From assembly GCA_024275045.1 (NCBI GenBank), contig JAJRZX010000086.1, positions 1-48,840 on the forward strand: a stretch of DNA of 48,840 nt, read 5' to 3'. Below the pieces are notes generated by a model. The model had not been told where the DNA came from. It worked only from the letters and a program-made list of their open reading frames with translations, and did not search any database. Positions 1 to 48,840 of this stretch are shown in pieces. The translations under genes were made by a program, and so were the position numbers. Numbering within the stretch: the stretch's first letter is position 1; the number at the start of each line of letters is the position of its first letter. This DNA is from Deltaproteobacteria bacterium. Lineage in GTDB: Bacteria > Desulfobacterota > GWC2-55-46 > JADFVP01.

Positions 1-2447
1 GGGGCTATCATGGGAATGCCATGTGTAAGGTGTACTGACCGAGACCCCCCGGCGTCAAGGCATACGTCAATGGGGCCGAAGAGCTCTCCCCCTGCTCCGG
101 GATAGATGGTAGTATCGGGCAGGGTAACGTTCTCCCAGTACTGAAAGCACTGCTGAATGGCCGTGGTATTAATCGCCGTAACCGTATACCCATAGGTGGA
201 GCCAAGGGCAACAGAGAGTGCGTCAGGCACGAAGGCAAGGGTCACGTCAGGGAGCGGAGCCGGAGTTATCTTGGTGATAAAGCCGTCATTCGAGGTGTTC
301 TTAACCCCCTGAAAGGCATTAAGCACGGGAAAATCCACAGAAGAGGTCCAGCCTGCCACATAGACCGCGCCTGAGCTGTCAAGGGCTATGGAGGTAGCCC
401 CGTCTGATGCGCTTCCGCCAAGGTAGGTGGAGTAAACAAAAGCCGTGCCAAAGGGCCGTATCTTTGTGATGAATGTCTCCGTCTGACCGCCCGAGACCCC
501 CTGTACGGGGTTTACCATTGGAAAATCCGGAGACCTGGTCCAGCCTGTTACATAGGCCGCGCCTGCGCTGTCAAGAGCTATGTCGATATCACTTCCCTCT
601 AAATCAGAGCCGCCAAGGTACGTGGTGTACACAATGGCCGAGGCGGCAGGGTCTACGCAGGTGACAAAGTCGTCGGTGTTGCCTCCGCCGTAGACGGGCT
701 GGACGGCATTAACAACAGGCAAATCCGTAGAAGCTGTCCTGCCGGCTATACATACAAGGCCCGAGGTCTCAAGAGCTATGCCGTTTACAAGTTCATCGCT
801 TGTACCGCCGATGAATGTGGAGAAGGTTATGGCTGAGCCGGCGGAATCAACCTGTGTTATAAAGGCGTCGTTTCCACCGGCAATAGTGCCCTGTAGGGGA
901 TTGACTATGGGAAAATCACCGGAATTCGTGTATCCGGCGAGAGAGACTGAACCCGCACCGTCAACGACCATGTTTTTTACATAATCACCGCCCCCGCCGC
1001 CAATGTACGTGGAGTACGTAATGGGCGAGCCCACGGAAGGCACCTTGGTTAGAAAGACATCCCAGACTCCGGCGTTGGCGCTCTGCAGGGGATTTACCGT
1101 TGGGTAATTAACAGAACTTGTCCAACCCGTCACATAAGCGGCTCCCGTATCATCAAGACCAAGGCCAAAGGCATAATCATTACTTGTGCCTCCAAGATAT
1201 GTGGAAAACAGGAGGGCTGAGCCTGTGGCACTGAGTTTTGCAAGGAAGGCGTCTTTTGCCCCGGAAAGTGTGGCCTGAACAGGGCTGACCACGGGAAAAT
1301 CCACTGAATCGGTCTGTCCCGTCACGTAAGCCTCTCCAAGGCTGTTTATGCTTATACCATACGCCATATCGCTACCGGAACCCCCGATGTACGTGGAGTA
1401 GTAGAGCGAAGCGCCGGAAGGGTCCAGCCTGGTTATAAATGCGTCAAAGAGGCCGCCGCCATATACCTCCTGCATGCCGGAGAGCGAACCAAGAGGAAAG
1501 TCCACAGACTTGGTATAACCCGTAACATAGATATTGCCGAAGCTGTCAACGGCGATACCCTGTATGCTGTCAGTGCCGCTGCCGCCAAGATAAGTGGAGT
1601 ACTCAAGCACAGGGTCGATAATAAGGTCTTTTGTCTTATCATAGGCGGCAACGGTAAAACCATATACAAAGGTACCGTCCTCGCCCTTCAGGACCTTGTA
1701 GCTTCCCTCAACCGCCACCCTGTCGCCCTTAATTTCCTGATAGATAAAGGGCCTTCTCTCAATAAGGCTGCCCTCTTTGAGGCTAACCTCAAGGTCCCCT
1801 GTCTCGGTAATCTTCACGCCCTTCACACCCTTGTAGGCAAACTTCACAAGGGAGGGGTCTCCGCCGGGGCGCACTATTACGTCATGCTCAATATCTCTGT
1901 TGTTGCCGTAAAATCTAATATCAATATTATTGTAGACGTTCTCATAGGTAATGGCGCCATAGGTGGGAAGATTACTCTGCCACTTGCTTTTGTCTTTACC
2001 TGTGATGTAATTTACCCGTCCCGGCATCTTAGCATCAGCGGTTATCCTGGCGTTTTTATCCGCCCCCACAAAAAAGAGCCTTACCACCTCAATGAGCCCA
2101 TGCTTGCTCTTCTTTGGAGTCAAATCATCTACACCGCTCTCCTGAGGTGCCGTTGCGTCAATATCAGCACCTGCGGCAAGAGAGAGAACTACGCCCTCGT
2201 TTGTAAAAAAAGTTGCATGCCCCGCGCCTTTCTCGTAAAACTTAACGGCCTTATCAGCCTGCCCGTTGTTCTCAATAAAATACAGGGGCAGAGTGCCGTA
2301 GGATTCTACAATCCCGGCCCTTTGGACCTCTGACATGGTGGTTTTATTATAATTTTGCATCCCGGTCTTATGACCGCTGTCTGCGGCAAGGCTTGTAAGA
2401 GGTAAGAATAAGAGAATCTGCAGTAGGGGTAAGAAGAACAATCTCAT
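1..2447 (-). CDS. SBBP-repeat beta-propeller surface protein, 3' end cut off
   Basis: Frame open from the ATG at 2447 to the window edge, about 815 codons; the end of the gene lies outside. Residues 1-23 form a signal peptide (MRLFFLPLLQILLFLPLTSL then Ala-Ala). Next comes the domain with the motif YFIENNGQ that usually precedes SBBP repeats (Pfam DUF7948-like), to about residue 280. It ends at LIIDPVLEYSTYLGG, where seven propeller repeats begin, each with a YSTYLGG-like strand; they start on the plus strand near 1588, 1387, 1195, 1003, 811, 616 and 421, a period of 64-67 residues. The visible C-terminal part after residue ~730 has a different, Ig-like appearance with Cys residues. Likely secreted or surface bound; ligand unknown. 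SD GGAG lies 9 nt before the ATG. Family assignment firm, role unknown. Confidence 0.85.
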   Translation of the reverse strand, partial: MRLFFLPLLQILLFLPLTSLAADSGHKTGMQNYNKTTMSEVQRAGIVESYGTLPLYFIENNGQADKAVKFYEKGAGHATFFTNEGVVLSLAAGADIDATAPQESGVDDLTPKKSKHGLIEVVRLFFVGADKNARITADAKMPGRVNYITGKDKSKWQSNLPTYGAITYENVYNNIDIRFYGNNRDIEHDVIVRPGGDPSLVKFAYKGVKGVKITETGDLEVSLKEGSLIERRPFIYQEIKGDRVAVEGSYKVLKGEDGTFVYGFTVAAYDKTKDLIIDPVLEYSTYLGGSGTDSIQGIAVDSFGNIYVTGYTKSVDFPLGSLSGMQEVYGGGLFDAFITRLDPSGASLYYSTYIGGSGSDMAYGISINSLGEAYVTGQTDSVDFPVVSPVQATLSGAKDAFLAKLSATGSALLFSTYLGGTSNDYAFGLGLDDTGAAYVTGWTSSVNYPTVNPLQSANAGVWDVFLTKVPSVGSPITYSTYIGGGGGDYVKNMVVDGAGSVSLAGYTNSGDFPIVNPLQGTIAGGNDAFITQVDSAGSAITFSTFIGGTSDELVNGIALETSGLVCIAGRTASTDLPVVNAVQPVYGGGNTDDFVTCVDPAASAIVYTTYLGGSDLEGSDIDIALDSAGAAYVTGWTRSPDFPMVNPVQGVSGGQTETFITKIRPFGTAFVYSTYLGGSASDGATSIALDSSGAVYVAGWTSSVDFPVLNAFQGVKNTSNDGFITKITPAPLPDVTLAFVPDALSVALGSTYGYTVTAINTTAIQQCFQYWENVTLPDTTIYPGAGGELFGPIDVCLDAGGSRSVHLTHGIPMIA

Positions 2448-2746
2448 GGTGGACATCTCCTGCTCTTTTTATAGGGTTGCGGTTTTATGAAGTACTGTAA
2501 ATAAAGAATATTTGAGACAAAAAAACAGCCAACATTATATCTTGGACAGACAAAAATGAGAGAATCAAAGAGACATGTTTTTCATTTTGTGAGTTTTATA
2601 TCATGAGGCCCACGGGGGTGTCAATCCCCCAAAAGGAGGGGTTTTGTGCTCTTGCAGGTTAAAGACAGTAAAAAGCGTTGACATGGCTTTTTTAATTTAA
2701 TAGCATATATAAGTACTTATTTTATTTAAGGAGTTTTTATTTTACC
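2448..2746. other. divergent intergenic region
   Basis: 299 bp between the divergent SBBP gene and nadD. It is AT-rich next to both genes. The centre (about 2610-2655) has C5 and G5 runs (CGGGGG, ATCCCCC, GGAGGGG) that could fold into small hairpins on either strand. The only convincing signal is the nadD promoter listed separately. No open frame of note. Confidence 0.5.
2678..2706 (+). promoter_or_regulatory. sigma70-type promoter for nadD
   Basis: Perfect -35 box TTGACA at 2678-2683, a 17-bp spacer and a -10 box TAGCAT at 2701-2706 (4 of 6 matches). Transcription would start near 2713, giving a leader of about 35 nt that contains AAGGAG at 2728-2733. Confidence 0.6.
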
Positions 2747-3400
2747 ATGAAGACAGCCCTCTTTGGCGGCACCTTCAACCCCGTGCATTACGGACACCTG
2801 AGACTTGCGGAAGAGGTGCGCGAGGGCCTTGGTTTTGATAAGGTGATTTTTGTACCCGCTGCCGTGCCCCCGCATAAAGGCGGTGGAGATACTCTAAGTG
2901 CGGATAAACGCCTTGCCATGACAGAGCTTGCCATAAGGAGCAACCCCTGCTTTGAAGTATCCGATGCTGAGATTTTACGCCAAGGCCCATCCTATACCGT
3001 TGATACCTTAAGGGGGTTCATGGCGAGGAGCAAAGTAGGGGTTGGTACAGATTCGCTGAGCCTGATTATCGGAGCGGATTCATTTAACGATATAACCACA
3101 TGGTGCGAGTACGAGGAGATTTTAAGCCTTACGAGCCTCGTAGTAGTGGAGCGGCCTCATACGCCCATAAAAAAAATCGCAGAGGTCCTGCCCGAGGTCA
3201 TGGCCAAGATGTACAGCTACTCCACTGAGAGCGATTCCTATGTGGGCCCATCGGGCACTTCAATTACATACCTTGGCACTACGCTTATGGCCATCTCCTC
3301 ATCTGATATAAGAGAGAGAGTTGCAGAAGGGTTATCCATAAGGTATCTCTTGTGCCCGGAGGTGGCGGAGTATATAATAGAGCATAAACTTTACGTCTAA
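2747..3400 (+). CDS. nadD: nicotinate-nucleotide adenylyltransferase
   Basis: 217 aa, the usual length for NadD. It transfers AMP from ATP to nicotinate mononucleotide, giving deamido-NAD in cytoplasmic NAD synthesis. The nucleotidyltransferase signature GGTFNPVHYGH is at residues 7-17 (His14 and His17 of the HxGH motif) and the second signature ISSSDIR at 183-189. First gene of a plus-strand run nadD-rsfS-(degenerate interval)-rlmH-lapAB-gpmI, a grouping common in Nitrospirota and deltaproteobacterial genomes. The ATG has AAGGAG 13 nt upstream, slightly far. Identity is firm. Confidence 0.95.
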   Translation: MKTALFGGTFNPVHYGHLRLAEEVREGLGFDKVIFVPAAVPPHKGGGDTLSADKRLAMTELAIRSNPCFEVSDAEILRQGPSYTVDTLRGFMARSKVGVGTDSLSLIIGADSFNDITTWCEYEEILSLTSLVVVERPHTPIKKIAEVLPEVMAKMYSYSTESDSYVGPSGTSITYLGTTLMAISSSDIRERVAEGLSIRYLLCPEVAEYIIEHKLYV

Positions 3401-3427
3401 TATTAATACGAAAGAGAGGGCAGTACA

Positions 3428-3730
3428 CTGTATCCAAAGGCAAAGGTTCTAACCGCGGCGCGCCTCGCCGTACAAAAACAGGCGGAAAATCCCGTAGTAC
3501 TGATGCTGAAGAAGATATCATCAATCTCTGATTATATCCTCATCTGCGGAGCAAGCTCTGAGCGGCAGGTTCATGCCATAGCGCTTAATATCGAAGAGGG
3601 CCTTAAAGCCAGGGGCGAGCGCCCGCTTGGCACAGAGGGAATAAAACAGGGCCGATGGGCTCTGCTGGACTACGGCGATATTATTGTCCATGTCTTTGTT
3701 GATTCACTTCGAAGCTATTATGATATTTAA
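3428..3730 (+). CDS. rsfS: ribosomal silencing factor RsfS, C-terminus cut by TAA
   Basis: RsfS binds uL14 on the 50S subunit and blocks joining with 30S in starved cells. The recognisable family sequence already runs before the first ATG (3503): ARLAVQKQAENPVVLMLKK is needed for the N-terminal helix. The only start with a good SD is CTG at 3428, with AGAGAGGG 8 nt upstream; this gives 100 aa, near the usual 100-120. The conserved core (SDYILICGASSERQV, GRWALLDYGDIIVHVF) is intact. The frame stops with TAA at 3728-3730 after SYYDI, where the family usually reads YYDLEGLWADAP; the codons after the stop read GLWADAEVVEL and continue open to 3799. So the stop replaces one Glu codon (GAA to TAA). 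The product may still function, as the tail is short. Identity firm, start inferred. Confidence 0.85.
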   Translation: MYPKAKVLTAARLAVQKQAENPVVLMLKKISSISDYILICGASSERQVHAIALNIEEGLKARGERPLGTEGIKQGRWALLDYGDIIVHVFVDSLRSYYDI

Positions 3731-3799
3731 GGTCTCTGGGCCGATGCCGAGGTGGTGGAGCTTAACCCGAGAAAAAAGAAGGTCTTGAAAAAAGCCTGA
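3731..3799 (+). other. rsfS: post-stop continuation of rsfS
   Basis: 22 codons in the rsfS frame directly after its TAA, reading GLWADAEVVELNPRKKK and a few Lys/Leu residues, then TGA at 3797-3799. The LWADA part matches the usual RsfS C-terminus, so this was coding until recently, or is reached by readthrough, or the TAA is a sequencing error. Confidence 0.7.
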
Positions 3800-4127
3800 G
3801 CCTTTACCGCGTATATGTACGGTGTATGCGCGGGATAGGGGATACGCAGGAGGGGGAGCAGGAGGGGGATTGGTATTAATATCTCACCTCTCAGACTTCG
3901 ACAGATTCAAGAAACTCCTGGGCAGTCTTTAAGATCCCCTGTCTGCAAAGGTGATATTAAAAATATCCCTGCTATTGGAGGCAGGCAAAGCTCAGATAAG
4001 TTAAGACCACGCCCCTTAAGTACGTAAAGATACTCATTGAAGACCATCTGGAGATTATGGGAAGAGGCAGACCGCACATAAAGAGCGCAAAGGCTTGCCT
4101 GAAGGATAAACCCCCTTTCCGTGGACC
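3800..4127 (+). pseudogene. possible degenerate coding remnant between rsfS and rlmH
   Basis: No intact gene. One frame reads plausible protein interrupted by stops: ISHLSDFDRFKKLLGSL (TAA at 3929-3931) DPLSAKVILKISLLLEAG then KAQIS and another TAA; after a one-base shift it continues KYVKILIEDHLEIMGRG to a TGA that overlaps the rlmH ATG. I do not recognise the family. The 5' part holds two 12-bp tandem copies of GCAGGAGGGGGA at 3846-3869. The composition resembles coding DNA, but chance cannot be excluded. Confidence 0.3.
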
Positions 4128-4604
4128 ATGAAAATAACCTTTGTGCTCACTGGCACCTTAAAAAAAAGTTACCTTAGAGATGGTTTTACCGGGTACCTTA
4201 AGAGACTTGTCCATTACTGTGGTGTAGAGGTAGTGGAGATTAAAGACAGTACCTTCAGAAAAAAAGCCTCCCATGAGAAAGGGCTTAAAGAAGAGGCCGA
4301 GAGGATTGAGAAACGCCTCGCAGGCAGCAGCGCCATGAGGGTGGCGCTTACAGAGCGCAGGGAGGGCAGGTCCTTTACCTCCACTGCCTTTGCTGATTTT
4401 ATAGAGAAGCGCCTTGCCGAGGGCCGCGACTTGACCTTTATCATAGGCGGCCCCTACGGCCTTGATAGAGAGCTCATCAAAAAGTCTGACATGGCCCTCT
4501 CGCTATCTGCCATGACACTGCCTCACGAGATGGCGGCCCTTGTACTTGCCGAGCAGGTCTACAGGGCCTTTACCATATTAAGAGGAGAACCCTACTCCCA
4601 TTAA
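4128..4604 (+). CDS. rlmH: 23S rRNA pseudouridine-1915 N3-methyltransferase
   Basis: 158 aa, standard length. RlmH is a SPOUT-class enzyme that methylates N3 of pseudouridine 1915 in helix 69 of 23S rRNA on assembled ribosomes, using S-adenosylmethionine. The trefoil-knot SAM site shows as FIIGGPYG (residues 104-111) followed by MTLPHEMA (129-136), and the protein ends RGEPYSH, close to the usual family tail. It normally follows rsfS directly; here about 330 bp of degenerate sequence lies between them. No strong SD before the ATG. Confidence 0.93.
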   Translation: MKITFVLTGTLKKSYLRDGFTGYLKRLVHYCGVEVVEIKDSTFRKKASHEKGLKEEAERIEKRLAGSSAMRVALTERREGRSFTSTAFADFIEKRLAEGRDLTFIIGGPYGLDRELIKKSDMALSLSAMTLPHEMAALVLAEQVYRAFTILRGEPYSH

Positions 4605-4736
4605 AGCGCAATGAGGTTGAGCCTACAGAAACGGGCGGCTCCGTATAAGGACTCTCCCGCAGGTGAGAATTAAAAAAAGCAGCGACCGGGACAAATTGCG
4701 TAGCCGCAAAATCATTAACCATAGAGAGAAGGAAGA

Positions 4737-6056
4737 ATGAACGTTAAATTTATATTTTTTCTTGCCATAATCGCCCTCTCAAGTTTTTTTTATCTCTACA
4801 TAGAGAACCCCGGCAACGTCACCGTGGTATTCAGCAGCAGTTATAATTACACTCTGCCCCTTGTTCTCGTACTCTTTCTAAGCTTTCTTACAGGTGTCTT
4901 TCTCATGGGCCTGGACTCTATTATATCCGATACCATGAGGTCTCTTAAGGCCAAGAAGGCACGCAAAGCAGCCAGGGCCGTAGAGGAAGCCAAAGAGACC
5001 TATCGCAAGGGTCTTGAAGAGATGGCCCGTGAGAACTTCAAGGGCGCGCGCGAGCATATTGAGAAGGCCCTGCTCAGCCTGCCCGGAGACCTGGCCATGA
5101 CGCTTGCCCTTGCCGAGACCTTTATGAGCGAAGGCCAGGCCCATGAGGCCATTGATGCTCTTGAGACGGAGTTATTTCATAACCCCACATCCGTAGTCAT
5201 ACTAACTGCCCTTGGCAAGGCCGCAAGAGCTGCCGGCGAGAACGATAGGGCCTCCCGTGCCTTTGAGGAGATACTGAGTATAGACAAGGGTAATAAGTAC
5301 GCCATTAAAGAGCTCCGTGAGATCAAGATAAACGAGGGGGCCTGGCAAGAGGCCGCTGCCCTTGAGGAGCGGCTTCTTGAAGGTCACAAAAAGGGCTGGT
5401 TCCGCAGCTCTGTTACTGACTACGGTAAACTTCCGGGGCTGCTCTACGAGCAGGCATCTCTCTCTTTTGAGGCCGGAGACCTGGATAAGGCAGAGGAGAT
5501 TCTTAAAGAGACACTTAAAAAAGACGATACCTTTGTCCCTGCCCAGGTGCTCTTTGGAGATGTTTATTCAAAAAAATACGGGGCCTATGAAGGGCATTCC
5601 GTATGGGAGAAGGCATACAAGAAGTCCCCGGGCAGTGCCGTGCTACTGCTGAGGATAGAGGACTATCAGATAGGGCAATCAGCTCCGGACAAGATGATAG
5701 AGCTCTATGACAAAGAGCTGGCCGCAAGGCCTGATGATATAAATATTAATATACTTCGCGGGAGATTTTATCTCCGTATTGAGATGATTGATAAGGCCGT
5801 AGATGAGCTCGAAGGGCTTGCGGCCCGCGGCAAAGATAGTTACTACTCAAAGATTCTCCTTGCCACGGCCTACTTCAGACAGGACCGTCATACCCGGGCC
5901 GCGGATTTATTCAGAGAAGCCATTAATATTGATATGCTGCACACACCTCCGTCCTTTACCTGCTCCCAATGCTCCACCACCTTCGGGCAGTGGTACGGCA
6001 GATGCTCCTTCTGCGGTGAATGGAACACTCTTCATATGAACCCCGATGCAAGATAA
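4737..6056 (+). CDS. LapA-LapB type membrane TPR protein with C-terminal zinc ribbon
   Basis: 439 aa. Two membrane helices (about residues 4-22 and 40-62) with the DUF1049/LapA look (YIENPGNVTV between them), then a basic juxtamembrane helix, TPR-like repeats from about 85 to 400, and a rubredoxin-like ribbon with Cys409, Cys412, Cys423 and Cys426 (C-x2-C-x10-C-x2-C). In enterobacteria LapA and LapB (YciM) are separate neighbours; LapB controls LPS synthesis by presenting LpxC to FtsH. Here both are one chain. By analogy it is an inner-membrane scaffold for envelope control, but this is inferred. The SD GAAGGAAG is close to the ATG. No FtsH or LPS genes are nearby. Confidence 0.8.
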   Translation: MNVKFIFFLAIIALSSFFYLYIENPGNVTVVFSSSYNYTLPLVLVLFLSFLTGVFLMGLDSIISDTMRSLKAKKARKAARAVEEAKETYRKGLEEMARENFKGAREHIEKALLSLPGDLAMTLALAETFMSEGQAHEAIDALETELFHNPTSVVILTALGKAARAAGENDRASRAFEEILSIDKGNKYAIKELREIKINEGAWQEAAALEERLLEGHKKGWFRSSVTDYGKLPGLLYEQASLSFEAGDLDKAEEILKETLKKDDTFVPAQVLFGDVYSKKYGAYEGHSVWEKAYKKSPGSAVLLLRIEDYQIGQSAPDKMIELYDKELAARPDDININILRGRFYLRIEMIDKAVDELEGLAARGKDSYYSKILLATAYFRQDRHTRAADLFREAINIDMLHTPPSFTCSQCSTTFGQWYGRCSFCGEWNTLHMNPDAR

Positions 6057-6102
6057 GTTTTTTGTGCAATAACGGCGCAGATAAAAACCAAAGGAATACA
6101 CA

Positions 6103-7626
6103 TTGAAACGACTCTGTCTTATGATACTTGACGGCTGGGGCATTAACGAGCGCATGGAAGGCAACGCCATACGCATTGCCTCTACGCCGAACCTTGACTC
6201 CTACTACAAGACCTACCCGTGGACAGAGCTTGCCACCTCAGGCGCGGCCGTGGGACTGCCTGATGGACAGATGGGCAACTCCGAGGTAGGACACATTACC
6301 ATGGGCTCTGGGCGTGTCGTAGACCAGGAGCTTACACGCATATCCAAGGCAGGCAGAGACGGGACTCTGGCCAAAAACCCCGTATTAACAGAGCTGCTTG
6401 ATAAGACGCTTGCAAGCGGCGGGGCCCTTCACCTAACGGGGCTGCTCTCTGACGGCGGCGTTCACAGCCATAAAGACCATCTCTACGCCCTTATTGATAT
6501 AGCAGCGAAGAAGGGGGTAAGCGATATTCGGGTTCACGCCATACTTGACGGCAGGGATACCCCTCCTGACAGCGGACTTGGTTTCATCAGAGAGCTGAGC
6601 GCCCGCTTAAAAGAATGCGGCACAGGCAAGATAGCCACTGTCTCGGGGCGCTTCTACGCCATGGACAGGGACAAACGCTGGGAGAGGGTGGCAAAAGCCT
6701 ATGAGGCCATGGTCTCAGGCAAAGGCGAGAGTGCCGAGGACGCGGCGCAGGCCGTGGAGGAGTCTTACGCCAAGGACGTTACCGATGAGTTCATGCTGCC
6801 AACTATTATAAAGCAGGATTTTCGCCCTGTGAGCAGAGGGGACTCCCTGCTCTTTTTCAACTTCAGGGCAGACAGGTCACGGCAGATGGTCACCGCCTTT
6901 ACGGATAAAGACTTTGATGGTTTCAAAAGGTCATCTCTACCCGCGCTATCTGTGCTTGCCACCATGACACTTTATGATAAACGTCTCAATGTACCCGTGC
7001 TTTTTCGGCCCGAGAACCTTAAGAACATCCTCGGAGAGGTGCTATCACGCGAGGGCATAAAGCAGTTCCGTGTAAGCGAGACGGAAAAGTACGCCCACAT
7101 CACCTTCTTTTTTAACGGCGGAATAGAGGAGCCCTTTGAGGGCGAGGACCGTCTTGTGATACCATCCATAAAAGACGCCGCCACCTATGATCTGGTGCCT
7201 CATATGAGGTCTCTGGAGATAGCCTGCGCCGCTGAGGAAGAAATTGTACGGGGCAAGCACTCTTTTCTCCTGCTAAATATCGCCAACGGCGACATGGTGG
7301 GGCACACGGGTAATCTTGAGGCCGCGGTTAAGGCATGCGAGGCCGTGGACATGGCCGTGGGCAAGGTAGCGGGCACGGCCCTGCGTGAGGGCTGGATTGT
7401 TATCATCACATCAGACCACGGTAATGTGGAGCAGATGATAGATGAGCACACGGGCTCTCCATTTACGGCGCATATGTCAAGTAAGGTACCTTTTATCATC
7501 CTTGATAAAGAACACCGTAATATAAAACTGAGAGAAGGCGGCGGCCTAAAGGACATCGCCCCCACAATACTAAAGCTCATGGATATTCAGGTGCCTGCTG
7601 AGATGAGCGGCAAGGCGCTCTTTTAA
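6103..7626 (+). CDS. gpmI: cofactor-independent phosphoglycerate mutase
   Basis: 507 aa, typical iPGM length. It interconverts 3- and 2-phosphoglycerate in glycolysis and gluconeogenesis through a phosphoserine, with two Mn ions. The nucleophile is Ser60 in GNSEVGH, the first metal site is LDGWG near residue 10, and the later metal motifs are GNGD-like NGDMVGHTG and ITSDHGN. The start is TTG at 6103 with AAGGAA 6 nt upstream; no closer ATG fits the family N-terminus. Follows the LapA-LapB gene by 46 bp in the same direction. Confidence 0.95.
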   Translation: MKRLCLMILDGWGINERMEGNAIRIASTPNLDSYYKTYPWTELATSGAAVGLPDGQMGNSEVGHITMGSGRVVDQELTRISKAGRDGTLAKNPVLTELLDKTLASGGALHLTGLLSDGGVHSHKDHLYALIDIAAKKGVSDIRVHAILDGRDTPPDSGLGFIRELSARLKECGTGKIATVSGRFYAMDRDKRWERVAKAYEAMVSGKGESAEDAAQAVEESYAKDVTDEFMLPTIIKQDFRPVSRGDSLLFFNFRADRSRQMVTAFTDKDFDGFKRSSLPALSVLATMTLYDKRLNVPVLFRPENLKNILGEVLSREGIKQFRVSETEKYAHITFFFNGGIEEPFEGEDRLVIPSIKDAATYDLVPHMRSLEIACAAEEEIVRGKHSFLLLNIANGDMVGHTGNLEAAVKACEAVDMAVGKVAGTALREGWIVIITSDHGNVEQMIDEHTGSPFTAHMSSKVPFIILDKEHRNIKLREGGGLKDIAPTILKLMDIQVPAEMSGKALF

Positions 7627-7700
7627 GAACAGTAAGGGAGTTGTTGTAAGATAATAAGTTAGCTGTGCAGGCTTCATGGTTTTAAAGGGTACAGGCTGCC

Positions 7701-7874
7701 ATGACCTATGATGATGAGACTTTTTCCGGGTACCTTCAGTGCCCGCTCTGCGATGCCGAGGTTGCTCTTACTGAAGAGGACAAGGCCGGCGACCAGATGT
7801 ACTGCGCTTATTGCCAGTGTCCGCTGAGACTCAGGGAGAGAAAAAAAGAAAAATACCTTGAGGAAGATTTTTAA
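7701..7874 (+). CDS. small zinc-ribbon protein, 57 aa
   Basis: A short ORF from ATG 7701 to TAA 7874. The protein has two CxxC knuckles, CPLC at 14-17 and CAYC at 35-38, plus Cys40, and a charged basic/acidic tail. This is the layout of a single zinc ribbon. No function can be given. It follows gpmI by 74 bp on the same strand and may be cotranscribed. The 84-bp tandem repeats begin 26 bp after its stop. Acidic N-terminus and in-frame Cys spacing argue that it is real. Confidence 0.6.
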   Translation: MTYDDETFSGYLQCPLCDAEVALTEEDKAGDQMYCAYCQCPLRLRERKKEKYLEEDF

Positions 7875-7900
7875 AGGTATCGAGAGCGCAAAGCGCACCC

Positions 7901-8152
7901 AAGTTTCGTGGGGCGCAGGGTATATGTTCAATGAACCGATACTCGTACCCATATTGGTTTACTTTATCTTGGTTTCTTTTTTCCAAGTTTCGTGGGGCGC
8001 AAGGTATATGTTGAATGAACCTGCACTCGTTCCCATATTGGTTTTCTTTGTCTTACTTTCTTTTTTCCAAGTTTCGTGGGGCGCAAGGTATATGTTGAAT
8101 GAACCTGCACTCGTTCCCATATTGGTTTTCTTTGTCTTACTTTCTTTTTTCC
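7901..8152. repeat. three tandem 84-bp repeats
   Basis: Units start at 7901, 7985 and 8069 (each 84 bp). The second and third are essentially identical; the first is diverged (for example TTCAATGAACCGATAC for TTGAATGAACCTGCAC). Each unit ends CTTTCTTTTTTCC. The array is capped by the second arm of an inverted repeat (next entry). Because 84 is a multiple of three, several frames stay open on both strands and give hydrophobic 28-residue repeats; I do not regard these as genes. A diverged single copy lies at 31815-31905. Confidence 0.9.
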
Positions 8153-8165
8153 AAAAGAAAGTAAG
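8136..8165. repeat. perfect 13-bp inverted repeat ending the 84-bp array
   Basis: CTTACTTTCTTTT at 8136-8148, loop TTCC, then AAAAGAAAGTAAG at 8153-8165. The minus strand of this element supplies the last codons and the TAA of the GH15 gene. In RNA it would form a 13-bp A-U rich hairpin. No U-run follows on either strand, so it is not a standard terminator. Confidence 0.85.
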
Positions 8166-9989
8166 GAACCGTACCCATGGGTTCAGGTCCCATCTGCTCG
8201 AATCCCGCAGCTTTACCGAGATATAGCGCGCTGTTGATAAAACCAATATGAGTAAATGCCTGTGGAAAGTTACCAAGAAAGTTACCTGTAAGGGGGTCTA
8301 TCTCTTCGGAAAAGAGTCCCAGGTGGTTTGCCAGTCCCATGAGTTCTGCAAACATCTCACGTGCCTCATCCACCCTTCCGGAGAGCGTAAGGCAATCAAT
8401 GAGCCAGAATGAGCATAAGAGGAAAGCGCCCTCGCTACCACTCAGGCCGTCGTAACCTTTATAGCGATGCACAAAGACGCCGCTGCTGAGCCCCTTTATT
8501 GTGGCCTCAATAGTGGACTGCACGCGCGGGTCAGAGAAAGGCAGAAAACCAACCAGTGGTATAAGCAGGTTAGAGGCGTCAAGAGTCTCGGAGCCAAAGG
8601 ACTGCACAAAGGCCCCTGCTTTCTCGCTGTAGCCCTCGGATAGAACCGTATCCTTTATTATCTCGGCCTCGCTGCTCCACCTTGCCTTATCTTCTTCGTC
8701 CCCAAGGTAGTCGCAGAGTTTTACCGCCCTGTCAAGTGCCACCCAGCACATGACCTTGGAGTAGACAAAGTGTCTCTGCCCTCCCCGCACCTCCCATATT
8801 CCTGCGTCTTTGGCTCGCCATGCGGTAACCACATAATCGGCAAGTGAGCGGATAAAAGGCCAGTCCTCGCTCTTCAGAACTCCCCCGTAGCGTGTGAGCT
8901 GGTAGGCCGCGTCAAGGACCTCGCCGTACACATCAAGCTGGCGCTGATTGGCCGCGCCGTTGCCTATGCGTACAGGGCGTGAGCCTCTGTATCCGTCAAG
9001 GTGGAGGAGCTCCAGTTCATTAAGGACTCTCTCGCCGTGAAGCCCGTACATGATTTGAATCTCCGAAGGGTCTGAGTGCGTTGATATAACGCCCTGAAAC
9101 CAGCTTAGAAAGGCCATTGCCTCTTTGGTATGGCCCAGAGTATTAAGGGCCTGCACCGTAAAAGAGGCATCGCGGAGCCATGCGAAGCGATAGTCCCAGT
9201 TGCGCTCTCCGCCTATTTCCTCGGGCAGAGACGCTGTTGCCGCGGCGGCTACGGCCCCTGTATGAGAGTGCGTAAGTAGTTTAAGGGTAATGGCTGAACG
9301 CACCACCATGTCGTGCCATGGCCCTCCGTATACGCAGGGCGCCTCGCCGCATTTGTGGGCCCAGTTACGCCATGTGCGCACCGTGGCCTCTTCCGCGGAA
9401 TTAGCGTCATTGACCTTACCGAACCCCTGATTAAAGGCAAGCATAAGAACACACTCATCACCGCGGATAACAGTCCGCGAGCAAGCGGCCTCTTCGTTGT
9501 TAAGGACAAAGTCCATGCCTGAGGTAAGAGTTGTAAGCGTTAGAAAATCTTTTTTGCCGGAGGCCCTTACCCCCTCGGGGCAGAGCTCAAGGGTAGTCTT
9601 TTCGCGGCCGTAATCAAGGCGGGGCTTGAAGCGCATATTCATCTCCACCTCACCCTTCAGCCCCTTTATCATCCTGTATATCACGGGAGACTCAAAGCCT
9701 TTTATCTCATCGTAAAGAGGCATAAAGTCCCTTAAGAGGACCTCTCCACTCTCTGTGGTAAGGTAGTCTCAAGCACAGCGGTGTGCTTTTTATAAGACTG
9801 CACGGAGTCATACTTGCCTACAGGCGCTATCTGAAAGAGCCCGCCCTTTTTGTCATCGAGTATGGAGAAAAAGACTGCCGGTGAATCAAGGTGCGGCAGG
9901 CAGGCCCAGTCAATAGAGCCGTCAAGACCTACAATGGCAGAAGAGCCAAGGTTGCCTATAATTCCGTAGTCGTTAATCCTCTTATACAT
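8137..9989 (-). pseudogene. GH15 glucoamylase/trehalase-like gene, single frameshift
   Basis: Reads as one glycoside hydrolase family 15 protein of about 615 residues, broken near 9758-9764. The first part (9989 to 9732) has the usual start RINDYGIIGNLGSSAIVGLDG; the rest (downstream of the break to 8137) carries GGERNWDYRFAWLRDAS, the substrate-site signature, and the (alpha/alpha)6-barrel sequence to the end. In the second frame the codons before its first ATG (9723) read LTTESGEVLLRDF, exactly continuing AVLETT from the first frame, so one base has been lost in ACTACCTTACC. Such cytosolic enzymes hydrolyse trehalose or maltodextrins. The last nine residues and stop come from the inverted repeat of the 84-bp element. 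Either a true recent pseudogene or a sequencing/assembly error. SD GGAG before the ATG at 9989. Confidence 0.85.
9732..9989 (-). CDS. N-terminal fragment of the broken GH15 gene
   Basis: 85-residue open frame with its own good start (GGAGGTGGAG close to the ATG) containing the N-terminal beta-sandwich start of GH15 enzymes. The authentic sequence runs to LETT near 9763; the last residues (LPQRVERSS) are out-of-frame translation after the lost base. On its own it cannot be an active enzyme. See the full entry at 8137-9989. Confidence 0.7.
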   Translation of the reverse strand: MYKRINDYGIIGNLGSSAIVGLDGSIDWACLPHLDSPAVFFSILDDKKGGLFQIAPVGKYDSVQSYKKHTAVLETTLPQRVERSS

Positions 9990-10170
9990 AAAACTCCACC
10001 TCCACGGGAACGTGCTCTAAAGGGTTGAAAGCAGCGAGCCGGCAGGCTCGGGGTTATCGTATCTGATTACACTTTTTTGCTGAGAATACGGCCCACCTCA
10101 ATCGTTTTACACCTTGAGATGGCGGGAATCCCCTTGCCCGGGGCGTCGAATCATGGCCTGCCGTTACCAC

Positions 10171-10198
10171 TTGATTATCTATAGGTTAAGTCTATCAT
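10171..10198 (+). promoter_or_regulatory. possible promoter for the epimerase-yhaM unit
   Basis: TTGATT at 10171-10176, 16-bp spacer, TATCAT at 10193-10198 (5 of 6). About 100 nt upstream of the epimerase ATG. It overlaps the -10 box of the opposing candidate promoter. Confidence 0.35.
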
Positions 10199-10216
10199 TG
10201 CTTTCTACGTAGTCAA
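10189..10216 (-). promoter_or_regulatory. possible promoter for the GH15 gene
   Basis: On the minus strand TTGACT (10216-10211), 16-bp spacer, TAGACT (10194-10189). This would give a leader of about 190 nt containing the foldable segment described for 9990-10301. Confidence 0.3.
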
Positions 10217-10301
10217 GATACTGCACATAAAGCGCGCTTAAGATACAATAGCGGCAGATGTCCTCTTGACCGCCTCATGAGTGTTATGTTAGCCTATTCG
10301 C

Positions 10302-11261
10302 ATGAAAATACTCATAACCGGAGGGGCCGGTTTCATCGGCTCTCACCTTACAGACGCCATCCTTGGCAGAGGCGACAGCGTAGTAGTGGTTGATAACTTC
10401 AATGACTTCTACGACCCGGCTGTAAAGAGAACGAATATCGCCGCGGCCATGGATAATCCGCGCTTCAGGCTCTACGAGATTGATATACGCGATGGGCAAA
10501 AGCTAAAGACCGTATTTTTAACAGAGGCCCCTGACGCGGTCTGCCACATCGCCGCGCGCGCCGGTGTAAGGCCAAGCATAGAAGACCCAATGCTCTATGA
10601 GGAGGTAAACTCCATGGGCACGCTGAACGTGCTTGAGGCCGCACGAAAAGCCGAGGTAAAAAACCTCGTCTTCGCCTCCTCGTCATCTGTGTACGGGCTG
10701 AACTCCAAGGTCCCCTTCTCAGAGACCGACCCCGTGGAGCAGCCCATCTCGCCTTATGCCTCTACAAAACGCGCCAACGAGCTCATGTGTTATACATACT
10801 CCCATCTTTATAAGATGCCCATTACGTGTCTGAGGTTTTTTACCGTATACGGCGAGCGCGGTAGGCCGGATATGGCTGTTGCCAAGTTTACAAGACTTAT
10901 TAACGAGGGCAAGGCCATACCGCTCTTTGGCGACGGCTCTGCCATAAGGGACTTTACATATGTAGGTGATATCATCAACGGCCTTGTGGCCTCCGTATAC
11001 ACACCCATGAGGTACGAGATAATAAATCTTGGCGGTTCACGCACAGTGGATGTAAAGACACTTATCTCACTTATAGAAGAAAACCTCGGTAAAAAAGCTA
11101 TTATTGATTTCCTGCCCCCCTTTCCCGGAGACGTACCCGTCACCAGCGCAGATACAACAAAGGCCGAGAGGCTGCTGGGTTTTACCCCGGAGGTAGGCAT
11201 TGAGGAAGGAATCAGGCGTTACGTAAAGTGGTTTCTCCTTAATAAGACCGCAGGCGTTTAA
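10302..11261 (+). CDS. NAD-dependent epimerase, UDP-glucuronate 4-epimerase type
   Basis: 319 aa extended short-chain dehydrogenase. NAD-binding GGAGFIGSH starts at residue 7; the catalytic pair is Tyr152 and Lys156 in SPYASTKRANE, with the Ser run at 126-129. Segments FYDPAVKR, AARAGVRPSIEDP and GDVPVTSADTTKAERLLGF are those of UDP-glucuronate 4-epimerases (GAE/LspL group), which make UDP-galacturonate for LPS, capsule or exopolysaccharide; UDP-glucose 4-epimerase activity is a less likely alternative. No glycosyltransferases are adjacent, so the target polymer is unknown. Separated by 16 bp from the downstream YhaM-like gene. Confidence 0.85.
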   Translation: MKILITGGAGFIGSHLTDAILGRGDSVVVVDNFNDFYDPAVKRTNIAAAMDNPRFRLYEIDIRDGQKLKTVFLTEAPDAVCHIAARAGVRPSIEDPMLYEEVNSMGTLNVLEAARKAEVKNLVFASSSSVYGLNSKVPFSETDPVEQPISPYASTKRANELMCYTYSHLYKMPITCLRFFTVYGERGRPDMAVAKFTRLINEGKAIPLFGDGSAIRDFTYVGDIINGLVASVYTPMRYEIINLGGSRTVDVKTLISLIEENLGKKAIIDFLPPFPGDVPVTSADTTKAERLLGFTPEVGIEEGIRRYVKWFLLNKTAGV

Positions 11262-11277
11262 AAGGTTATATAAAGAG

Positions 11278-12360
11278 ATGAAAAAAGAAACTTTCATAAA
11301 AGACATAAAAGAGCGTGACAGGGTAAAGGACGTCTTTCTTGTAGCAAGAAAAGACATGGGCATCAGCAAGGCCGGCAAGCCCTACCTTAACCTGCGCTTC
11401 ATGGACTCATCAGGGGCAATAGACGCCCGCGCATGGGATAACGCCGAGGCCATTGCCAAAGGTTTTGAGACAGGTGATATCGTAAAGGCGCGCGGCTACG
11501 CTCTATCCTACAGAGGGGTAATTCAGCTTAATATCGCGGCCATTGAGAAGATACCTGACGGCGAGTCCTCTCCAGCTGACTTTCTGCCCTCATCAAGGCT
11601 GAAGCCCGAGGATATGATTAAGGACCTTGACCGAGTGGTAGACTCTGTTACAGACCCCTCTGTAAAGGCCCTTCTGGAGTCCATATTCCGGGACCCTGAT
11701 ATAAGAAGACGCTTTCAGTTAGCCCCCGCGGCAAAGGCCATGCACCATGCCTTTATCGGAGGGCTTATAGAGCACGTACTCTCCATCTGCTCTGTTGTTG
11801 ACTTTGTGGCCCAACACTACAGAAAAGACCTTGAGATAAACCGCGACATACTCCTTGCCGGAGCCATACTCCATGATATCGGCAAGATATACGAGCTCTC
11901 CTACTCAAGCTCCTTTGATTATACGGACGAGGGCAAACTCATAGGGCACATCACCATGGGCGTGGAGCTGGTTAATAAAAAAGCCGCCGAGATACCTGAT
12001 TTTCCCGATCACATCAGGATGGCCATAAACCATCTTATACTCAGCCACCACCGGCTGCTTGAGTACGGCTCTCCAAAGAGACCGAAGATGGCCGAGGCCA
12101 TACTTCTGGCTTTTCTTGATGATATGGACGCCAAGATGGCGGCCCTCAGGGTAATGACAGAGGACTGCGAGGAGGGCGCAAACTGGACCCCCTATCAGAG
12201 GATGTTCGAGAGGCCCATATACACAGGGCTTTTGGGAGAGGCCGAAGATAAAGAAACACAGAGACCTGAACCGCAGGAGCAGACAAAAGAAGAAAAAGCA
12301 AAACCAATCCCAGACCTCAGCGCCCTTGGTGATCTGGGGCTCTTCAAGGGTGAAGGGTAA
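11278..12360 (+). CDS. YhaM-like 3'-5' exoribonuclease (OB fold plus HD domain)
   Basis: 360 aa. Residues about 10-92 form an OB-fold nucleic-acid-binding domain (YLNLRFMDSSGAIDARAWD); residues about 150-310 form an HD domain with His157, His166 and the HD pair His199-Asp200 in AILHDIGK, which bind the metals. The C-terminal 45 residues are charged and disordered-looking. YhaM of Firmicutes degrades ssDNA and short RNA 3' to 5'; the same architecture is widespread in deltaproteobacteria, where the role is less studied. SD AAAGAG sits next to the ATG. Probably cotranscribed with the epimerase gene. Confidence 0.82.
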   Translation: MKKETFIKDIKERDRVKDVFLVARKDMGISKAGKPYLNLRFMDSSGAIDARAWDNAEAIAKGFETGDIVKARGYALSYRGVIQLNIAAIEKIPDGESSPADFLPSSRLKPEDMIKDLDRVVDSVTDPSVKALLESIFRDPDIRRRFQLAPAAKAMHHAFIGGLIEHVLSICSVVDFVAQHYRKDLEINRDILLAGAILHDIGKIYELSYSSSFDYTDEGKLIGHITMGVELVNKKAAEIPDFPDHIRMAINHLILSHHRLLEYGSPKRPKMAEAILLAFLDDMDAKMAALRVMTEDCEEGANWTPYQRMFERPIYTGLLGEAEDKETQRPEPQEQTKEEKAKPIPDLSALGDLGLFKGEG

Positions 12361-12453
12361 GAGGGCGGCTCCCGGTCAAAAAAATAATCTAAAGATAATT
12401 TGTATAAAAAGACTTAAACTCTATCACTCAAAAACCACCGGCATACTCTCCGG

Positions 12454-12597
12454 CTAACCGCCCTTGTTTTCCTCTAAAGGCGGGCTGCATACAGGACAAT
12501 ATTCCTCTCCCGCGTCAAGGGGACACTCATGACCGCACTCGGGACAGCAGACACACTCAGACTCAGGTTTTCCGCATATCTCACAGGTCTTTTCCAT
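12454..12597 (-). CDS. small Cys-rich zinc-binding protein, 47 aa
   Basis: The longer frame starts at 12684, but GGAGGGTG lies a few bases before the ATG at 12597, which I take as the start. The 47-residue protein has eight Cys residues in knuckles: CEIC (5-8), CVCC (15-18), CGHEC, and CPVC (34-37). It probably binds one or two zinc ions. Similar tiny proteins occur widely without an assigned function. Convergent with the YhaM-like gene. Confidence 0.65.
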   Translation of the reverse strand: MEKTCEICGKPESECVCCPECGHECPLDAGEEYCPVCSPPLEENKGG

Positions 12598-12741
12598 CTT
12601 CACACCCTCCACTTTTAAGGTCAATCTATGCTTGATTAAAGTATAGCGGAGTATAAGCTCCTGTAAAGGCGGTACTAACCTCACCTCAAGGAGCGGAGAA
12701 GAGAAAGGCTGATGTTTGAGAGTTTTTTTTAACAGGTTTGG

Positions 12742-12771
12742 TTGTCAGGGTATGCCTTTTTGTGGTTTAAT
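12742..12771 (+). promoter_or_regulatory. promoter and leader hairpin of the spermidine-synthase-like gene
   Basis: TTGTCA at 12742-12747, 18-bp spacer, TTTAAT at 12766-12771. Between it and the gene, GCCCCG (near 12800) and CGGGGC (near 12833) can pair, with CTAT/ATAG extending the stem; this would leave a long hairpin just before the SD GGGAG. Confidence 0.4.
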
Positions 12772-12863
12772 ATACGGGTACGTTATGTAGCGCAAGAATA
12801 CGCCCCGTGGCTATGGGAGTATCAATAGTCGGCGGGGCTTGAATTTTTAACGGGAGAACGCGA

Positions 12864-15428
12864 TTGAGAGCCCTTATATTTCTGCTGTTCTTTGCCTCAG
12901 GCATAGCGGCCCTTGCCTATCAGATGGTCTGGACAAAGCTACTAACCCTGGTATTCGGCGTGACCTTTCTTGCCGTAAGCACGGTGCTTACCTGCTTTTT
13001 CGGCGGTCTCGCCCTTGGCAGCTTTCTTGGCGGCAGGTGGATAGAGGGGCACAAAAACGGCTTTTTATGGTACGGGCTTGCGGAGATTTGCGTAGGTGTT
13101 TACGCCATGTTATTCGGCATCTTCCTTGCCGTTAATAACAGCGCGTACGTATATCTCGCGCAGACGCTCACCTCTGGTTTTGCAGGGCTAACCATTATCA
13201 AATTCATTCTCTCGGCCATTTTACTTATAATACCCACCACGCTTATGGGCGCCACGCTGCCCATACTAAGCAAGACCCTTGCGCGCGGCCAAGACTCATT
13301 TGCCTGGGACATCGGCGGGCTCTACTCAATTAATACCCTTGGCGCCGTAACAGGGGCGATACTTACGGCCTTTGTATTCATACCGTCATTCGGGCTGAGC
13401 GCAATTTTGTACGGGGCCGGGATCCTGAACTTCATCATCGGTATATCCGCCATTATGGCGGGTAGAAGTACAGCAGCAGTTGCGCAGAGCGCAGGACCCC
13501 CTCAAGAGGCGCCTTCCGTACAAGAGAGCGAGAGCAACGACTCCGAAGGGCTACTGCCATCACACTTTAACGCCATTATACTCTGGGGTTTTGCCCTATC
13601 TGGTTTTACGGGGCTTGCTTACGAGGTTATCTGGACGCGCGTCCTTGGGTTTATACTCACAGGCACGGTATACGCCTTTGCCGTAGTGCTTGCCGTATTC
13701 CTGACGGGCATTGCCGTGGGCAGTTTTGCGGTATCATCCTTTCTCGATAAAGTGAGCAGAAAAAGCACCGTTATATACATCTTTTCCATAGTGGAGGTCC
13801 TCATAGGGCTAACCTCCATCGCGCTTATTATACTCTACGACAGAATGCCCACCATGGGCTTTTACGCAACCCTTGATTCCACGCCCAACTGGTCCGAGTT
13901 CGTGTACCTTAATTTTTTCACGGCCTTCATAACACTCTTTATCCCCACTTTTCTCTTTGGCGCCACCTTTCCCCTTGTCTGCAAGATATATGACTGGAGC
14001 GCGAAGAGCGTAGGCCAAAAAATCGGCAATATCTACTCCCTTAATACCGTAGGCGGCATACTGGGCTCCTTTATAAGCGGTTTTATCTTCATCCCCTTCA
14101 TTGGTATGCAGAAGGCCATTATCCTTACCGCAGTTATTAATATACTAATCGGACTCTTTGTCGCCATAACCAACCCCACGGGTAAAAAAGCGGCAAGGTA
14201 CATCATACCCGCCGTAAGCGTAGCGGCCATGGCCGTGCTTATTTTCTCCCTTCCCGCTAACATGCCGCTTAGCCTGCATAAATCGCTTCTTCGCCCCGAT
14301 GAGGATATTCTATATTATAAAGAAGGGGCCACTGCCACGGTTATGATAGCCGAGCGCAGAGGGGCGGGGCTGGAGGCATCGAATAAACGGCTCTGGGTAA
14401 ACGGCAACCGAGCTACGGCCGCATATTACGAGGGGCTTCAGATTAACCGCTTTCAGGGCGTACTGCCAATGGCCCTGCACCCTAACCCAAAAGATATCCT
14501 GGTCATATGCTTTGGCTCGGGCACGACCTTCGGCACTCTCAGCCAGTTTCCCGTAACAAAGGTAGACAACGTGGAGATTGCGCGAGCCGTAATAGAGGGC
14601 GCCTCGTACTTTAAAGACGCCAATATGGATGTGCTCAATAACCCTGTCTCAAGGATAAACATCGACGATGGCAGGAGCTTTCTTGCGGTAACAAAGAAAA
14701 AATTTGATGTTATTACAGAAGAACCCATGCATCCGGCCCTTGCCGGTGTGGTGAACCTCTATACAAAAGAGTACTACGAGCTTGCAAAGGCACATCTAAA
14801 AAAAGACGGCATCATCTCGCAGTGGATACCGCTTTACAACCTCTCTGTTGAGGACGTACGCCTCATGGTGCGTACATTCCAGTCCGTCTTTCCCCATACA
14901 TCCATCTGGCTGACAAATACGGATATCTTCATGATAGGCTCCACTGAAAAGCTGAGAGTGGATTACGGCAGGATTATAAAAAAGCTTAATATGCCCAACA
15001 TAAAAAAACTCCTAACGGATATAGACCTTGAGGACCCCGTGGAGTTTATGACTACCTTTTTGATGAACGAAGACATGGTACGTAAATACGCCGGAACCGG
15101 CGCGGTTATGTCAGATAATAAACCCGTAGTGGAGTTTACGGGCCCCAAGAGCCTTCATGTAAACACCATCTCCCCCAATATCGCCGAGTTCATCTCTTAC
15201 AGAGAACCCGTTTATCCGTACCTCTCACTCTCCATAGGGGAGGATACAGAGGCCCTCAATGAAGAGTTCAGAAAAAAATATTTTGCCGTCAGGTTAAACC
15301 TTATTGGCAGGGCCTACTTTGCGGATTCCAACTTCACGAAGGCCGCCCAATACTTCAAAGAGGCCCTTAAGGTAGACCCCACGGACAGAAACAGTCTGCA
15401 CTACAGAAGAAAACTAAAATTCTTTTAA
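12864..15428 (+). CDS. membrane-embedded spermidine-synthase-like fusion protein
   Basis: 854 aa. Two hydrophobic halves of about six or seven helices each (residues 1-200 and 235-470), both opening with a similar motif (GIAALAYQMVWTKLL and GFTGLAYEVIWTRVLG), joined by an acidic, Ser/Glu-rich linker. A PABS-type Rossmann domain follows (about 490-740): ICFGSGTTFG, VDNVEIARAVIEGA, INIDDGRSFL and DVITEEPMHP. The end (about 805-850) is one TPR unit. The fused family is common in environmental bacteria; the polyamine activity is unproven. TTG start at 12864, SD GGGAG. Bare polyamine synthesis seems unlikely, and a substrate exported or modified at the membrane is possible. Confidence 0.75.
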   Translation: MRALIFLLFFASGIAALAYQMVWTKLLTLVFGVTFLAVSTVLTCFFGGLALGSFLGGRWIEGHKNGFLWYGLAEICVGVYAMLFGIFLAVNNSAYVYLAQTLTSGFAGLTIIKFILSAILLIIPTTLMGATLPILSKTLARGQDSFAWDIGGLYSINTLGAVTGAILTAFVFIPSFGLSAILYGAGILNFIIGISAIMAGRSTAAVAQSAGPPQEAPSVQESESNDSEGLLPSHFNAIILWGFALSGFTGLAYEVIWTRVLGFILTGTVYAFAVVLAVFLTGIAVGSFAVSSFLDKVSRKSTVIYIFSIVEVLIGLTSIALIILYDRMPTMGFYATLDSTPNWSEFVYLNFFTAFITLFIPTFLFGATFPLVCKIYDWSAKSVGQKIGNIYSLNTVGGILGSFISGFIFIPFIGMQKAIILTAVINILIGLFVAITNPTGKKAARYIIPAVSVAAMAVLIFSLPANMPLSLHKSLLRPDEDILYYKEGATATVMIAERRGAGLEASNKRLWVNGNRATAAYYEGLQINRFQGVLPMALHPNPKDILVICFGSGTTFGTLSQFPVTKVDNVEIARAVIEGASYFKDANMDVLNNPVSRINIDDGRSFLAVTKKKFDVITEEPMHPALAGVVNLYTKEYYELAKAHLKKDGIISQWIPLYNLSVEDVRLMVRTFQSVFPHTSIWLTNTDIFMIGSTEKLRVDYGRIIKKLNMPNIKKLLTDIDLEDPVEFMTTFLMNEDMVRKYAGTGAVMSDNKPVVEFTGPKSLHVNTISPNIAEFISYREPVYPYLSLSIGEDTEALNEEFRKKYFAVRLNLIGRAYFADSNFTKAAQYFKEALKVDPTDRNSLHYRRKLKFF

Positions 15429-15580
15429 TATCCCGCAGCGGCTCCATCGGCGTGCCATGTGCTGTGGCCCGGGGAGAGGCCACTCACTCTGTGCCTTCTG
15501 CCTAAGCCGCCGCGTCACTCTTTCAATGAGACCCGGCAAAGGGCGAGTCTTTTTTATCACGTAATAAAACCCGCATATAA

Positions 15581-16261
15581 TCAGTGTTTGCCATGGAGAC
15601 GCTCCTTTACGCGGTCTACCTTCTCGCCAAGTCCAAAGACCTCGCCAAGGGGTTTTGCAAGTCTGTGCCTTGTCTCGGGTTTACTGTACTTTACATATAA
15701 GGCACCGAGCACGGCTACGATAACACCGCCGAATAGATCGTTAATAAGGTCCCACATGGTATTTGTAAGGCCCTTCTGCGCGTTCTTGCCAAAGGTCACG
15801 TCTACAAGAAACTCGCCTATCTCCCAGAGCGCGCCCATGGCCATGACAAAGCAGAAGGTTATTAGCATTATCATTGGTAGCGTTAGGCGGAGCTTTCTTG
15901 TGTAATGGAAGCTGTAGACCACGACAAAGGCGATAATGGCTATAACGGCGCTGCCGTAGAGATGAAGAAGCTTGTCCCATATCCAGTACTTGTTGTAGAA
16001 CTGAAGGCCCTCGCCGATAAAGGTGTGTAGGAAAAGCGAGAGCGTTACAAGGAGATCAAGCTCAAATGGCAGGGATATATTGTAGTTCCTCTCCACCACG
16101 CTGGGCACAAGAGATGCTATTACGGCTACGACAATGAGTACGGCGAAGACGTAACCTCCCCTGAACAACTCGTAGGGTATCATGCCCACCATAAGCAGCT
16201 TCATCACCCATGATAGCCAGGTGGATATATAGACCTTGCGCCAGTTTCTAAATCGTATCAT
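15581..16261 (-). CDS. YjdF/DUF2238-like integral membrane protein
   Basis: 226 aa with about six hydrophobic segments. The conserved-looking part is WDKLLHLYGSAVIAIIAF in the middle and GALWEIGEFLVDVTFG followed by NTMWDLINDLFGG, which is the pattern of the YjdF/DUF2238 family: His, Glu and Asp within the membrane helices. The function of that family is unknown. The C-terminal 35 residues are charged and cytosolic-looking. It stands alone on the minus strand, convergent with the spermidine-synthase-like gene. Confidence 0.6.
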   Translation of the reverse strand: MIRFRNWRKVYISTWLSWVMKLLMVGMIPYELFRGGYVFAVLIVVAVIASLVPSVVERNYNISLPFELDLLVTLSLFLHTFIGEGLQFYNKYWIWDKLLHLYGSAVIAIIAFVVVYSFHYTRKLRLTLPMIMLITFCFVMAMGALWEIGEFLVDVTFGKNAQKGLTNTMWDLINDLFGGVIVAVLGALYVKYSKPETRHRLAKPLGEVFGLGEKVDRVKERLHGKH

Positions 16262-16591
16262 TAGTGGAAAACCATTAAGGTGGTTTTTTATAAAATACAG
16301 ACTCTCAATATATCGAATTTAGGGGTGGAAGGGAAGGGAAGAGGCCTTACCGGGGCGGGGTTAAGAGACCAGACTGCCTGCGGCAAAAGGGGGGTATCTT
16401 GGCCAAAGAGGTTTTGTGACGGGGAGTTGCAGAGCCGCTTTTTTTAATTCAAAAATGTCAAAGATGTAAAATAACAATAGGATGCTTGTCAAATAATGAT
16501 CGAAATGCAATAAGGTTTTATCTTTGTTTTACAAGTGATTGGTGATGTTTTTGTAAAATACTGTAATCTGAGGATGCAAATATTGAAGAGG
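16262..16591. other. intergenic region between cutA and the YjdF-like gene
   Basis: 330 bp, AT-rich at the right and purine-rich in the middle (GGGGTGGAAGGGAAGGG at about 16322). On the minus strand TTGACA (16492-16487) with TTACAT 17 bp on is a weak candidate promoter for the YjdF-like gene, 220 bp upstream. Next to that gene AAACCA-TTAAGG-TGGTTT forms a small hairpin. No open frame or RNA gene seen. Confidence 0.4.
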
Positions 16592-16942
16592 TCATTCCGT
16601 GGCGCCGCAACTCTCCCCTATCCATCTCAGATACTCACCGTGCCCCGCGGTAATATCAAAACACACCACCTCGGGCACATCATAGCTGTGCAGCTCCACT
16701 ATCCTGTCCTTGAATCTCTCAAAGAGGGCCGCTCTGGTCTTGAAGATACAGAGAACCTCTTTATCATGACAAAGCTTACCCTTCCACCTGTAGATGGACT
16801 CAACTCCCTGTACGATATTGCAGCAGGCGACAAGGCCCTCTTCGATTACGGTATCGGCGATAGACCGTGCCTCATCTGCGCCGGGGGCCGTAACAAAGGC
16901 GATTATATATCCCGACTTATCTCCCCCGCTACCATCACCCAT
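16592..16942 (-). CDS. cutA: CutA1-type divalent-cation tolerance protein
   Basis: 116 aa when started at ATG 16942 (AGGGG 8 nt upstream); a TTG at 16957 would add five residues. Matches CutA1: FVTAPGADEARSIADTVIEEG, CCNIVQGVESIYRWKGK and the C-terminal HSYDVPEVV. CutA1 forms very stable trimers; the link to copper tolerance in E. coli is genetic and its true biochemical role is unclear. Its start overlaps the end of the Mut7-C gene (TGA at 16935-16937), so the two are translationally linked in a pfkA-Mut7C-cutA operon. Confidence 0.88.
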   Translation of the reverse strand: MGDGSGGDKSGYIIAFVTAPGADEARSIADTVIEEGLVACCNIVQGVESIYRWKGKLCHDKEVLCIFKTRAALFERFKDRIVELHSYDVPEVVCFDITAGHGEYLRWIGESCGATE

Positions 16943-17420
16943 GCAGTAACCCCTCAATCTTTTTCTTCATATTCGCAGTGTGCGTACCCGGCCAGTATAT
17001 GCGTCCGCACCCCTTACACATGGAAAAATGAGTCTCAGTCCTTAAAACATAAGGCGGCACTCTTCCCGCCACGGACTCTTTAGCAACGCCGGTAAGGAGC
17101 AGGTTGCACCTGAGGCACCTTGAAAAAAACCTCTCTCGGCAGGGCTTGAATCGGCCCAAAACCTCTCTTAGCTGCTCGTCCAGAAGGTCGTTATGGACAA
17201 AAAAGAACCTGTGCCGAAGTATTCGCCTCTTTACAAGGGCGGTATCCCTTGTAAGGATTATCCTTTCCTCGGAAATGGCCCTATTTATGAGGGCCTTATC
17301 ATCTATATCCCTCTCATAGAGGACATCAAAACCCATGGTGCGGAGCCAGAGGGCAAGGCGTCCAAGCATAGCGTCACAGAAAAATTTTGCACATGAGGAA
17401 GTACAAGAATCCTCTGCCAT
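16935..17420 (-). CDS. Mut7-C RNase-domain protein with zinc ribbon
   Basis: 161 aa. The N-terminal half (AKFFCDAMLGRLALWLRTMG, RIILTRDTAL) matches the Mut7-C (formerly DUF82) PIN-like domain, with Asp16 and Asp58-type acidic residues as the probable metal site. The C-terminal half has CLRC (about 102-105) and CKGC (about 134-137) knuckles forming a zinc ribbon. Predicted RNase, substrate unknown. The ATG directly follows the phosphofructokinase TAG (no gap), and the end overlaps cutA. Confidence 0.8.
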   Translation of the reverse strand: MAEDSCTSSCAKFFCDAMLGRLALWLRTMGFDVLYERDIDDKALINRAISEERIILTRDTALVKRRILRHRFFFVHNDLLDEQLREVLGRFKPCRERFFSRCLRCNLLLTGVAKESVAGRVPPYVLRTETHFSMCKGCGRIYWPGTHTANMKKKIEGLLHG

Positions 17421-18455
17421 CTAACCGAAAAAGACCTCCGCTACCTTAAATAGCTCCATGTCAACTGTCTTATTGGTGCCTGTTGCCACATGCAAAGAGA
17501 CCTCCACTATCTCGCCTCCCTGAAGCGCGGCCATATTACCGAAGCTGCCGTCCTTTACCATCTCAATGGCCTTTACACCGTAGCGAGTTGCAAGTACGCG
17601 GTCATAGGCCGTTGGTGTGCCGCCTCGCTGCAAGTGGCCAAGGACAACAGAGCGCGTCTCAATGCCGGTCTTCTCCTCAACCTGGCCCGCCACATACTCA
17701 CCTATACCGCCAAGCCTTACGTGACCAAAGGCGTCTACGCCCTTTTGCTGAGTAACAACACCATCGGCACCTCTGGGAGTAGCGCCCTCGGCAACGACAA
17801 TCAGGCTTGAGGTCTTGCCTGCCTTTTCTCGGCTCTCTTTATTTACATGGGCGCATACCTCGTCCATATCAAAGGGAACCTCAGGTATGAGTATAACATC
17901 GGCGCTTCCGGCGAGCCCTCCGTGAAGGGCAATCCAACCGGCGTTACGGCCCATCACCTCCACCACCATGGCCCTGTGATGAGACTCCGCTGTTGTGTGA
18001 AGCCTGTCAAGGGCCTCTGATACAATAGAGACGGCGGTATCAAAACCAAAAGTGGTATCAGTACCCGAAAGGTCGTTGTCTATGGTCTTTGGCACTCCCA
18101 CGGTCTTAATACCTCTGTCAAAGAGCTTTGAGGCCACCCCAAGCGTATCATCGCCGCCTATGCACACAAGTGCGTCTATGGAGAGGGCCTTCAGGTTGGA
18201 GATAACTTTTTCCACATCCCCCTCATGCTTAAAGGGGTTTGTACGAGAGGTGCCGAGGATTGTGCCGCCAAGAGGCAGTATCCCGGAGACCTCTTTAGTC
18301 GTAAGCTCCATGGTTATGGACTCCACCAACCCCTTCCAGCCGTCGCGTATGCCGACAAACTCATAACCAAACTGAGCACCTTGTGTAACCACGCCTCTTA
18401 TAACCGCGTTAAGCCCCGGGCAATCGCCGCCCCCTGTAAGTATTCCAACCTTCAT
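17421..18455 (-). CDS. 6-phosphofructokinase, residues typical of PPi-dependent type
   Basis: 344 aa from ATG 18455, chosen because GGAGG lies just upstream; the longer frame to 18524 adds non-conserved residues. Converts fructose 6-phosphate to fructose 1,6-bisphosphate in glycolysis. Glycine-rich GILTGGGDCPGLNAVIRG at residues 4-21; catalytic TIDND at 124-128; the C-terminal substrate loop LGHLQRGGTPTAYDR. At the two sites that separate donor types it has Asp103 (in GGDDT) and Lys123 (in PKTIDND), equivalent to E. coli Gly104 and Gly124. Asp/Lys is the signature reported for pyrophosphate-dependent enzymes, which work reversibly. So the family is certain; PPi use is inferred. Confidence 0.9.
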   Translation of the reverse strand: MKVGILTGGGDCPGLNAVIRGVVTQGAQFGYEFVGIRDGWKGLVESITMELTTKEVSGILPLGGTILGTSRTNPFKHEGDVEKVISNLKALSIDALVCIGGDDTLGVASKLFDRGIKTVGVPKTIDNDLSGTDTTFGFDTAVSIVSEALDRLHTTAESHHRAMVVEVMGRNAGWIALHGGLAGSADVILIPEVPFDMDEVCAHVNKESREKAGKTSSLIVVAEGATPRGADGVVTQQKGVDAFGHVRLGGIGEYVAGQVEEKTGIETRSVVLGHLQRGGTPTAYDRVLATRYGVKAIEMVKDGSFGNMAALQGGEIVEVSLHVATGTNKTVDMELFKVAEVFFG

Positions 18456-18524
18456 CTGAGCACCTCCATATAGGATTGAATAACTAAAGATATCGATACA
18501 ATAAGTACGATTAACGTAAAACAA

Positions 18525-19940
18525 TCAACTTCCACTGGCGAGCGGCAGGGTCACCGTAAATAATGTACCTGCCCCGTGGGAGCTCTCCACGGATATGGTA
18601 CCACCGTAGGTCTCTACAATCTCTTTGCAGATGCTGAGACCAAGCCCCGCGCCCCCTGCCTCACGTGTACGGGCCTTGTCCACGCGGTAGAACCTGTCAA
18701 ATACATGGGGCAGGTCCTCACTCATAATTCCCACGCCCGTGTCCTTAACCTTAAACACAGCCTTCTCCTTTTCTTTATACACCGAGAGCTCCACCTGCCC
18801 GCCTTTGCCGGTATATTTTATGGCGTTATCAATGAGGTTGTAAAAGAGCTGGCCAATACGAAGCGGGTCGGCCTCTACCACTGCGGGTTCATTCTTAACT
18901 ACCTTGAGGGTCACGCCTCTGTCAAGGGCAAAGCGCTTGAAGTGCTCGAACCTCTCCATAAGGACGATCTCCAGATGAACCTGTTCAAGGGTGGCGGCCT
19001 CTTTCTCAACCCCTATCTTCGTTAAATCCAGAAGGCTCTTTACAATACCGCTCATCCTGTCAACCTCTTCAAGGCTGCTCTCAATGACCTCCCGCATGAA
19101 CTCTGCATCCCCGTGGCCTCGAAGCGCTATCTCCATCTCGCCCTTTAAGATAGTAAGCGGCGTCTTAAGCTCATGAGAGGCGTCGGCGCTGAATTGTTTT
19201 ATCTGCTTAAAAGAATCCTCCAGCCGCTCTATCATCTCATTTACCGTAGTGGCGAGCTTGCCTATCTCATCGCCGCGGTTATCCACCTCAATGCGCTCGT
19301 TGAGGTTCTCCGCCCCTATCCTCCTTGCCGTAGCCGTAATAGCGGTTACCGGCCCCAGGGCCTTTCTGGCCAGAAACCAGCCAATGACCCCGGCGATTAC
19401 AAGAGAGGCGGCGGCCCCGAAGATAAAGATATAAAAGAGAGACCGAAATACCTCTTCCATTAGCTCAAGGGAAGACCCCACCTGCACGATGGCAACAAGG
19501 CCCCTTCCCTTTAAAATAACCGGGCGTGAGATCATCCTCACGGAGAACTGCCCCCTCTGCTTTATTGTCTCAAAGGTAGATACGCCCTTGATGGCATTGG
19601 CATAAGTCTCCTTATCAAGGGGCAGAGTAAGTTTACCCAGGCCCGATGAGACTGCCACTACCTTGCCGTGCGGCTCAAGTATCTGTATGTGGTTGCCTGA
19701 GGTCCTGATGCCGAAAAACCTTTCGAGCATTATGGCAAAATCCCCGGGCAGAAAAAGCTGCCCCTTTGGATTTATCACCGTATGAGGCAGCATATCCGCC
19801 ACAGAGCTTATCTGCGCGTCAATACGAGTTATGAATGTGCTGTATAGTGAGTATGAGAATATGGCGCCCATTGAGAGAAAACTTATCATGAGCAGAGAGA
19901 CATACCAGAAGGTAAGCCTTGTGCGTATGGAAAATGCCAT
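18525..19940 (-). CDS. transmembrane sensor histidine kinase
   Basis: 471 aa from ATG 19940 (GGGGG 6 nt upstream; a TTG two codons earlier has no spaced SD). Helix 1 at about 8-30, a periplasmic sensing region of about 135 residues, helix 2 at about 165-190, HAMP to about 243, HisKA with His256 in SADASHELKTPL, then HATPase with DNAIKY, DTGVGI and GLGLSI. Typical of heavy-metal or envelope-type kinases. No response regulator adjoins it: the next gene upstream is a Crp/Fnr regulator and the next downstream pfkA. Signal unknown. Confidence 0.88.
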   Translation of the reverse strand: MAFSIRTRLTFWYVSLLMISFLSMGAIFSYSLYSTFITRIDAQISSVADMLPHTVINPKGQLFLPGDFAIMLERFFGIRTSGNHIQILEPHGKVVAVSSGLGKLTLPLDKETYANAIKGVSTFETIKQRGQFSVRMISRPVILKGRGLVAIVQVGSSLELMEEVFRSLFYIFIFGAAASLVIAGVIGWFLARKALGPVTAITATARRIGAENLNERIEVDNRGDEIGKLATTVNEMIERLEDSFKQIKQFSADASHELKTPLTILKGEMEIALRGHGDAEFMREVIESSLEEVDRMSGIVKSLLDLTKIGVEKEAATLEQVHLEIVLMERFEHFKRFALDRGVTLKVVKNEPAVVEADPLRIGQLFYNLIDNAIKYTGKGGQVELSVYKEKEKAVFKVKDTGVGIMSEDLPHVFDRFYRVDKARTREAGGAGLGLSICKEIVETYGGTISVESSHGAGTLFTVTLPLASGS

Positions 19941-19979
19941 TATCAACCCCCGGGGTCAGCCCCCCTTGCGAGAGACCCC

Positions 19980-20711
19980 TTACTCAATGGCCTCTATACC
20001 GGCTATCTCCATAAGCTTCTTTAGAGAAATTATAATTATCTCTTTTCTCTTTATGGAGATAATTCCCTCTTCCTTAAAGCCCTTCAATAGCCTTATGGAG
20101 GTCTCCTGCGTTATGCCCAGCAGCTCCGCTATCTCAAGACGCGAGAGCGTGAGGTTAAGCCTTATACGCCCGTCGCCCAGAGCCAGACCATACTCACCGG
20201 CAAGGCTTGCCAACAGATGCGCCATCTTCTCTCTTGCGTTAAGCAGACCAAGGTTGCCGATGCGGCCATATGCCTCATTAAGCTCACGGCCAAGGGAGAG
20301 GATAAGCTTTTTTGCCACACCGCTGTCCCTGTCAACAATACTGAAAAAATCAGCCTTTCTTATATAACAGAGCTCGCAGTCCTCCATGGCAATAGCTGTA
20401 TTGGTATAATAATCAGCGCCGTAAAATATCTCAAAACCAAGAATATCCCCGGGCCCAAGTATCTTTATTATCTGCTCCTTGCCCTTTATTGAGCCGCGCA
20501 CAAGCTTCACCCTGCCACTTCGTACCACATAGAGCCCTTCTACAAGATCACCCTCAAGGAGGATAACGTCTCTTTTGCTGAAGGTAGAGAAGACGATTAC
20601 GTCCTTAAAGTTATCAAGTTGGCCTTCAGAGAGGTCCGTAAAAAGGGTATTCTCTTTTATACTGCACTGACATAAGGCGCAATAATTCTCATGCTGGGAC
20701 TCAGTATCCAT
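19980..20711 (-). CDS. Crp/Fnr-family regulator, possible Fe-S sensor
   Basis: 243 aa. An effector-binding beta-roll (about 25-135), a dimer helix, and a winged helix-turn-helix at the C-terminus (LTLSRLEIAELLGITQETSI, residues about 168-187). N-terminal Cys11, Cys14 and Cys16 plus Cys112 or Cys115 in EDCELC resemble the four [4Fe-4S] ligands of FNR (Cys20, 23, 29, 122), although the third spacing is shorter. So oxygen sensing is plausible but not shown. Encoded between radA and the histidine kinase on the minus strand. It has its own TATAAT promoter. Confidence 0.85.
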   Translation of the reverse strand: MDTESQHENYCALCQCSIKENTLFTDLSEGQLDNFKDVIVFSTFSKRDVILLEGDLVEGLYVVRSGRVKLVRGSIKGKEQIIKILGPGDILGFEIFYGADYYTNTAIAMEDCELCYIRKADFFSIVDRDSGVAKKLILSLGRELNEAYGRIGNLGLLNAREKMAHLLASLAGEYGLALGDGRIRLNLTLSRLEIAELLGITQETSIRLLKGFKEEGIISIKRKEIIIISLKKLMEIAGIEAIE

Positions 20712-20789
20712 ATCACCACTTTAAGATTACAATCTCATGCCGGATGCAAGAACCTACATAACACCGGCTTTAACTCTGCTTGTGCCGTG

Positions 20790-20818
20790 ATTATAGCAGA
20801 ATAGCCTCTCCATATAAA
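20790..20818 (-). promoter_or_regulatory. promoter of the Crp/Fnr gene
   Basis: On the minus strand TTTATA (20818-20813), 17-bp spacer, perfect TATAAT (20795-20790). Leader about 70 nt. Located between radA and the regulator gene. I see no clean FNR box (TTGAT-N4-ATCAA) here. Confidence 0.5.
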
Positions 20819-20847
20819 GACAGTTAAGGCCACCCTCTTATTAGAGA

Positions 20848-22209
20848 TTAGAAAAAACACTCTATTGCTTCCTGAACAGTGCTTACGCCTTTAAGGACCA
20901 TGTGTTTTGGTGCCTTAAGGCCCTTGAGGTTGCCGCAGGGGAGTATGCACCTTGTAAAACCCAGCTTCGCGGCCTCTGCCACCCTCTCGCCGGGCCTGCC
21001 CACGGCACGAACCTCTCCTGTGAGCCCTACCTCTCCAAATACCACTGTCTTTGCATCAAGGGGTTTCTCAAGGTAATTGGAGGATACAGAGGCGATAATG
21101 GCCAGATCCGCCGCCGGCTCGGTAAGCCTTATGCCTCCGGCCACCTTCACAAAGATATCAAAATTATTAAGCACAAGGGACGCCTTTTTCTCCAGCACAG
21201 CCGCGAGTATCATAACCCGATTATAATCCACGCCAACAATAGTACGCCTCGGCACGCCGAAGTTAGTGGGACAGACCAATGACTGCACCTCTACAAGTAC
21301 GGTACGGGTTCCCTCCAGGCTTGGCACAACCGCAGAGCCCGTTGCCCCAAGGGGCCGCTCTGCAAGAAAGACCTCCGATGGGTTCAGCACCTCTTTAAGC
21401 CCGGCCTCCGTCATCTCAAAGATACCCGTCTCCATTATGGAGCCGAAACGGTTCTTAACGGCACGAAGCAGCCTGTAGAGATGATCTTTATCCCCCTCGA
21501 AGTACAGCACAGTATCCACCATATGCTCCAGCGTCTTTGGCCCTGCTATAAAACCCTCCTTTGTAACATGGCCGATGAGAAAGAGCGTGGCGTCCAGACT
21601 CTTTGCCTTTGCTATCAGCCTCGCAGAGGTCTCCCTGAGCTGCGTGAGAGAGCCTGCCGAGGCCTCGCACTCAAGGGTAAAGAGGGTCTGCACGGAATCG
21701 ATGACAATGGCCCCGGGAGATGTGCTCTTAATGGCCTCAAAGACCTTCTCAAGGCACGTCTCCGCAGCTACGACTACTCTGTCCGAGGAGATACCAAGCC
21801 TCTCTGCCCGCATACCTATCTGGCGAAGGGACTCCTCGCCTGTTACATAGAGTACTGTTCCGCCGCCTGCCGCAAAGGTGCCCATGGCCTCCAGTATAAG
21901 CGTGGACTTTCCTATGCCGGGCTCTCCGCCTATAAGTACGGCGCTGCCCGGCACCATGCCTCCGCCAAGGACCCTGTCAAACTCAGCCGTACCCGTGAGC
22001 TCACGAAATACATCCGTGCCTGTAAGCCCGCTAAGTGGCAGGGCCACTACCTCTTCGCCTTTAAGAGAGACCTTGGTGCGCGGACTCTCTGCAACCCGCT
22101 CCTCTGTGAAGGAGTTCCACGCAGAGCACCCCGGGCACTTACCAAGCCATTGCAGGGAGGTATGACCGCAGGACTGACAACTGTACTGAACCCTCTGTTT
22201 TTTACTCAT
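20848..22209 (-). CDS. radA: DNA repair protein RadA (Sms)
   Basis: 453 aa, standard length. RadA is a RecA-like, DnaB-type ATPase that drives branch migration in recombination. The order is: zinc ribbon Cys11, Cys14, Cys25, Cys28; Walker A GEPGIGKST around residues 95-103; the RadA motif KNRFG at 252-256; and a C-terminal Lon-protease-like domain without the catalytic Ser-Lys function (SSNYLEKPLDAKTVVFGEVG). No SD stronger than AAAG before the ATG. Leads the minus-strand run radA-Crp-kinase-pfkA, but is separated from Crp by 136 bp with a promoter. Confidence 0.95.
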   Translation of the reverse strand: MSKKQRVQYSCQSCGHTSLQWLGKCPGCSAWNSFTEERVAESPRTKVSLKGEEVVALPLSGLTGTDVFRELTGTAEFDRVLGGGMVPGSAVLIGGEPGIGKSTLILEAMGTFAAGGGTVLYVTGEESLRQIGMRAERLGISSDRVVVAAETCLEKVFEAIKSTSPGAIVIDSVQTLFTLECEASAGSLTQLRETSARLIAKAKSLDATLFLIGHVTKEGFIAGPKTLEHMVDTVLYFEGDKDHLYRLLRAVKNRFGSIMETGIFEMTEAGLKEVLNPSEVFLAERPLGATGSAVVPSLEGTRTVLVEVQSLVCPTNFGVPRRTIVGVDYNRVMILAAVLEKKASLVLNNFDIFVKVAGGIRLTEPAADLAIIASVSSNYLEKPLDAKTVVFGEVGLTGEVRAVGRPGERVAEAAKLGFTRCILPCGNLKGLKAPKHMVLKGVSTVQEAIECFF

Positions 22210-22336
22210 TCTTTACTCATAAGAGCATAACTTGACCGGTGCTGCTTCATCAAAAATAACCGGTAAATAAAATGTGTTCAACTCCATGCGGGACCGGGGA
22301 AAAGTCACCATAAAGCATGGAAAAAACCATATAAGA

Positions 22337-22364
22337 TTGACAAAAAAGGCTGTTTTGTTATGAT
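22337..22364 (+). promoter_or_regulatory. strong promoter of the HEAT/HD-GYP unit
   Basis: Perfect TTGACA at 22337-22342, 16-bp spacer, TATGAT at 22359-22364 (5 of 6). Start of transcription near 22371, leader about 26 nt. The next entry, a perfect palindrome, covers the end of the -10 box and the expected start point. Confidence 0.65.
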
Positions 22365-22384
22365 AAGTTAAAATTTTAACTTAT
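22363..22384. promoter_or_regulatory. perfect 22-bp palindrome, possible operator
   Basis: ATAAGTTAAAA at 22363-22373 is followed without a gap by its exact reverse complement (22374-22384). It overlaps the -10 box and the +1 site, the typical place for a repressor operator, and is too AT-rich and close to the gene to be an intrinsic terminator. I saw no second copy elsewhere in the window. Confidence 0.5.
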
Positions 22385-22396
22385 GGGACATAAAAA

Positions 22397-23995
22397 ATGG
22401 ACTCGGGTACGGCGACTCCAACAACAATACTAAATGAACTGAACAAGGCTGTCAAGATGCACAATTTCTACCCTTCCGGCCACCCTCACTTTGAAACAGC
22501 CCTTGGCCAGTGCTTTGATCACATAAAGCACTGTGTCGATGATATGGGTGTAATTAAATACTCGGTAAACAACAAGGGTTTTAAGTGCGCCTCAGAGCGC
22601 ATTGGCCTTGATTCCAAAGAGATAGGCGAGCTTGCGAAAAAATTCTTCATCAGAAAAATAAAAGAGCTGGAGATAACATCTCGGCTGAGAGTGGATGATA
22701 TAAAGGAGCTAGTTGATATACTGCGCCTGGAACCCTCGGAGATCTCCGCCGCAGGAGGCATAGAGCGGCTCTTTGCCGAGAGGGGCGTAGAGGGACTGCT
22801 TCTTAACGAGATGCATTACGAGGGTCTTAAAAGACTAAAAGCAGAGCTTCAGCAGCAAAAAGCCGAGGTGAGCAACTCACTCGCCTCAGAATCAGGTCAA
22901 GAAGAAATATCCGTTGAGGACGGCACCGGGCAAGAGGTAACTGATGCGTCTCAAGAGGGTGAGGCAAGAGACGAGACCCTCATGGAGATGATTGAAAAAA
23001 TAAGGTGCGAGAAGGATCTCTTAAAGTACAAAGACCTCTCTGTAAGAATTAAAGAGCGCTGCGGAGCCCTTATAGCCATTAACTCCCTTGATGAGGTAAT
23101 ACCGGCAGTCTTTTTATTCATGGAGCTCTCAGGACCTGAGTCACAACTGGGTAGAGACTTTACGGCAATGGCCAGAACTCAGCTGAGATCCCTTCTTGAG
23201 TCAGCTACGCTTTTACGCCATATTGCCCACAGGGCCGGAAGTAAAGAAGAGCTCAACCGTGAGCTCATAGAGCAGTGCCTTCTCAACGCAGCGGATACGG
23301 CCATAGTCATTAATATCCTCCTTGATGACGCTGTTCAGGCCCCTGAGGCCATAGTACGGCGAAATATTTTCAATACCCTCCTGCTCTTCAAAGACAAGCT
23401 AATACCTTTCATTGAAGAGAGGATAAAGAGCGGTGTCTGGTATGAGGTGCGCCAGATGGCCGCCCTGCTCGGCGAGATAGGAGATGCAGAGAATCTCCCT
23501 CTCCTTGAGGAGATATACAGCCATGATGATGTTAAGATAAAAAAAGAGGCCCTTAAAAGCCTTGCGCGCATACCCTCGGCAGAGGCCGCGGCCTTTCTCT
23601 CCCGCGCGCTCACTGAAGAAGACAGCTCACTGGTATCACAGGCAATAGTCTCACTTGGATTTCTCCGTGACACATCAGCGCTTGAAAGCATTAGTGAGAT
23701 AGCCGTTAAATGGGAGGCCTTTGCCAAGAGCCATAACCTTCAGAAAGAGGCCATAAAGGCACTCGGCAATATAGGCAGCAGCGACTCTGTACCGGCGCTC
23801 AGCCGTATACTCATGAGAAAATCATGGTTCAGCAAACAGTATAATGATGAACTTCGCGCACTGGCGGCAAAGTCTCTTGGCATGATAGGAGACCAGGACG
23901 CATACAAGGCCCTTGAGCAGGCCATGAAAAACAGCGAAGGCGCTCTCTATGCCACGTGCAAGAGGGCCTTAGAGAGAAAAGACGGAGAAAATTAA
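22397..23995 (+). CDS. HEAT-repeat protein with HD-GYP-partner N-terminal module
   Basis: 532 aa, no signal peptide or membrane helix. Residues about 8-150 form a helical module with FYPSGHPHFE (24-33) and RVDDIKELVDIL; the same pattern opens the next gene. A Gln/Glu-rich linker (about 150-195) leads to a helical region and then HEAT repeats (about 320-530; YEVRQMAALLGEIGDAENLP, ALKSLARIPSAEAAAF, AIKALGNIGSSDSVPAL). HEAT arrays usually bind proteins. So it is a cytosolic scaffold, probably partner of the HD-GYP protein 3 bp downstream. Function unknown; family seen in Nitrospirota- and deltaproteobacteria-type genomes. Weak SD GGGA before the ATG. Confidence 0.75.
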   Translation: MDSGTATPTTILNELNKAVKMHNFYPSGHPHFETALGQCFDHIKHCVDDMGVIKYSVNNKGFKCASERIGLDSKEIGELAKKFFIRKIKELEITSRLRVDDIKELVDILRLEPSEISAAGGIERLFAERGVEGLLLNEMHYEGLKRLKAELQQQKAEVSNSLASESGQEEISVEDGTGQEVTDASQEGEARDETLMEMIEKIRCEKDLLKYKDLSVRIKERCGALIAINSLDEVIPAVFLFMELSGPESQLGRDFTAMARTQLRSLLESATLLRHIAHRAGSKEELNRELIEQCLLNAADTAIVINILLDDAVQAPEAIVRRNIFNTLLLFKDKLIPFIEERIKSGVWYEVRQMAALLGEIGDAENLPLLEEIYSHDDVKIKKEALKSLARIPSAEAAAFLSRALTEEDSSLVSQAIVSLGFLRDTSALESISEIAVKWEAFAKSHNLQKEAIKALGNIGSSDSVPALSRILMRKSWFSKQYNDELRALAAKSLGMIGDQDAYKALEQAMKNSEGALYATCKRALERKDGEN

Positions 23996-23998
23996 AGA

Positions 23999-25339
23999 AT
24001 GTTTGGAGACGACATATTAAAAAGTCTTAACAGCGCGCTAAGGGGAACAAGATTATACCCTCCGGGTCATCCCGCCATAAAGTCAAGCGCTGAAAAGACG
24101 ATCCTCTTAATGGGTAAACTCTTAAACGAGGAGGAAAACTTTCTCATCGGACTTGTGGAGGGGGCCATTATCTTTGATGAAGACCCCATGCCCGAGAGCG
24201 AGAGATTGTACCCCGAGCTTATAGCGGTAATGAGAGAAAAAAACCTCGCCTCAATTATCTTTGAGCGCGGGGTAAAAGCGCAGGAACTGAGCGCCCTTAT
24301 TGATATACTCACCGGGCCGCCCGTGATAGAGCAAAAACTCAGGAATACACTCTCCGCAAGCGGTGTAACCCGTATATCGGTGAAGTTTGCAACCGAGGAG
24401 GAGGGTAACTTTCTTGAGGTATACAACGGGGCCATTGATGCCGTAATAAATGCCATGGACGAGGTGAGGATGGGCAAGATCCCCTCATCCGGGCCCGTAA
24501 ATAAAGTAACGGACGAGCTGGCTGAGGCAGTCCTTGATGACAGGGACGCAATGATCGGCCTTGCCATGATAAAAAACTACGACAACTACCTCTTTAACCA
24601 CTCTGTTAATGTGGCCATACTCTCAGTCTCACTTGCCGGGGCTCTGGGACTTAGTAAAGAACAGATTCATAATACAGGCGTAGGTGCCATACTGCATGAC
24701 ATCGGTAAAACAGGTGTGGCGGAACAGATTATCCGCAAACCCGGCGGCCTCAGCTCTGAGGAGTGGCAGCAGATTAAGGCCCATCCTCAGTTGGGAGCCG
24801 ATATAATCAAGAGAATGGACGGCATGGAGGCGGTTATCGCCAGCATAGTCTATGAGCATCATATCAAGTATGACGAGACAGGTTACCCCGAGGAGCACGG
24901 CGAGCTTCACCCCCTCAGCCAGATAATCACCATATGCGATGCCTACGACGCACTTACTACCCTGCGCGTATACCAGAAACCCCACAACCCCGCCGAAGCC
25001 CTTAAGATTATGAATAATTTTTCAGGCAAGACCTTTCACCCTGACTTTCTCAAGACCTTTACAGATATGATAGGCATCTACCCCGTGGGCACCCTTGTGC
25101 GCCTCTCCACCAACCATTTAGGCATTGTCACAAAAGTCTCCACCGATACACCGTCACGGCCTGTACTTAAAATAATCGTAGACGCCGCCGGAGCTAAGAC
25201 AACGCCGCCAATCGTACTTGACCTTACCGAGGAGAGCAATAGCGAGAGCACTATTATCGCCACGGTAAACCCCGCGAGTCTTGGCATTGAGCTTGGTGAG
25301 TTCTTTAAAAAAGAGGCGGCAGCAGAGGGTAGCAGCTAA
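23999..25339 (+). CDS. HD-GYP domain protein, putative c-di-GMP phosphodiesterase
   Basis: 446 aa. The N-terminal module (about 1-150) begins LYPPGHPAIKSSA (19-31), like the preceding HEAT protein. HD-GYP domain about 175-360: LFNHSVNVAILS, GAILHDIGKTG, HPQLGADI, YEHHIKYDETGYPEE (the GYP motif), and ICDAYDALTT. A small C-terminal domain follows. HD-GYP proteins hydrolyse cyclic di-GMP to GMP. Metal residues look intact. The ATG lies 3 nt after the HEAT gene stop, so the two are cotranscribed, and the shared module suggests the pair works in one complex. Substrate and input signal unknown. Confidence 0.85.
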   Translation: MFGDDILKSLNSALRGTRLYPPGHPAIKSSAEKTILLMGKLLNEEENFLIGLVEGAIIFDEDPMPESERLYPELIAVMREKNLASIIFERGVKAQELSALIDILTGPPVIEQKLRNTLSASGVTRISVKFATEEEGNFLEVYNGAIDAVINAMDEVRMGKIPSSGPVNKVTDELAEAVLDDRDAMIGLAMIKNYDNYLFNHSVNVAILSVSLAGALGLSKEQIHNTGVGAILHDIGKTGVAEQIIRKPGGLSSEEWQQIKAHPQLGADIIKRMDGMEAVIASIVYEHHIKYDETGYPEEHGELHPLSQIITICDAYDALTTLRVYQKPHNPAEALKIMNNFSGKTFHPDFLKTFTDMIGIYPVGTLVRLSTNHLGIVTKVSTDTPSRPVLKIIVDAAGAKTTPPIVLDLTEESNSESTIIATVNPASLGIELGEFFKKEAAAEGSS

Positions 25340-25531
25340 GTCTCAGGCGCAGTGATACCGGCCAACAATCCCAAGGCCGCCATCCGCCGGGACCTCTACG
25401 AAATATATTAACCCCTCAAAAAACCTCTGCAACATCAAATTAAGATATCGGCCCTGTACCGGATTTACGGGCGCACAGGGCACTTTCTTTATCACCCAAT
25501 TACCTCATAAGCAGCGCATAACACAAAAAAA

Positions 25532-25548
25532 CCCTCAAGATCTGAGGG
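25532..25548 (-). terminator. terminator after the HEAT-repeat gene (minus)
   Basis: On the minus strand CCCTCA-GATCT-TGAGGG followed by seven T. It lies 43 bp beyond the stop of the 25591-26157 gene. Confidence 0.8.
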
Positions 25549-25590
25549 CCTGCGATTACAATCATCTTAAGCTAAACGCGTACCTGCCTC

Positions 25591-26157
25591 TCAGGAGTCC
25601 ATTACTCCAAGAGCCCTGATGGCAGAGGTCTGCATCTTGTGATTTCCCTTGGCGGCAAAATGCAGCATTGCCTCTTCCGCCCTTTTATCACCCATGCTGC
25701 CTATAACATCAATGGCCCGCTCCACAACACCGGGGTCATCGCTCTTTAGAGCGCGCATAAGAGGGCCAAGCACACGGCTGTCAGTGTACCGGCCTATGGC
25801 CTCCACAGCGGTCCTTACAACTATTGGGCTCTCGTCTCCAAGCACATCCACAAGCAGAGCCAGCACGCCCTCGTCCCTCATACTCCCGAGAGCTCGTACT
25901 GTAGAGGCACGCACATCCTCAGAGGGGTCTTTAAGTGCCTTTGCGAGAATATCTATAATCTTGCTGCCCTTAAGTTCTGAGATGGCATATACGGTGCGTA
26001 TCCTATCGAGCAGCTCACCCTCTGTAAGGACTTTGACCATGTAGTCAAGGTTTGAGCGCACCTGCAGTCTCTCAAGGGCCTCGGCCGAGAGAGAGCGTAT
26101 CTCAACGTCCTCACACTGAAGGTCTTTAATAAGAATCTCTTTTCTTTTATCCATCAT
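25591..26157 (-). CDS. HEAT-like repeat protein downstream of trmFO
   Basis: 188 aa from ATG 26157; a GTG at 26163 would add two residues and neither has a clear SD. About five HEAT/PBS-lyase-like repeats: SAEALERLQVRS, IRTVYAISELKGS, VRASTVRALGSMRDEGV, RTAVEAIGRYTDSRVLGPL, AIDVIGSMGDKRAEEAML. A soluble solenoid without enzyme motifs, probably a protein-binding scaffold. It follows trmFO by about 20 bp on the same strand. Function unknown. Confidence 0.75.
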   Translation of the reverse strand: MMDKRKEILIKDLQCEDVEIRSLSAEALERLQVRSNLDYMVKVLTEGELLDRIRTVYAISELKGSKIIDILAKALKDPSEDVRASTVRALGSMRDEGVLALLVDVLGDESPIVVRTAVEAIGRYTDSRVLGPLMRALKSDDPGVVERAIDVIGSMGDKRAEEAMLHFAAKGNHKMQTSAIRALGVMDS

Positions 26158-26183
26158 AGCCACGTCTGTAATTTTATACTATT

Positions 26184-27503
26184 TCATCCTTTACTTGCAA
26201 GAATTTTATCCCGCCAGGACCTCATCCGCTCTACTGCCAGCCGGGCCTGGGCACGCCGTCTGTCTCGGCGCTTCTTTATACCGGTTATACCCGGCAGAAG
26301 ACCGAAGTTGGCGTTCATGGGCTGAGGGGTCGTCTCTCTCGGCGCGCTGATATAACGAAGCAGCGCTCCTGTCATGGTATCCGCAGGCGGGGTTACAGGA
26401 GCCCGGCCGAGGCAGCGGCGCACCGCGTTAATCCCCGCGATTATCCCAGAGGCCCCGGACTCGCAGTATCCCTCAAGGCCCGTAAGCTGACCGGCAAAAA
26501 ACAGACCCTGCTCTGCCCTTAACTCAAGTGTGCTCTCAAGGACCTCAGATGCGTTTATGTACGTATTCCTGTGAAGTTTGCCGTAACGTACAAACTCTGC
26601 ATTTTCCAGCCCCGGAATCAGCCCGAAGACTCTGGCCTGCTCGGGAAAGGTCAAGCGTGTCTGAAAGCCCACCATATTATAAAGAGTGCCTCCGGCGTTC
26701 TCTTTCCTCAACTGAACTATTGCGTAAGGCGGACCGTTTTTTACCTGTTCACTAAACCCAACGGGACGAAGCGGGCCAAAGGCAAGTGTAGCCACCCCCC
26801 TCTCGGCCATGGACTCAATAGGCATACAGCCCTCAAATAGGGCCGTGGGCTCAAAGGCACGGGGAGTAACCCTCTTTGCAGAGGTAAGCTCATGGACAAA
26901 CCTCTCGTAGCCTTCTTTATCAAGTGCGCAGTTTATATAATCAGCACCGCCCTTGCCGTAGCGTGAACCAAAAAACGCCTTACCCATATCTATGGACTCA
27001 AACGTCACCACAGGAGATACTGCATCGTAAAAAAAGAGCGAGTCCTTGCCAAGTAGCGACTGAATGGAGGCGGCAAAGGGCTCTGAGGTCAGCGGTCCCG
27101 TGGCTATTATAAGGGGCCTTGCCGATGGGATATGCTCTATCTCCTCCCTTATTATCTCAACGCCTTTAGCTTCAAGCGCCTCTGTAACCAGACAAGAGAA
27201 GGCCTCTCTGTCAACGGCAAGGGCCGCACCTGCGGGCACTCGGGTCTTTAAGGCCGTCTCCATAATAATAGAGCCAAGCTCCACCATCTCGCCCTTAAGC
27301 GCGCCATGAGCCGTATCACCGCCAAGGGCTTTAAGTGAGTTGGAGCATACCAGCTCGCCAAGGCCCTCCATTGTATGGGCCTCGGAGTACCTCAGCGGTT
27401 TCATCTCATAAAGAGTTACGGCAAGCCCAAGAGACCTTGCCATGCAGGCCGCCTCAATACCGGCTAGCCCGCCTCCAATAACAGTAACCCTGCTCTTGTT
27501 CAA
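26184..27503 (-). CDS. trmFO: methylenetetrahydrofolate-tRNA-(uracil-5) methyltransferase
   Basis: 439 aa from TTG 27503, chosen because GGAGG lies 8 nt upstream and the conserved N-terminus starts there (VTVIGGGLAGIEAA, FAD-binding). The longer frame to 27692 has unrelated residues. TrmFO methylates U54 in the tRNA T-loop using methylenetetrahydrofolate and FAD; it replaces the SAM-dependent TrmA in many Gram-positive and deltaproteobacterial lineages. Family motifs also include FGPLRPVGF and GYCESGASGIIAG near the C-terminus. Followed by the HEAT protein on the same strand; divergent from the acylphosphatase gene. Confidence 0.93.
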   Translation of the reverse strand: MNKSRVTVIGGGLAGIEAACMARSLGLAVTLYEMKPLRYSEAHTMEGLGELVCSNSLKALGGDTAHGALKGEMVELGSIIMETALKTRVPAGAALAVDREAFSCLVTEALEAKGVEIIREEIEHIPSARPLIIATGPLTSEPFAASIQSLLGKDSLFFYDAVSPVVTFESIDMGKAFFGSRYGKGGADYINCALDKEGYERFVHELTSAKRVTPRAFEPTALFEGCMPIESMAERGVATLAFGPLRPVGFSEQVKNGPPYAIVQLRKENAGGTLYNMVGFQTRLTFPEQARVFGLIPGLENAEFVRYGKLHRNTYINASEVLESTLELRAEQGLFFAGQLTGLEGYCESGASGIIAGINAVRRCLGRAPVTPPADTMTGALLRYISAPRETTPQPMNANFGLLPGITGIKKRRDRRRAQARLAVERMRSWRDKILASKG

Positions 27504-27620
27504 ATTTCCACCTCCACTTAAGGTCATTATGATAACGTCCTTAAGAAAATCAATCAAGGGTTCACTGCCAGGCTGCGCATAAAGCACCTCTACCATAAAG
27601 CAGCTCCCGTGGAGGAACCC

Positions 27621-27947
27621 TTGCCAGAAAAGGCGGAATATGTTATTTTTTATAACATGAAAGGCAGTAAAGCAAAACTCGTGAGAGGCCATCTCTTAAT
27701 AAAAGGCCGCGTTCAGGGCGTCTTCTTCAGGGCCAGTACTGTGCGCGTTGCAAGAGAACATAATATCACAGGCTGGGTTGCCAACAGGAGCGGCGGTACC
27801 GTAGAGGCCGTGCTTGAGGGTGATAAAGGTGCTGTAGAAAAAGTTATAAAATGGTGCCGCAGCGGCCCTCCCATGGCAATGGTGGAAGGCGTTGAGGTTA
27901 CATGGGAAGATTACAGAGGTGAGTTCACGGAATTTTCCGTTAAATAA
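27621..27947 (+). CDS. acyP: acylphosphatase
   Basis: Start uncertain: GTG 27609, TTG 27621 (GGAGG 5 nt upstream, chosen) or ATG 27657 share a frame. From TTG it is 108 aa; the family core is the last ~92. The signature GRVQGVFFR holds the phosphate-binding Arg, and WVANRSGGTVEAV holds the catalytic Asn; both are intact. It hydrolyses acyl phosphates such as 1,3-bisphosphoglycerate or carbamoyl phosphate. The plus-strand hairpin CAGCGCC-N8-GGCGCTG just after it (27962-27983) is followed by only three T. Confidence 0.88.
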   Translation: MPEKAEYVIFYNMKGSKAKLVRGHLLIKGRVQGVFFRASTVRVAREHNITGWVANRSGGTVEAVLEGDKGAVEKVIKWCRSGPPMAMVEGVEVTWEDYRGEFTEFSVK

Positions 27948-27961
27948 GTATTAGACCTTAT

Positions 27962-27983
27962 CAGCGCCTTACGTTGGGCGCTG
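27962..27983 (+). terminator. weak hairpin after acyP
   Basis: Seven-bp GC-rich stem CAGCGCC/GGCGCTG with an eight-base loop, followed by TTTAG. The short U-run makes it a doubtful terminator; it may only reduce readthrough into the lipoprotein gene. Confidence 0.35.
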
Positions 27984-28003
27984 TTTAGACTGCCAACATT
28001 CAG

Positions 28004-28684
28004 GTGATACGCATTCTTAAAAAGATATCAGTATACCCCGCAGCACCTCTTATACTGCTTTTACTGGCGGTTCTCGCCGCAGGTTGTGCCCACCATAGTG
28101 ATGTTGCCACTTTTCTCTACCCCGGCCAGTTTGGCCTTACGGGATATTCCGGCGAGGGTGATACTGTCACCTACGAGGATACTTCCATTAAGATTACCAT
28201 CAGACAGATACAAGACGAGTCCTCTCTCAACTCTCCCATAGCCAGAGAACTGCTGCAAGAGGGTTTTGTCCTCCTTGACACAAAGATAAGCAACAGGTCA
28301 AGGCAGAGGGCGCTCTACGACCCTGCCCTTACATCGCTTCGGGACAGCAAGATGGGGTACTTCAAACCCCTGGACTTTACAGACCTTTACATGATGAAGA
28401 TTAAGAGAAAAGGTCTTACCTCATCACTCACAGGCGCAGGCGAGGTCTTTTACGACCTTGCAGAACGCGTGGCCCCGGGTGAGGTAAGCTCGAAGATACT
28501 TGTCTTTCCCGCGCTGACGGAAAATGTAGAGGAAGCAGAGCTTGTAATGAAGAGCATCTACATAGGCAAAGACATACTGGACCTTACCTTCAACTTTGTC
28601 CTTAAAGCAAAAGAAGAAGCAGTACCTGAGAAAAAGCCTGCCGCTAAACCTGCCCCCTCTGAAAAAGATCCCATATTTAAATAA
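28004..28684 (+). CDS. predicted lipoprotein of unknown function
   Basis: 226 aa, GTG start at 28004 with no clear SD. Signal peptide with lipobox LAAGC at about residues 24-28, so Cys28 is the lipidation site. The mature part is mostly beta-like (residues about 38-200) with TVTYEDTSIKITIRQI and KILVFPALTEN and ends in an Ala/Lys/Pro-rich tail. I do not recognise the family. It sits between acyP and convergent small membrane-protein gene; context gives no hint. Confidence 0.65.
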   Translation: MIRILKKISVYPAAPLILLLLAVLAAGCAHHSDVATFLYPGQFGLTGYSGEGDTVTYEDTSIKITIRQIQDESSLNSPIARELLQEGFVLLDTKISNRSRQRALYDPALTSLRDSKMGYFKPLDFTDLYMMKIKRKGLTSSLTGAGEVFYDLAERVAPGEVSSKILVFPALTENVEEAELVMKSIYIGKDILDLTFNFVLKAKEEAVPEKKPAAKPAPSEKDPIFK

Positions 28685-28752
28685 CTGAGAGTGAGGCCAC
28701 GGCCAGGATAAAGCGGGTGTGGGAAAAGAACTCCCTTAGAGTATGGCGGAAT

Positions 28753-28977
28753 CTACTCGTTAATAAACTTCTCTATCTTCCTGCCGGCCTCTTTGGCCTT
28801 TTCTTTTATCTCCTCGGCCCTTTTCTTCACGCTGTGCATCTTTTTCTCATACTTCTCAACATGCTCAGCGGCCCTGTCAGTCTCTCTTCCGATAATCCTT
28901 AAATAATCCGCGCCGCCAAAATAAATAAAACCCAGCAGCGCTACAATCAATAGAATAATAATTAAAAAAAACTTCAA
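28753..28977 (-). CDS. small membrane protein with coiled coil, 74 aa
   Basis: The frame is open from 28992, but GGAGG lies 8 nt before TTG 28977, which I take as start (M then KFFLIIILLIVALLGF). One membrane helix (residues 2-21) followed by a highly charged helix (DRAAEHVEKYEKKMHSVKKR...) that should form a coiled coil. No family recognised. It precedes rsmI on the opposite reading order: rsmI lies upstream on the same minus strand, 80 bp away. Confidence 0.6.
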   Translation of the reverse strand: MKFFLIIILLIVALLGFIYFGGADYLRIIGRETDRAAEHVEKYEKKMHSVKKRAEEIKEKAKEAGRKIEKFINE

Positions 28978-29057
28978 TTTTTCATCCTCCAAAACATTCA
29001 GGTGCCGATATAAACCTCAGCCCACCACCGATACAAGCCCCTGCATACCACTCGCTC

Positions 29058-29918
29058 CTACAGCCCCAGTCTTACCTTTAGGGCAAGGGCGTCCTTATAG
29101 ACCTCTGTCCTCTTAAGGCCCGATTCTTTTGTAACGGCCTTTACAACTTCCTTTAGCGGCAGCCCTGCGCGCAGCAGCTCCTCCATCATGGCGCCAACCT
29201 CAGCTCCATTAAGGACCTCGGACTCAAGACGAAAGACAAGCACCACCTCTCCCAGTACGGTTCGGCCCTCCAGTACAGCGAGGACCTCACTTAAGGACCC
29301 CCTCAGCACCTCTTCGTGAACCTTTGTAAGCTCCCTTGCTACTGTAACAGGCACATCACCAAGGACCTCCATGGCATCACCAAGGGAGGACTTCAGGCGG
29401 CGGGCCGTCTCAAAGACTACGGTGCTACCCGTGGTGCCGCTTCTCAGAGAGAGATAAAACCTCTTTCTCTTAGCCGCTGTGCGTGGTACAAATCCCATAA
29501 AACTAAAACTGTCCATTGAAAAACCAGAGACCGTAAGGGCCGAAATAACAGAAGAAGGACCGGGCACGCTCTTTACGGGTATGGAATTCTCAATGCAGAC
29601 CCGCGTGAGACGAAAACCCGGGTCAGATACACCGGGTGTGCCGGCATCTGAAATTATGGCCATATCACTGCCCTCGCTGAGGCGGCGAAGAAATGAACGT
29701 GCCCTTGCCTCTTCGTTACTCTCAAAGCAGCTCTCCAGCGGGGTCTTGATACCGTGGCGTGAGAAGAGTTTTCTTGCTACCCTCGTATCCTCGGCGGCAA
29801 CAAGGTCCACTTCTTTTAAGACCCTCAGCGCGCGCAGAGTTATGTCCTCCATATTTCCTATGGGCGTAGATACAAGGTACAGCGTACCCGGCGTAAGGGG
29901 TGTCCCACTTTTTTTCAT
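29058..29918 (-). CDS. rsmI: 16S rRNA C1402 2'-O-methyltransferase
   Basis: 286 aa, tetrapyrrole-methylase fold. RsmI methylates the ribose of C1402 in 16S rRNA at the decoding centre with SAM. Motifs: TLYLVSTPIGNMEDITLRAL at 12-31, AAEDTRVARKL, SDAGTPGVSDPG, PGPSSVISAL (GPxA-type), and AREL/KVHEE. Standard length. It follows the ABC-2 permease gene by 9 bp, so it may be transcribed with the exporter genes. Confidence 0.95.
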   Translation of the reverse strand: MKKSGTPLTPGTLYLVSTPIGNMEDITLRALRVLKEVDLVAAEDTRVARKLFSRHGIKTPLESCFESNEEARARSFLRRLSEGSDMAIISDAGTPGVSDPGFRLTRVCIENSIPVKSVPGPSSVISALTVSGFSMDSFSFMGFVPRTAAKRKRFYLSLRSGTTGSTVVFETARRLKSSLGDAMEVLGDVPVTVARELTKVHEEVLRGSLSEVLAVLEGRTVLGEVVLVFRLESEVLNGAEVGAMMEELLRAGLPLKEVVKAVTKESGLKRTEVYKDALALKVRLGL

Positions 29919-29927
29919 AAGATGAAA

Positions 29928-30692
29928 CTACTTTTTCTTATCAAAGACAATGGCCGCGGAGAAGGTCATAATAATGGCAAAGACCGCTATAACGGCTATA
30001 TCAAGTACAATGGGCATCTCCGGGGTAAGCCTGCCGCCTGCGGGCAGGAGTACGTGTTTAAATGAGTCCACACCATAACTCAGAGGGTTGATAAAAGAAA
30101 GAAATCTTATGGCACGCGGGATGGCGCTTATGGGAAAGAGCGCTCCGCTTAAGAAAAACATGGGCAGCACTATGAAGTTCATAATTACGTTAAAACCCTC
30201 AAGAGAGGTTAGAAAAGGTGCCACAAAAAGCCCCAGGGCCGTAATGGCAAGGGCCAGCATGGTCATGAGAAATATCATGGCCAGAAAATCCGTAACACCC
30301 ACGTCAAGGCCAAGTATAGGGGCGATAAAAAGCAGTAACGTACCCTGAAAGACAGCCAGTGCCGTGCCGCTGAGAAGTTTACCCACCACAATGGTCACAC
30401 GTGATACCGGGGCCACGAGCATCTCGCGTAAAAAACCAAACTCTCTGTCCCAGACAACGGAGATAGTAGAAAATATGGAGCTGAAGAGTATGGTCATGCC
30501 TACGATGCCGGGGAGGATAAACTGGATATAATCGGCACCCTCGCCTACGTCTATAATCTTTGTAAAACCCGCGCCCACGATAAAGAGCCATATAAGGGGC
30601 CTCACCATGGAGACGATAAAACGCCCTCGCTGGCGAAAGAACCTCTTGAACTCTCTCATTACTATGACGTAAACAGCCTTGTATGAAAACAT
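29928..30692 (-). CDS. ABC-2 type transporter permease
   Basis: 254 aa with about six membrane helices. The N-terminal cytosolic stretch (FFRQRGRFIVSMVRPLIWL) and the motif FLSGALFPISAIPRAIRFL near the fifth helix are typical of ABC-2/DrrB permeases. It pairs with the ATPase encoded just upstream (gap 21 bp) to form an exporter, for drugs, polysaccharides or lipids; substrate unknown. Frame ends nine bases before rsmI. Confidence 0.88.
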   Translation of the reverse strand: MFSYKAVYVIVMREFKRFFRQRGRFIVSMVRPLIWLFIVGAGFTKIIDVGEGADYIQFILPGIVGMTILFSSIFSTISVVWDREFGFLREMLVAPVSRVTIVVGKLLSGTALAVFQGTLLLFIAPILGLDVGVTDFLAMIFLMTMLALAITALGLFVAPFLTSLEGFNVIMNFIVLPMFFLSGALFPISAIPRAIRFLSFINPLSYGVDSFKHVLLPAGGRLTPEMPIVLDIAVIAVFAIIMTFSAAIVFDKKK

Positions 30693-30713
30693 CTACTCAC
30701 CCTGAGTCTTATC

Positions 30714-31712
30714 TTACCCTCTGCCTCTGCCCATGCCTCTTGGGCCTCCCGGGCCCCTTGTCCTGCTTCGCGGCGAGGCCGTCTCTTCTCTTATCTCTCT
30801 ACCTGTGAGGTGGATGAATACGTCCTCAAGGCTGGGCCTCTTAAGGCTTATGGAGTTTATCTCTACACCCATGCCCTCAAAGAGGCGTGGTATGAATTTT
30901 TCGCCGCCAGCCACATTAAAGGATAAGCCACCGTCTATGACCTTGGCCTCAAGCTTGAACTTTTCTTTAAGCTCACGGGCCGCTCTCTCGTTGTCAGCGG
31001 TCTTCAGGTATATGGTCTCTCCCTTCATGGACTTTTTAAGCTCCTCAGGCGAGTCACAGGCGATTATCTTACCATTATCTATAATCGCCACCCGTCCGCA
31101 GACATCGGCCTCCTCCATGTAATGAGTGGTCATAAAGACGGTATTGCCGAACTTTTTTCTTGTCTTCTCTATAAAGCTCCAGACATGTTTTCTGGTCTGC
31201 GGGTCGAGGCCCAGCGTGGGCTCATCCAGAAACAAGACCTTTGGCCTGTGCAGCAGACCGCGCGCCACCTCGAGCCTGCGCTTCATGCCGCCTGAGAATT
31301 CCCTTACAAGGTCATTGCGCCTCGCTGTAAGCCCCACCACCTCAAGGAGCTCCTCTATCCTGATCTTTGTAGTCTTCCTCTCCATGTTGTACATGTAGGA
31401 GTGGAACTTCAGGTTCTCATATGCGGTGAGCTGATTATCAAGGGTAATCTCCTGAAAGACAAGCCCTATGGAAGAGCGCACCTCGTGAGAGGACTTTCTG
31501 CAATCAAAGCCGTTTACCGCGACAGAGCCCGAGTCATAACCAAGCAGTGTGCAGAGGATGTTTATGGTCGTGGTCTTGCCGGCCCCGTTTGGTCCGAGAA
31601 AACCGAATATCTCACCGGAGTAGACATCAAAAGAGACGCCTCGTACGGCCTCCACTCCGTTATACTTCTTTACAAGGCCTCGAACCTTGATTATGGAATT
31701 ATTTTCGCTCAT
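30714..31712 (-). CDS. ABC transporter ATP-binding protein, DrrA-like
   Basis: 332 aa. Walker A GPNGAGKTTT at about residues 39-48, Q-loop FQEITLD, signature FSGGMKRRLEVARGL, Walker B LFLDEPTLGLD, H-switch TTHY. The family's C-terminal extension (RPSLEDVFIHLTGRE) is present. The last ~25 residues are unusual, rich in Arg and Gly (RSRTRGPGGPRGMGRGRG), and absent from most homologues I know. Start ATG at 31712. Partner permease directly downstream. Confidence 0.9.
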   Translation of the reverse strand: MSENNSIIKVRGLVKKYNGVEAVRGVSFDVYSGEIFGFLGPNGAGKTTTINILCTLLGYDSGSVAVNGFDCRKSSHEVRSSIGLVFQEITLDNQLTAYENLKFHSYMYNMERKTTKIRIEELLEVVGLTARRNDLVREFSGGMKRRLEVARGLLHRPKVLFLDEPTLGLDPQTRKHVWSFIEKTRKKFGNTVFMTTHYMEEADVCGRVAIIDNGKIIACDSPEELKKSMKGETIYLKTADNERAARELKEKFKLEAKVIDGGLSFNVAGGEKFIPRLFEGMGVEINSISLKRPSLEDVFIHLTGREIREETASPRSRTRGPGGPRGMGRGRG

Positions 31713-31814
31713 CTGGAATTATACCGGTTATAGTGGGAGGGCGTCAGGTGTAAGTTCTGATTTTCGTTAACAGGGGAGTTAGATATATATATTCCGGCAG
31801 CTGCGTTAATCCCT

Positions 31815-31905
31815 GCGTTGGGCACGAGGTGTATATTCAATGAATAAAAATCCGCCCCATATTGATTTTCTTTGTCTTACTTTCTTTTTTCCAAAAGAAA
31901 GTAAG
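31815..31905. repeat. second copy of the 84-bp repeat with inverted repeat
   Basis: Diverged single copy: CGTTGGGCACGAGGTGTATATT at the left corresponds to CGTGGGGCGCAAGGTATAT of the array, and the right half ATATTGATTTTCTTTGTCTT is nearly identical. It ends with the same perfect inverted repeat, CTTACTTTCTTTT-TTCC-AAAAGAAAGTAAG (31876-31905). It lies about 20 bp beyond the stop of the histidine kinase gene, just as the first locus lies at a gene 3' end. Confidence 0.8.
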
Positions 31906-31925
31906 AGAAGGAAGGTTGGATAATA

Positions 31926-32948
31926 TTAAGTACCTGATCTCAGAAAAAAGCTAAAGGTAGTGCCAAGGCCAAGTTTGCTTTTCACCTCCAGCCTTCCGTT
32001 ATGCCCTTGAATTATGTGTTTAACTATTGCAAGGCCCAGCCCGGTACCGCCAAGAGCGCGGCTTCTGGCCTTATCCACACGATAAAACCTCTCGAATATC
32101 CTTGATATATCATCTTCAGGGATACCGATTCCCGTGTCAATTACGTCAACGCAGACCTCGTCTTCGAGGCTTCTTGCCGTAATGGTAACATGGCCTCCGG
32201 CTGGGGTGTATTTAATGGCGTTATCAAAGAGGTTCACCACCACCTGTTCCAACCTGTCCCTGTCTCCAAGTACATTGGGCAGGATCTCGGGAAGCTCGGC
32301 CTTAATACTCACATCCCTGTCCTCGGCGTCCTTGACACAGCCTTTAACTGTGGAGTTTATCAGCTCCTTCATATCCACGGTATCGGAGATAAGTGATACG
32401 GCGCTGGACTCAAGGCGTGAGAGTATTAGCAGGTCGTCTATAATTCTGGACATCCGCGTTGCATGGCGGTCTATAATCTCAAGAAATTCCCTCTGCTTCT
32501 CGCCGTCGGTATCAATATCAAGGAGGGTCTCGGAGTAGCCTTTTATACTTGCAAGGGGGGTGCGGAGCTCGTGGGAGACATTTGCCACGAAATCTTTTTT
32601 AATGGTCTCCACGCGCTTTGCCTCTGTAATATCACGTAAAAAGATCAAGAGACTGCGCGTCCCGTCATCTTTCAGCAGTACAAGCCTGATATTAAAAGAC
32701 CTCTCGCCCTCCTCTATCTCTATCTCTTCAGGCGCCTCACAGTTGTTGTCCAGAAGACAGTGAATAGCGGAGAGGAGCGTCTGGTTCTTGATTATCTCCC
32801 TGATATGGCTTCCAAGCGCAGGGAGGCTTAATGAAAAGGAGCTTACAAAAAAAGGGTTGCAGTACTGCACAGTGCCGTTACTGTCAAGTACGGCAATGCC
32901 CGTGTGCATCTCCCTTGCTACGGCCTCAAGAACAAAACGCCTGTCCAT
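31926..32948 (-). CDS. PhoR-like sensor histidine kinase, no membrane helix
   Basis: 340 aa. A PAS domain (about 1-110; TGIAVLDSNGTVQYCNPFF), HisKA with His126 in VANVSHELRTPLAS, and HATPase with NAIKY, DTGIGIPE and GTGLGLAI. It has no hydrophobic helix, so it should be cytosolic, unlike E. coli PhoR which is membrane bound. Encoded after a PhoB-like regulator and an arsenate reductase on the minus strand, 120 bp after phoB. The signal may come through PAS or a PhoU-like partner; none is in the window. Confidence 0.88.
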   Translation of the reverse strand: MDRRFVLEAVAREMHTGIAVLDSNGTVQYCNPFFVSSFSLSLPALGSHIREIIKNQTLLSAIHCLLDNNCEAPEEIEIEEGERSFNIRLVLLKDDGTRSLLIFLRDITEAKRVETIKKDFVANVSHELRTPLASIKGYSETLLDIDTDGEKQREFLEIIDRHATRMSRIIDDLLILSRLESSAVSLISDTVDMKELINSTVKGCVKDAEDRDVSIKAELPEILPNVLGDRDRLEQVVVNLFDNAIKYTPAGGHVTITARSLEDEVCVDVIDTGIGIPEDDISRIFERFYRVDKARSRALGGTGLGLAIVKHIIQGHNGRLEVKSKLGLGTTFSFFLRSGT

Positions 32949-33068
32949 TTAAATAACCTTTAATCGCAAAAATTATAGTAGAGCGGTCCGCACAATCTAT
33001 ACTTCAAGACGCCCCGGGGATATACCCCAACGCGCCCTGATACAGCGCCCCCATCGGGGGAGCCCGGT

Positions 33069-33758
33069 CTACTCTACAAACCTGTACCCAACTCCACGTA
33101 CGGTCTCTATGTATTTGCCTGCGCCCTGCAGTTTGGCGCGAAGGCGCCTGATATGCGTATCAACCGTGCGCTCTGTAACGTAGCAGTCCTCGCCCCATAC
33201 GCTGTCAAGGAGACCGTCTCTGGAGAGCACCCTTCCGTGTGAGGTCATAAGCCTGTGAAGAAGCTTAAACTCCTTTGTGGATAGCTCTACTGGTATACCC
33301 GCGAGACTTACCCTGTGCCTTGCGATATCAAGGAGTATCTCCCCGTGAGAGATGGTCTTCTCAGGCTCGGAATCTTTGCTCCCGGCCCTCTTAAGCACGG
33401 CCTTCACCCTGAGGATAAACTCTCTTGGACTAAAGGGTTTTGTAATGTAATCTTCTGCCCCAAGCTCCAGACCCACTATCTTGTCTATCTCGTCTCCCTT
33501 GGCAGTAAGCATAATAACAGGGATATCACGGGTGGTATCGCTCTCCTTCAGCCTCTTCAATACATCCGTGCCATCCATGCCGGGCAGCATTATATCAAGG
33601 ACTATAAGCGAAGGCGCTCCTGCCATGGCCAGCTCAATGGCCTCGGGACCATCCCTTGCCGTCAGCGCCTCAAAGCCGGCACGGGAGAGTGTGTAATCAA
33701 GAAGGTTGAGTATATCCTCCTCATCATCCACAACAAGTATCTTATCGCCTTTACTCAT
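33069..33758 (-). CDS. PhoB-like response regulator
   Basis: 229 aa. Receiver domain with acidic pocket at Asp11-Asp12, phosphoacceptor Asp55 in LIVLDIMLPGMDG, switch Thr in VIMLTAKG and Lys in YITKPFSP; then an OmpR/PhoB winged helix ending RTVDTHIRRLRAKL and YIETVRGVGYRF. Its start overlaps the end of arsC by 8 bp. So the operon order is arsC-phoB-phoR. Probable phosphate- or arsenate-related regulation is inferred from the neighbours. Confidence 0.92.
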   Translation of the reverse strand: MSKGDKILVVDDEEDILNLLDYTLSRAGFEALTARDGPEAIELAMAGAPSLIVLDIMLPGMDGTDVLKRLKESDTTRDIPVIMLTAKGDEIDKIVGLELGAEDYITKPFSPREFILRVKAVLKRAGSKDSEPEKTISHGEILLDIARHRVSLAGIPVELSTKEFKLLHRLMTSHGRVLSRDGLLDSVWGEDCYVTERTVDTHIRRLRAKLQGAGKYIETVRGVGYRFVE

Positions 33759-34155
33759 CTTCTATGAGCCTCTTTACCCTCTTGCCGATATCATCCCTTC
33801 TGCGCCTGGTCTCAACGAGCGGCCTGCCAAGAGGGTCTTCTATGGGCCAATCGTACTTCTCGCCTTTATAAGAGACAGGGCATATCTCATCTGCGGAGCA
33901 GCAGCCAAGGGTTACTACAATATGGGCCCACTCCATCGCCTCATCCGTAAGGGGGTCCGAGGTCTGCCTGCTTATATCTATATCCAGCTCCCTCATTACC
34001 TCTATGGTCGTAGCGTTTACAAAACCAGCGGCGCTCGTCCCCGCGCTCCGCACCTCTACTCTGCCGGCGCCGTAAGTGTGAGCAAAGCCCTCTGCCATCT
34101 GGCTCCTGCACGTATTACCAACGCAGACAAAGAGTATTTTTTTTATATCAGACAT
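33751..34155 (-). CDS. arsC: thioredoxin-coupled arsenate reductase
   Basis: 134 aa from ATG 34155 (GGAG 6 nt upstream); a TTG four codons earlier is not favoured. Low-molecular-weight phosphatase fold: P-loop CVGNTCRSQMAEGF with Cys11 and Arg17. Resolving cysteines Cys85 (or Cys86) and Cys92 have the S. aureus ArsC 82/89 spacing of seven, and Asp107-Pro108 the general acid position. So it should reduce arsenate to arsenite using a Cys relay and thioredoxin. No arsB or acr3 efflux gene is nearby, but the Pho-type system is directly linked. Confidence 0.9.
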   Translation of the reverse strand: MSDIKKILFVCVGNTCRSQMAEGFAHTYGAGRVEVRSAGTSAAGFVNATTIEVMRELDIDISRQTSDPLTDEAMEWAHIVVTLGCCSADEICPVSYKGEKYDWPIEDPLGRPLVETRRRRDDIGKRVKRLIEDE

Positions 34156-34216
34156 ATTTTTCTCCAACTCTCACAGGTACGGCCATTGCTCAGAACGTAC
34201 TGACTTACACACACCA

Positions 34217-34245
34217 TAAATGCACTTCTTTTCATGCCCAGTCAA
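34217..34245 (-). promoter_or_regulatory. possible promoter of arsC-phoB-phoR
   Basis: Minus strand TTGACT (34245-34240), 17-bp spacer, CATTTA (34222-34217), a poor -10. It begins directly after the T-run of the nfnB terminator and leaves a leader of about 55 nt. Confidence 0.3.
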
Positions 34246-34247
34246 GT

Positions 34248-34281
34248 AAAAAAATACCCGGACCAGTTTCCCGGACCGGGT
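34248..34281 (-). terminator. intrinsic terminator after nfnB
   Basis: On the minus strand ACCCGGTCC pairs with GGTCCGGGT across an eight-base loop (one T-T mismatch), 34281-34256, followed by A and seven T (34254-34248). It lies 55 bp beyond the nfnB stop. Confidence 0.85.
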
Positions 34282-34336
34282 TAAATATATAAGGTATCAC
34301 AACTGAGCCGACTTCAGACACATGAGATAACCTCTC

Positions 34337-35755
34337 TTACCACTCACCTGTCTCAAGAAACTCATGCATGGAGTTGGCTGCCCGCCTTCCGTCGCCCATG
34401 GCAAGTATAACTGTTGCGCCGCCGCGCACTATGTCGCCGCCTGCAAAGACGCCTCTTTTATTGGTCCTTCCCGTATCCTGATCTATTATAATGGTACCCC
34501 ATTTTGTAATCCTCATATCAGGGGTGGAGTGTGGGATAAGGGGGTTAACGTCATTACCTACGCTGATGATTGCCACATCGCACTCTATGGTGAACTCCGA
34601 GCCCGCTATGGCCACGGGACGACGCCTGCCTGATTCATCAGGTTCGCCAAGCTCCATCTGCACGCACTCAATGGCGGTAAGTTTGCCGTCACGGTCTCCG
34701 ATAAAGCGTACCGGGTTGGTGAGAAGCTGGAACTTAAGCCCCTCCTCCTCGCCGTGATGAATCTCCTCGGCCCTTGCGGGCATCTCCTCACGGGAGCGCC
34801 TGTACACAATGGTCACTTCCTCGGGGCCAAGTCGAAGGGCCGTTCTTGCCGCGTCCATGGCCGTATTACCGGCCCCTATTACCACCATGCGACGTCCAAG
34901 GAGCACGGGGGTATCGTAATCAGGAAACTGATATGCCTTCATGAGGTTCACCCTTGTAAGGTACTCATTGGCGGAGTACACGCCCACAAGGTTCTCGCCG
35001 GGGATATTCATGAGCTTTGGTGCCCCTGCGCCTGTTGCAACAAAAACAGCCTCATAACCATCGGCGAATATCTCGTCAATGGTCTCGAACTTACCGATAA
35101 CCGCGTTAAGCTGCAGGTCAACACCCATGCGTTTAAGGTAGTCAACCTCTGCCTCTACTATTTTTTTGGGAAGTCTAAACTCCGGGATGCCGTACACAAG
35201 CACACCGCCCGGGGCATGAAGGGCCTCAAAGACAGTAACCTTGTGCCCTTTTTTTATCATATCTCCGGCTACCGTAAGGCCGGCGGGCCCGGCCCCTACA
35301 ACGGCAATTTTCTTGCCCGTGGAGGTGGGTATTACAGGCACGGCCACCTCGCCGTGCTCACGCTCAAAGTCAGCGGCAAAACGCTCAAGGCGGCCAATGG
35401 ATACGGGGTCGCCTTTTTTACCGATGATACAGACCTTCTCGCACTGGTCTTCCTGGGGGCACACTCTGCCGCAGACAGCTGGAAGACCGTTGGTCTCCTT
35501 GAGCTTATGGGCGGCCTCCAGGAACTTGCCCTCGGCTATGTATTTTATAAACCACGGAATATCGATATTAACGGGACAGCCGCCTACGCAGAGCGGTTTC
35601 TTGCACTGAATACAGCGCTTGGCCTCTTCCATGGCCATCTCCGGCGTATACCCCATTGGCACTTCGTAAAAATTATGTACACGCTCGGCGGCAGGCTGCT
35701 CGGGCATAGCCATCTTTGTTGGAGAAAGTTTCTTTTTCTTATCCTTGGGGTCCAT
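34337..35755 (-). CDS. nfnB: NfnB: large subunit of NADH-dependent ferredoxin-NADP oxidoreductase
   Basis: 472 aa. N-terminal [4Fe-4S] region (CIQCKKPLCVGGCPV near 48-62 and CGRVCPQEDQCEKVC near 95-109), FAD-binding VVGAGPAGLTVAGDM (about 152-166), NADPH-binding VVIGAGNTAMDAART, and the final FAGGDIVRGGATVILAMGDG. This is the GltD-like fold, historically annotated as glutamate synthase small subunit. Directly preceded by the NfnA gene (6-bp gap), which marks the pair as electron-bifurcating NfnAB or the related sulfide dehydrogenase SudAB. No glutamate synthase large subunit is nearby. Confidence 0.88.
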   Translation of the reverse strand: MDPKDKKKKLSPTKMAMPEQPAAERVHNFYEVPMGYTPEMAMEEAKRCIQCKKPLCVGGCPVNIDIPWFIKYIAEGKFLEAAHKLKETNGLPAVCGRVCPQEDQCEKVCIIGKKGDPVSIGRLERFAADFEREHGEVAVPVIPTSTGKKIAVVGAGPAGLTVAGDMIKKGHKVTVFEALHAPGGVLVYGIPEFRLPKKIVEAEVDYLKRMGVDLQLNAVIGKFETIDEIFADGYEAVFVATGAGAPKLMNIPGENLVGVYSANEYLTRVNLMKAYQFPDYDTPVLLGRRMVVIGAGNTAMDAARTALRLGPEEVTIVYRRSREEMPARAEEIHHGEEEGLKFQLLTNPVRFIGDRDGKLTAIECVQMELGEPDESGRRRPVAIAGSEFTIECDVAIISVGNDVNPLIPHSTPDMRITKWGTIIIDQDTGRTNKRGVFAGGDIVRGGATVILAMGDGRRAANSMHEFLETGEW

Positions 35756-35761
35756 ATCCGC

Positions 35762-36613
35762 CTATCCCTCCTCATAACATCTGGGACCTTCGTGGTAGGT
35801 TAACTCCTCCATAGCCCGCTTTTCTTCTTTAAAATACGTTCTGTTGCGTTTTATAATCTCGTCAAAGTCTACCTCGTGACCATCAAACTCCGGTCCGTCA
35901 ACACATACGAAACGGGTCTTGTCGCCTACGGTAACCCTGCATGCACCGCACATCCCGGTGCCGTCTACCATAATGGGGTTAAGGCTCACAAGGGTATGGA
36001 CCTTGAATGGTTTTGTCACATCACATACGGCACGCATCATGGGCAGCGGCCCCACGGCAAGGACAAGGTCTATCTGCACGCCCTCGTCAAGAAACTTTTG
36101 CAGTACCTCCGTTACAAAACCATGATGACCGTAACTTCCGTCATCAGTGGTAACGTGCAGCTCGTCGCTTACCTCGCCCATCTCTTTTTCAAGGATAACA
36201 AGGCCGTGAGTCCTTGCGCCGATAATGGATACTATCTTATTTCCGCCTGCCTTCATGGCCTTTGCTATCGGCAGCACGGGGGCTGTGCCTATTCCTCCGC
36301 CCACACAGACTACGGTGCCGTACTTCTCGATATGCGTGGGGTGACCCAGAGGGCCAACAGCGTCAAGTATAAAGTCGCCTTTATTCATGCCGCAGAGTAT
36401 TGATGTGGATTTTCCCACTTCCTGTACAAGGATGGTTATGGTGCCGTCATCGTTACAGGGATCCATAATGGTAAAGGGAACCCTCTCGCCATGCTCATCA
36501 GTGCGTATCATGACGAACTGACCGGCCTTTCGTTTTCTGGCTATACCCGGGGCCTTTATCTTGAAGATATAAACGCCGTGGGAAAGCTCTATCTTCTCTG
36601 CAATCTCATACAT
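35762..36613 (-). CDS. nfnA: NfnA: small FAD/NAD(H) and [2Fe-2S] subunit
   Basis: 283 aa. A ferredoxin-NADP reductase-like FAD domain (AGQFVMIRTDEHGERVPFTI), NAD-binding VCVGGGIGTAPVLPIAKAM at about 101-119, then the C-terminal cluster-binding part with GTGMCGACRV and FVCVDGPEFDGHEVDFD. These Cys residues hold a [2Fe-2S] cluster. With NfnB it couples NADH and reduced ferredoxin oxidation to reduction of two NADP, or runs in reverse. AAAGGAG precedes the ATG. The same subunit is known as SudB in sulfide dehydrogenase; sequence cannot separate them. Confidence 0.9.
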   Translation of the reverse strand: MYEIAEKIELSHGVYIFKIKAPGIARKRKAGQFVMIRTDEHGERVPFTIMDPCNDDGTITILVQEVGKSTSILCGMNKGDFILDAVGPLGHPTHIEKYGTVVCVGGGIGTAPVLPIAKAMKAGGNKIVSIIGARTHGLVILEKEMGEVSDELHVTTDDGSYGHHGFVTEVLQKFLDEGVQIDLVLAVGPLPMMRAVCDVTKPFKVHTLVSLNPIMVDGTGMCGACRVTVGDKTRFVCVDGPEFDGHEVDFDEIIKRNRTYFKEEKRAMEELTYHEGPRCYEEG

Positions 36614-36648
36614 GAGGGCTCCTTTGCCTTTTTTAAAAAAAACTCTTA

Positions 36649-36677
36649 ATAATCAGTAACGCAGAGTATTTTAACAA
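36649..36677 (-). promoter_or_regulatory. possible promoter of nfnAB
   Basis: Minus strand TTGTTA (36677-36672), 17-bp spacer, GATTAT (36654-36649). Leader about 30 nt including AAAGGAG. A moderate match only. Confidence 0.35.
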
Positions 36678-36785
36678 AATAAGATGATGATGGCAATACC
36701 CAAAAGTCTCTTGCGGCTCATGGTTACAGCATCAGAGAGAGCTCATTCCCTCTGGATTTAAGGACAATGAGACCCAAACACGGGT

Positions 36786-37544
36786 TCACAAAACCTCAAG
36801 GTCTATCCAGAACTCTTTATTGCCCTTTGCCCCTTTTATGGGAGACTCCATGGTGCAGAGCACCTTAAAGCCCTCGGTAAGGGCGAAGTCCCTAATCTCC
36901 TCTACCACCACCTTATGAACAGCGGGGTCTCTTACAATGCCGCCTTTTTCAACGTCTTTTCTCGGGGCCTCAAACTGCGGTTTAATAAGGACAAAGAGGC
37001 GTGCGCCTTTTTTCAGGAACCCTTTCATAAGGGGCAGGACTTTTTTAATGGATATAAAAGATAGATCCATGACAGCCATATCAGCCGGGCCGCCAAGGTC
37101 TGCCGCATCAAGGCGGCGAATATTGGTGCCTTCAAGAAGATGAACTCTCTCATCGCTCCTAAGCCCCCAGTCCAGAATACCCACCCCAACATCAACGGCA
37201 TGGACAAGACGAGCACCGCGCTGAAGAAGACAATCCGTAAAACCCCCTGTAGAAGAGCCCACATCAATGGCCGTAAGACCTTCAGGTGAAAACCCCGTGG
37301 CATCAAGAACCCCCGCGAGCTTTACTCCGCCCCTGCCCACATAAGGGGCCTTTGCCTTTAAGGTTATCTCAGCGTCAGGGGCAACGGCGTGACCTGCCTT
37401 ATCAAGACGCATCCCCTTTACAGAGACGCTTCCCGACATTATAAGGGCCCGCGCCTTTAGTATGGAGGGCGCAAGTCCGCGAGTAAAAAGAAGCTCATCA
37501 AGCCTCATCTTTTTTGCTTTTTTAGCCGCAGGTTCAGAGGTCAT
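36786..37544 (-). CDS. tlyA: TlyA-family rRNA 2'-O-methyltransferase
   Basis: 252 aa from ATG 37544 (the frame opens further upstream with non-conserved residues; no SD stands out). N-terminal S4 RNA-binding domain (RLDELLFTRGLAPS, about 13-70) followed by a FtsJ-like methyltransferase (AIDVGSSTGGFTDCLLQ, AVDVGVGILDWGLR, AVMDLSFISIKKVLP, VLIKPQFEA). In mycobacteria TlyA methylates C1409 of 16S and C1920 of 23S rRNA, which sets sensitivity to capreomycin; the old name hemolysin is misleading. Lies downstream of dxs on the same strand. Confidence 0.9.
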   Translation of the reverse strand: MTSEPAAKKAKKMRLDELLFTRGLAPSILKARALIMSGSVSVKGMRLDKAGHAVAPDAEITLKAKAPYVGRGGVKLAGVLDATGFSPEGLTAIDVGSSTGGFTDCLLQRGARLVHAVDVGVGILDWGLRSDERVHLLEGTNIRRLDAADLGGPADMAVMDLSFISIKKVLPLMKGFLKKGARLFVLIKPQFEAPRKDVEKGGIVRDPAVHKVVVEEIRDFALTEGFKVLCTMESPIKGAKGNKEFWIDLEVL

Positions 37545-37682
37545 AGTGGATAACTTTTTATAAATTTGGATAAGATGGAGAGGTAAAGTGGAATGGTGGA
37601 AAAACAAAACCGATTGCCGTAAACCGAAAATCACACATATCTATCAAGCAAGGATGACTACCCCACCCCTTGCTCTGCAGCT

Positions 37683-39578
37683 TTAGTTGGCAACCACTCT
37701 TGGTTTTATCTCAGCGCTTAAAAAGGTGCGTACAGAGTCCACAATGCCGGCTGCGTCAAGCCCAAGCTGCGCCCTGAGCTCCTCCTGCGAGCCCTGCTCT
37801 ACATAGGCATCAGGCACGCCTATTCTCTTAACAGGACAATCCACCCCCCTTTGCTCAAAGAGCTCAAGTACGGCGCTGCCAAAACCGCCCTGCAGTGAGC
37901 CTTCCTCAACGGTTACTACCCTGCCCGTGTGTTTTGCGAGCCTCAGTATAAGGGATTCATCAAGGGGTTTAATAAAACGCGCATCCACTACCCCTGCCTT
38001 AATGCCGCTCTTTGCAAGTTCCTCTGCAGCCGTAAGCGCGGGGCTAACCATGGAGCCAATGGCAAGTATTGTTACCTCCCCCCCATCGGTGAGCACCTCT
38101 GCTGTACCGGGTTTTATATAAGAGAAAGTATCTCTGCTGTAACCTGCCCCCACAGTGCCTCTGGGGTATCTAAGGGCAACGGGAGAGCTGTATCTTGCGG
38201 CGGAGTACACGAGGTTACGAAGCTCATTACCGTCTCTGGGGGCGGCCATTATGAGGTTTGGCAGGCTGCGCAGAGAAGCAATATCAAATAACCCGTGATG
38301 CGTGGGCCCGTCGGCGCCTACAATGCCGGCGCGGTCAAGGGCCATGATAACGTGAAGGTTCTGCAGACAGACATCATGACAGACCTCATCAAAGGCCCTC
38401 TGCAAAAAAGTTGAGTATATGGCCGTTACCGGGATAAACCCCTCTCTGGCAAGGCCAGCGGCAAAGGTAAGGGCATGCTGCTCGGCGATACCCACATCAA
38501 AAAATCTCTCGGGAAAAGAATCCTGAAAGGCCGCAAGACCGGTGCCTCCGGGCATGGCCGCTGTGATGGCAAGGACTTTTTTGTTTTTTTCAGCGATATT
38601 AAGTAGCGCCTCGCTAAAGACTTTTGTGTAAGAGAGAGCATCACTCTTTGGAACAATGCCGCGCTTTGCGTCAAAGGGGCCAACGCCGTGGAACTTCGAT
38701 GGCTCCAGCTCAGCAGGGCCATAACCTTTACCTTTTTTGGTAAGTACGTGAACAAGGACCGGCCCCTTAAGCTCTCTGGCCCCGCGAAGGGTATTAAGCA
38801 GAAGCCCCATATCATGACCGTCTATGGGCCCGAGATAATTAAATCCCAGCCCCTCGAACAACATGCCCGGAGTAAGAAAACTGATAAGAGAGTCCTCGGC
38901 CCTCTTGGCTATACCCATGAGGCGGCCGCCTATCTTTGGTATGGACTCAATAAACCCTTCTACCTCCTGCTTGAGTTTCTGGGCAAACTGGCCGGTTATC
39001 TTACGGCTTAGAAAAGACGAGAGAGCGCCCACGTTCTGCGAGATGCTCATCTCGTTATCGTTTAATATAACTACAAGGTCTTTTTTGAGATGTCCGGCTT
39101 GATTCAGCCCCTCAAAGGCAAGCCCCGCCGTAAGAGAGCCGTCACCGATAACAGCGACGACCTTATTAGTGCCTCCTGCGAGATCACGGGCAGCCGCCAT
39201 ACCAAGGGCCGCTGAGATGGACGTAGAGGAGTGGCCCACGCCAAAGGCATCGTACTCGCTCTCTGCGATTTTGGGAAAACCGCTTATACCGCCTTGAGTG
39301 CGAAGGGTATGAAAGAGCTCTTTTCTGCCTGTAAGTATCTTATGCGCGTACGCCTGATGTCCCACATCCCAGACTATCCTGTCACGAGGCGTATCATAGA
39401 CGTAATGGAGTGCCACGGCAAGATCCACGGCCCCAAGGCTTGAGGCCAAATGACCACCGGTCCTGGAGACAACATCCACGATAAGCGCGCGCACCTGCGC
39501 GGCAAGGTCCTTCAGCTCATCTTTGTTAAGGCCCTTCATGTCCTCGGGTATATTTACGCTGTCAAGTATCTTACTCAT
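37683..39578 (-). CDS. dxs: 1-deoxy-D-xylulose-5-phosphate synthase
   Basis: 631 aa from ATG 39578. DXS condenses pyruvate and glyceraldehyde 3-phosphate with thiamine diphosphate, the first step of the non-mevalonate isoprenoid route, and also supplies thiamine and pyridoxal synthesis. ThDP motif [15 protein letters not shown] near residues 150-164; catalytic HGVGPFD and transketolase VAIAEQHAL-type stretch [17 protein letters not shown]-terminal [14 protein letters not shown]-like motif. Directly downstream of ispA (23 bp), so both isoprenoid genes are in one unit. Confidence 0.95.
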
Positions 39579-39601
39579 TCTCAAATCCCGCGATAATGGG
39601 A

Positions 39602-40492
39602 CTAACTCCTTCTTGATATTATGTATGAGGCTATCTGCCTTAGAGGGTCGGCCCTCTCTGTAAAAGACTCAAGGGCCTTAATGGCAGAGGCAACCAGTTC
39701 CTCTGCGCGGGCCCTTGATTCCGCAAGGCCCAGAAGCGACGGATAAGTAGCCTTGCCTTTCTCGGCGTCCCCGCCTACGGCCTTACCCATTTCTTCAGGC
39801 GAACCCTCTACATCCAGTATATCGTCAAGTATCTGAAAGGCAAGCCCTGAGGCCTCGCCGTACTCTGTAAGGGAAGCAAGCTCAGCCTCGGAAGCGCCGC
39901 CGAGTATGGCCCCGCAGCGCACAGAGGCGAGAATAAGCCTGCCTGTCTTATGCGTATGTATGTACTCAAGCTCCGGTAACGTTATATCAACGCCCTCGGA
40001 CTCTATATCCAGAACCTGACCGCCTATCATGCCGCCATGGCCCGCACCTGCTGCCACCTCTCCCACGACCTTTACTAAAGCGCCGGAGTCCGCAACCGGA
40101 GACTCTGCTATTATCTCAAAGGCTGATGTAAGCAGCGCGTCGCCTGCGAGAATGGCCATGGCCTCGCCGTACTCTCTGTGACATGTGGCGCGGCCCCTTC
40201 TAAGGTCATCGTTATCAAGGGCCGGCAGATCGTCATGAATAAGCGAGTATGTATGGATACACTCAATGGCGCATGCGGTATTAAGCGCGGCTCCCGCGTC
40301 ACCGCCCACGGCCTCTGCAGAGGCCAGGGTAAGCACGGGCCTGAGGCGCTTGCCGCCTGCAAAGAGGCTATATCGCATGGCCTCATTAAGAACCCTTGTA
40401 TGCCCGGTAAGAGGTGGGATAAGGGTATCAAGGGCCTTCTCAATAAAGACCTTCTTAGCCTCTAAGTATTTTTGGAGGTCAAAAGTGTTCAT
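39602..40492 (-). CDS. ispA: short-chain polyprenyl (farnesyl) diphosphate synthase
   Basis: 296 aa. First Asp-rich motif [10 protein letters not shown] (residues about 92-101), second DDILD at about 230; Kxx[10 protein letters not shown] near 47-55. The length and the FARM region (SLIHDDLP) fit farnesyl or geranylgeranyl diphosphate synthase; chain length is not certain. ATG 40492 has no SD, and a TATATT -10 box lies only 9 bp upstream, so translation may be leaderless. Followed by dxs after 23 bp. Confidence 0.93.
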
Positions 40493-40501
40493 TCTGAAAA
40501 T

Positions 40502-40530
40502 AATATAACAGACTACAAACTAAAACACAA
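40502..40530 (-). promoter_or_regulatory. promoter right at the ispA start codon
   Basis: Minus strand TTGTGT (40530-40525), 17-bp spacer, TATATT (40507-40502), then only 9 nt to the ATG. The transcript would have a leader of 2-5 nt. Confidence 0.4.
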
Positions 40531-40565
40531 GAATCCCCCCACTTTGGCGGGAGGCGAAAAAAGAT

Positions 40566-40604
40566 AAAAAAAGACCCCTCTTCCCGAAAAGCAAAGAGGG
40601 GTCT
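40566..40604 (-). terminator. intrinsic terminator after the cold-shock gene
   Basis: Minus strand AGACCCCTCTT (40604-40594), 11-base loop, AAGAGGGGTCT (40582-40572), then six or more T. A perfect 11-bp stem placed 29 bp after the csp stop codon. Confidence 0.9.
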
Positions 40605-40632
40605 CTCGTTAAGGTAATGTAAGGGTGCGGCT

Positions 40633-40833
40633 CTAAACCCTGCTTACGTTTGAGGCCTGAGGCCCCTTGGGACCATCTGTTACCTCGAACTCCACATCAT
40701 CGCCTTCATTAAGGGTCTTGAAGCCTTCGCCCTGAATCTCTGAATAATGGACAAAAACATCTTCACCGGACTCCTGCTGAATAAAGCCAAAGCCCTTGGT
40801 CTCGTTAAACCACTTCACTTTCCCTTGTGCCAT
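40633..40833 (-). CDS. CspA-family cold-shock protein
   Basis: 66 aa, the full family length. RNP1 KGFGFIQ (residues 13-19) and RNP2 VFVHYS (27-32) are intact, so it should bind single-stranded RNA as an RNA chaperone. Start [10 protein letters not shown] is typical. SD AGGAGAG about 6 nt upstream. It is transcribed alone: promoter at 41032-41004 about 165 nt upstream, terminator at 40604-40566. The long leader with a terminator-like hairpin (40944-40907) suggests post-transcriptional or attenuation control, as known for csp genes in E. coli. Confidence 0.95.
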
Positions 40834-40906
40834 TTTACTCTCCTCCTTGTGCCGGCCAGATTCTTATCATGGCCATTTGCTTTGTAGCGGCCCTCTTCGC
40901 GCAAAC

Positions 40907-40944
40907 AAAAAAAGACCATAGGATTCAATGAATCATCCATAGTC
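40907..40944 (-). promoter_or_regulatory. terminator-like hairpin in the csp leader
   Basis: Minus strand GACTATGG (40944-40937) pairs with CCTATGGTC-side sequence and GATTC with GAATC around the loop ATT, with two bulged bases; stem end at 40914, then seven T (40913-40907). It lies between the csp promoter and the gene, 75 nt before the ATG, so it would stop most transcripts unless opened. Confidence 0.55.
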
Positions 40945-41003
40945 TTTATAAAGTCTTTCAAAATTAAAGTCGCAAAAAGGTACCCCGTTAAAAAAATTAC
41001 TTT

Positions 41004-41032
41004 ACTTTAACAGGGATATATTGAACTGTCAA
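41004..41032 (-). promoter_or_regulatory. promoter of the cold-shock gene
   Basis: Minus strand perfect TTGACA (41032-41027), 17-bp spacer, TAAAGT (41009-41004, 4 of 6). Transcription would start near 40997. The -35 box lies just after the stop of the deacetylase gene, 10 bp away. Confidence 0.55.
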
Positions 41033-41041
41033 GCACTTTTT

Positions 41042-41917
41042 TTATCTCAGCAGATCCGTCACCGGTACAACCACAATCGCCTCATCCCGCATAAGGGGTA
41101 TCATCTCCCGCAGGGCCGCCAGCGTCTCGGGGTACGGGTGGCCTATGGCTATGGCCGAGCCCCTTTTGCGCGCAATATCAATGAGTTTCTGTATCTGCCC
41201 GTCTATGTAATTTACATCCCTCTCATTATCAAGAAAGACGTCTCTCTGGCCATGAAGAATACCACTGGCAGCGGCAAGTCTGCGCCCCGCAGAGGCTGAG
41301 GTGGTGCGGCTGTCCACAAAAAAGAGGCCCCTCTCTTTAAGCACGGTAAATACAGAGCTCATGCCGGCCTCATCCTCGGTAAACTTTGAGCCCATGTGAT
41401 TATTCACCCCAATGGCATCGGGCACGGACTTTAAGTCCTCGGCTACTGTCTTCATAATGGCATCACCGCTCATGGCGGTAAGCAGCACGCCTTGTCCCGC
41501 ATGATTCACAATGCTGTTTTTTGGTTCCATGGGCAGGTGCAGGAGCACATTACGCCCACTCATGGCAGCGATGCGTGAGACCTCCCGCGAGTGCTTCAGA
41601 TGGGGCAGGACTGATATGGTAATAGGAGAATCAAGGTCAAGTATCTCATTAAGGCGGACAAGACTGCCGCCAAGGTCATCTATTAGTATAGCAACCTTTA
41701 TTACAGGTCCGGTCGCCTCAGTGCCGGGCAGAGGGACTTTCCGAGGCGCCTCCGCCTCTTTAACAGAGGCGGTCATGTCTTCAGGCACAGGTCTGTTAAT
41801 CCCGTATTTAAATACAACAAAGGCAGCGGCAAAACCAATGGCAAAACCTATAAGTATAAGCCCCCAGTTAAAGGGGGCGCCTTTTTTGCGTCCCCTTTTT
41901 TTTCCTTTTTTTCCCAC
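41042..41917 (-). CDS. divergent polysaccharide deacetylase family protein (YibQ-like)
   Basis: 291 aa, GTG start at 41917 with AGGAAGGG 8 nt upstream. Basic N-terminus (GKKGKKRGRKKG), one membrane helix (about 18-42), then a periplasmic domain about 75-290 with IDDLGGS, HLPMEPKN, NHMGSKFT and DSRTT. This is Pfam divergent polysaccharide deacetylase; the catalytic status is unclear. It commonly sits with envC and ctpA, as here: last gene of ftsE-ftsX-envC-ctpA-yibQ on the minus strand. Probable role in peptidoglycan or septal remodelling, inferred. Confidence 0.85.
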   Translation of the reverse strand: MGKKGKKRGRKKGAPFNWGLILIGFAIGFAAAFVVFKYGINRPVPEDMTASVKEAEAPRKVPLPGTEATGPVIKVAILIDDLGGSLVRLNEILDLDSPITISVLPHLKHSREVSRIAAMSGRNVLLHLPMEPKNSIVNHAGQGVLLTAMSGDAIMKTVAEDLKSVPDAIGVNNHMGSKFTEDEAGMSSVFTVLKERGLFFVDSRTTSASAGRRLAAASGILHGQRDVFLDNERDVNYIDGQIQKLIDIARKRGSAIAIGHPYPETLAALREMIPLMRDEAIVVVPVTDLLR

Positions 41918-41989
41918 AGGCGCAACCCTTCCTGAGTTTTACCGGCTGCTGAGACACCTCATGGACGCGGCGCCAAAGGAGCCGCGATA

Positions 41990-43318
41990 CTAACCGGCCC
42001 TTTTGTGATCCAGGCTGGCGCCTTTAAGACCTTTGAATATATACCAGCTCTTAAGGTACTCCATGGCCCTCTCAAGCTGGATGTCCTCACCCTTGGCCTG
42101 AGTGACCTTGTTCTCAACTATGTGTATCTTCTTAACCTCTTTTTTACCGGTGCTGCTTTTTTCTGCAGCGAGGTGGCGGGTGAGGTCTTTTTCTTTAATG
42201 TGTTTTCTCTTGCCGCCGGCGCCTACGACAATATCCGGCTCAATACCCTTGGCCTGAATAGAACGGCCCGAGGGGGTGTAGTACTTGGCAGTAGTAAGCC
42301 TGAGGGCAGAGCCATCGGCAAGAGGCACAATGGTCTGCACAGAGCCCTTGCCAAAGGTGCTCTCACCAAGGATAACAGCCCTCTTGTGGTCCTGCAGCGC
42401 TCCGGCGACTATCTCTGAGGCGCTGGCGCTGCCGCCGTTAACAAGGATTATAATGGGGTAATCCGGCTGAGTGCCCTTTGCCTCTGCCTTGAAGACCATG
42501 TTCTGCTCACCGCCGCGGCCCTTTGTGTAGACTATAAGCCCGGATTTAAGGAAAAAGTTGGATACGCCCACGGCTTCCTGCAAGAGGCCCCCGGGGTTGT
42601 TTCTAAGATCCAGTATAAGCCCGCGGAGCTCGCCTTTCTTGGGTTTTAACTTTGCAAGGGCTTTACGCAGATCGCTTGAGGTGTTTTTCTGAAACTGCGC
42701 GATACGTATATAACCGATATTATCTTCCTTTTTCTTGTACTTAACGCTCTTTACCTTGATGATGTCACGTTTAATGGTAAAGGCCTTGGGTTTATCAAAA
42801 CCCTCTCTCATTATGTATATGGTAACCTCCTCACCCTTTGGCCCACGCATGAGCCTCACGGCGTCATCAAGGCTCATATCACGCGTAGAGGTCTTTTCTA
42901 TCTTTACTATCTTATCATTTGCCTTAATACCGGCCTTCCACGCCGGGGTATCTTCAATAGGGGCTATAACCGTGAGCACCTTGTTTTTAATGCCAATCTG
43001 AATACCCACTCCGCCGAATACCCCTCTTGTATCTATCTTCATCTCCTTGTACTCTTCGGGGTTCATAAAACTTGAGTGTGGGTCAAGCCTGCTCAGCATG
43101 CCCTTAATAGCGTTATAGATAAGCTCCTTTGTCTCTTTTTCTTCCGTGTAATCACGCTGCACAAGAGCAAGAACATCAGAAAAAATCTTCAGGCCCTCAT
43201 AAGTATCGGCAGGGACGGAGACTGACTTTGCAGAAAAAGTTATAGTGGAGATACCAAGCACCAACACCACCGCTACAATTCCGGCTATGATCCCCCTGGA
43301 CCTGTAAATCCTCTTCAT
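41990..43318 (-). CDS. ctpA: C-terminal processing protease, S41 family
   Basis: 442 aa. N-terminal signal or anchor helix (about 8-29), PDZ domain about 95-175 (GVFGGVGIQIGIKNK, DTPAWKAGIKANDKIVKI), then the S41 peptidase. The GLILDLRNNPGGLLQEAV strand, the catalytic Ser in NGGSASASEIVAG and Lys in GESTFGKGSVQT are present. C-terminal coiled tail. Periplasmic Ser-Lys protease that trims or degrades envelope proteins, often murein hydrolase activators. 63 bp after envC on the same strand. Confidence 0.92.
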   Translation of the reverse strand: MKRIYRSRGIIAGIVAVVLVLGISTITFSAKSVSVPADTYEGLKIFSDVLALVQRDYTEEKETKELIYNAIKGMLSRLDPHSSFMNPEEYKEMKIDTRGVFGGVGIQIGIKNKVLTVIAPIEDTPAWKAGIKANDKIVKIEKTSTRDMSLDDAVRLMRGPKGEEVTIYIMREGFDKPKAFTIKRDIIKVKSVKYKKKEDNIGYIRIAQFQKNTSSDLRKALAKLKPKKGELRGLILDLRNNPGGLLQEAVGVSNFFLKSGLIVYTKGRGGEQNMVFKAEAKGTQPDYPIIILVNGGSASASEIVAGALQDHKRAVILGESTFGKGSVQTIVPLADGSALRLTTAKYYTPSGRSIQAKGIEPDIVVGAGGKRKHIKEKDLTRHLAAEKSSTGKKEVKKIHIVENKVTQAKGEDIQLERAMEYLKSWYIFKGLKGASLDHKRAG

Positions 43319-43381
43319 ATCCTACTCCTCCATTTGATTGGCTTAACGCCTTTTTAAAATCTCAAACATTAACTTTATTAA

Positions 43382-44542
43382 TTACCTTGAGGCCAGCCAC
43401 TTCACAGGGTCCTGCGGCACCCCTTTTTTACGTATCTCAAAGTACAACCCCGACTCGCTGTACGGCCCGGTCTCTCCAACAAGGGCTACGACCTCGCCCT
43501 TTGCCACCATATCACCGCGGTTTTTCAGTACCTTATCAAGGTACGCAAAGAGGGTGTAAAACCCGCCTCCATGGTCAAGTATAACAAGTTGGCCGTACCC
43601 CTTCAACCACCCCGTGTAGATAACCTGCCCGTCATAAACGCTCTTTACGGACTTGCCAAGGGGAGCGCTGATTATTATACCCTTATTAAAGGTAATTGTC
43701 TTGAATTTCGGGTGCCTCACCTTGCCGTAACGGGACCTGATATGACCGGAGACAGGCATCATAAGCCTTCCCTTCATGGCCCCAAAACCGCTGTAGCTGC
43801 GACCCGTGTCCTTATCAAGCCTGGATATAAGCCCCGAGAGCTCTCTTGCCGCCTCCTCAAGCTCCTTTAATACCTTGAGCCCCCTGTCTTTTTCCTTCCT
43901 CACCCTGGCAAGAAGTATAACCTTATCACTCTTTAGAGACTTTTGCTCAGCCTTTTTGGAGATAATCCGCTTCGTGGCCTTATCAAGGCCTGCTTTGAGC
44001 GCAAGCAGCCTTTTTTTCTCCTCTGATGCAGACTTTTGCTTTGCCTCGAACCCGGCAAGCATGGCGCTGTCATAATCCGTAATAACGGTCATGTACTTAT
44101 GGCGCCGTGCGATATCAATGGGGTCGCCCACACCGGGCGAGAAGGCCATCGTAAGTATCTCGCCGCTACGCATCTTGTACATGGCCCGAAGCCTCTCTGC
44201 AATGGCAGCGCGCATGGCCTCAGTCTCTCTCTCAAGAGACCTTAGCCGCTTATCAGCGGCCTTTATCTTTACCTGAAGCTTTTTCTTTGATCTCTTTAAC
44301 CTTGCAAACTCCTTACCTGTCTTTATGATTTTCTTATTCAGGTCATTAATGGTAAAGAGAATGGAGCTCTCTTTTCTAAGTATCTTCCTTACCTTATGGC
44401 GTTCTTTACCAAGCTGTTTCTTTACATCCGCAAGTTTTTTGCTGTCTTTTGCCGCTTGCGCCGCATAAGCAGGCAGTATGGTATAGATAAAAAGGGCCGC
44501 TATAAGCAGCGCAAAAACTTTTTTCACCCCGGCGCCTCTCAT
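43382..44542 (-). CDS. envC: EnvC-type murein hydrolase activator
   Basis: 386 aa. Signal peptide (about 1-28), long coiled coil (about 30-255), C-terminal M23/LytM-type domain about 275-385. The catalytic metal ligands of active LytM look lost: NKGIII stands where HxGID should be and LFAYLDK where HAHL should be. So it should act as an activator of amidases, as E. coli EnvC does, and not as a peptidase. Its ATG overlaps the ftsX stop by 4 bp (ATGA), which links it to FtsEX as in other bacteria. Confidence 0.88.
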   Translation of the reverse strand: MRGAGVKKVFALLIAALFIYTILPAYAAQAAKDSKKLADVKKQLGKERHKVRKILRKESSILFTINDLNKKIIKTGKEFARLKRSKKKLQVKIKAADKRLRSLERETEAMRAAIAERLRAMYKMRSGEILTMAFSPGVGDPIDIARRHKYMTVITDYDSAMLAGFEAKQKSASEEKKRLLALKAGLDKATKRIISKKAEQKSLKSDKVILLARVRKEKDRGLKVLKELEEAARELSGLISRLDKDTGRSYSGFGAMKGRLMMPVSGHIRSRYGKVRHPKFKTITFNKGIIISAPLGKSVKSVYDGQVIYTGWLKGYGQLVILDHGGGFYTLFAYLDKVLKNRGDMVAKGEVVALVGETGPYSESGLYFEIRKKGVPQDPVKWLASR

Positions 44543-45435
44543 GCCTTTAAGAACCTTCCCGTGGAGATAATGCTTCCAAGAGCCCCTATGAGCGTACCAA
44601 GCACTGTGGTAAGGGCGAAGATAACAGGTACGGAGAGAGGCATATCAAGTACAAAAGCAAGGTAATCCGGGACATTGTAACGCAGAAGCAGTATTACGGC
44701 AAAGACCAGAACCGATGCAAAGACGCCGCCAACCGCGCCCTCAATAAGCCCCTCTATAAGAAAGGGCAGGCTTATGAACGTATCAGAGGCACCCACAAGC
44801 CTCAGAACCTCTATCTCCTCACGTCTCGCGTATACAGTGAGCCTGATGGTATTGGTTATAACAAATACCGCCGCCGCGCCAAGCACGGCCCCTATAACAA
44901 CGGCCGTTAACTCAAAGAACTTGAAGATGCCGTAAAACTTCCGTGCCCACTCCTGACTATACTGCATCTCATCAACCCATGGCAGTGACTTTATTCGTTT
45001 TACTACCTTGAGTATCTGTTCAGGGTCCATGGTCTCGCCTCTAAGCCTTATCTCAAAAGAGGCGGGGAGAATGCCCTTGTCCATGCCCTCAAGTATGCCT
45101 GAGTGTCCCTTTAGCCCCTTTTTAAGCTCTGCCATGGCCTCTGCCTTTGATACGTAAGAGACCCCCTTAACGCCCTTAATACGCATGAGCTGCTTTTGCA
45201 GTCCCTTTATATCACGGGCATGGGCAGAGTCTTTTATATAGGCTACGGCATAGGTGTTATCACCCCAGGTACCAAAGAGGGTGCCCATGTTGATGAAGAC
45301 TATAAAAAAAAAGGTGCATATGGCAAGTGAGAAGGCAAGGGTAAGGGCGGTAAGGATACTTGTGGCCAGGTTGCCCCTGATGGCGGCAATGGCGTCAGAG
45401 AGAAAAAAACGAAGGCTCTTGGCACTCATACTCAT
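44539..45435 (-). CDS. ftsX: cell division protein FtsX
   Basis: 298 aa. A short cytosolic N-terminus, helix 1 at about 22-45, a periplasmic loop of about 110-120 residues (the EnvC-binding region) and three more helices (about 175-200, 225-250, 270-292). Four-helix FtsX topology. With FtsE it uses ATP to activate the amidase activator EnvC at the septum. It starts inside the 3' end of ftsE (4-bp ATGA overlap at 45432-45435). The ATG at 45429 is an alternative. Confidence 0.93.
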
Positions 45436-46085
45436 GAGACTAACCTGCCTGAGTCCAGTCTTATTACCCTGCTCCCGAATTTTCTAACAATTTCCATATC
45501 ATGGCTTGCTATCACTACAGTAGTACCCCTGTTATTTACATCCCTGAAGAGCTCTATGGTCTCAAGGGAGAGCTTACGGTCAAGGTTGCCCGTGGGCTCA
45601 TCGGCAAGAATTATAGTGGGTTCCTTAACAAGGGCCCTTGCGATGGCCACGCGCTGCTGTTCGCCTCCGGAGAGCGAGAGGGGTTTGAAGTTTATCCTGT
45701 GCTGCAGCTTCAGGTAACTCAGTATCCTTAAGACCCTGTTTTTTATCTCTCTCTTGCCAACACCCATGACAACGAGAGAGATGGCCACGTTATCAAAGAC
45801 CGTCTTTGCTGGCAGCAGCTTAAAGTCCTGAAAAACAAAGCCCATACTCCTTCTAAGGTGAGGTATCTCCTGACGTGGGATTCTTGAGTAATTTCTGCCG
45901 TCGATTATTATCTGGCCGTCAGTGGGGTTTTCCGCACCGAACATTACCTTTAAGAGAGTGGATTTACCAGCGCCGCTGGGGCCTGTGACAAAGAGAAACT
46001 CGCCTTTTTTTATCTTAAGGGTAATATCCTTAAGGGCCAGCGAATCATTGCCAAAGGCTTTTGATACATGAAAGAGGTTTATCAT
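45432..46085 (-). CDS. ftsE: cell division ATP-binding protein FtsE
   Basis: 217 aa, standard. Walker [13 protein letters not shown] (36-47), Q-loop FQDFKLLP, signature [15 protein letters not shown], Walker [12 protein letters not shown] and the switch His in ASHDMEIV. Partner of FtsX. It opens the division operon and is preceded by a good promoter at 46233-46205 with a 113-nt leader; the ATG has no SD visible. Identity is firm. Confidence 0.95.
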
Positions 46086-46204
46086 ATGAGCAGTGGTCTC
46101 ATCTGCGATCCGGATGAGTATGTTTTTGAGTTTGGATTAAGATAATCCCGAGGGGAGTACTGGCACTAAAAAATATTTAGTTTTTAAACAGATATACAGC
46201 GGAT

Positions 46205-46233
46205 ATTATCCCAGTTGCTTTAATTCTTGTCAA
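46205..46233 (-). promoter_or_regulatory. promoter of the ftsEX-envC-ctpA operon
   Basis: Minus strand TTGACA (46233-46228), 17-bp spacer, GATAAT (46210-46205). Leader about 113 nt, including a small ACTAAA/TTTAGT hairpin near 46170. Confidence 0.65.
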
Positions 46234-46282
46234 GGTCTAATAGGGCTGTAAAGAGCTCCGTGGAGCAAGAGCGTGCAAAGCA

Positions 46283-46310
46283 AAAGGGGCTGCCCTGAGG
46301 CAGCCCCTTT
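46283..46310 (-). terminator. intrinsic terminator after tRNA-Asp
   Basis: Perfect 12-bp stem AAAGGGGCTGCC/GGCAGCCCCTTT with a four-base loop. On the minus strand it is followed by one more T of a TTTT run. It lies 10 bp after the tRNA-Asp CCA. Confidence 0.85.
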
Positions 46311-46319
46311 ACATAAAAA

Positions 46320-46396
46320 TGGCGGGGCCGACGGGACTCGAACCCGCGCCCTCTGGCTTGACAGGCCAGCGTTATAACCAACTTAACTACGGCCCC
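46320..46396 (-). tRNA. tRNA-Asp (GTC)
   Basis: 77 nt including an encoded CCA. Acceptor stem GGGGCCG/CGGCCCC with G discriminator, anticodon loop CTGTCAA (GTC), T-loop GGTTCGAGTC. D-arm and variable loop normal. Confidence 0.95.
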
Positions 46397-46579
46397 GCAT
46401 CTGTCTGTGTCTGAAGATAAGACCATGATGCAAAAAGCAGGATTATCCCTGCCCCACACACGTCTCTGCCGTAAGAACCCTCGGCCGATAAACACGGCCG
46501 CAGGCGCCATGGCACCTCAGGACACATTAAAACCAAGGTAAATCAAGTAATTACCGGGTAAAAAATATCATCAAAAAAA
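46397..46579. other. spacer between tRNA-Asp and tRNA-Val
   Basis: 183 bp, no open frame above chance. The open frame 46220-46510 covers the tRNA and is not a gene. Confidence 0.5.
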
Positions 46580-46655
46580 TGGTGGGCGGAACAGGGCTCG
46601 AACCTGTGACATCAGCCTTGTAAGGGCTGCGCTCTACCAACTGAGCTACCCGCCC
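46580..46655 (-). tRNA. tRNA-Val (TAC)
   Basis: 76 nt with encoded CCA. Acceptor stem GGGCGGG, D-arm AGCTCAGTTGGTAGAGC, anticodon loop CTTACAA (TAC), T-loop GGTTCGAGCCC. First of the tRNA-Val/tRNA-Asp unit. Confidence 0.95.
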
Positions 46656-46925
46656 CTGATACTACCCGAGACTTCACTAAAAAAACAGGTTATCAGGATA
46701 AAACAAGCACCCCGCTACCCCGGCACCCCGGTACCTGAACAAACCTTAAAAACAGGAACTACACCCCATAAAGGCACTACGGCCTGAATAAGCCTTGCGG
46801 TACACTGCCGCCACTCCCTGCTGCAAAAAACTCATCAGAGGGTCAAGCCCTATTCAGAGAGGGCTGTGTGCTAAACAGCTCTATTATTTAACAAGTTTTA
46901 AAGGGATTGTCAAGCCTTTGGAGCT
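46656..46925. other. intergenic region between lon and the tRNA pair
   Basis: 270 bp. Next to lon is the promoter at 46913-46885, and in the middle the C-rich repeat-like run CCCCGCTACCCCGGCACCCCGG (about 46712-46732). No open frame or further RNA gene recognised. Confidence 0.5.
46885..46913 (-). promoter_or_regulatory. promoter between lon and the tRNAs
   Basis: Minus strand TTGACA (46913-46908), 17-bp spacer, TAAATA (46890-46885; the context TAAATAATAG is AT-rich). It starts 12 bp after the lon stop codon and points towards tRNA-Val, 230 nt downstream. Confidence 0.45.
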
Positions 46926-48840
46926 CTAATGCCTGATTGTATCGCCGTTTGTATCAAGCGTGCTTTTCTCGGCGAGCTTCTCGGCAATATCCGCGGCACC
47001 CTGGAAGATCTCTTCCCTCTTGTTTACCTTCAGGGCCGCGATGAGCACCTTATCCATATGGTCTACAAGCACAGGTGTTATCTTTTTAAGTATCTGCGCC
47101 GGTATATCCTTAAGATCTTTCTCGTTATCAGCAGGGATAAGCACTGTCTCAAGCCCGGCTCTGTGGGCGGCAAGAAGTTTTTCCTTAAGCCCGCCTATTG
47201 GCAGAACCTTGCCGCGAAGCGTTATCTCACCAGTCATGGCTACACCCTTACGCACAGGTATCTTCAAGAGTGCCGAGGCAATAGCCGTTGCCATGGTAAT
47301 ACCGGCAGAGGGGCCGTCTTTTGGTATAGCGCCCTCAGGCACATGGATATGGATATCAAGTTTCTGATAAAAATCCATATCAAGGCCAAGCTCACCTGCT
47401 CTGCTTCTTATATAAGTCATAGCGGCCTGGGCAGACTCCTGCATCACGTCTCCCAGCTTACCCGTTATAATCAGTTTGCCCTTACCCGGCACAATGGCCA
47501 CCTCTATGGCAAGGAGCTCTCCGCCCACCTCTGTCCAGGCAAGCCCCGTGGCAACGCCTATCTCGTCCTTCTCTCCTATGGTGCCGTATCTGTACTGCGG
47601 CACCCCGAGGAATTTGGCGAGCCTGCGGGACCCTATGCGCACCTCCGTGTCTTTACCCTTCTCAAGGATGATACGAGCTGATTTTCTGCATATGGCCGCG
47701 ATCTTTCTCTCAAGGTTTCTCACGCCCGCCTCTTTGGTATATCGCCTGATGATGGTAAAGAGGGCGTTTTTATTAAGCTCAACATTTTTAGCGGCAAGAC
47801 CGTGGGCCTTGAGCTGTTTCTTTATGAGGAATTTTTCGGCTATGTGAAGTTTCTCAAGCTCCGTGTAGCCGGGTATCCTTATAATCTCCATCCTGTCAAG
47901 CAGCGGGTAAGGTATGCCCTGCATGGAGTTGGCCGTTGTGATGAACATTATCTCCGAGAGATCATAATCGCAGTCAAGATAATGGTCGTTAAAGGCATGG
48001 TTCTGCTCCGGGTCAAGGACCTCAAGGAGGGCGCTTGCCGGGTCGCCTCTAAAATCGTTACTCATCTTATCAACCTCGTCAAGGAGGAAGACGGGGTTAT
48101 TGGATGTGGCCTTTTTAAGAGACTGGATAAGCTTACCGGGCATGGAACCTATATAGGTACGCCTGTGCCCGCGTATCTCAGCCTCGTCCTTTACGCCGCC
48201 AAGGGATAAGCGCACAAAGGGTCTGCCCGTAGCCCGCGCTATGGACTTGGCAAGGCTTGTCTTGCCAACTCCGGGTGGGCCTACAAGGCAGAGAATGGGG
48301 CCTTTCATCTTTTTCACAAGGCCGCGCACCGCCAGGTACTCGAGTATCCTCTCCTTAACCTGCTTAAGCCCGTAGTGGTCCTCATCAAGTATGGCCTCGG
48401 CCTCGGCAAGGTCTTTTTTCTCTTCTTTAATCTCACCCCATGGCAGGGCCAGCATCCAGTCAATATAATTACGCGAGACCGTGGCCTCGGCGGACATGGG
48501 GTTCATGAGCTTTAATTTCTTTATCTCCTGCTTGACCTTCTTTGCGGCCTCTTTGGAGAGTTTTTTCTTCTTAAGCCCCTCCTCGAACTCCTGCATCTCG
48601 CTCTTGAGCTCGTCCTTATCGCCAAGTTCTTTCTGTATGGCCTTCATCTGCTCGCTGAGATAGTACTCCTTCTGGGTCTTCTCCATCTGGCGTTTCACAC
48701 TGTGGCGTATCTTCTGCTCTACCTGCAGGACCTCTATCTCGCTCTCCATGATGCTGTATAGACGCTCGAGCCTCATGGTGGGGTTCTGCAGATCAAGTAG
48801 GGCCTGCTTTTCTTCAAGCTTTACCGTAAGGTGAGAAGCA
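46926..48840 (-). CDS. lon: ATP-dependent protease Lon, 5' end outside the window
   Basis: About 638 residues visible; the N-terminal LAN domain is beyond the right edge. Frame stays open to 48840 (reading [16 protein letters not shown] at the edge). Coiled helical part, then AAA+ module with Walker [19 protein letters not shown] and Walker B FLLDEVDK, then the protease domain with the Ser of [12 protein letters not shown] and Lys of [14 protein letters not shown]. Degrades damaged and regulatory proteins in the cytosol. Ends in TAG at 46926. No standard terminator follows; a promoter for the tRNA unit does. Confidence 0.97.

Follow-up and report, generated by a model that had tools for sequence, protein, structure and literature searches.

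Two adjoining genes of a deltaproteobacterium, one coding for a HEAT-repeat protein and the other for an HD-GYP domain protein, share a homologous N-terminal module with a YPxGHP motif, and the two genes stay side by side in the same order across several bacterial phyla. On balance we consider it somewhat probable that they form a paired cyclic-dinucleotide unit, in which a phosphodiesterase and a HEAT regulatory scaffold would be joined by their YPxGHP modules. This reading draws on the strict pairing and order of the genes, their tight coupling, the common module, the existence of chains with tandem modules and the company of other cyclic-dinucleotide proteins; its computed basis is the homology of the modules, the kept gene pairing, the intact catalytic residues and the fusions of the module with GGDEF and PilZ domains.

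The locus and its proteins

The window, which is the whole stretch of DNA analysed (48,840 nucleotides), belongs to a 2.28-Mb draft genome, and in the search with the HD-GYP alignment its closest named relatives are GWA2_54_12, GWB2_55_19 and the like, all uncultured “Deltaproteobacteria”. As the earlier note had reported, the HEAT and HD-GYP genes lie 3 bp apart, both on the plus strand (Table 1). A promoter-like TTGACA-16-TATGAT with an extended TG is found at 22337-22364, 32 bp before the start codon of the HEAT gene. Promoter and terminator scans of the region gave site counts no higher than those in shuffled sequence, and Rfam had no match within 21900-26300.

Table 1. Features of the HEAT/HD-GYP locus, in window coordinates
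Feature	Position	Strand	Basis
HEAT-repeat protein, 532 aa	22397..23995	+	ORF; Pfam HEAT_2; AlphaFold2
Shared module of HEAT protein, YPSGHP at residues 25-30	22418..22867	+	A5 profile match E 4.7e-40; hhalign to HD-GYP module
Flexible (disordered) linker from module to HEAT repeats	22895..22978	+	pLDDT <50 at residues 168-190
HEAT solenoid, residues 195-531	22979..23989	+	Helix pairs mostly pLDDT >90; Pfam HEAT_2 and HEAT_PBS
HD-GYP protein, 446 aa	23999..25339	+	ORF; Pfam HD_5; AlphaFold2
Shared module of HD-GYP protein, YPPGHP at residues 20-25	24008..24442	+	A5 profile match E 4.3e-38
HD-GYP catalytic domain, H201/H233/D234/K237/H262/H287/H288/G295-Y296-P297/D314	24518..25072	+	Invariant, n=76; PDB relatives 4mcw, 5z7c; Bd1817 fold match
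C-terminal beta-rich segment of HD-GYP protein, residues 362-446, PVGTLVRL...	25082..25336	+	Strands at residues 366-423; kept in relatives
Small HEAT protein, 190 aa, tail-to-tail with the HEAT/HD-GYP pair, probable third member	25591..26163	-	Pfam HEAT_2, 136 bits
radA, divergent, upstream of the HEAT/HD-GYP pair	20848-22209	-	Window position

The HEAT protein scores 81.7 bits against Pfam HEAT_2 (cut-off 27.7), and AlphaFold2 models its alpha-solenoid with confidence (mean pLDDT 89.3), with fold matches to CpcE/F, alphaRep and karyopherin. The HD-GYP protein is likewise well above the Pfam cut-offs, with 76.6 bits for PF13487 (HD_5; cut-off 27.2) and 63.7 for PF01966 (cut-off 22), and its AlphaFold2 model has a mean pLDDT of 87.5. 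Its catalytic residues, including the GYP motif, are the same in all 76 sequences aligned, that is, in the window protein and 75 relatives. The usual HD-GYP signature is HHExxDGxGYP. Here it reads HH[IMVL]xxDxxGYP: the Glu after the two His is absent from 76/76 sequences, so that the full HHExxDGxGYP is not present, and since this Glu is missing family-wide while GYP is intact, we label the protein an HD-GYP domain protein with a variant signature rather than a textbook member. Four residues ahead of the first His, at position 197, 76/76 sequences have Tyr; in the trinuclear enzyme PmGH the equivalent position is Glu, and the replacement makes a two-metal site likely in the HD-GYP domain predicted here.

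One module at two N-termini

The earlier note had proposed that both proteins begin with the same module of about 140 residues, and had named a profile comparison showing unrelated N-termini as the result that would speak against it. Direct BLASTP of the two N-termini aligns only a 25-residue stretch around YPxGHP (10/25 identical, E 2e-5 in a single comparison), and as the comparison of two sequences is thin evidence by itself, profiles were used to decide. A profile of 34 HD-GYP N-termini (A3) aligns with one of 36 HEAT-protein N-termini (A4) over 142 columns at a probability of 98.6% and E 6e-16, where 30 column shuffles of A4 peak at 2.2% (E 0.022) and the reversed profile reaches 0.2%. 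The profiles are thus related and the two modules are homologous over the whole of their roughly 140 residues, a size that had been estimated correctly. Searches in both directions agree: the HEAT-module profile matches 77 of the 80 HD-GYP proteins and the HD-module profile 69 of the 70 HEAT proteins (E<1e-3), and module searches of single genomes also give cross-matches between the two kinds. In the AlphaFold2 models of the full proteins, the elements of both modules follow the order a1-a2-b1-b2-a3-b3-a4-a5-b4, and the “ELxDIL” likeness pointed out earlier turns out to be the a4 segment, KELVDIL in the HEAT protein and SALIDIL in the HD-GYP protein. In an alignment of 57 modules, Tyr25 and Pro26 are invariant, His29 is nearly so, and a downstream GG is the majority pair.

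Sequence profile searches of Pfam, NCBIfam and the PDB returned no entry that covers the module; a PDB match of its profile to Octarellin was dismissed, this being a designed protein. Fold searches with the full-length models were filled by matches to the HD-GYP and HEAT parts. In a tree built from 109 modules, 5 changes account for the distribution of HEAT and HD-GYP contexts, where shuffles need 36.7; this is what one would expect if an old duplication had been kept as a pair. The deepest split of this tree has an SH-aLRT of 91, under the level taken as reliable, and the modules of Omnitrophota and of single-chain proteins fall on the HD side.

Pairing and neighbourhood across phyla

A second outcome that the earlier note held to count against it was that the two genes should not be neighbours in relatives, and this too was looked for: the genes adjoin both in relatives and in distant phyla. 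Among 59 relatives, the HD-GYP module occurs in 54 and the HEAT module in 53, and in 40/40 regions fetched from relatives the two genes adjoin on one strand with the HEAT gene first, mostly with a 4-bp overlap. Farther afield, 80 named loci were picked by the HD-GYP alignment alone, and pairing was counted in the 72 whose upstream sequence extends for 900 bp or more. A module-bearing gene lies directly upstream of the HD-GYP gene in 70 of these, and the two exceptions (L135 and L152) have a HEAT gene truncated by the start of the contig. The paired loci include Geobacteraceae (Geomonas, Geobacter), Omnitrophota, Actinomycetota (Coriobacteriia), Bacillota (Clostridia) and Armatimonadota, and a Methylomirabilota locus (L171) has a module-bearing HD-GYP protein at which its contig begins.

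Within the phylum, the A5 profile finds the module in 53 of 118 sampled genomes. The 131 modules found there comprise 47 adjacent pairs, in 46 of which the longer gene comes first, 2 pairs arranged in tandem within a single chain, and 33 single modules. Some of the singles (L235, L261, L269 and L270) adjoin an HD-GYP gene with a weak module; others truly stand alone, in proteins that have HEAT repeats or lack any Pfam domain. A strict rule by which module genes are always paired was rejected on account of these singletons, and pairing is therefore not obligatory. The other HD-GYP loci of the host genome are without the module. The lasting adjacency, together with a common module across phyla, suggests an unrecognised two-part signalling device.

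The pair often has further company. At 76/103 loci with room for it, the HD-GYP gene is followed immediately by a convergent gene for a homologue of the small HEAT protein. This figure is useful as a fraction rather than as a count, since several regions are present in duplicate among the 103 loci. The homologue was seen in Geobacteraceae, Methylomirabilota and Armatimonadota and was not found at the Omnitrophota, Coriobacteriia or Clostridia loci among the 103. Going by this gene order, the small HEAT protein is probably a third component. The gene radA is found at 79/119 loci, Geomonas included, and its like placement in the window and in Geomonas, divergent and upstream of the pair (850-2202 at L165, the locus of the cultured Geomonas sp. 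Red32), points to an old neighbourhood.

Readings of the pair and known systems

The module also occurs in other architectures. Two proteins of 1414 aa (L219 2530-6774 and L220 2367-6611) are built as GGDEF-AAA_16-module-module-HEAT, an unusual single-chain architecture in which tandem modules are followed by HEAT repeats, and two further proteins as GGDEF-AAA_16-module-HEAT. Another two (L231 5920-8676 and L232 3080-7456) read module-HEAT-cNMP_binding-PilZ and so combine two receptor domains for cyclic nucleotides within a single protein. As the module shares chains with GGDEF or PilZ and with HEAT repeats, it belongs to cyclic-dinucleotide signalling and, judged by domain content, is an accompaniment, usually together with HEAT repeats, of the enzymes predicted to make or degrade cyclic dinucleotides and of their predicted receptors. 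With 7 GGDEF and 10 PilZ loci, the host genome probably has c-di-GMP signalling. A set of module carriers of about 740 aa (L256 3683-5902 and L266 3829-6057) has no Pfam domain; by eye, their C-terminus resembles a degenerate GGDEF domain, and their genes adjoin a protein-kinase-like gene, with recR nearby.

A paired signalling unit of a phosphodiesterase and a scaffold, which was the overall interpretation of the earlier note, is borne out in part: it fits the invariant catalytic residues, the modelled solenoid and the occurrence of the module with GGDEF and PilZ, while dimerisation through the common module is what we infer from the adjacency, the ancient paralogy and the two tandem-module chains. 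We propose that the HD-GYP protein would act as a phosphodiesterase for a cyclic dinucleotide, probably c-di-GMP, though the substrate may be c-di-GMP, cGAMP or another, and that the HEAT protein would be its dedicated regulatory scaffold. Each protein would contribute one YPxGHP alpha/beta module, the two copies binding each other, so that the HEAT solenoid on its flexible linker could either switch the enzyme or set it beside a target; the small HEAT protein encoded convergently is the probable third component of this putative unit. Several points speak against the paired unit: a conserved operon need not code for a complex, 33/131 modules are unpaired, part of these next to a weak HD-GYP partner, and the module tree has its limited support at the deepest split and the Omnitrophota and single-chain modules on the HD side. 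More tentatively, and with rather more doubt than confidence, the YPxGHP module may serve in several phyla as a dedicated pairing domain, which would amount to a general and so far undescribed way of controlling c-di-GMP signals: HEAT scaffolds would be tied through it to HD-GYP enzymes in trans, to GGDEF enzymes in cis and to PilZ receptors, and in many lineages a convergent gene would supply a third HEAT subunit.

The module could instead be a sensor of a ligand or a membrane component. Each protein would then use its own copy, perhaps as a homodimer, to sense one common signal; the HD-GYP protein would alter messenger levels and the HEAT protein would act on a separate target, the two being co-expressed without forming a heterocomplex. 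Such a role accords with the N-terminal place of the module, the position of an input domain, in most chains, with its internal place in the GGDEF-AAA chains, with a nearly invariant Y-P-x-x-H and downstream GG that make up no obvious catalytic set, and with the existence of partnerless singletons; we nevertheless find it rather unlikely, as the ordered pairing, the frequent 4-bp overlap over several phyla and the tandem modules are better accounted for by a partnership. Less probable still is a role of the HEAT protein as downstream adaptor, recruited by the HD-GYP protein through other surfaces, with the HEAT solenoid resting on the GYP surface and the modules being structural parts of their own proteins. 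In its favour are the nature of HEAT solenoids as platforms for binding, the invariance of the GYP motif and the precedent of RpfG, whose HD-GYP domain binds partner proteins, but such an adaptor leaves the same module in the partner unexplained. That the two genes are an ordinary operon without joint function, their common N-terminal domain a product of chance domain shuffling, is very improbable, for even if two carriers of so widespread a module (53/118 genomes) could meet, they do so in the same order at 70/72 loci across phyla, and the host's other HD-GYP loci lack the module.

The reading as a paired unit matters for what it would offer. HD-GYP enzymes are abundant and, to our knowledge, for many of them no regulator is known; a partner gene that carries the enzyme's own N-terminal domain would be a concrete, testable candidate regulator for one large HD-GYP group. 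If true, the occurrence of the module with GGDEF and PilZ would mean that c-di-GMP networks of environmental bacteria are commonly linked through it. The module merits a Pfam entry, from which many “HEAT repeat protein” annotations could gain a working hypothesis. To the earlier note the analysis adds the wide distribution of the module, its further architectures and the third, convergent HEAT gene that accompanies the pair.

HD-GYP enzymes and HEAT scaffolds are already known, and what appears new here is the YPxGHP module, the pairing rule and the convergent third gene, none of which turned up in Pfam, NCBIfam, the PDB or the literature covered. That literature consisted of freely readable journal papers and gave no description of these three; the publications joining HD-GYP and HEAT repeat were judged unrelated from their titles and abstracts. 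The PADLOC models of anti-phage defence gave generic HEAT and HD matches only. The PBS-lyase-like HEAT proteins CpcE and NblB have the same type of HEAT repeat as the window protein (PF13646, PF03130), and a role as phycobilisome lyase or NblB was rejected, the NCBIfam scores being 42.7 against a cut-off of 300 and 28.8 against 330, with the module absent from those models. On the enzyme side, the best NCBIfam match is to the RpfG-type, response-regulator HD-GYP proteins (NosR family, NF053512), but its 82 bits fall far short of the cut-off of 400, cover the HD-GYP domain only, and come from a protein without a receiver domain. DUF3391, the N-terminal domain of other HD-GYP proteins, matches the module weakly in 8/34 relatives (best E 6e-4) and the window protein not at all at E up to 1.

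The closest likeness is to the HD-GYP phosphodiesterases of solved structure (PmGH 4mcw, Bd1817 3tm8, PA4781 4r8z and V-cGAP3 5z7c), which have the same catalytic fold and residues as the window protein. Bd1817 is its best fold match (Z 25.5, rmsd 2.7 over 217 residues), and PmGH matches it both in fold (Z 20.0, rmsd 3.2 over 183 residues) and in sequence (E 1e-31). The window family differs from the usual enzymes in having I, M, V or L after HH in 76/76 sequences and an added C-terminal beta-rich segment, and whereas the N-terminal module is absent by sequence from the solved enzymes, the window protein has both the module and an adjoining gene for a HEAT partner.
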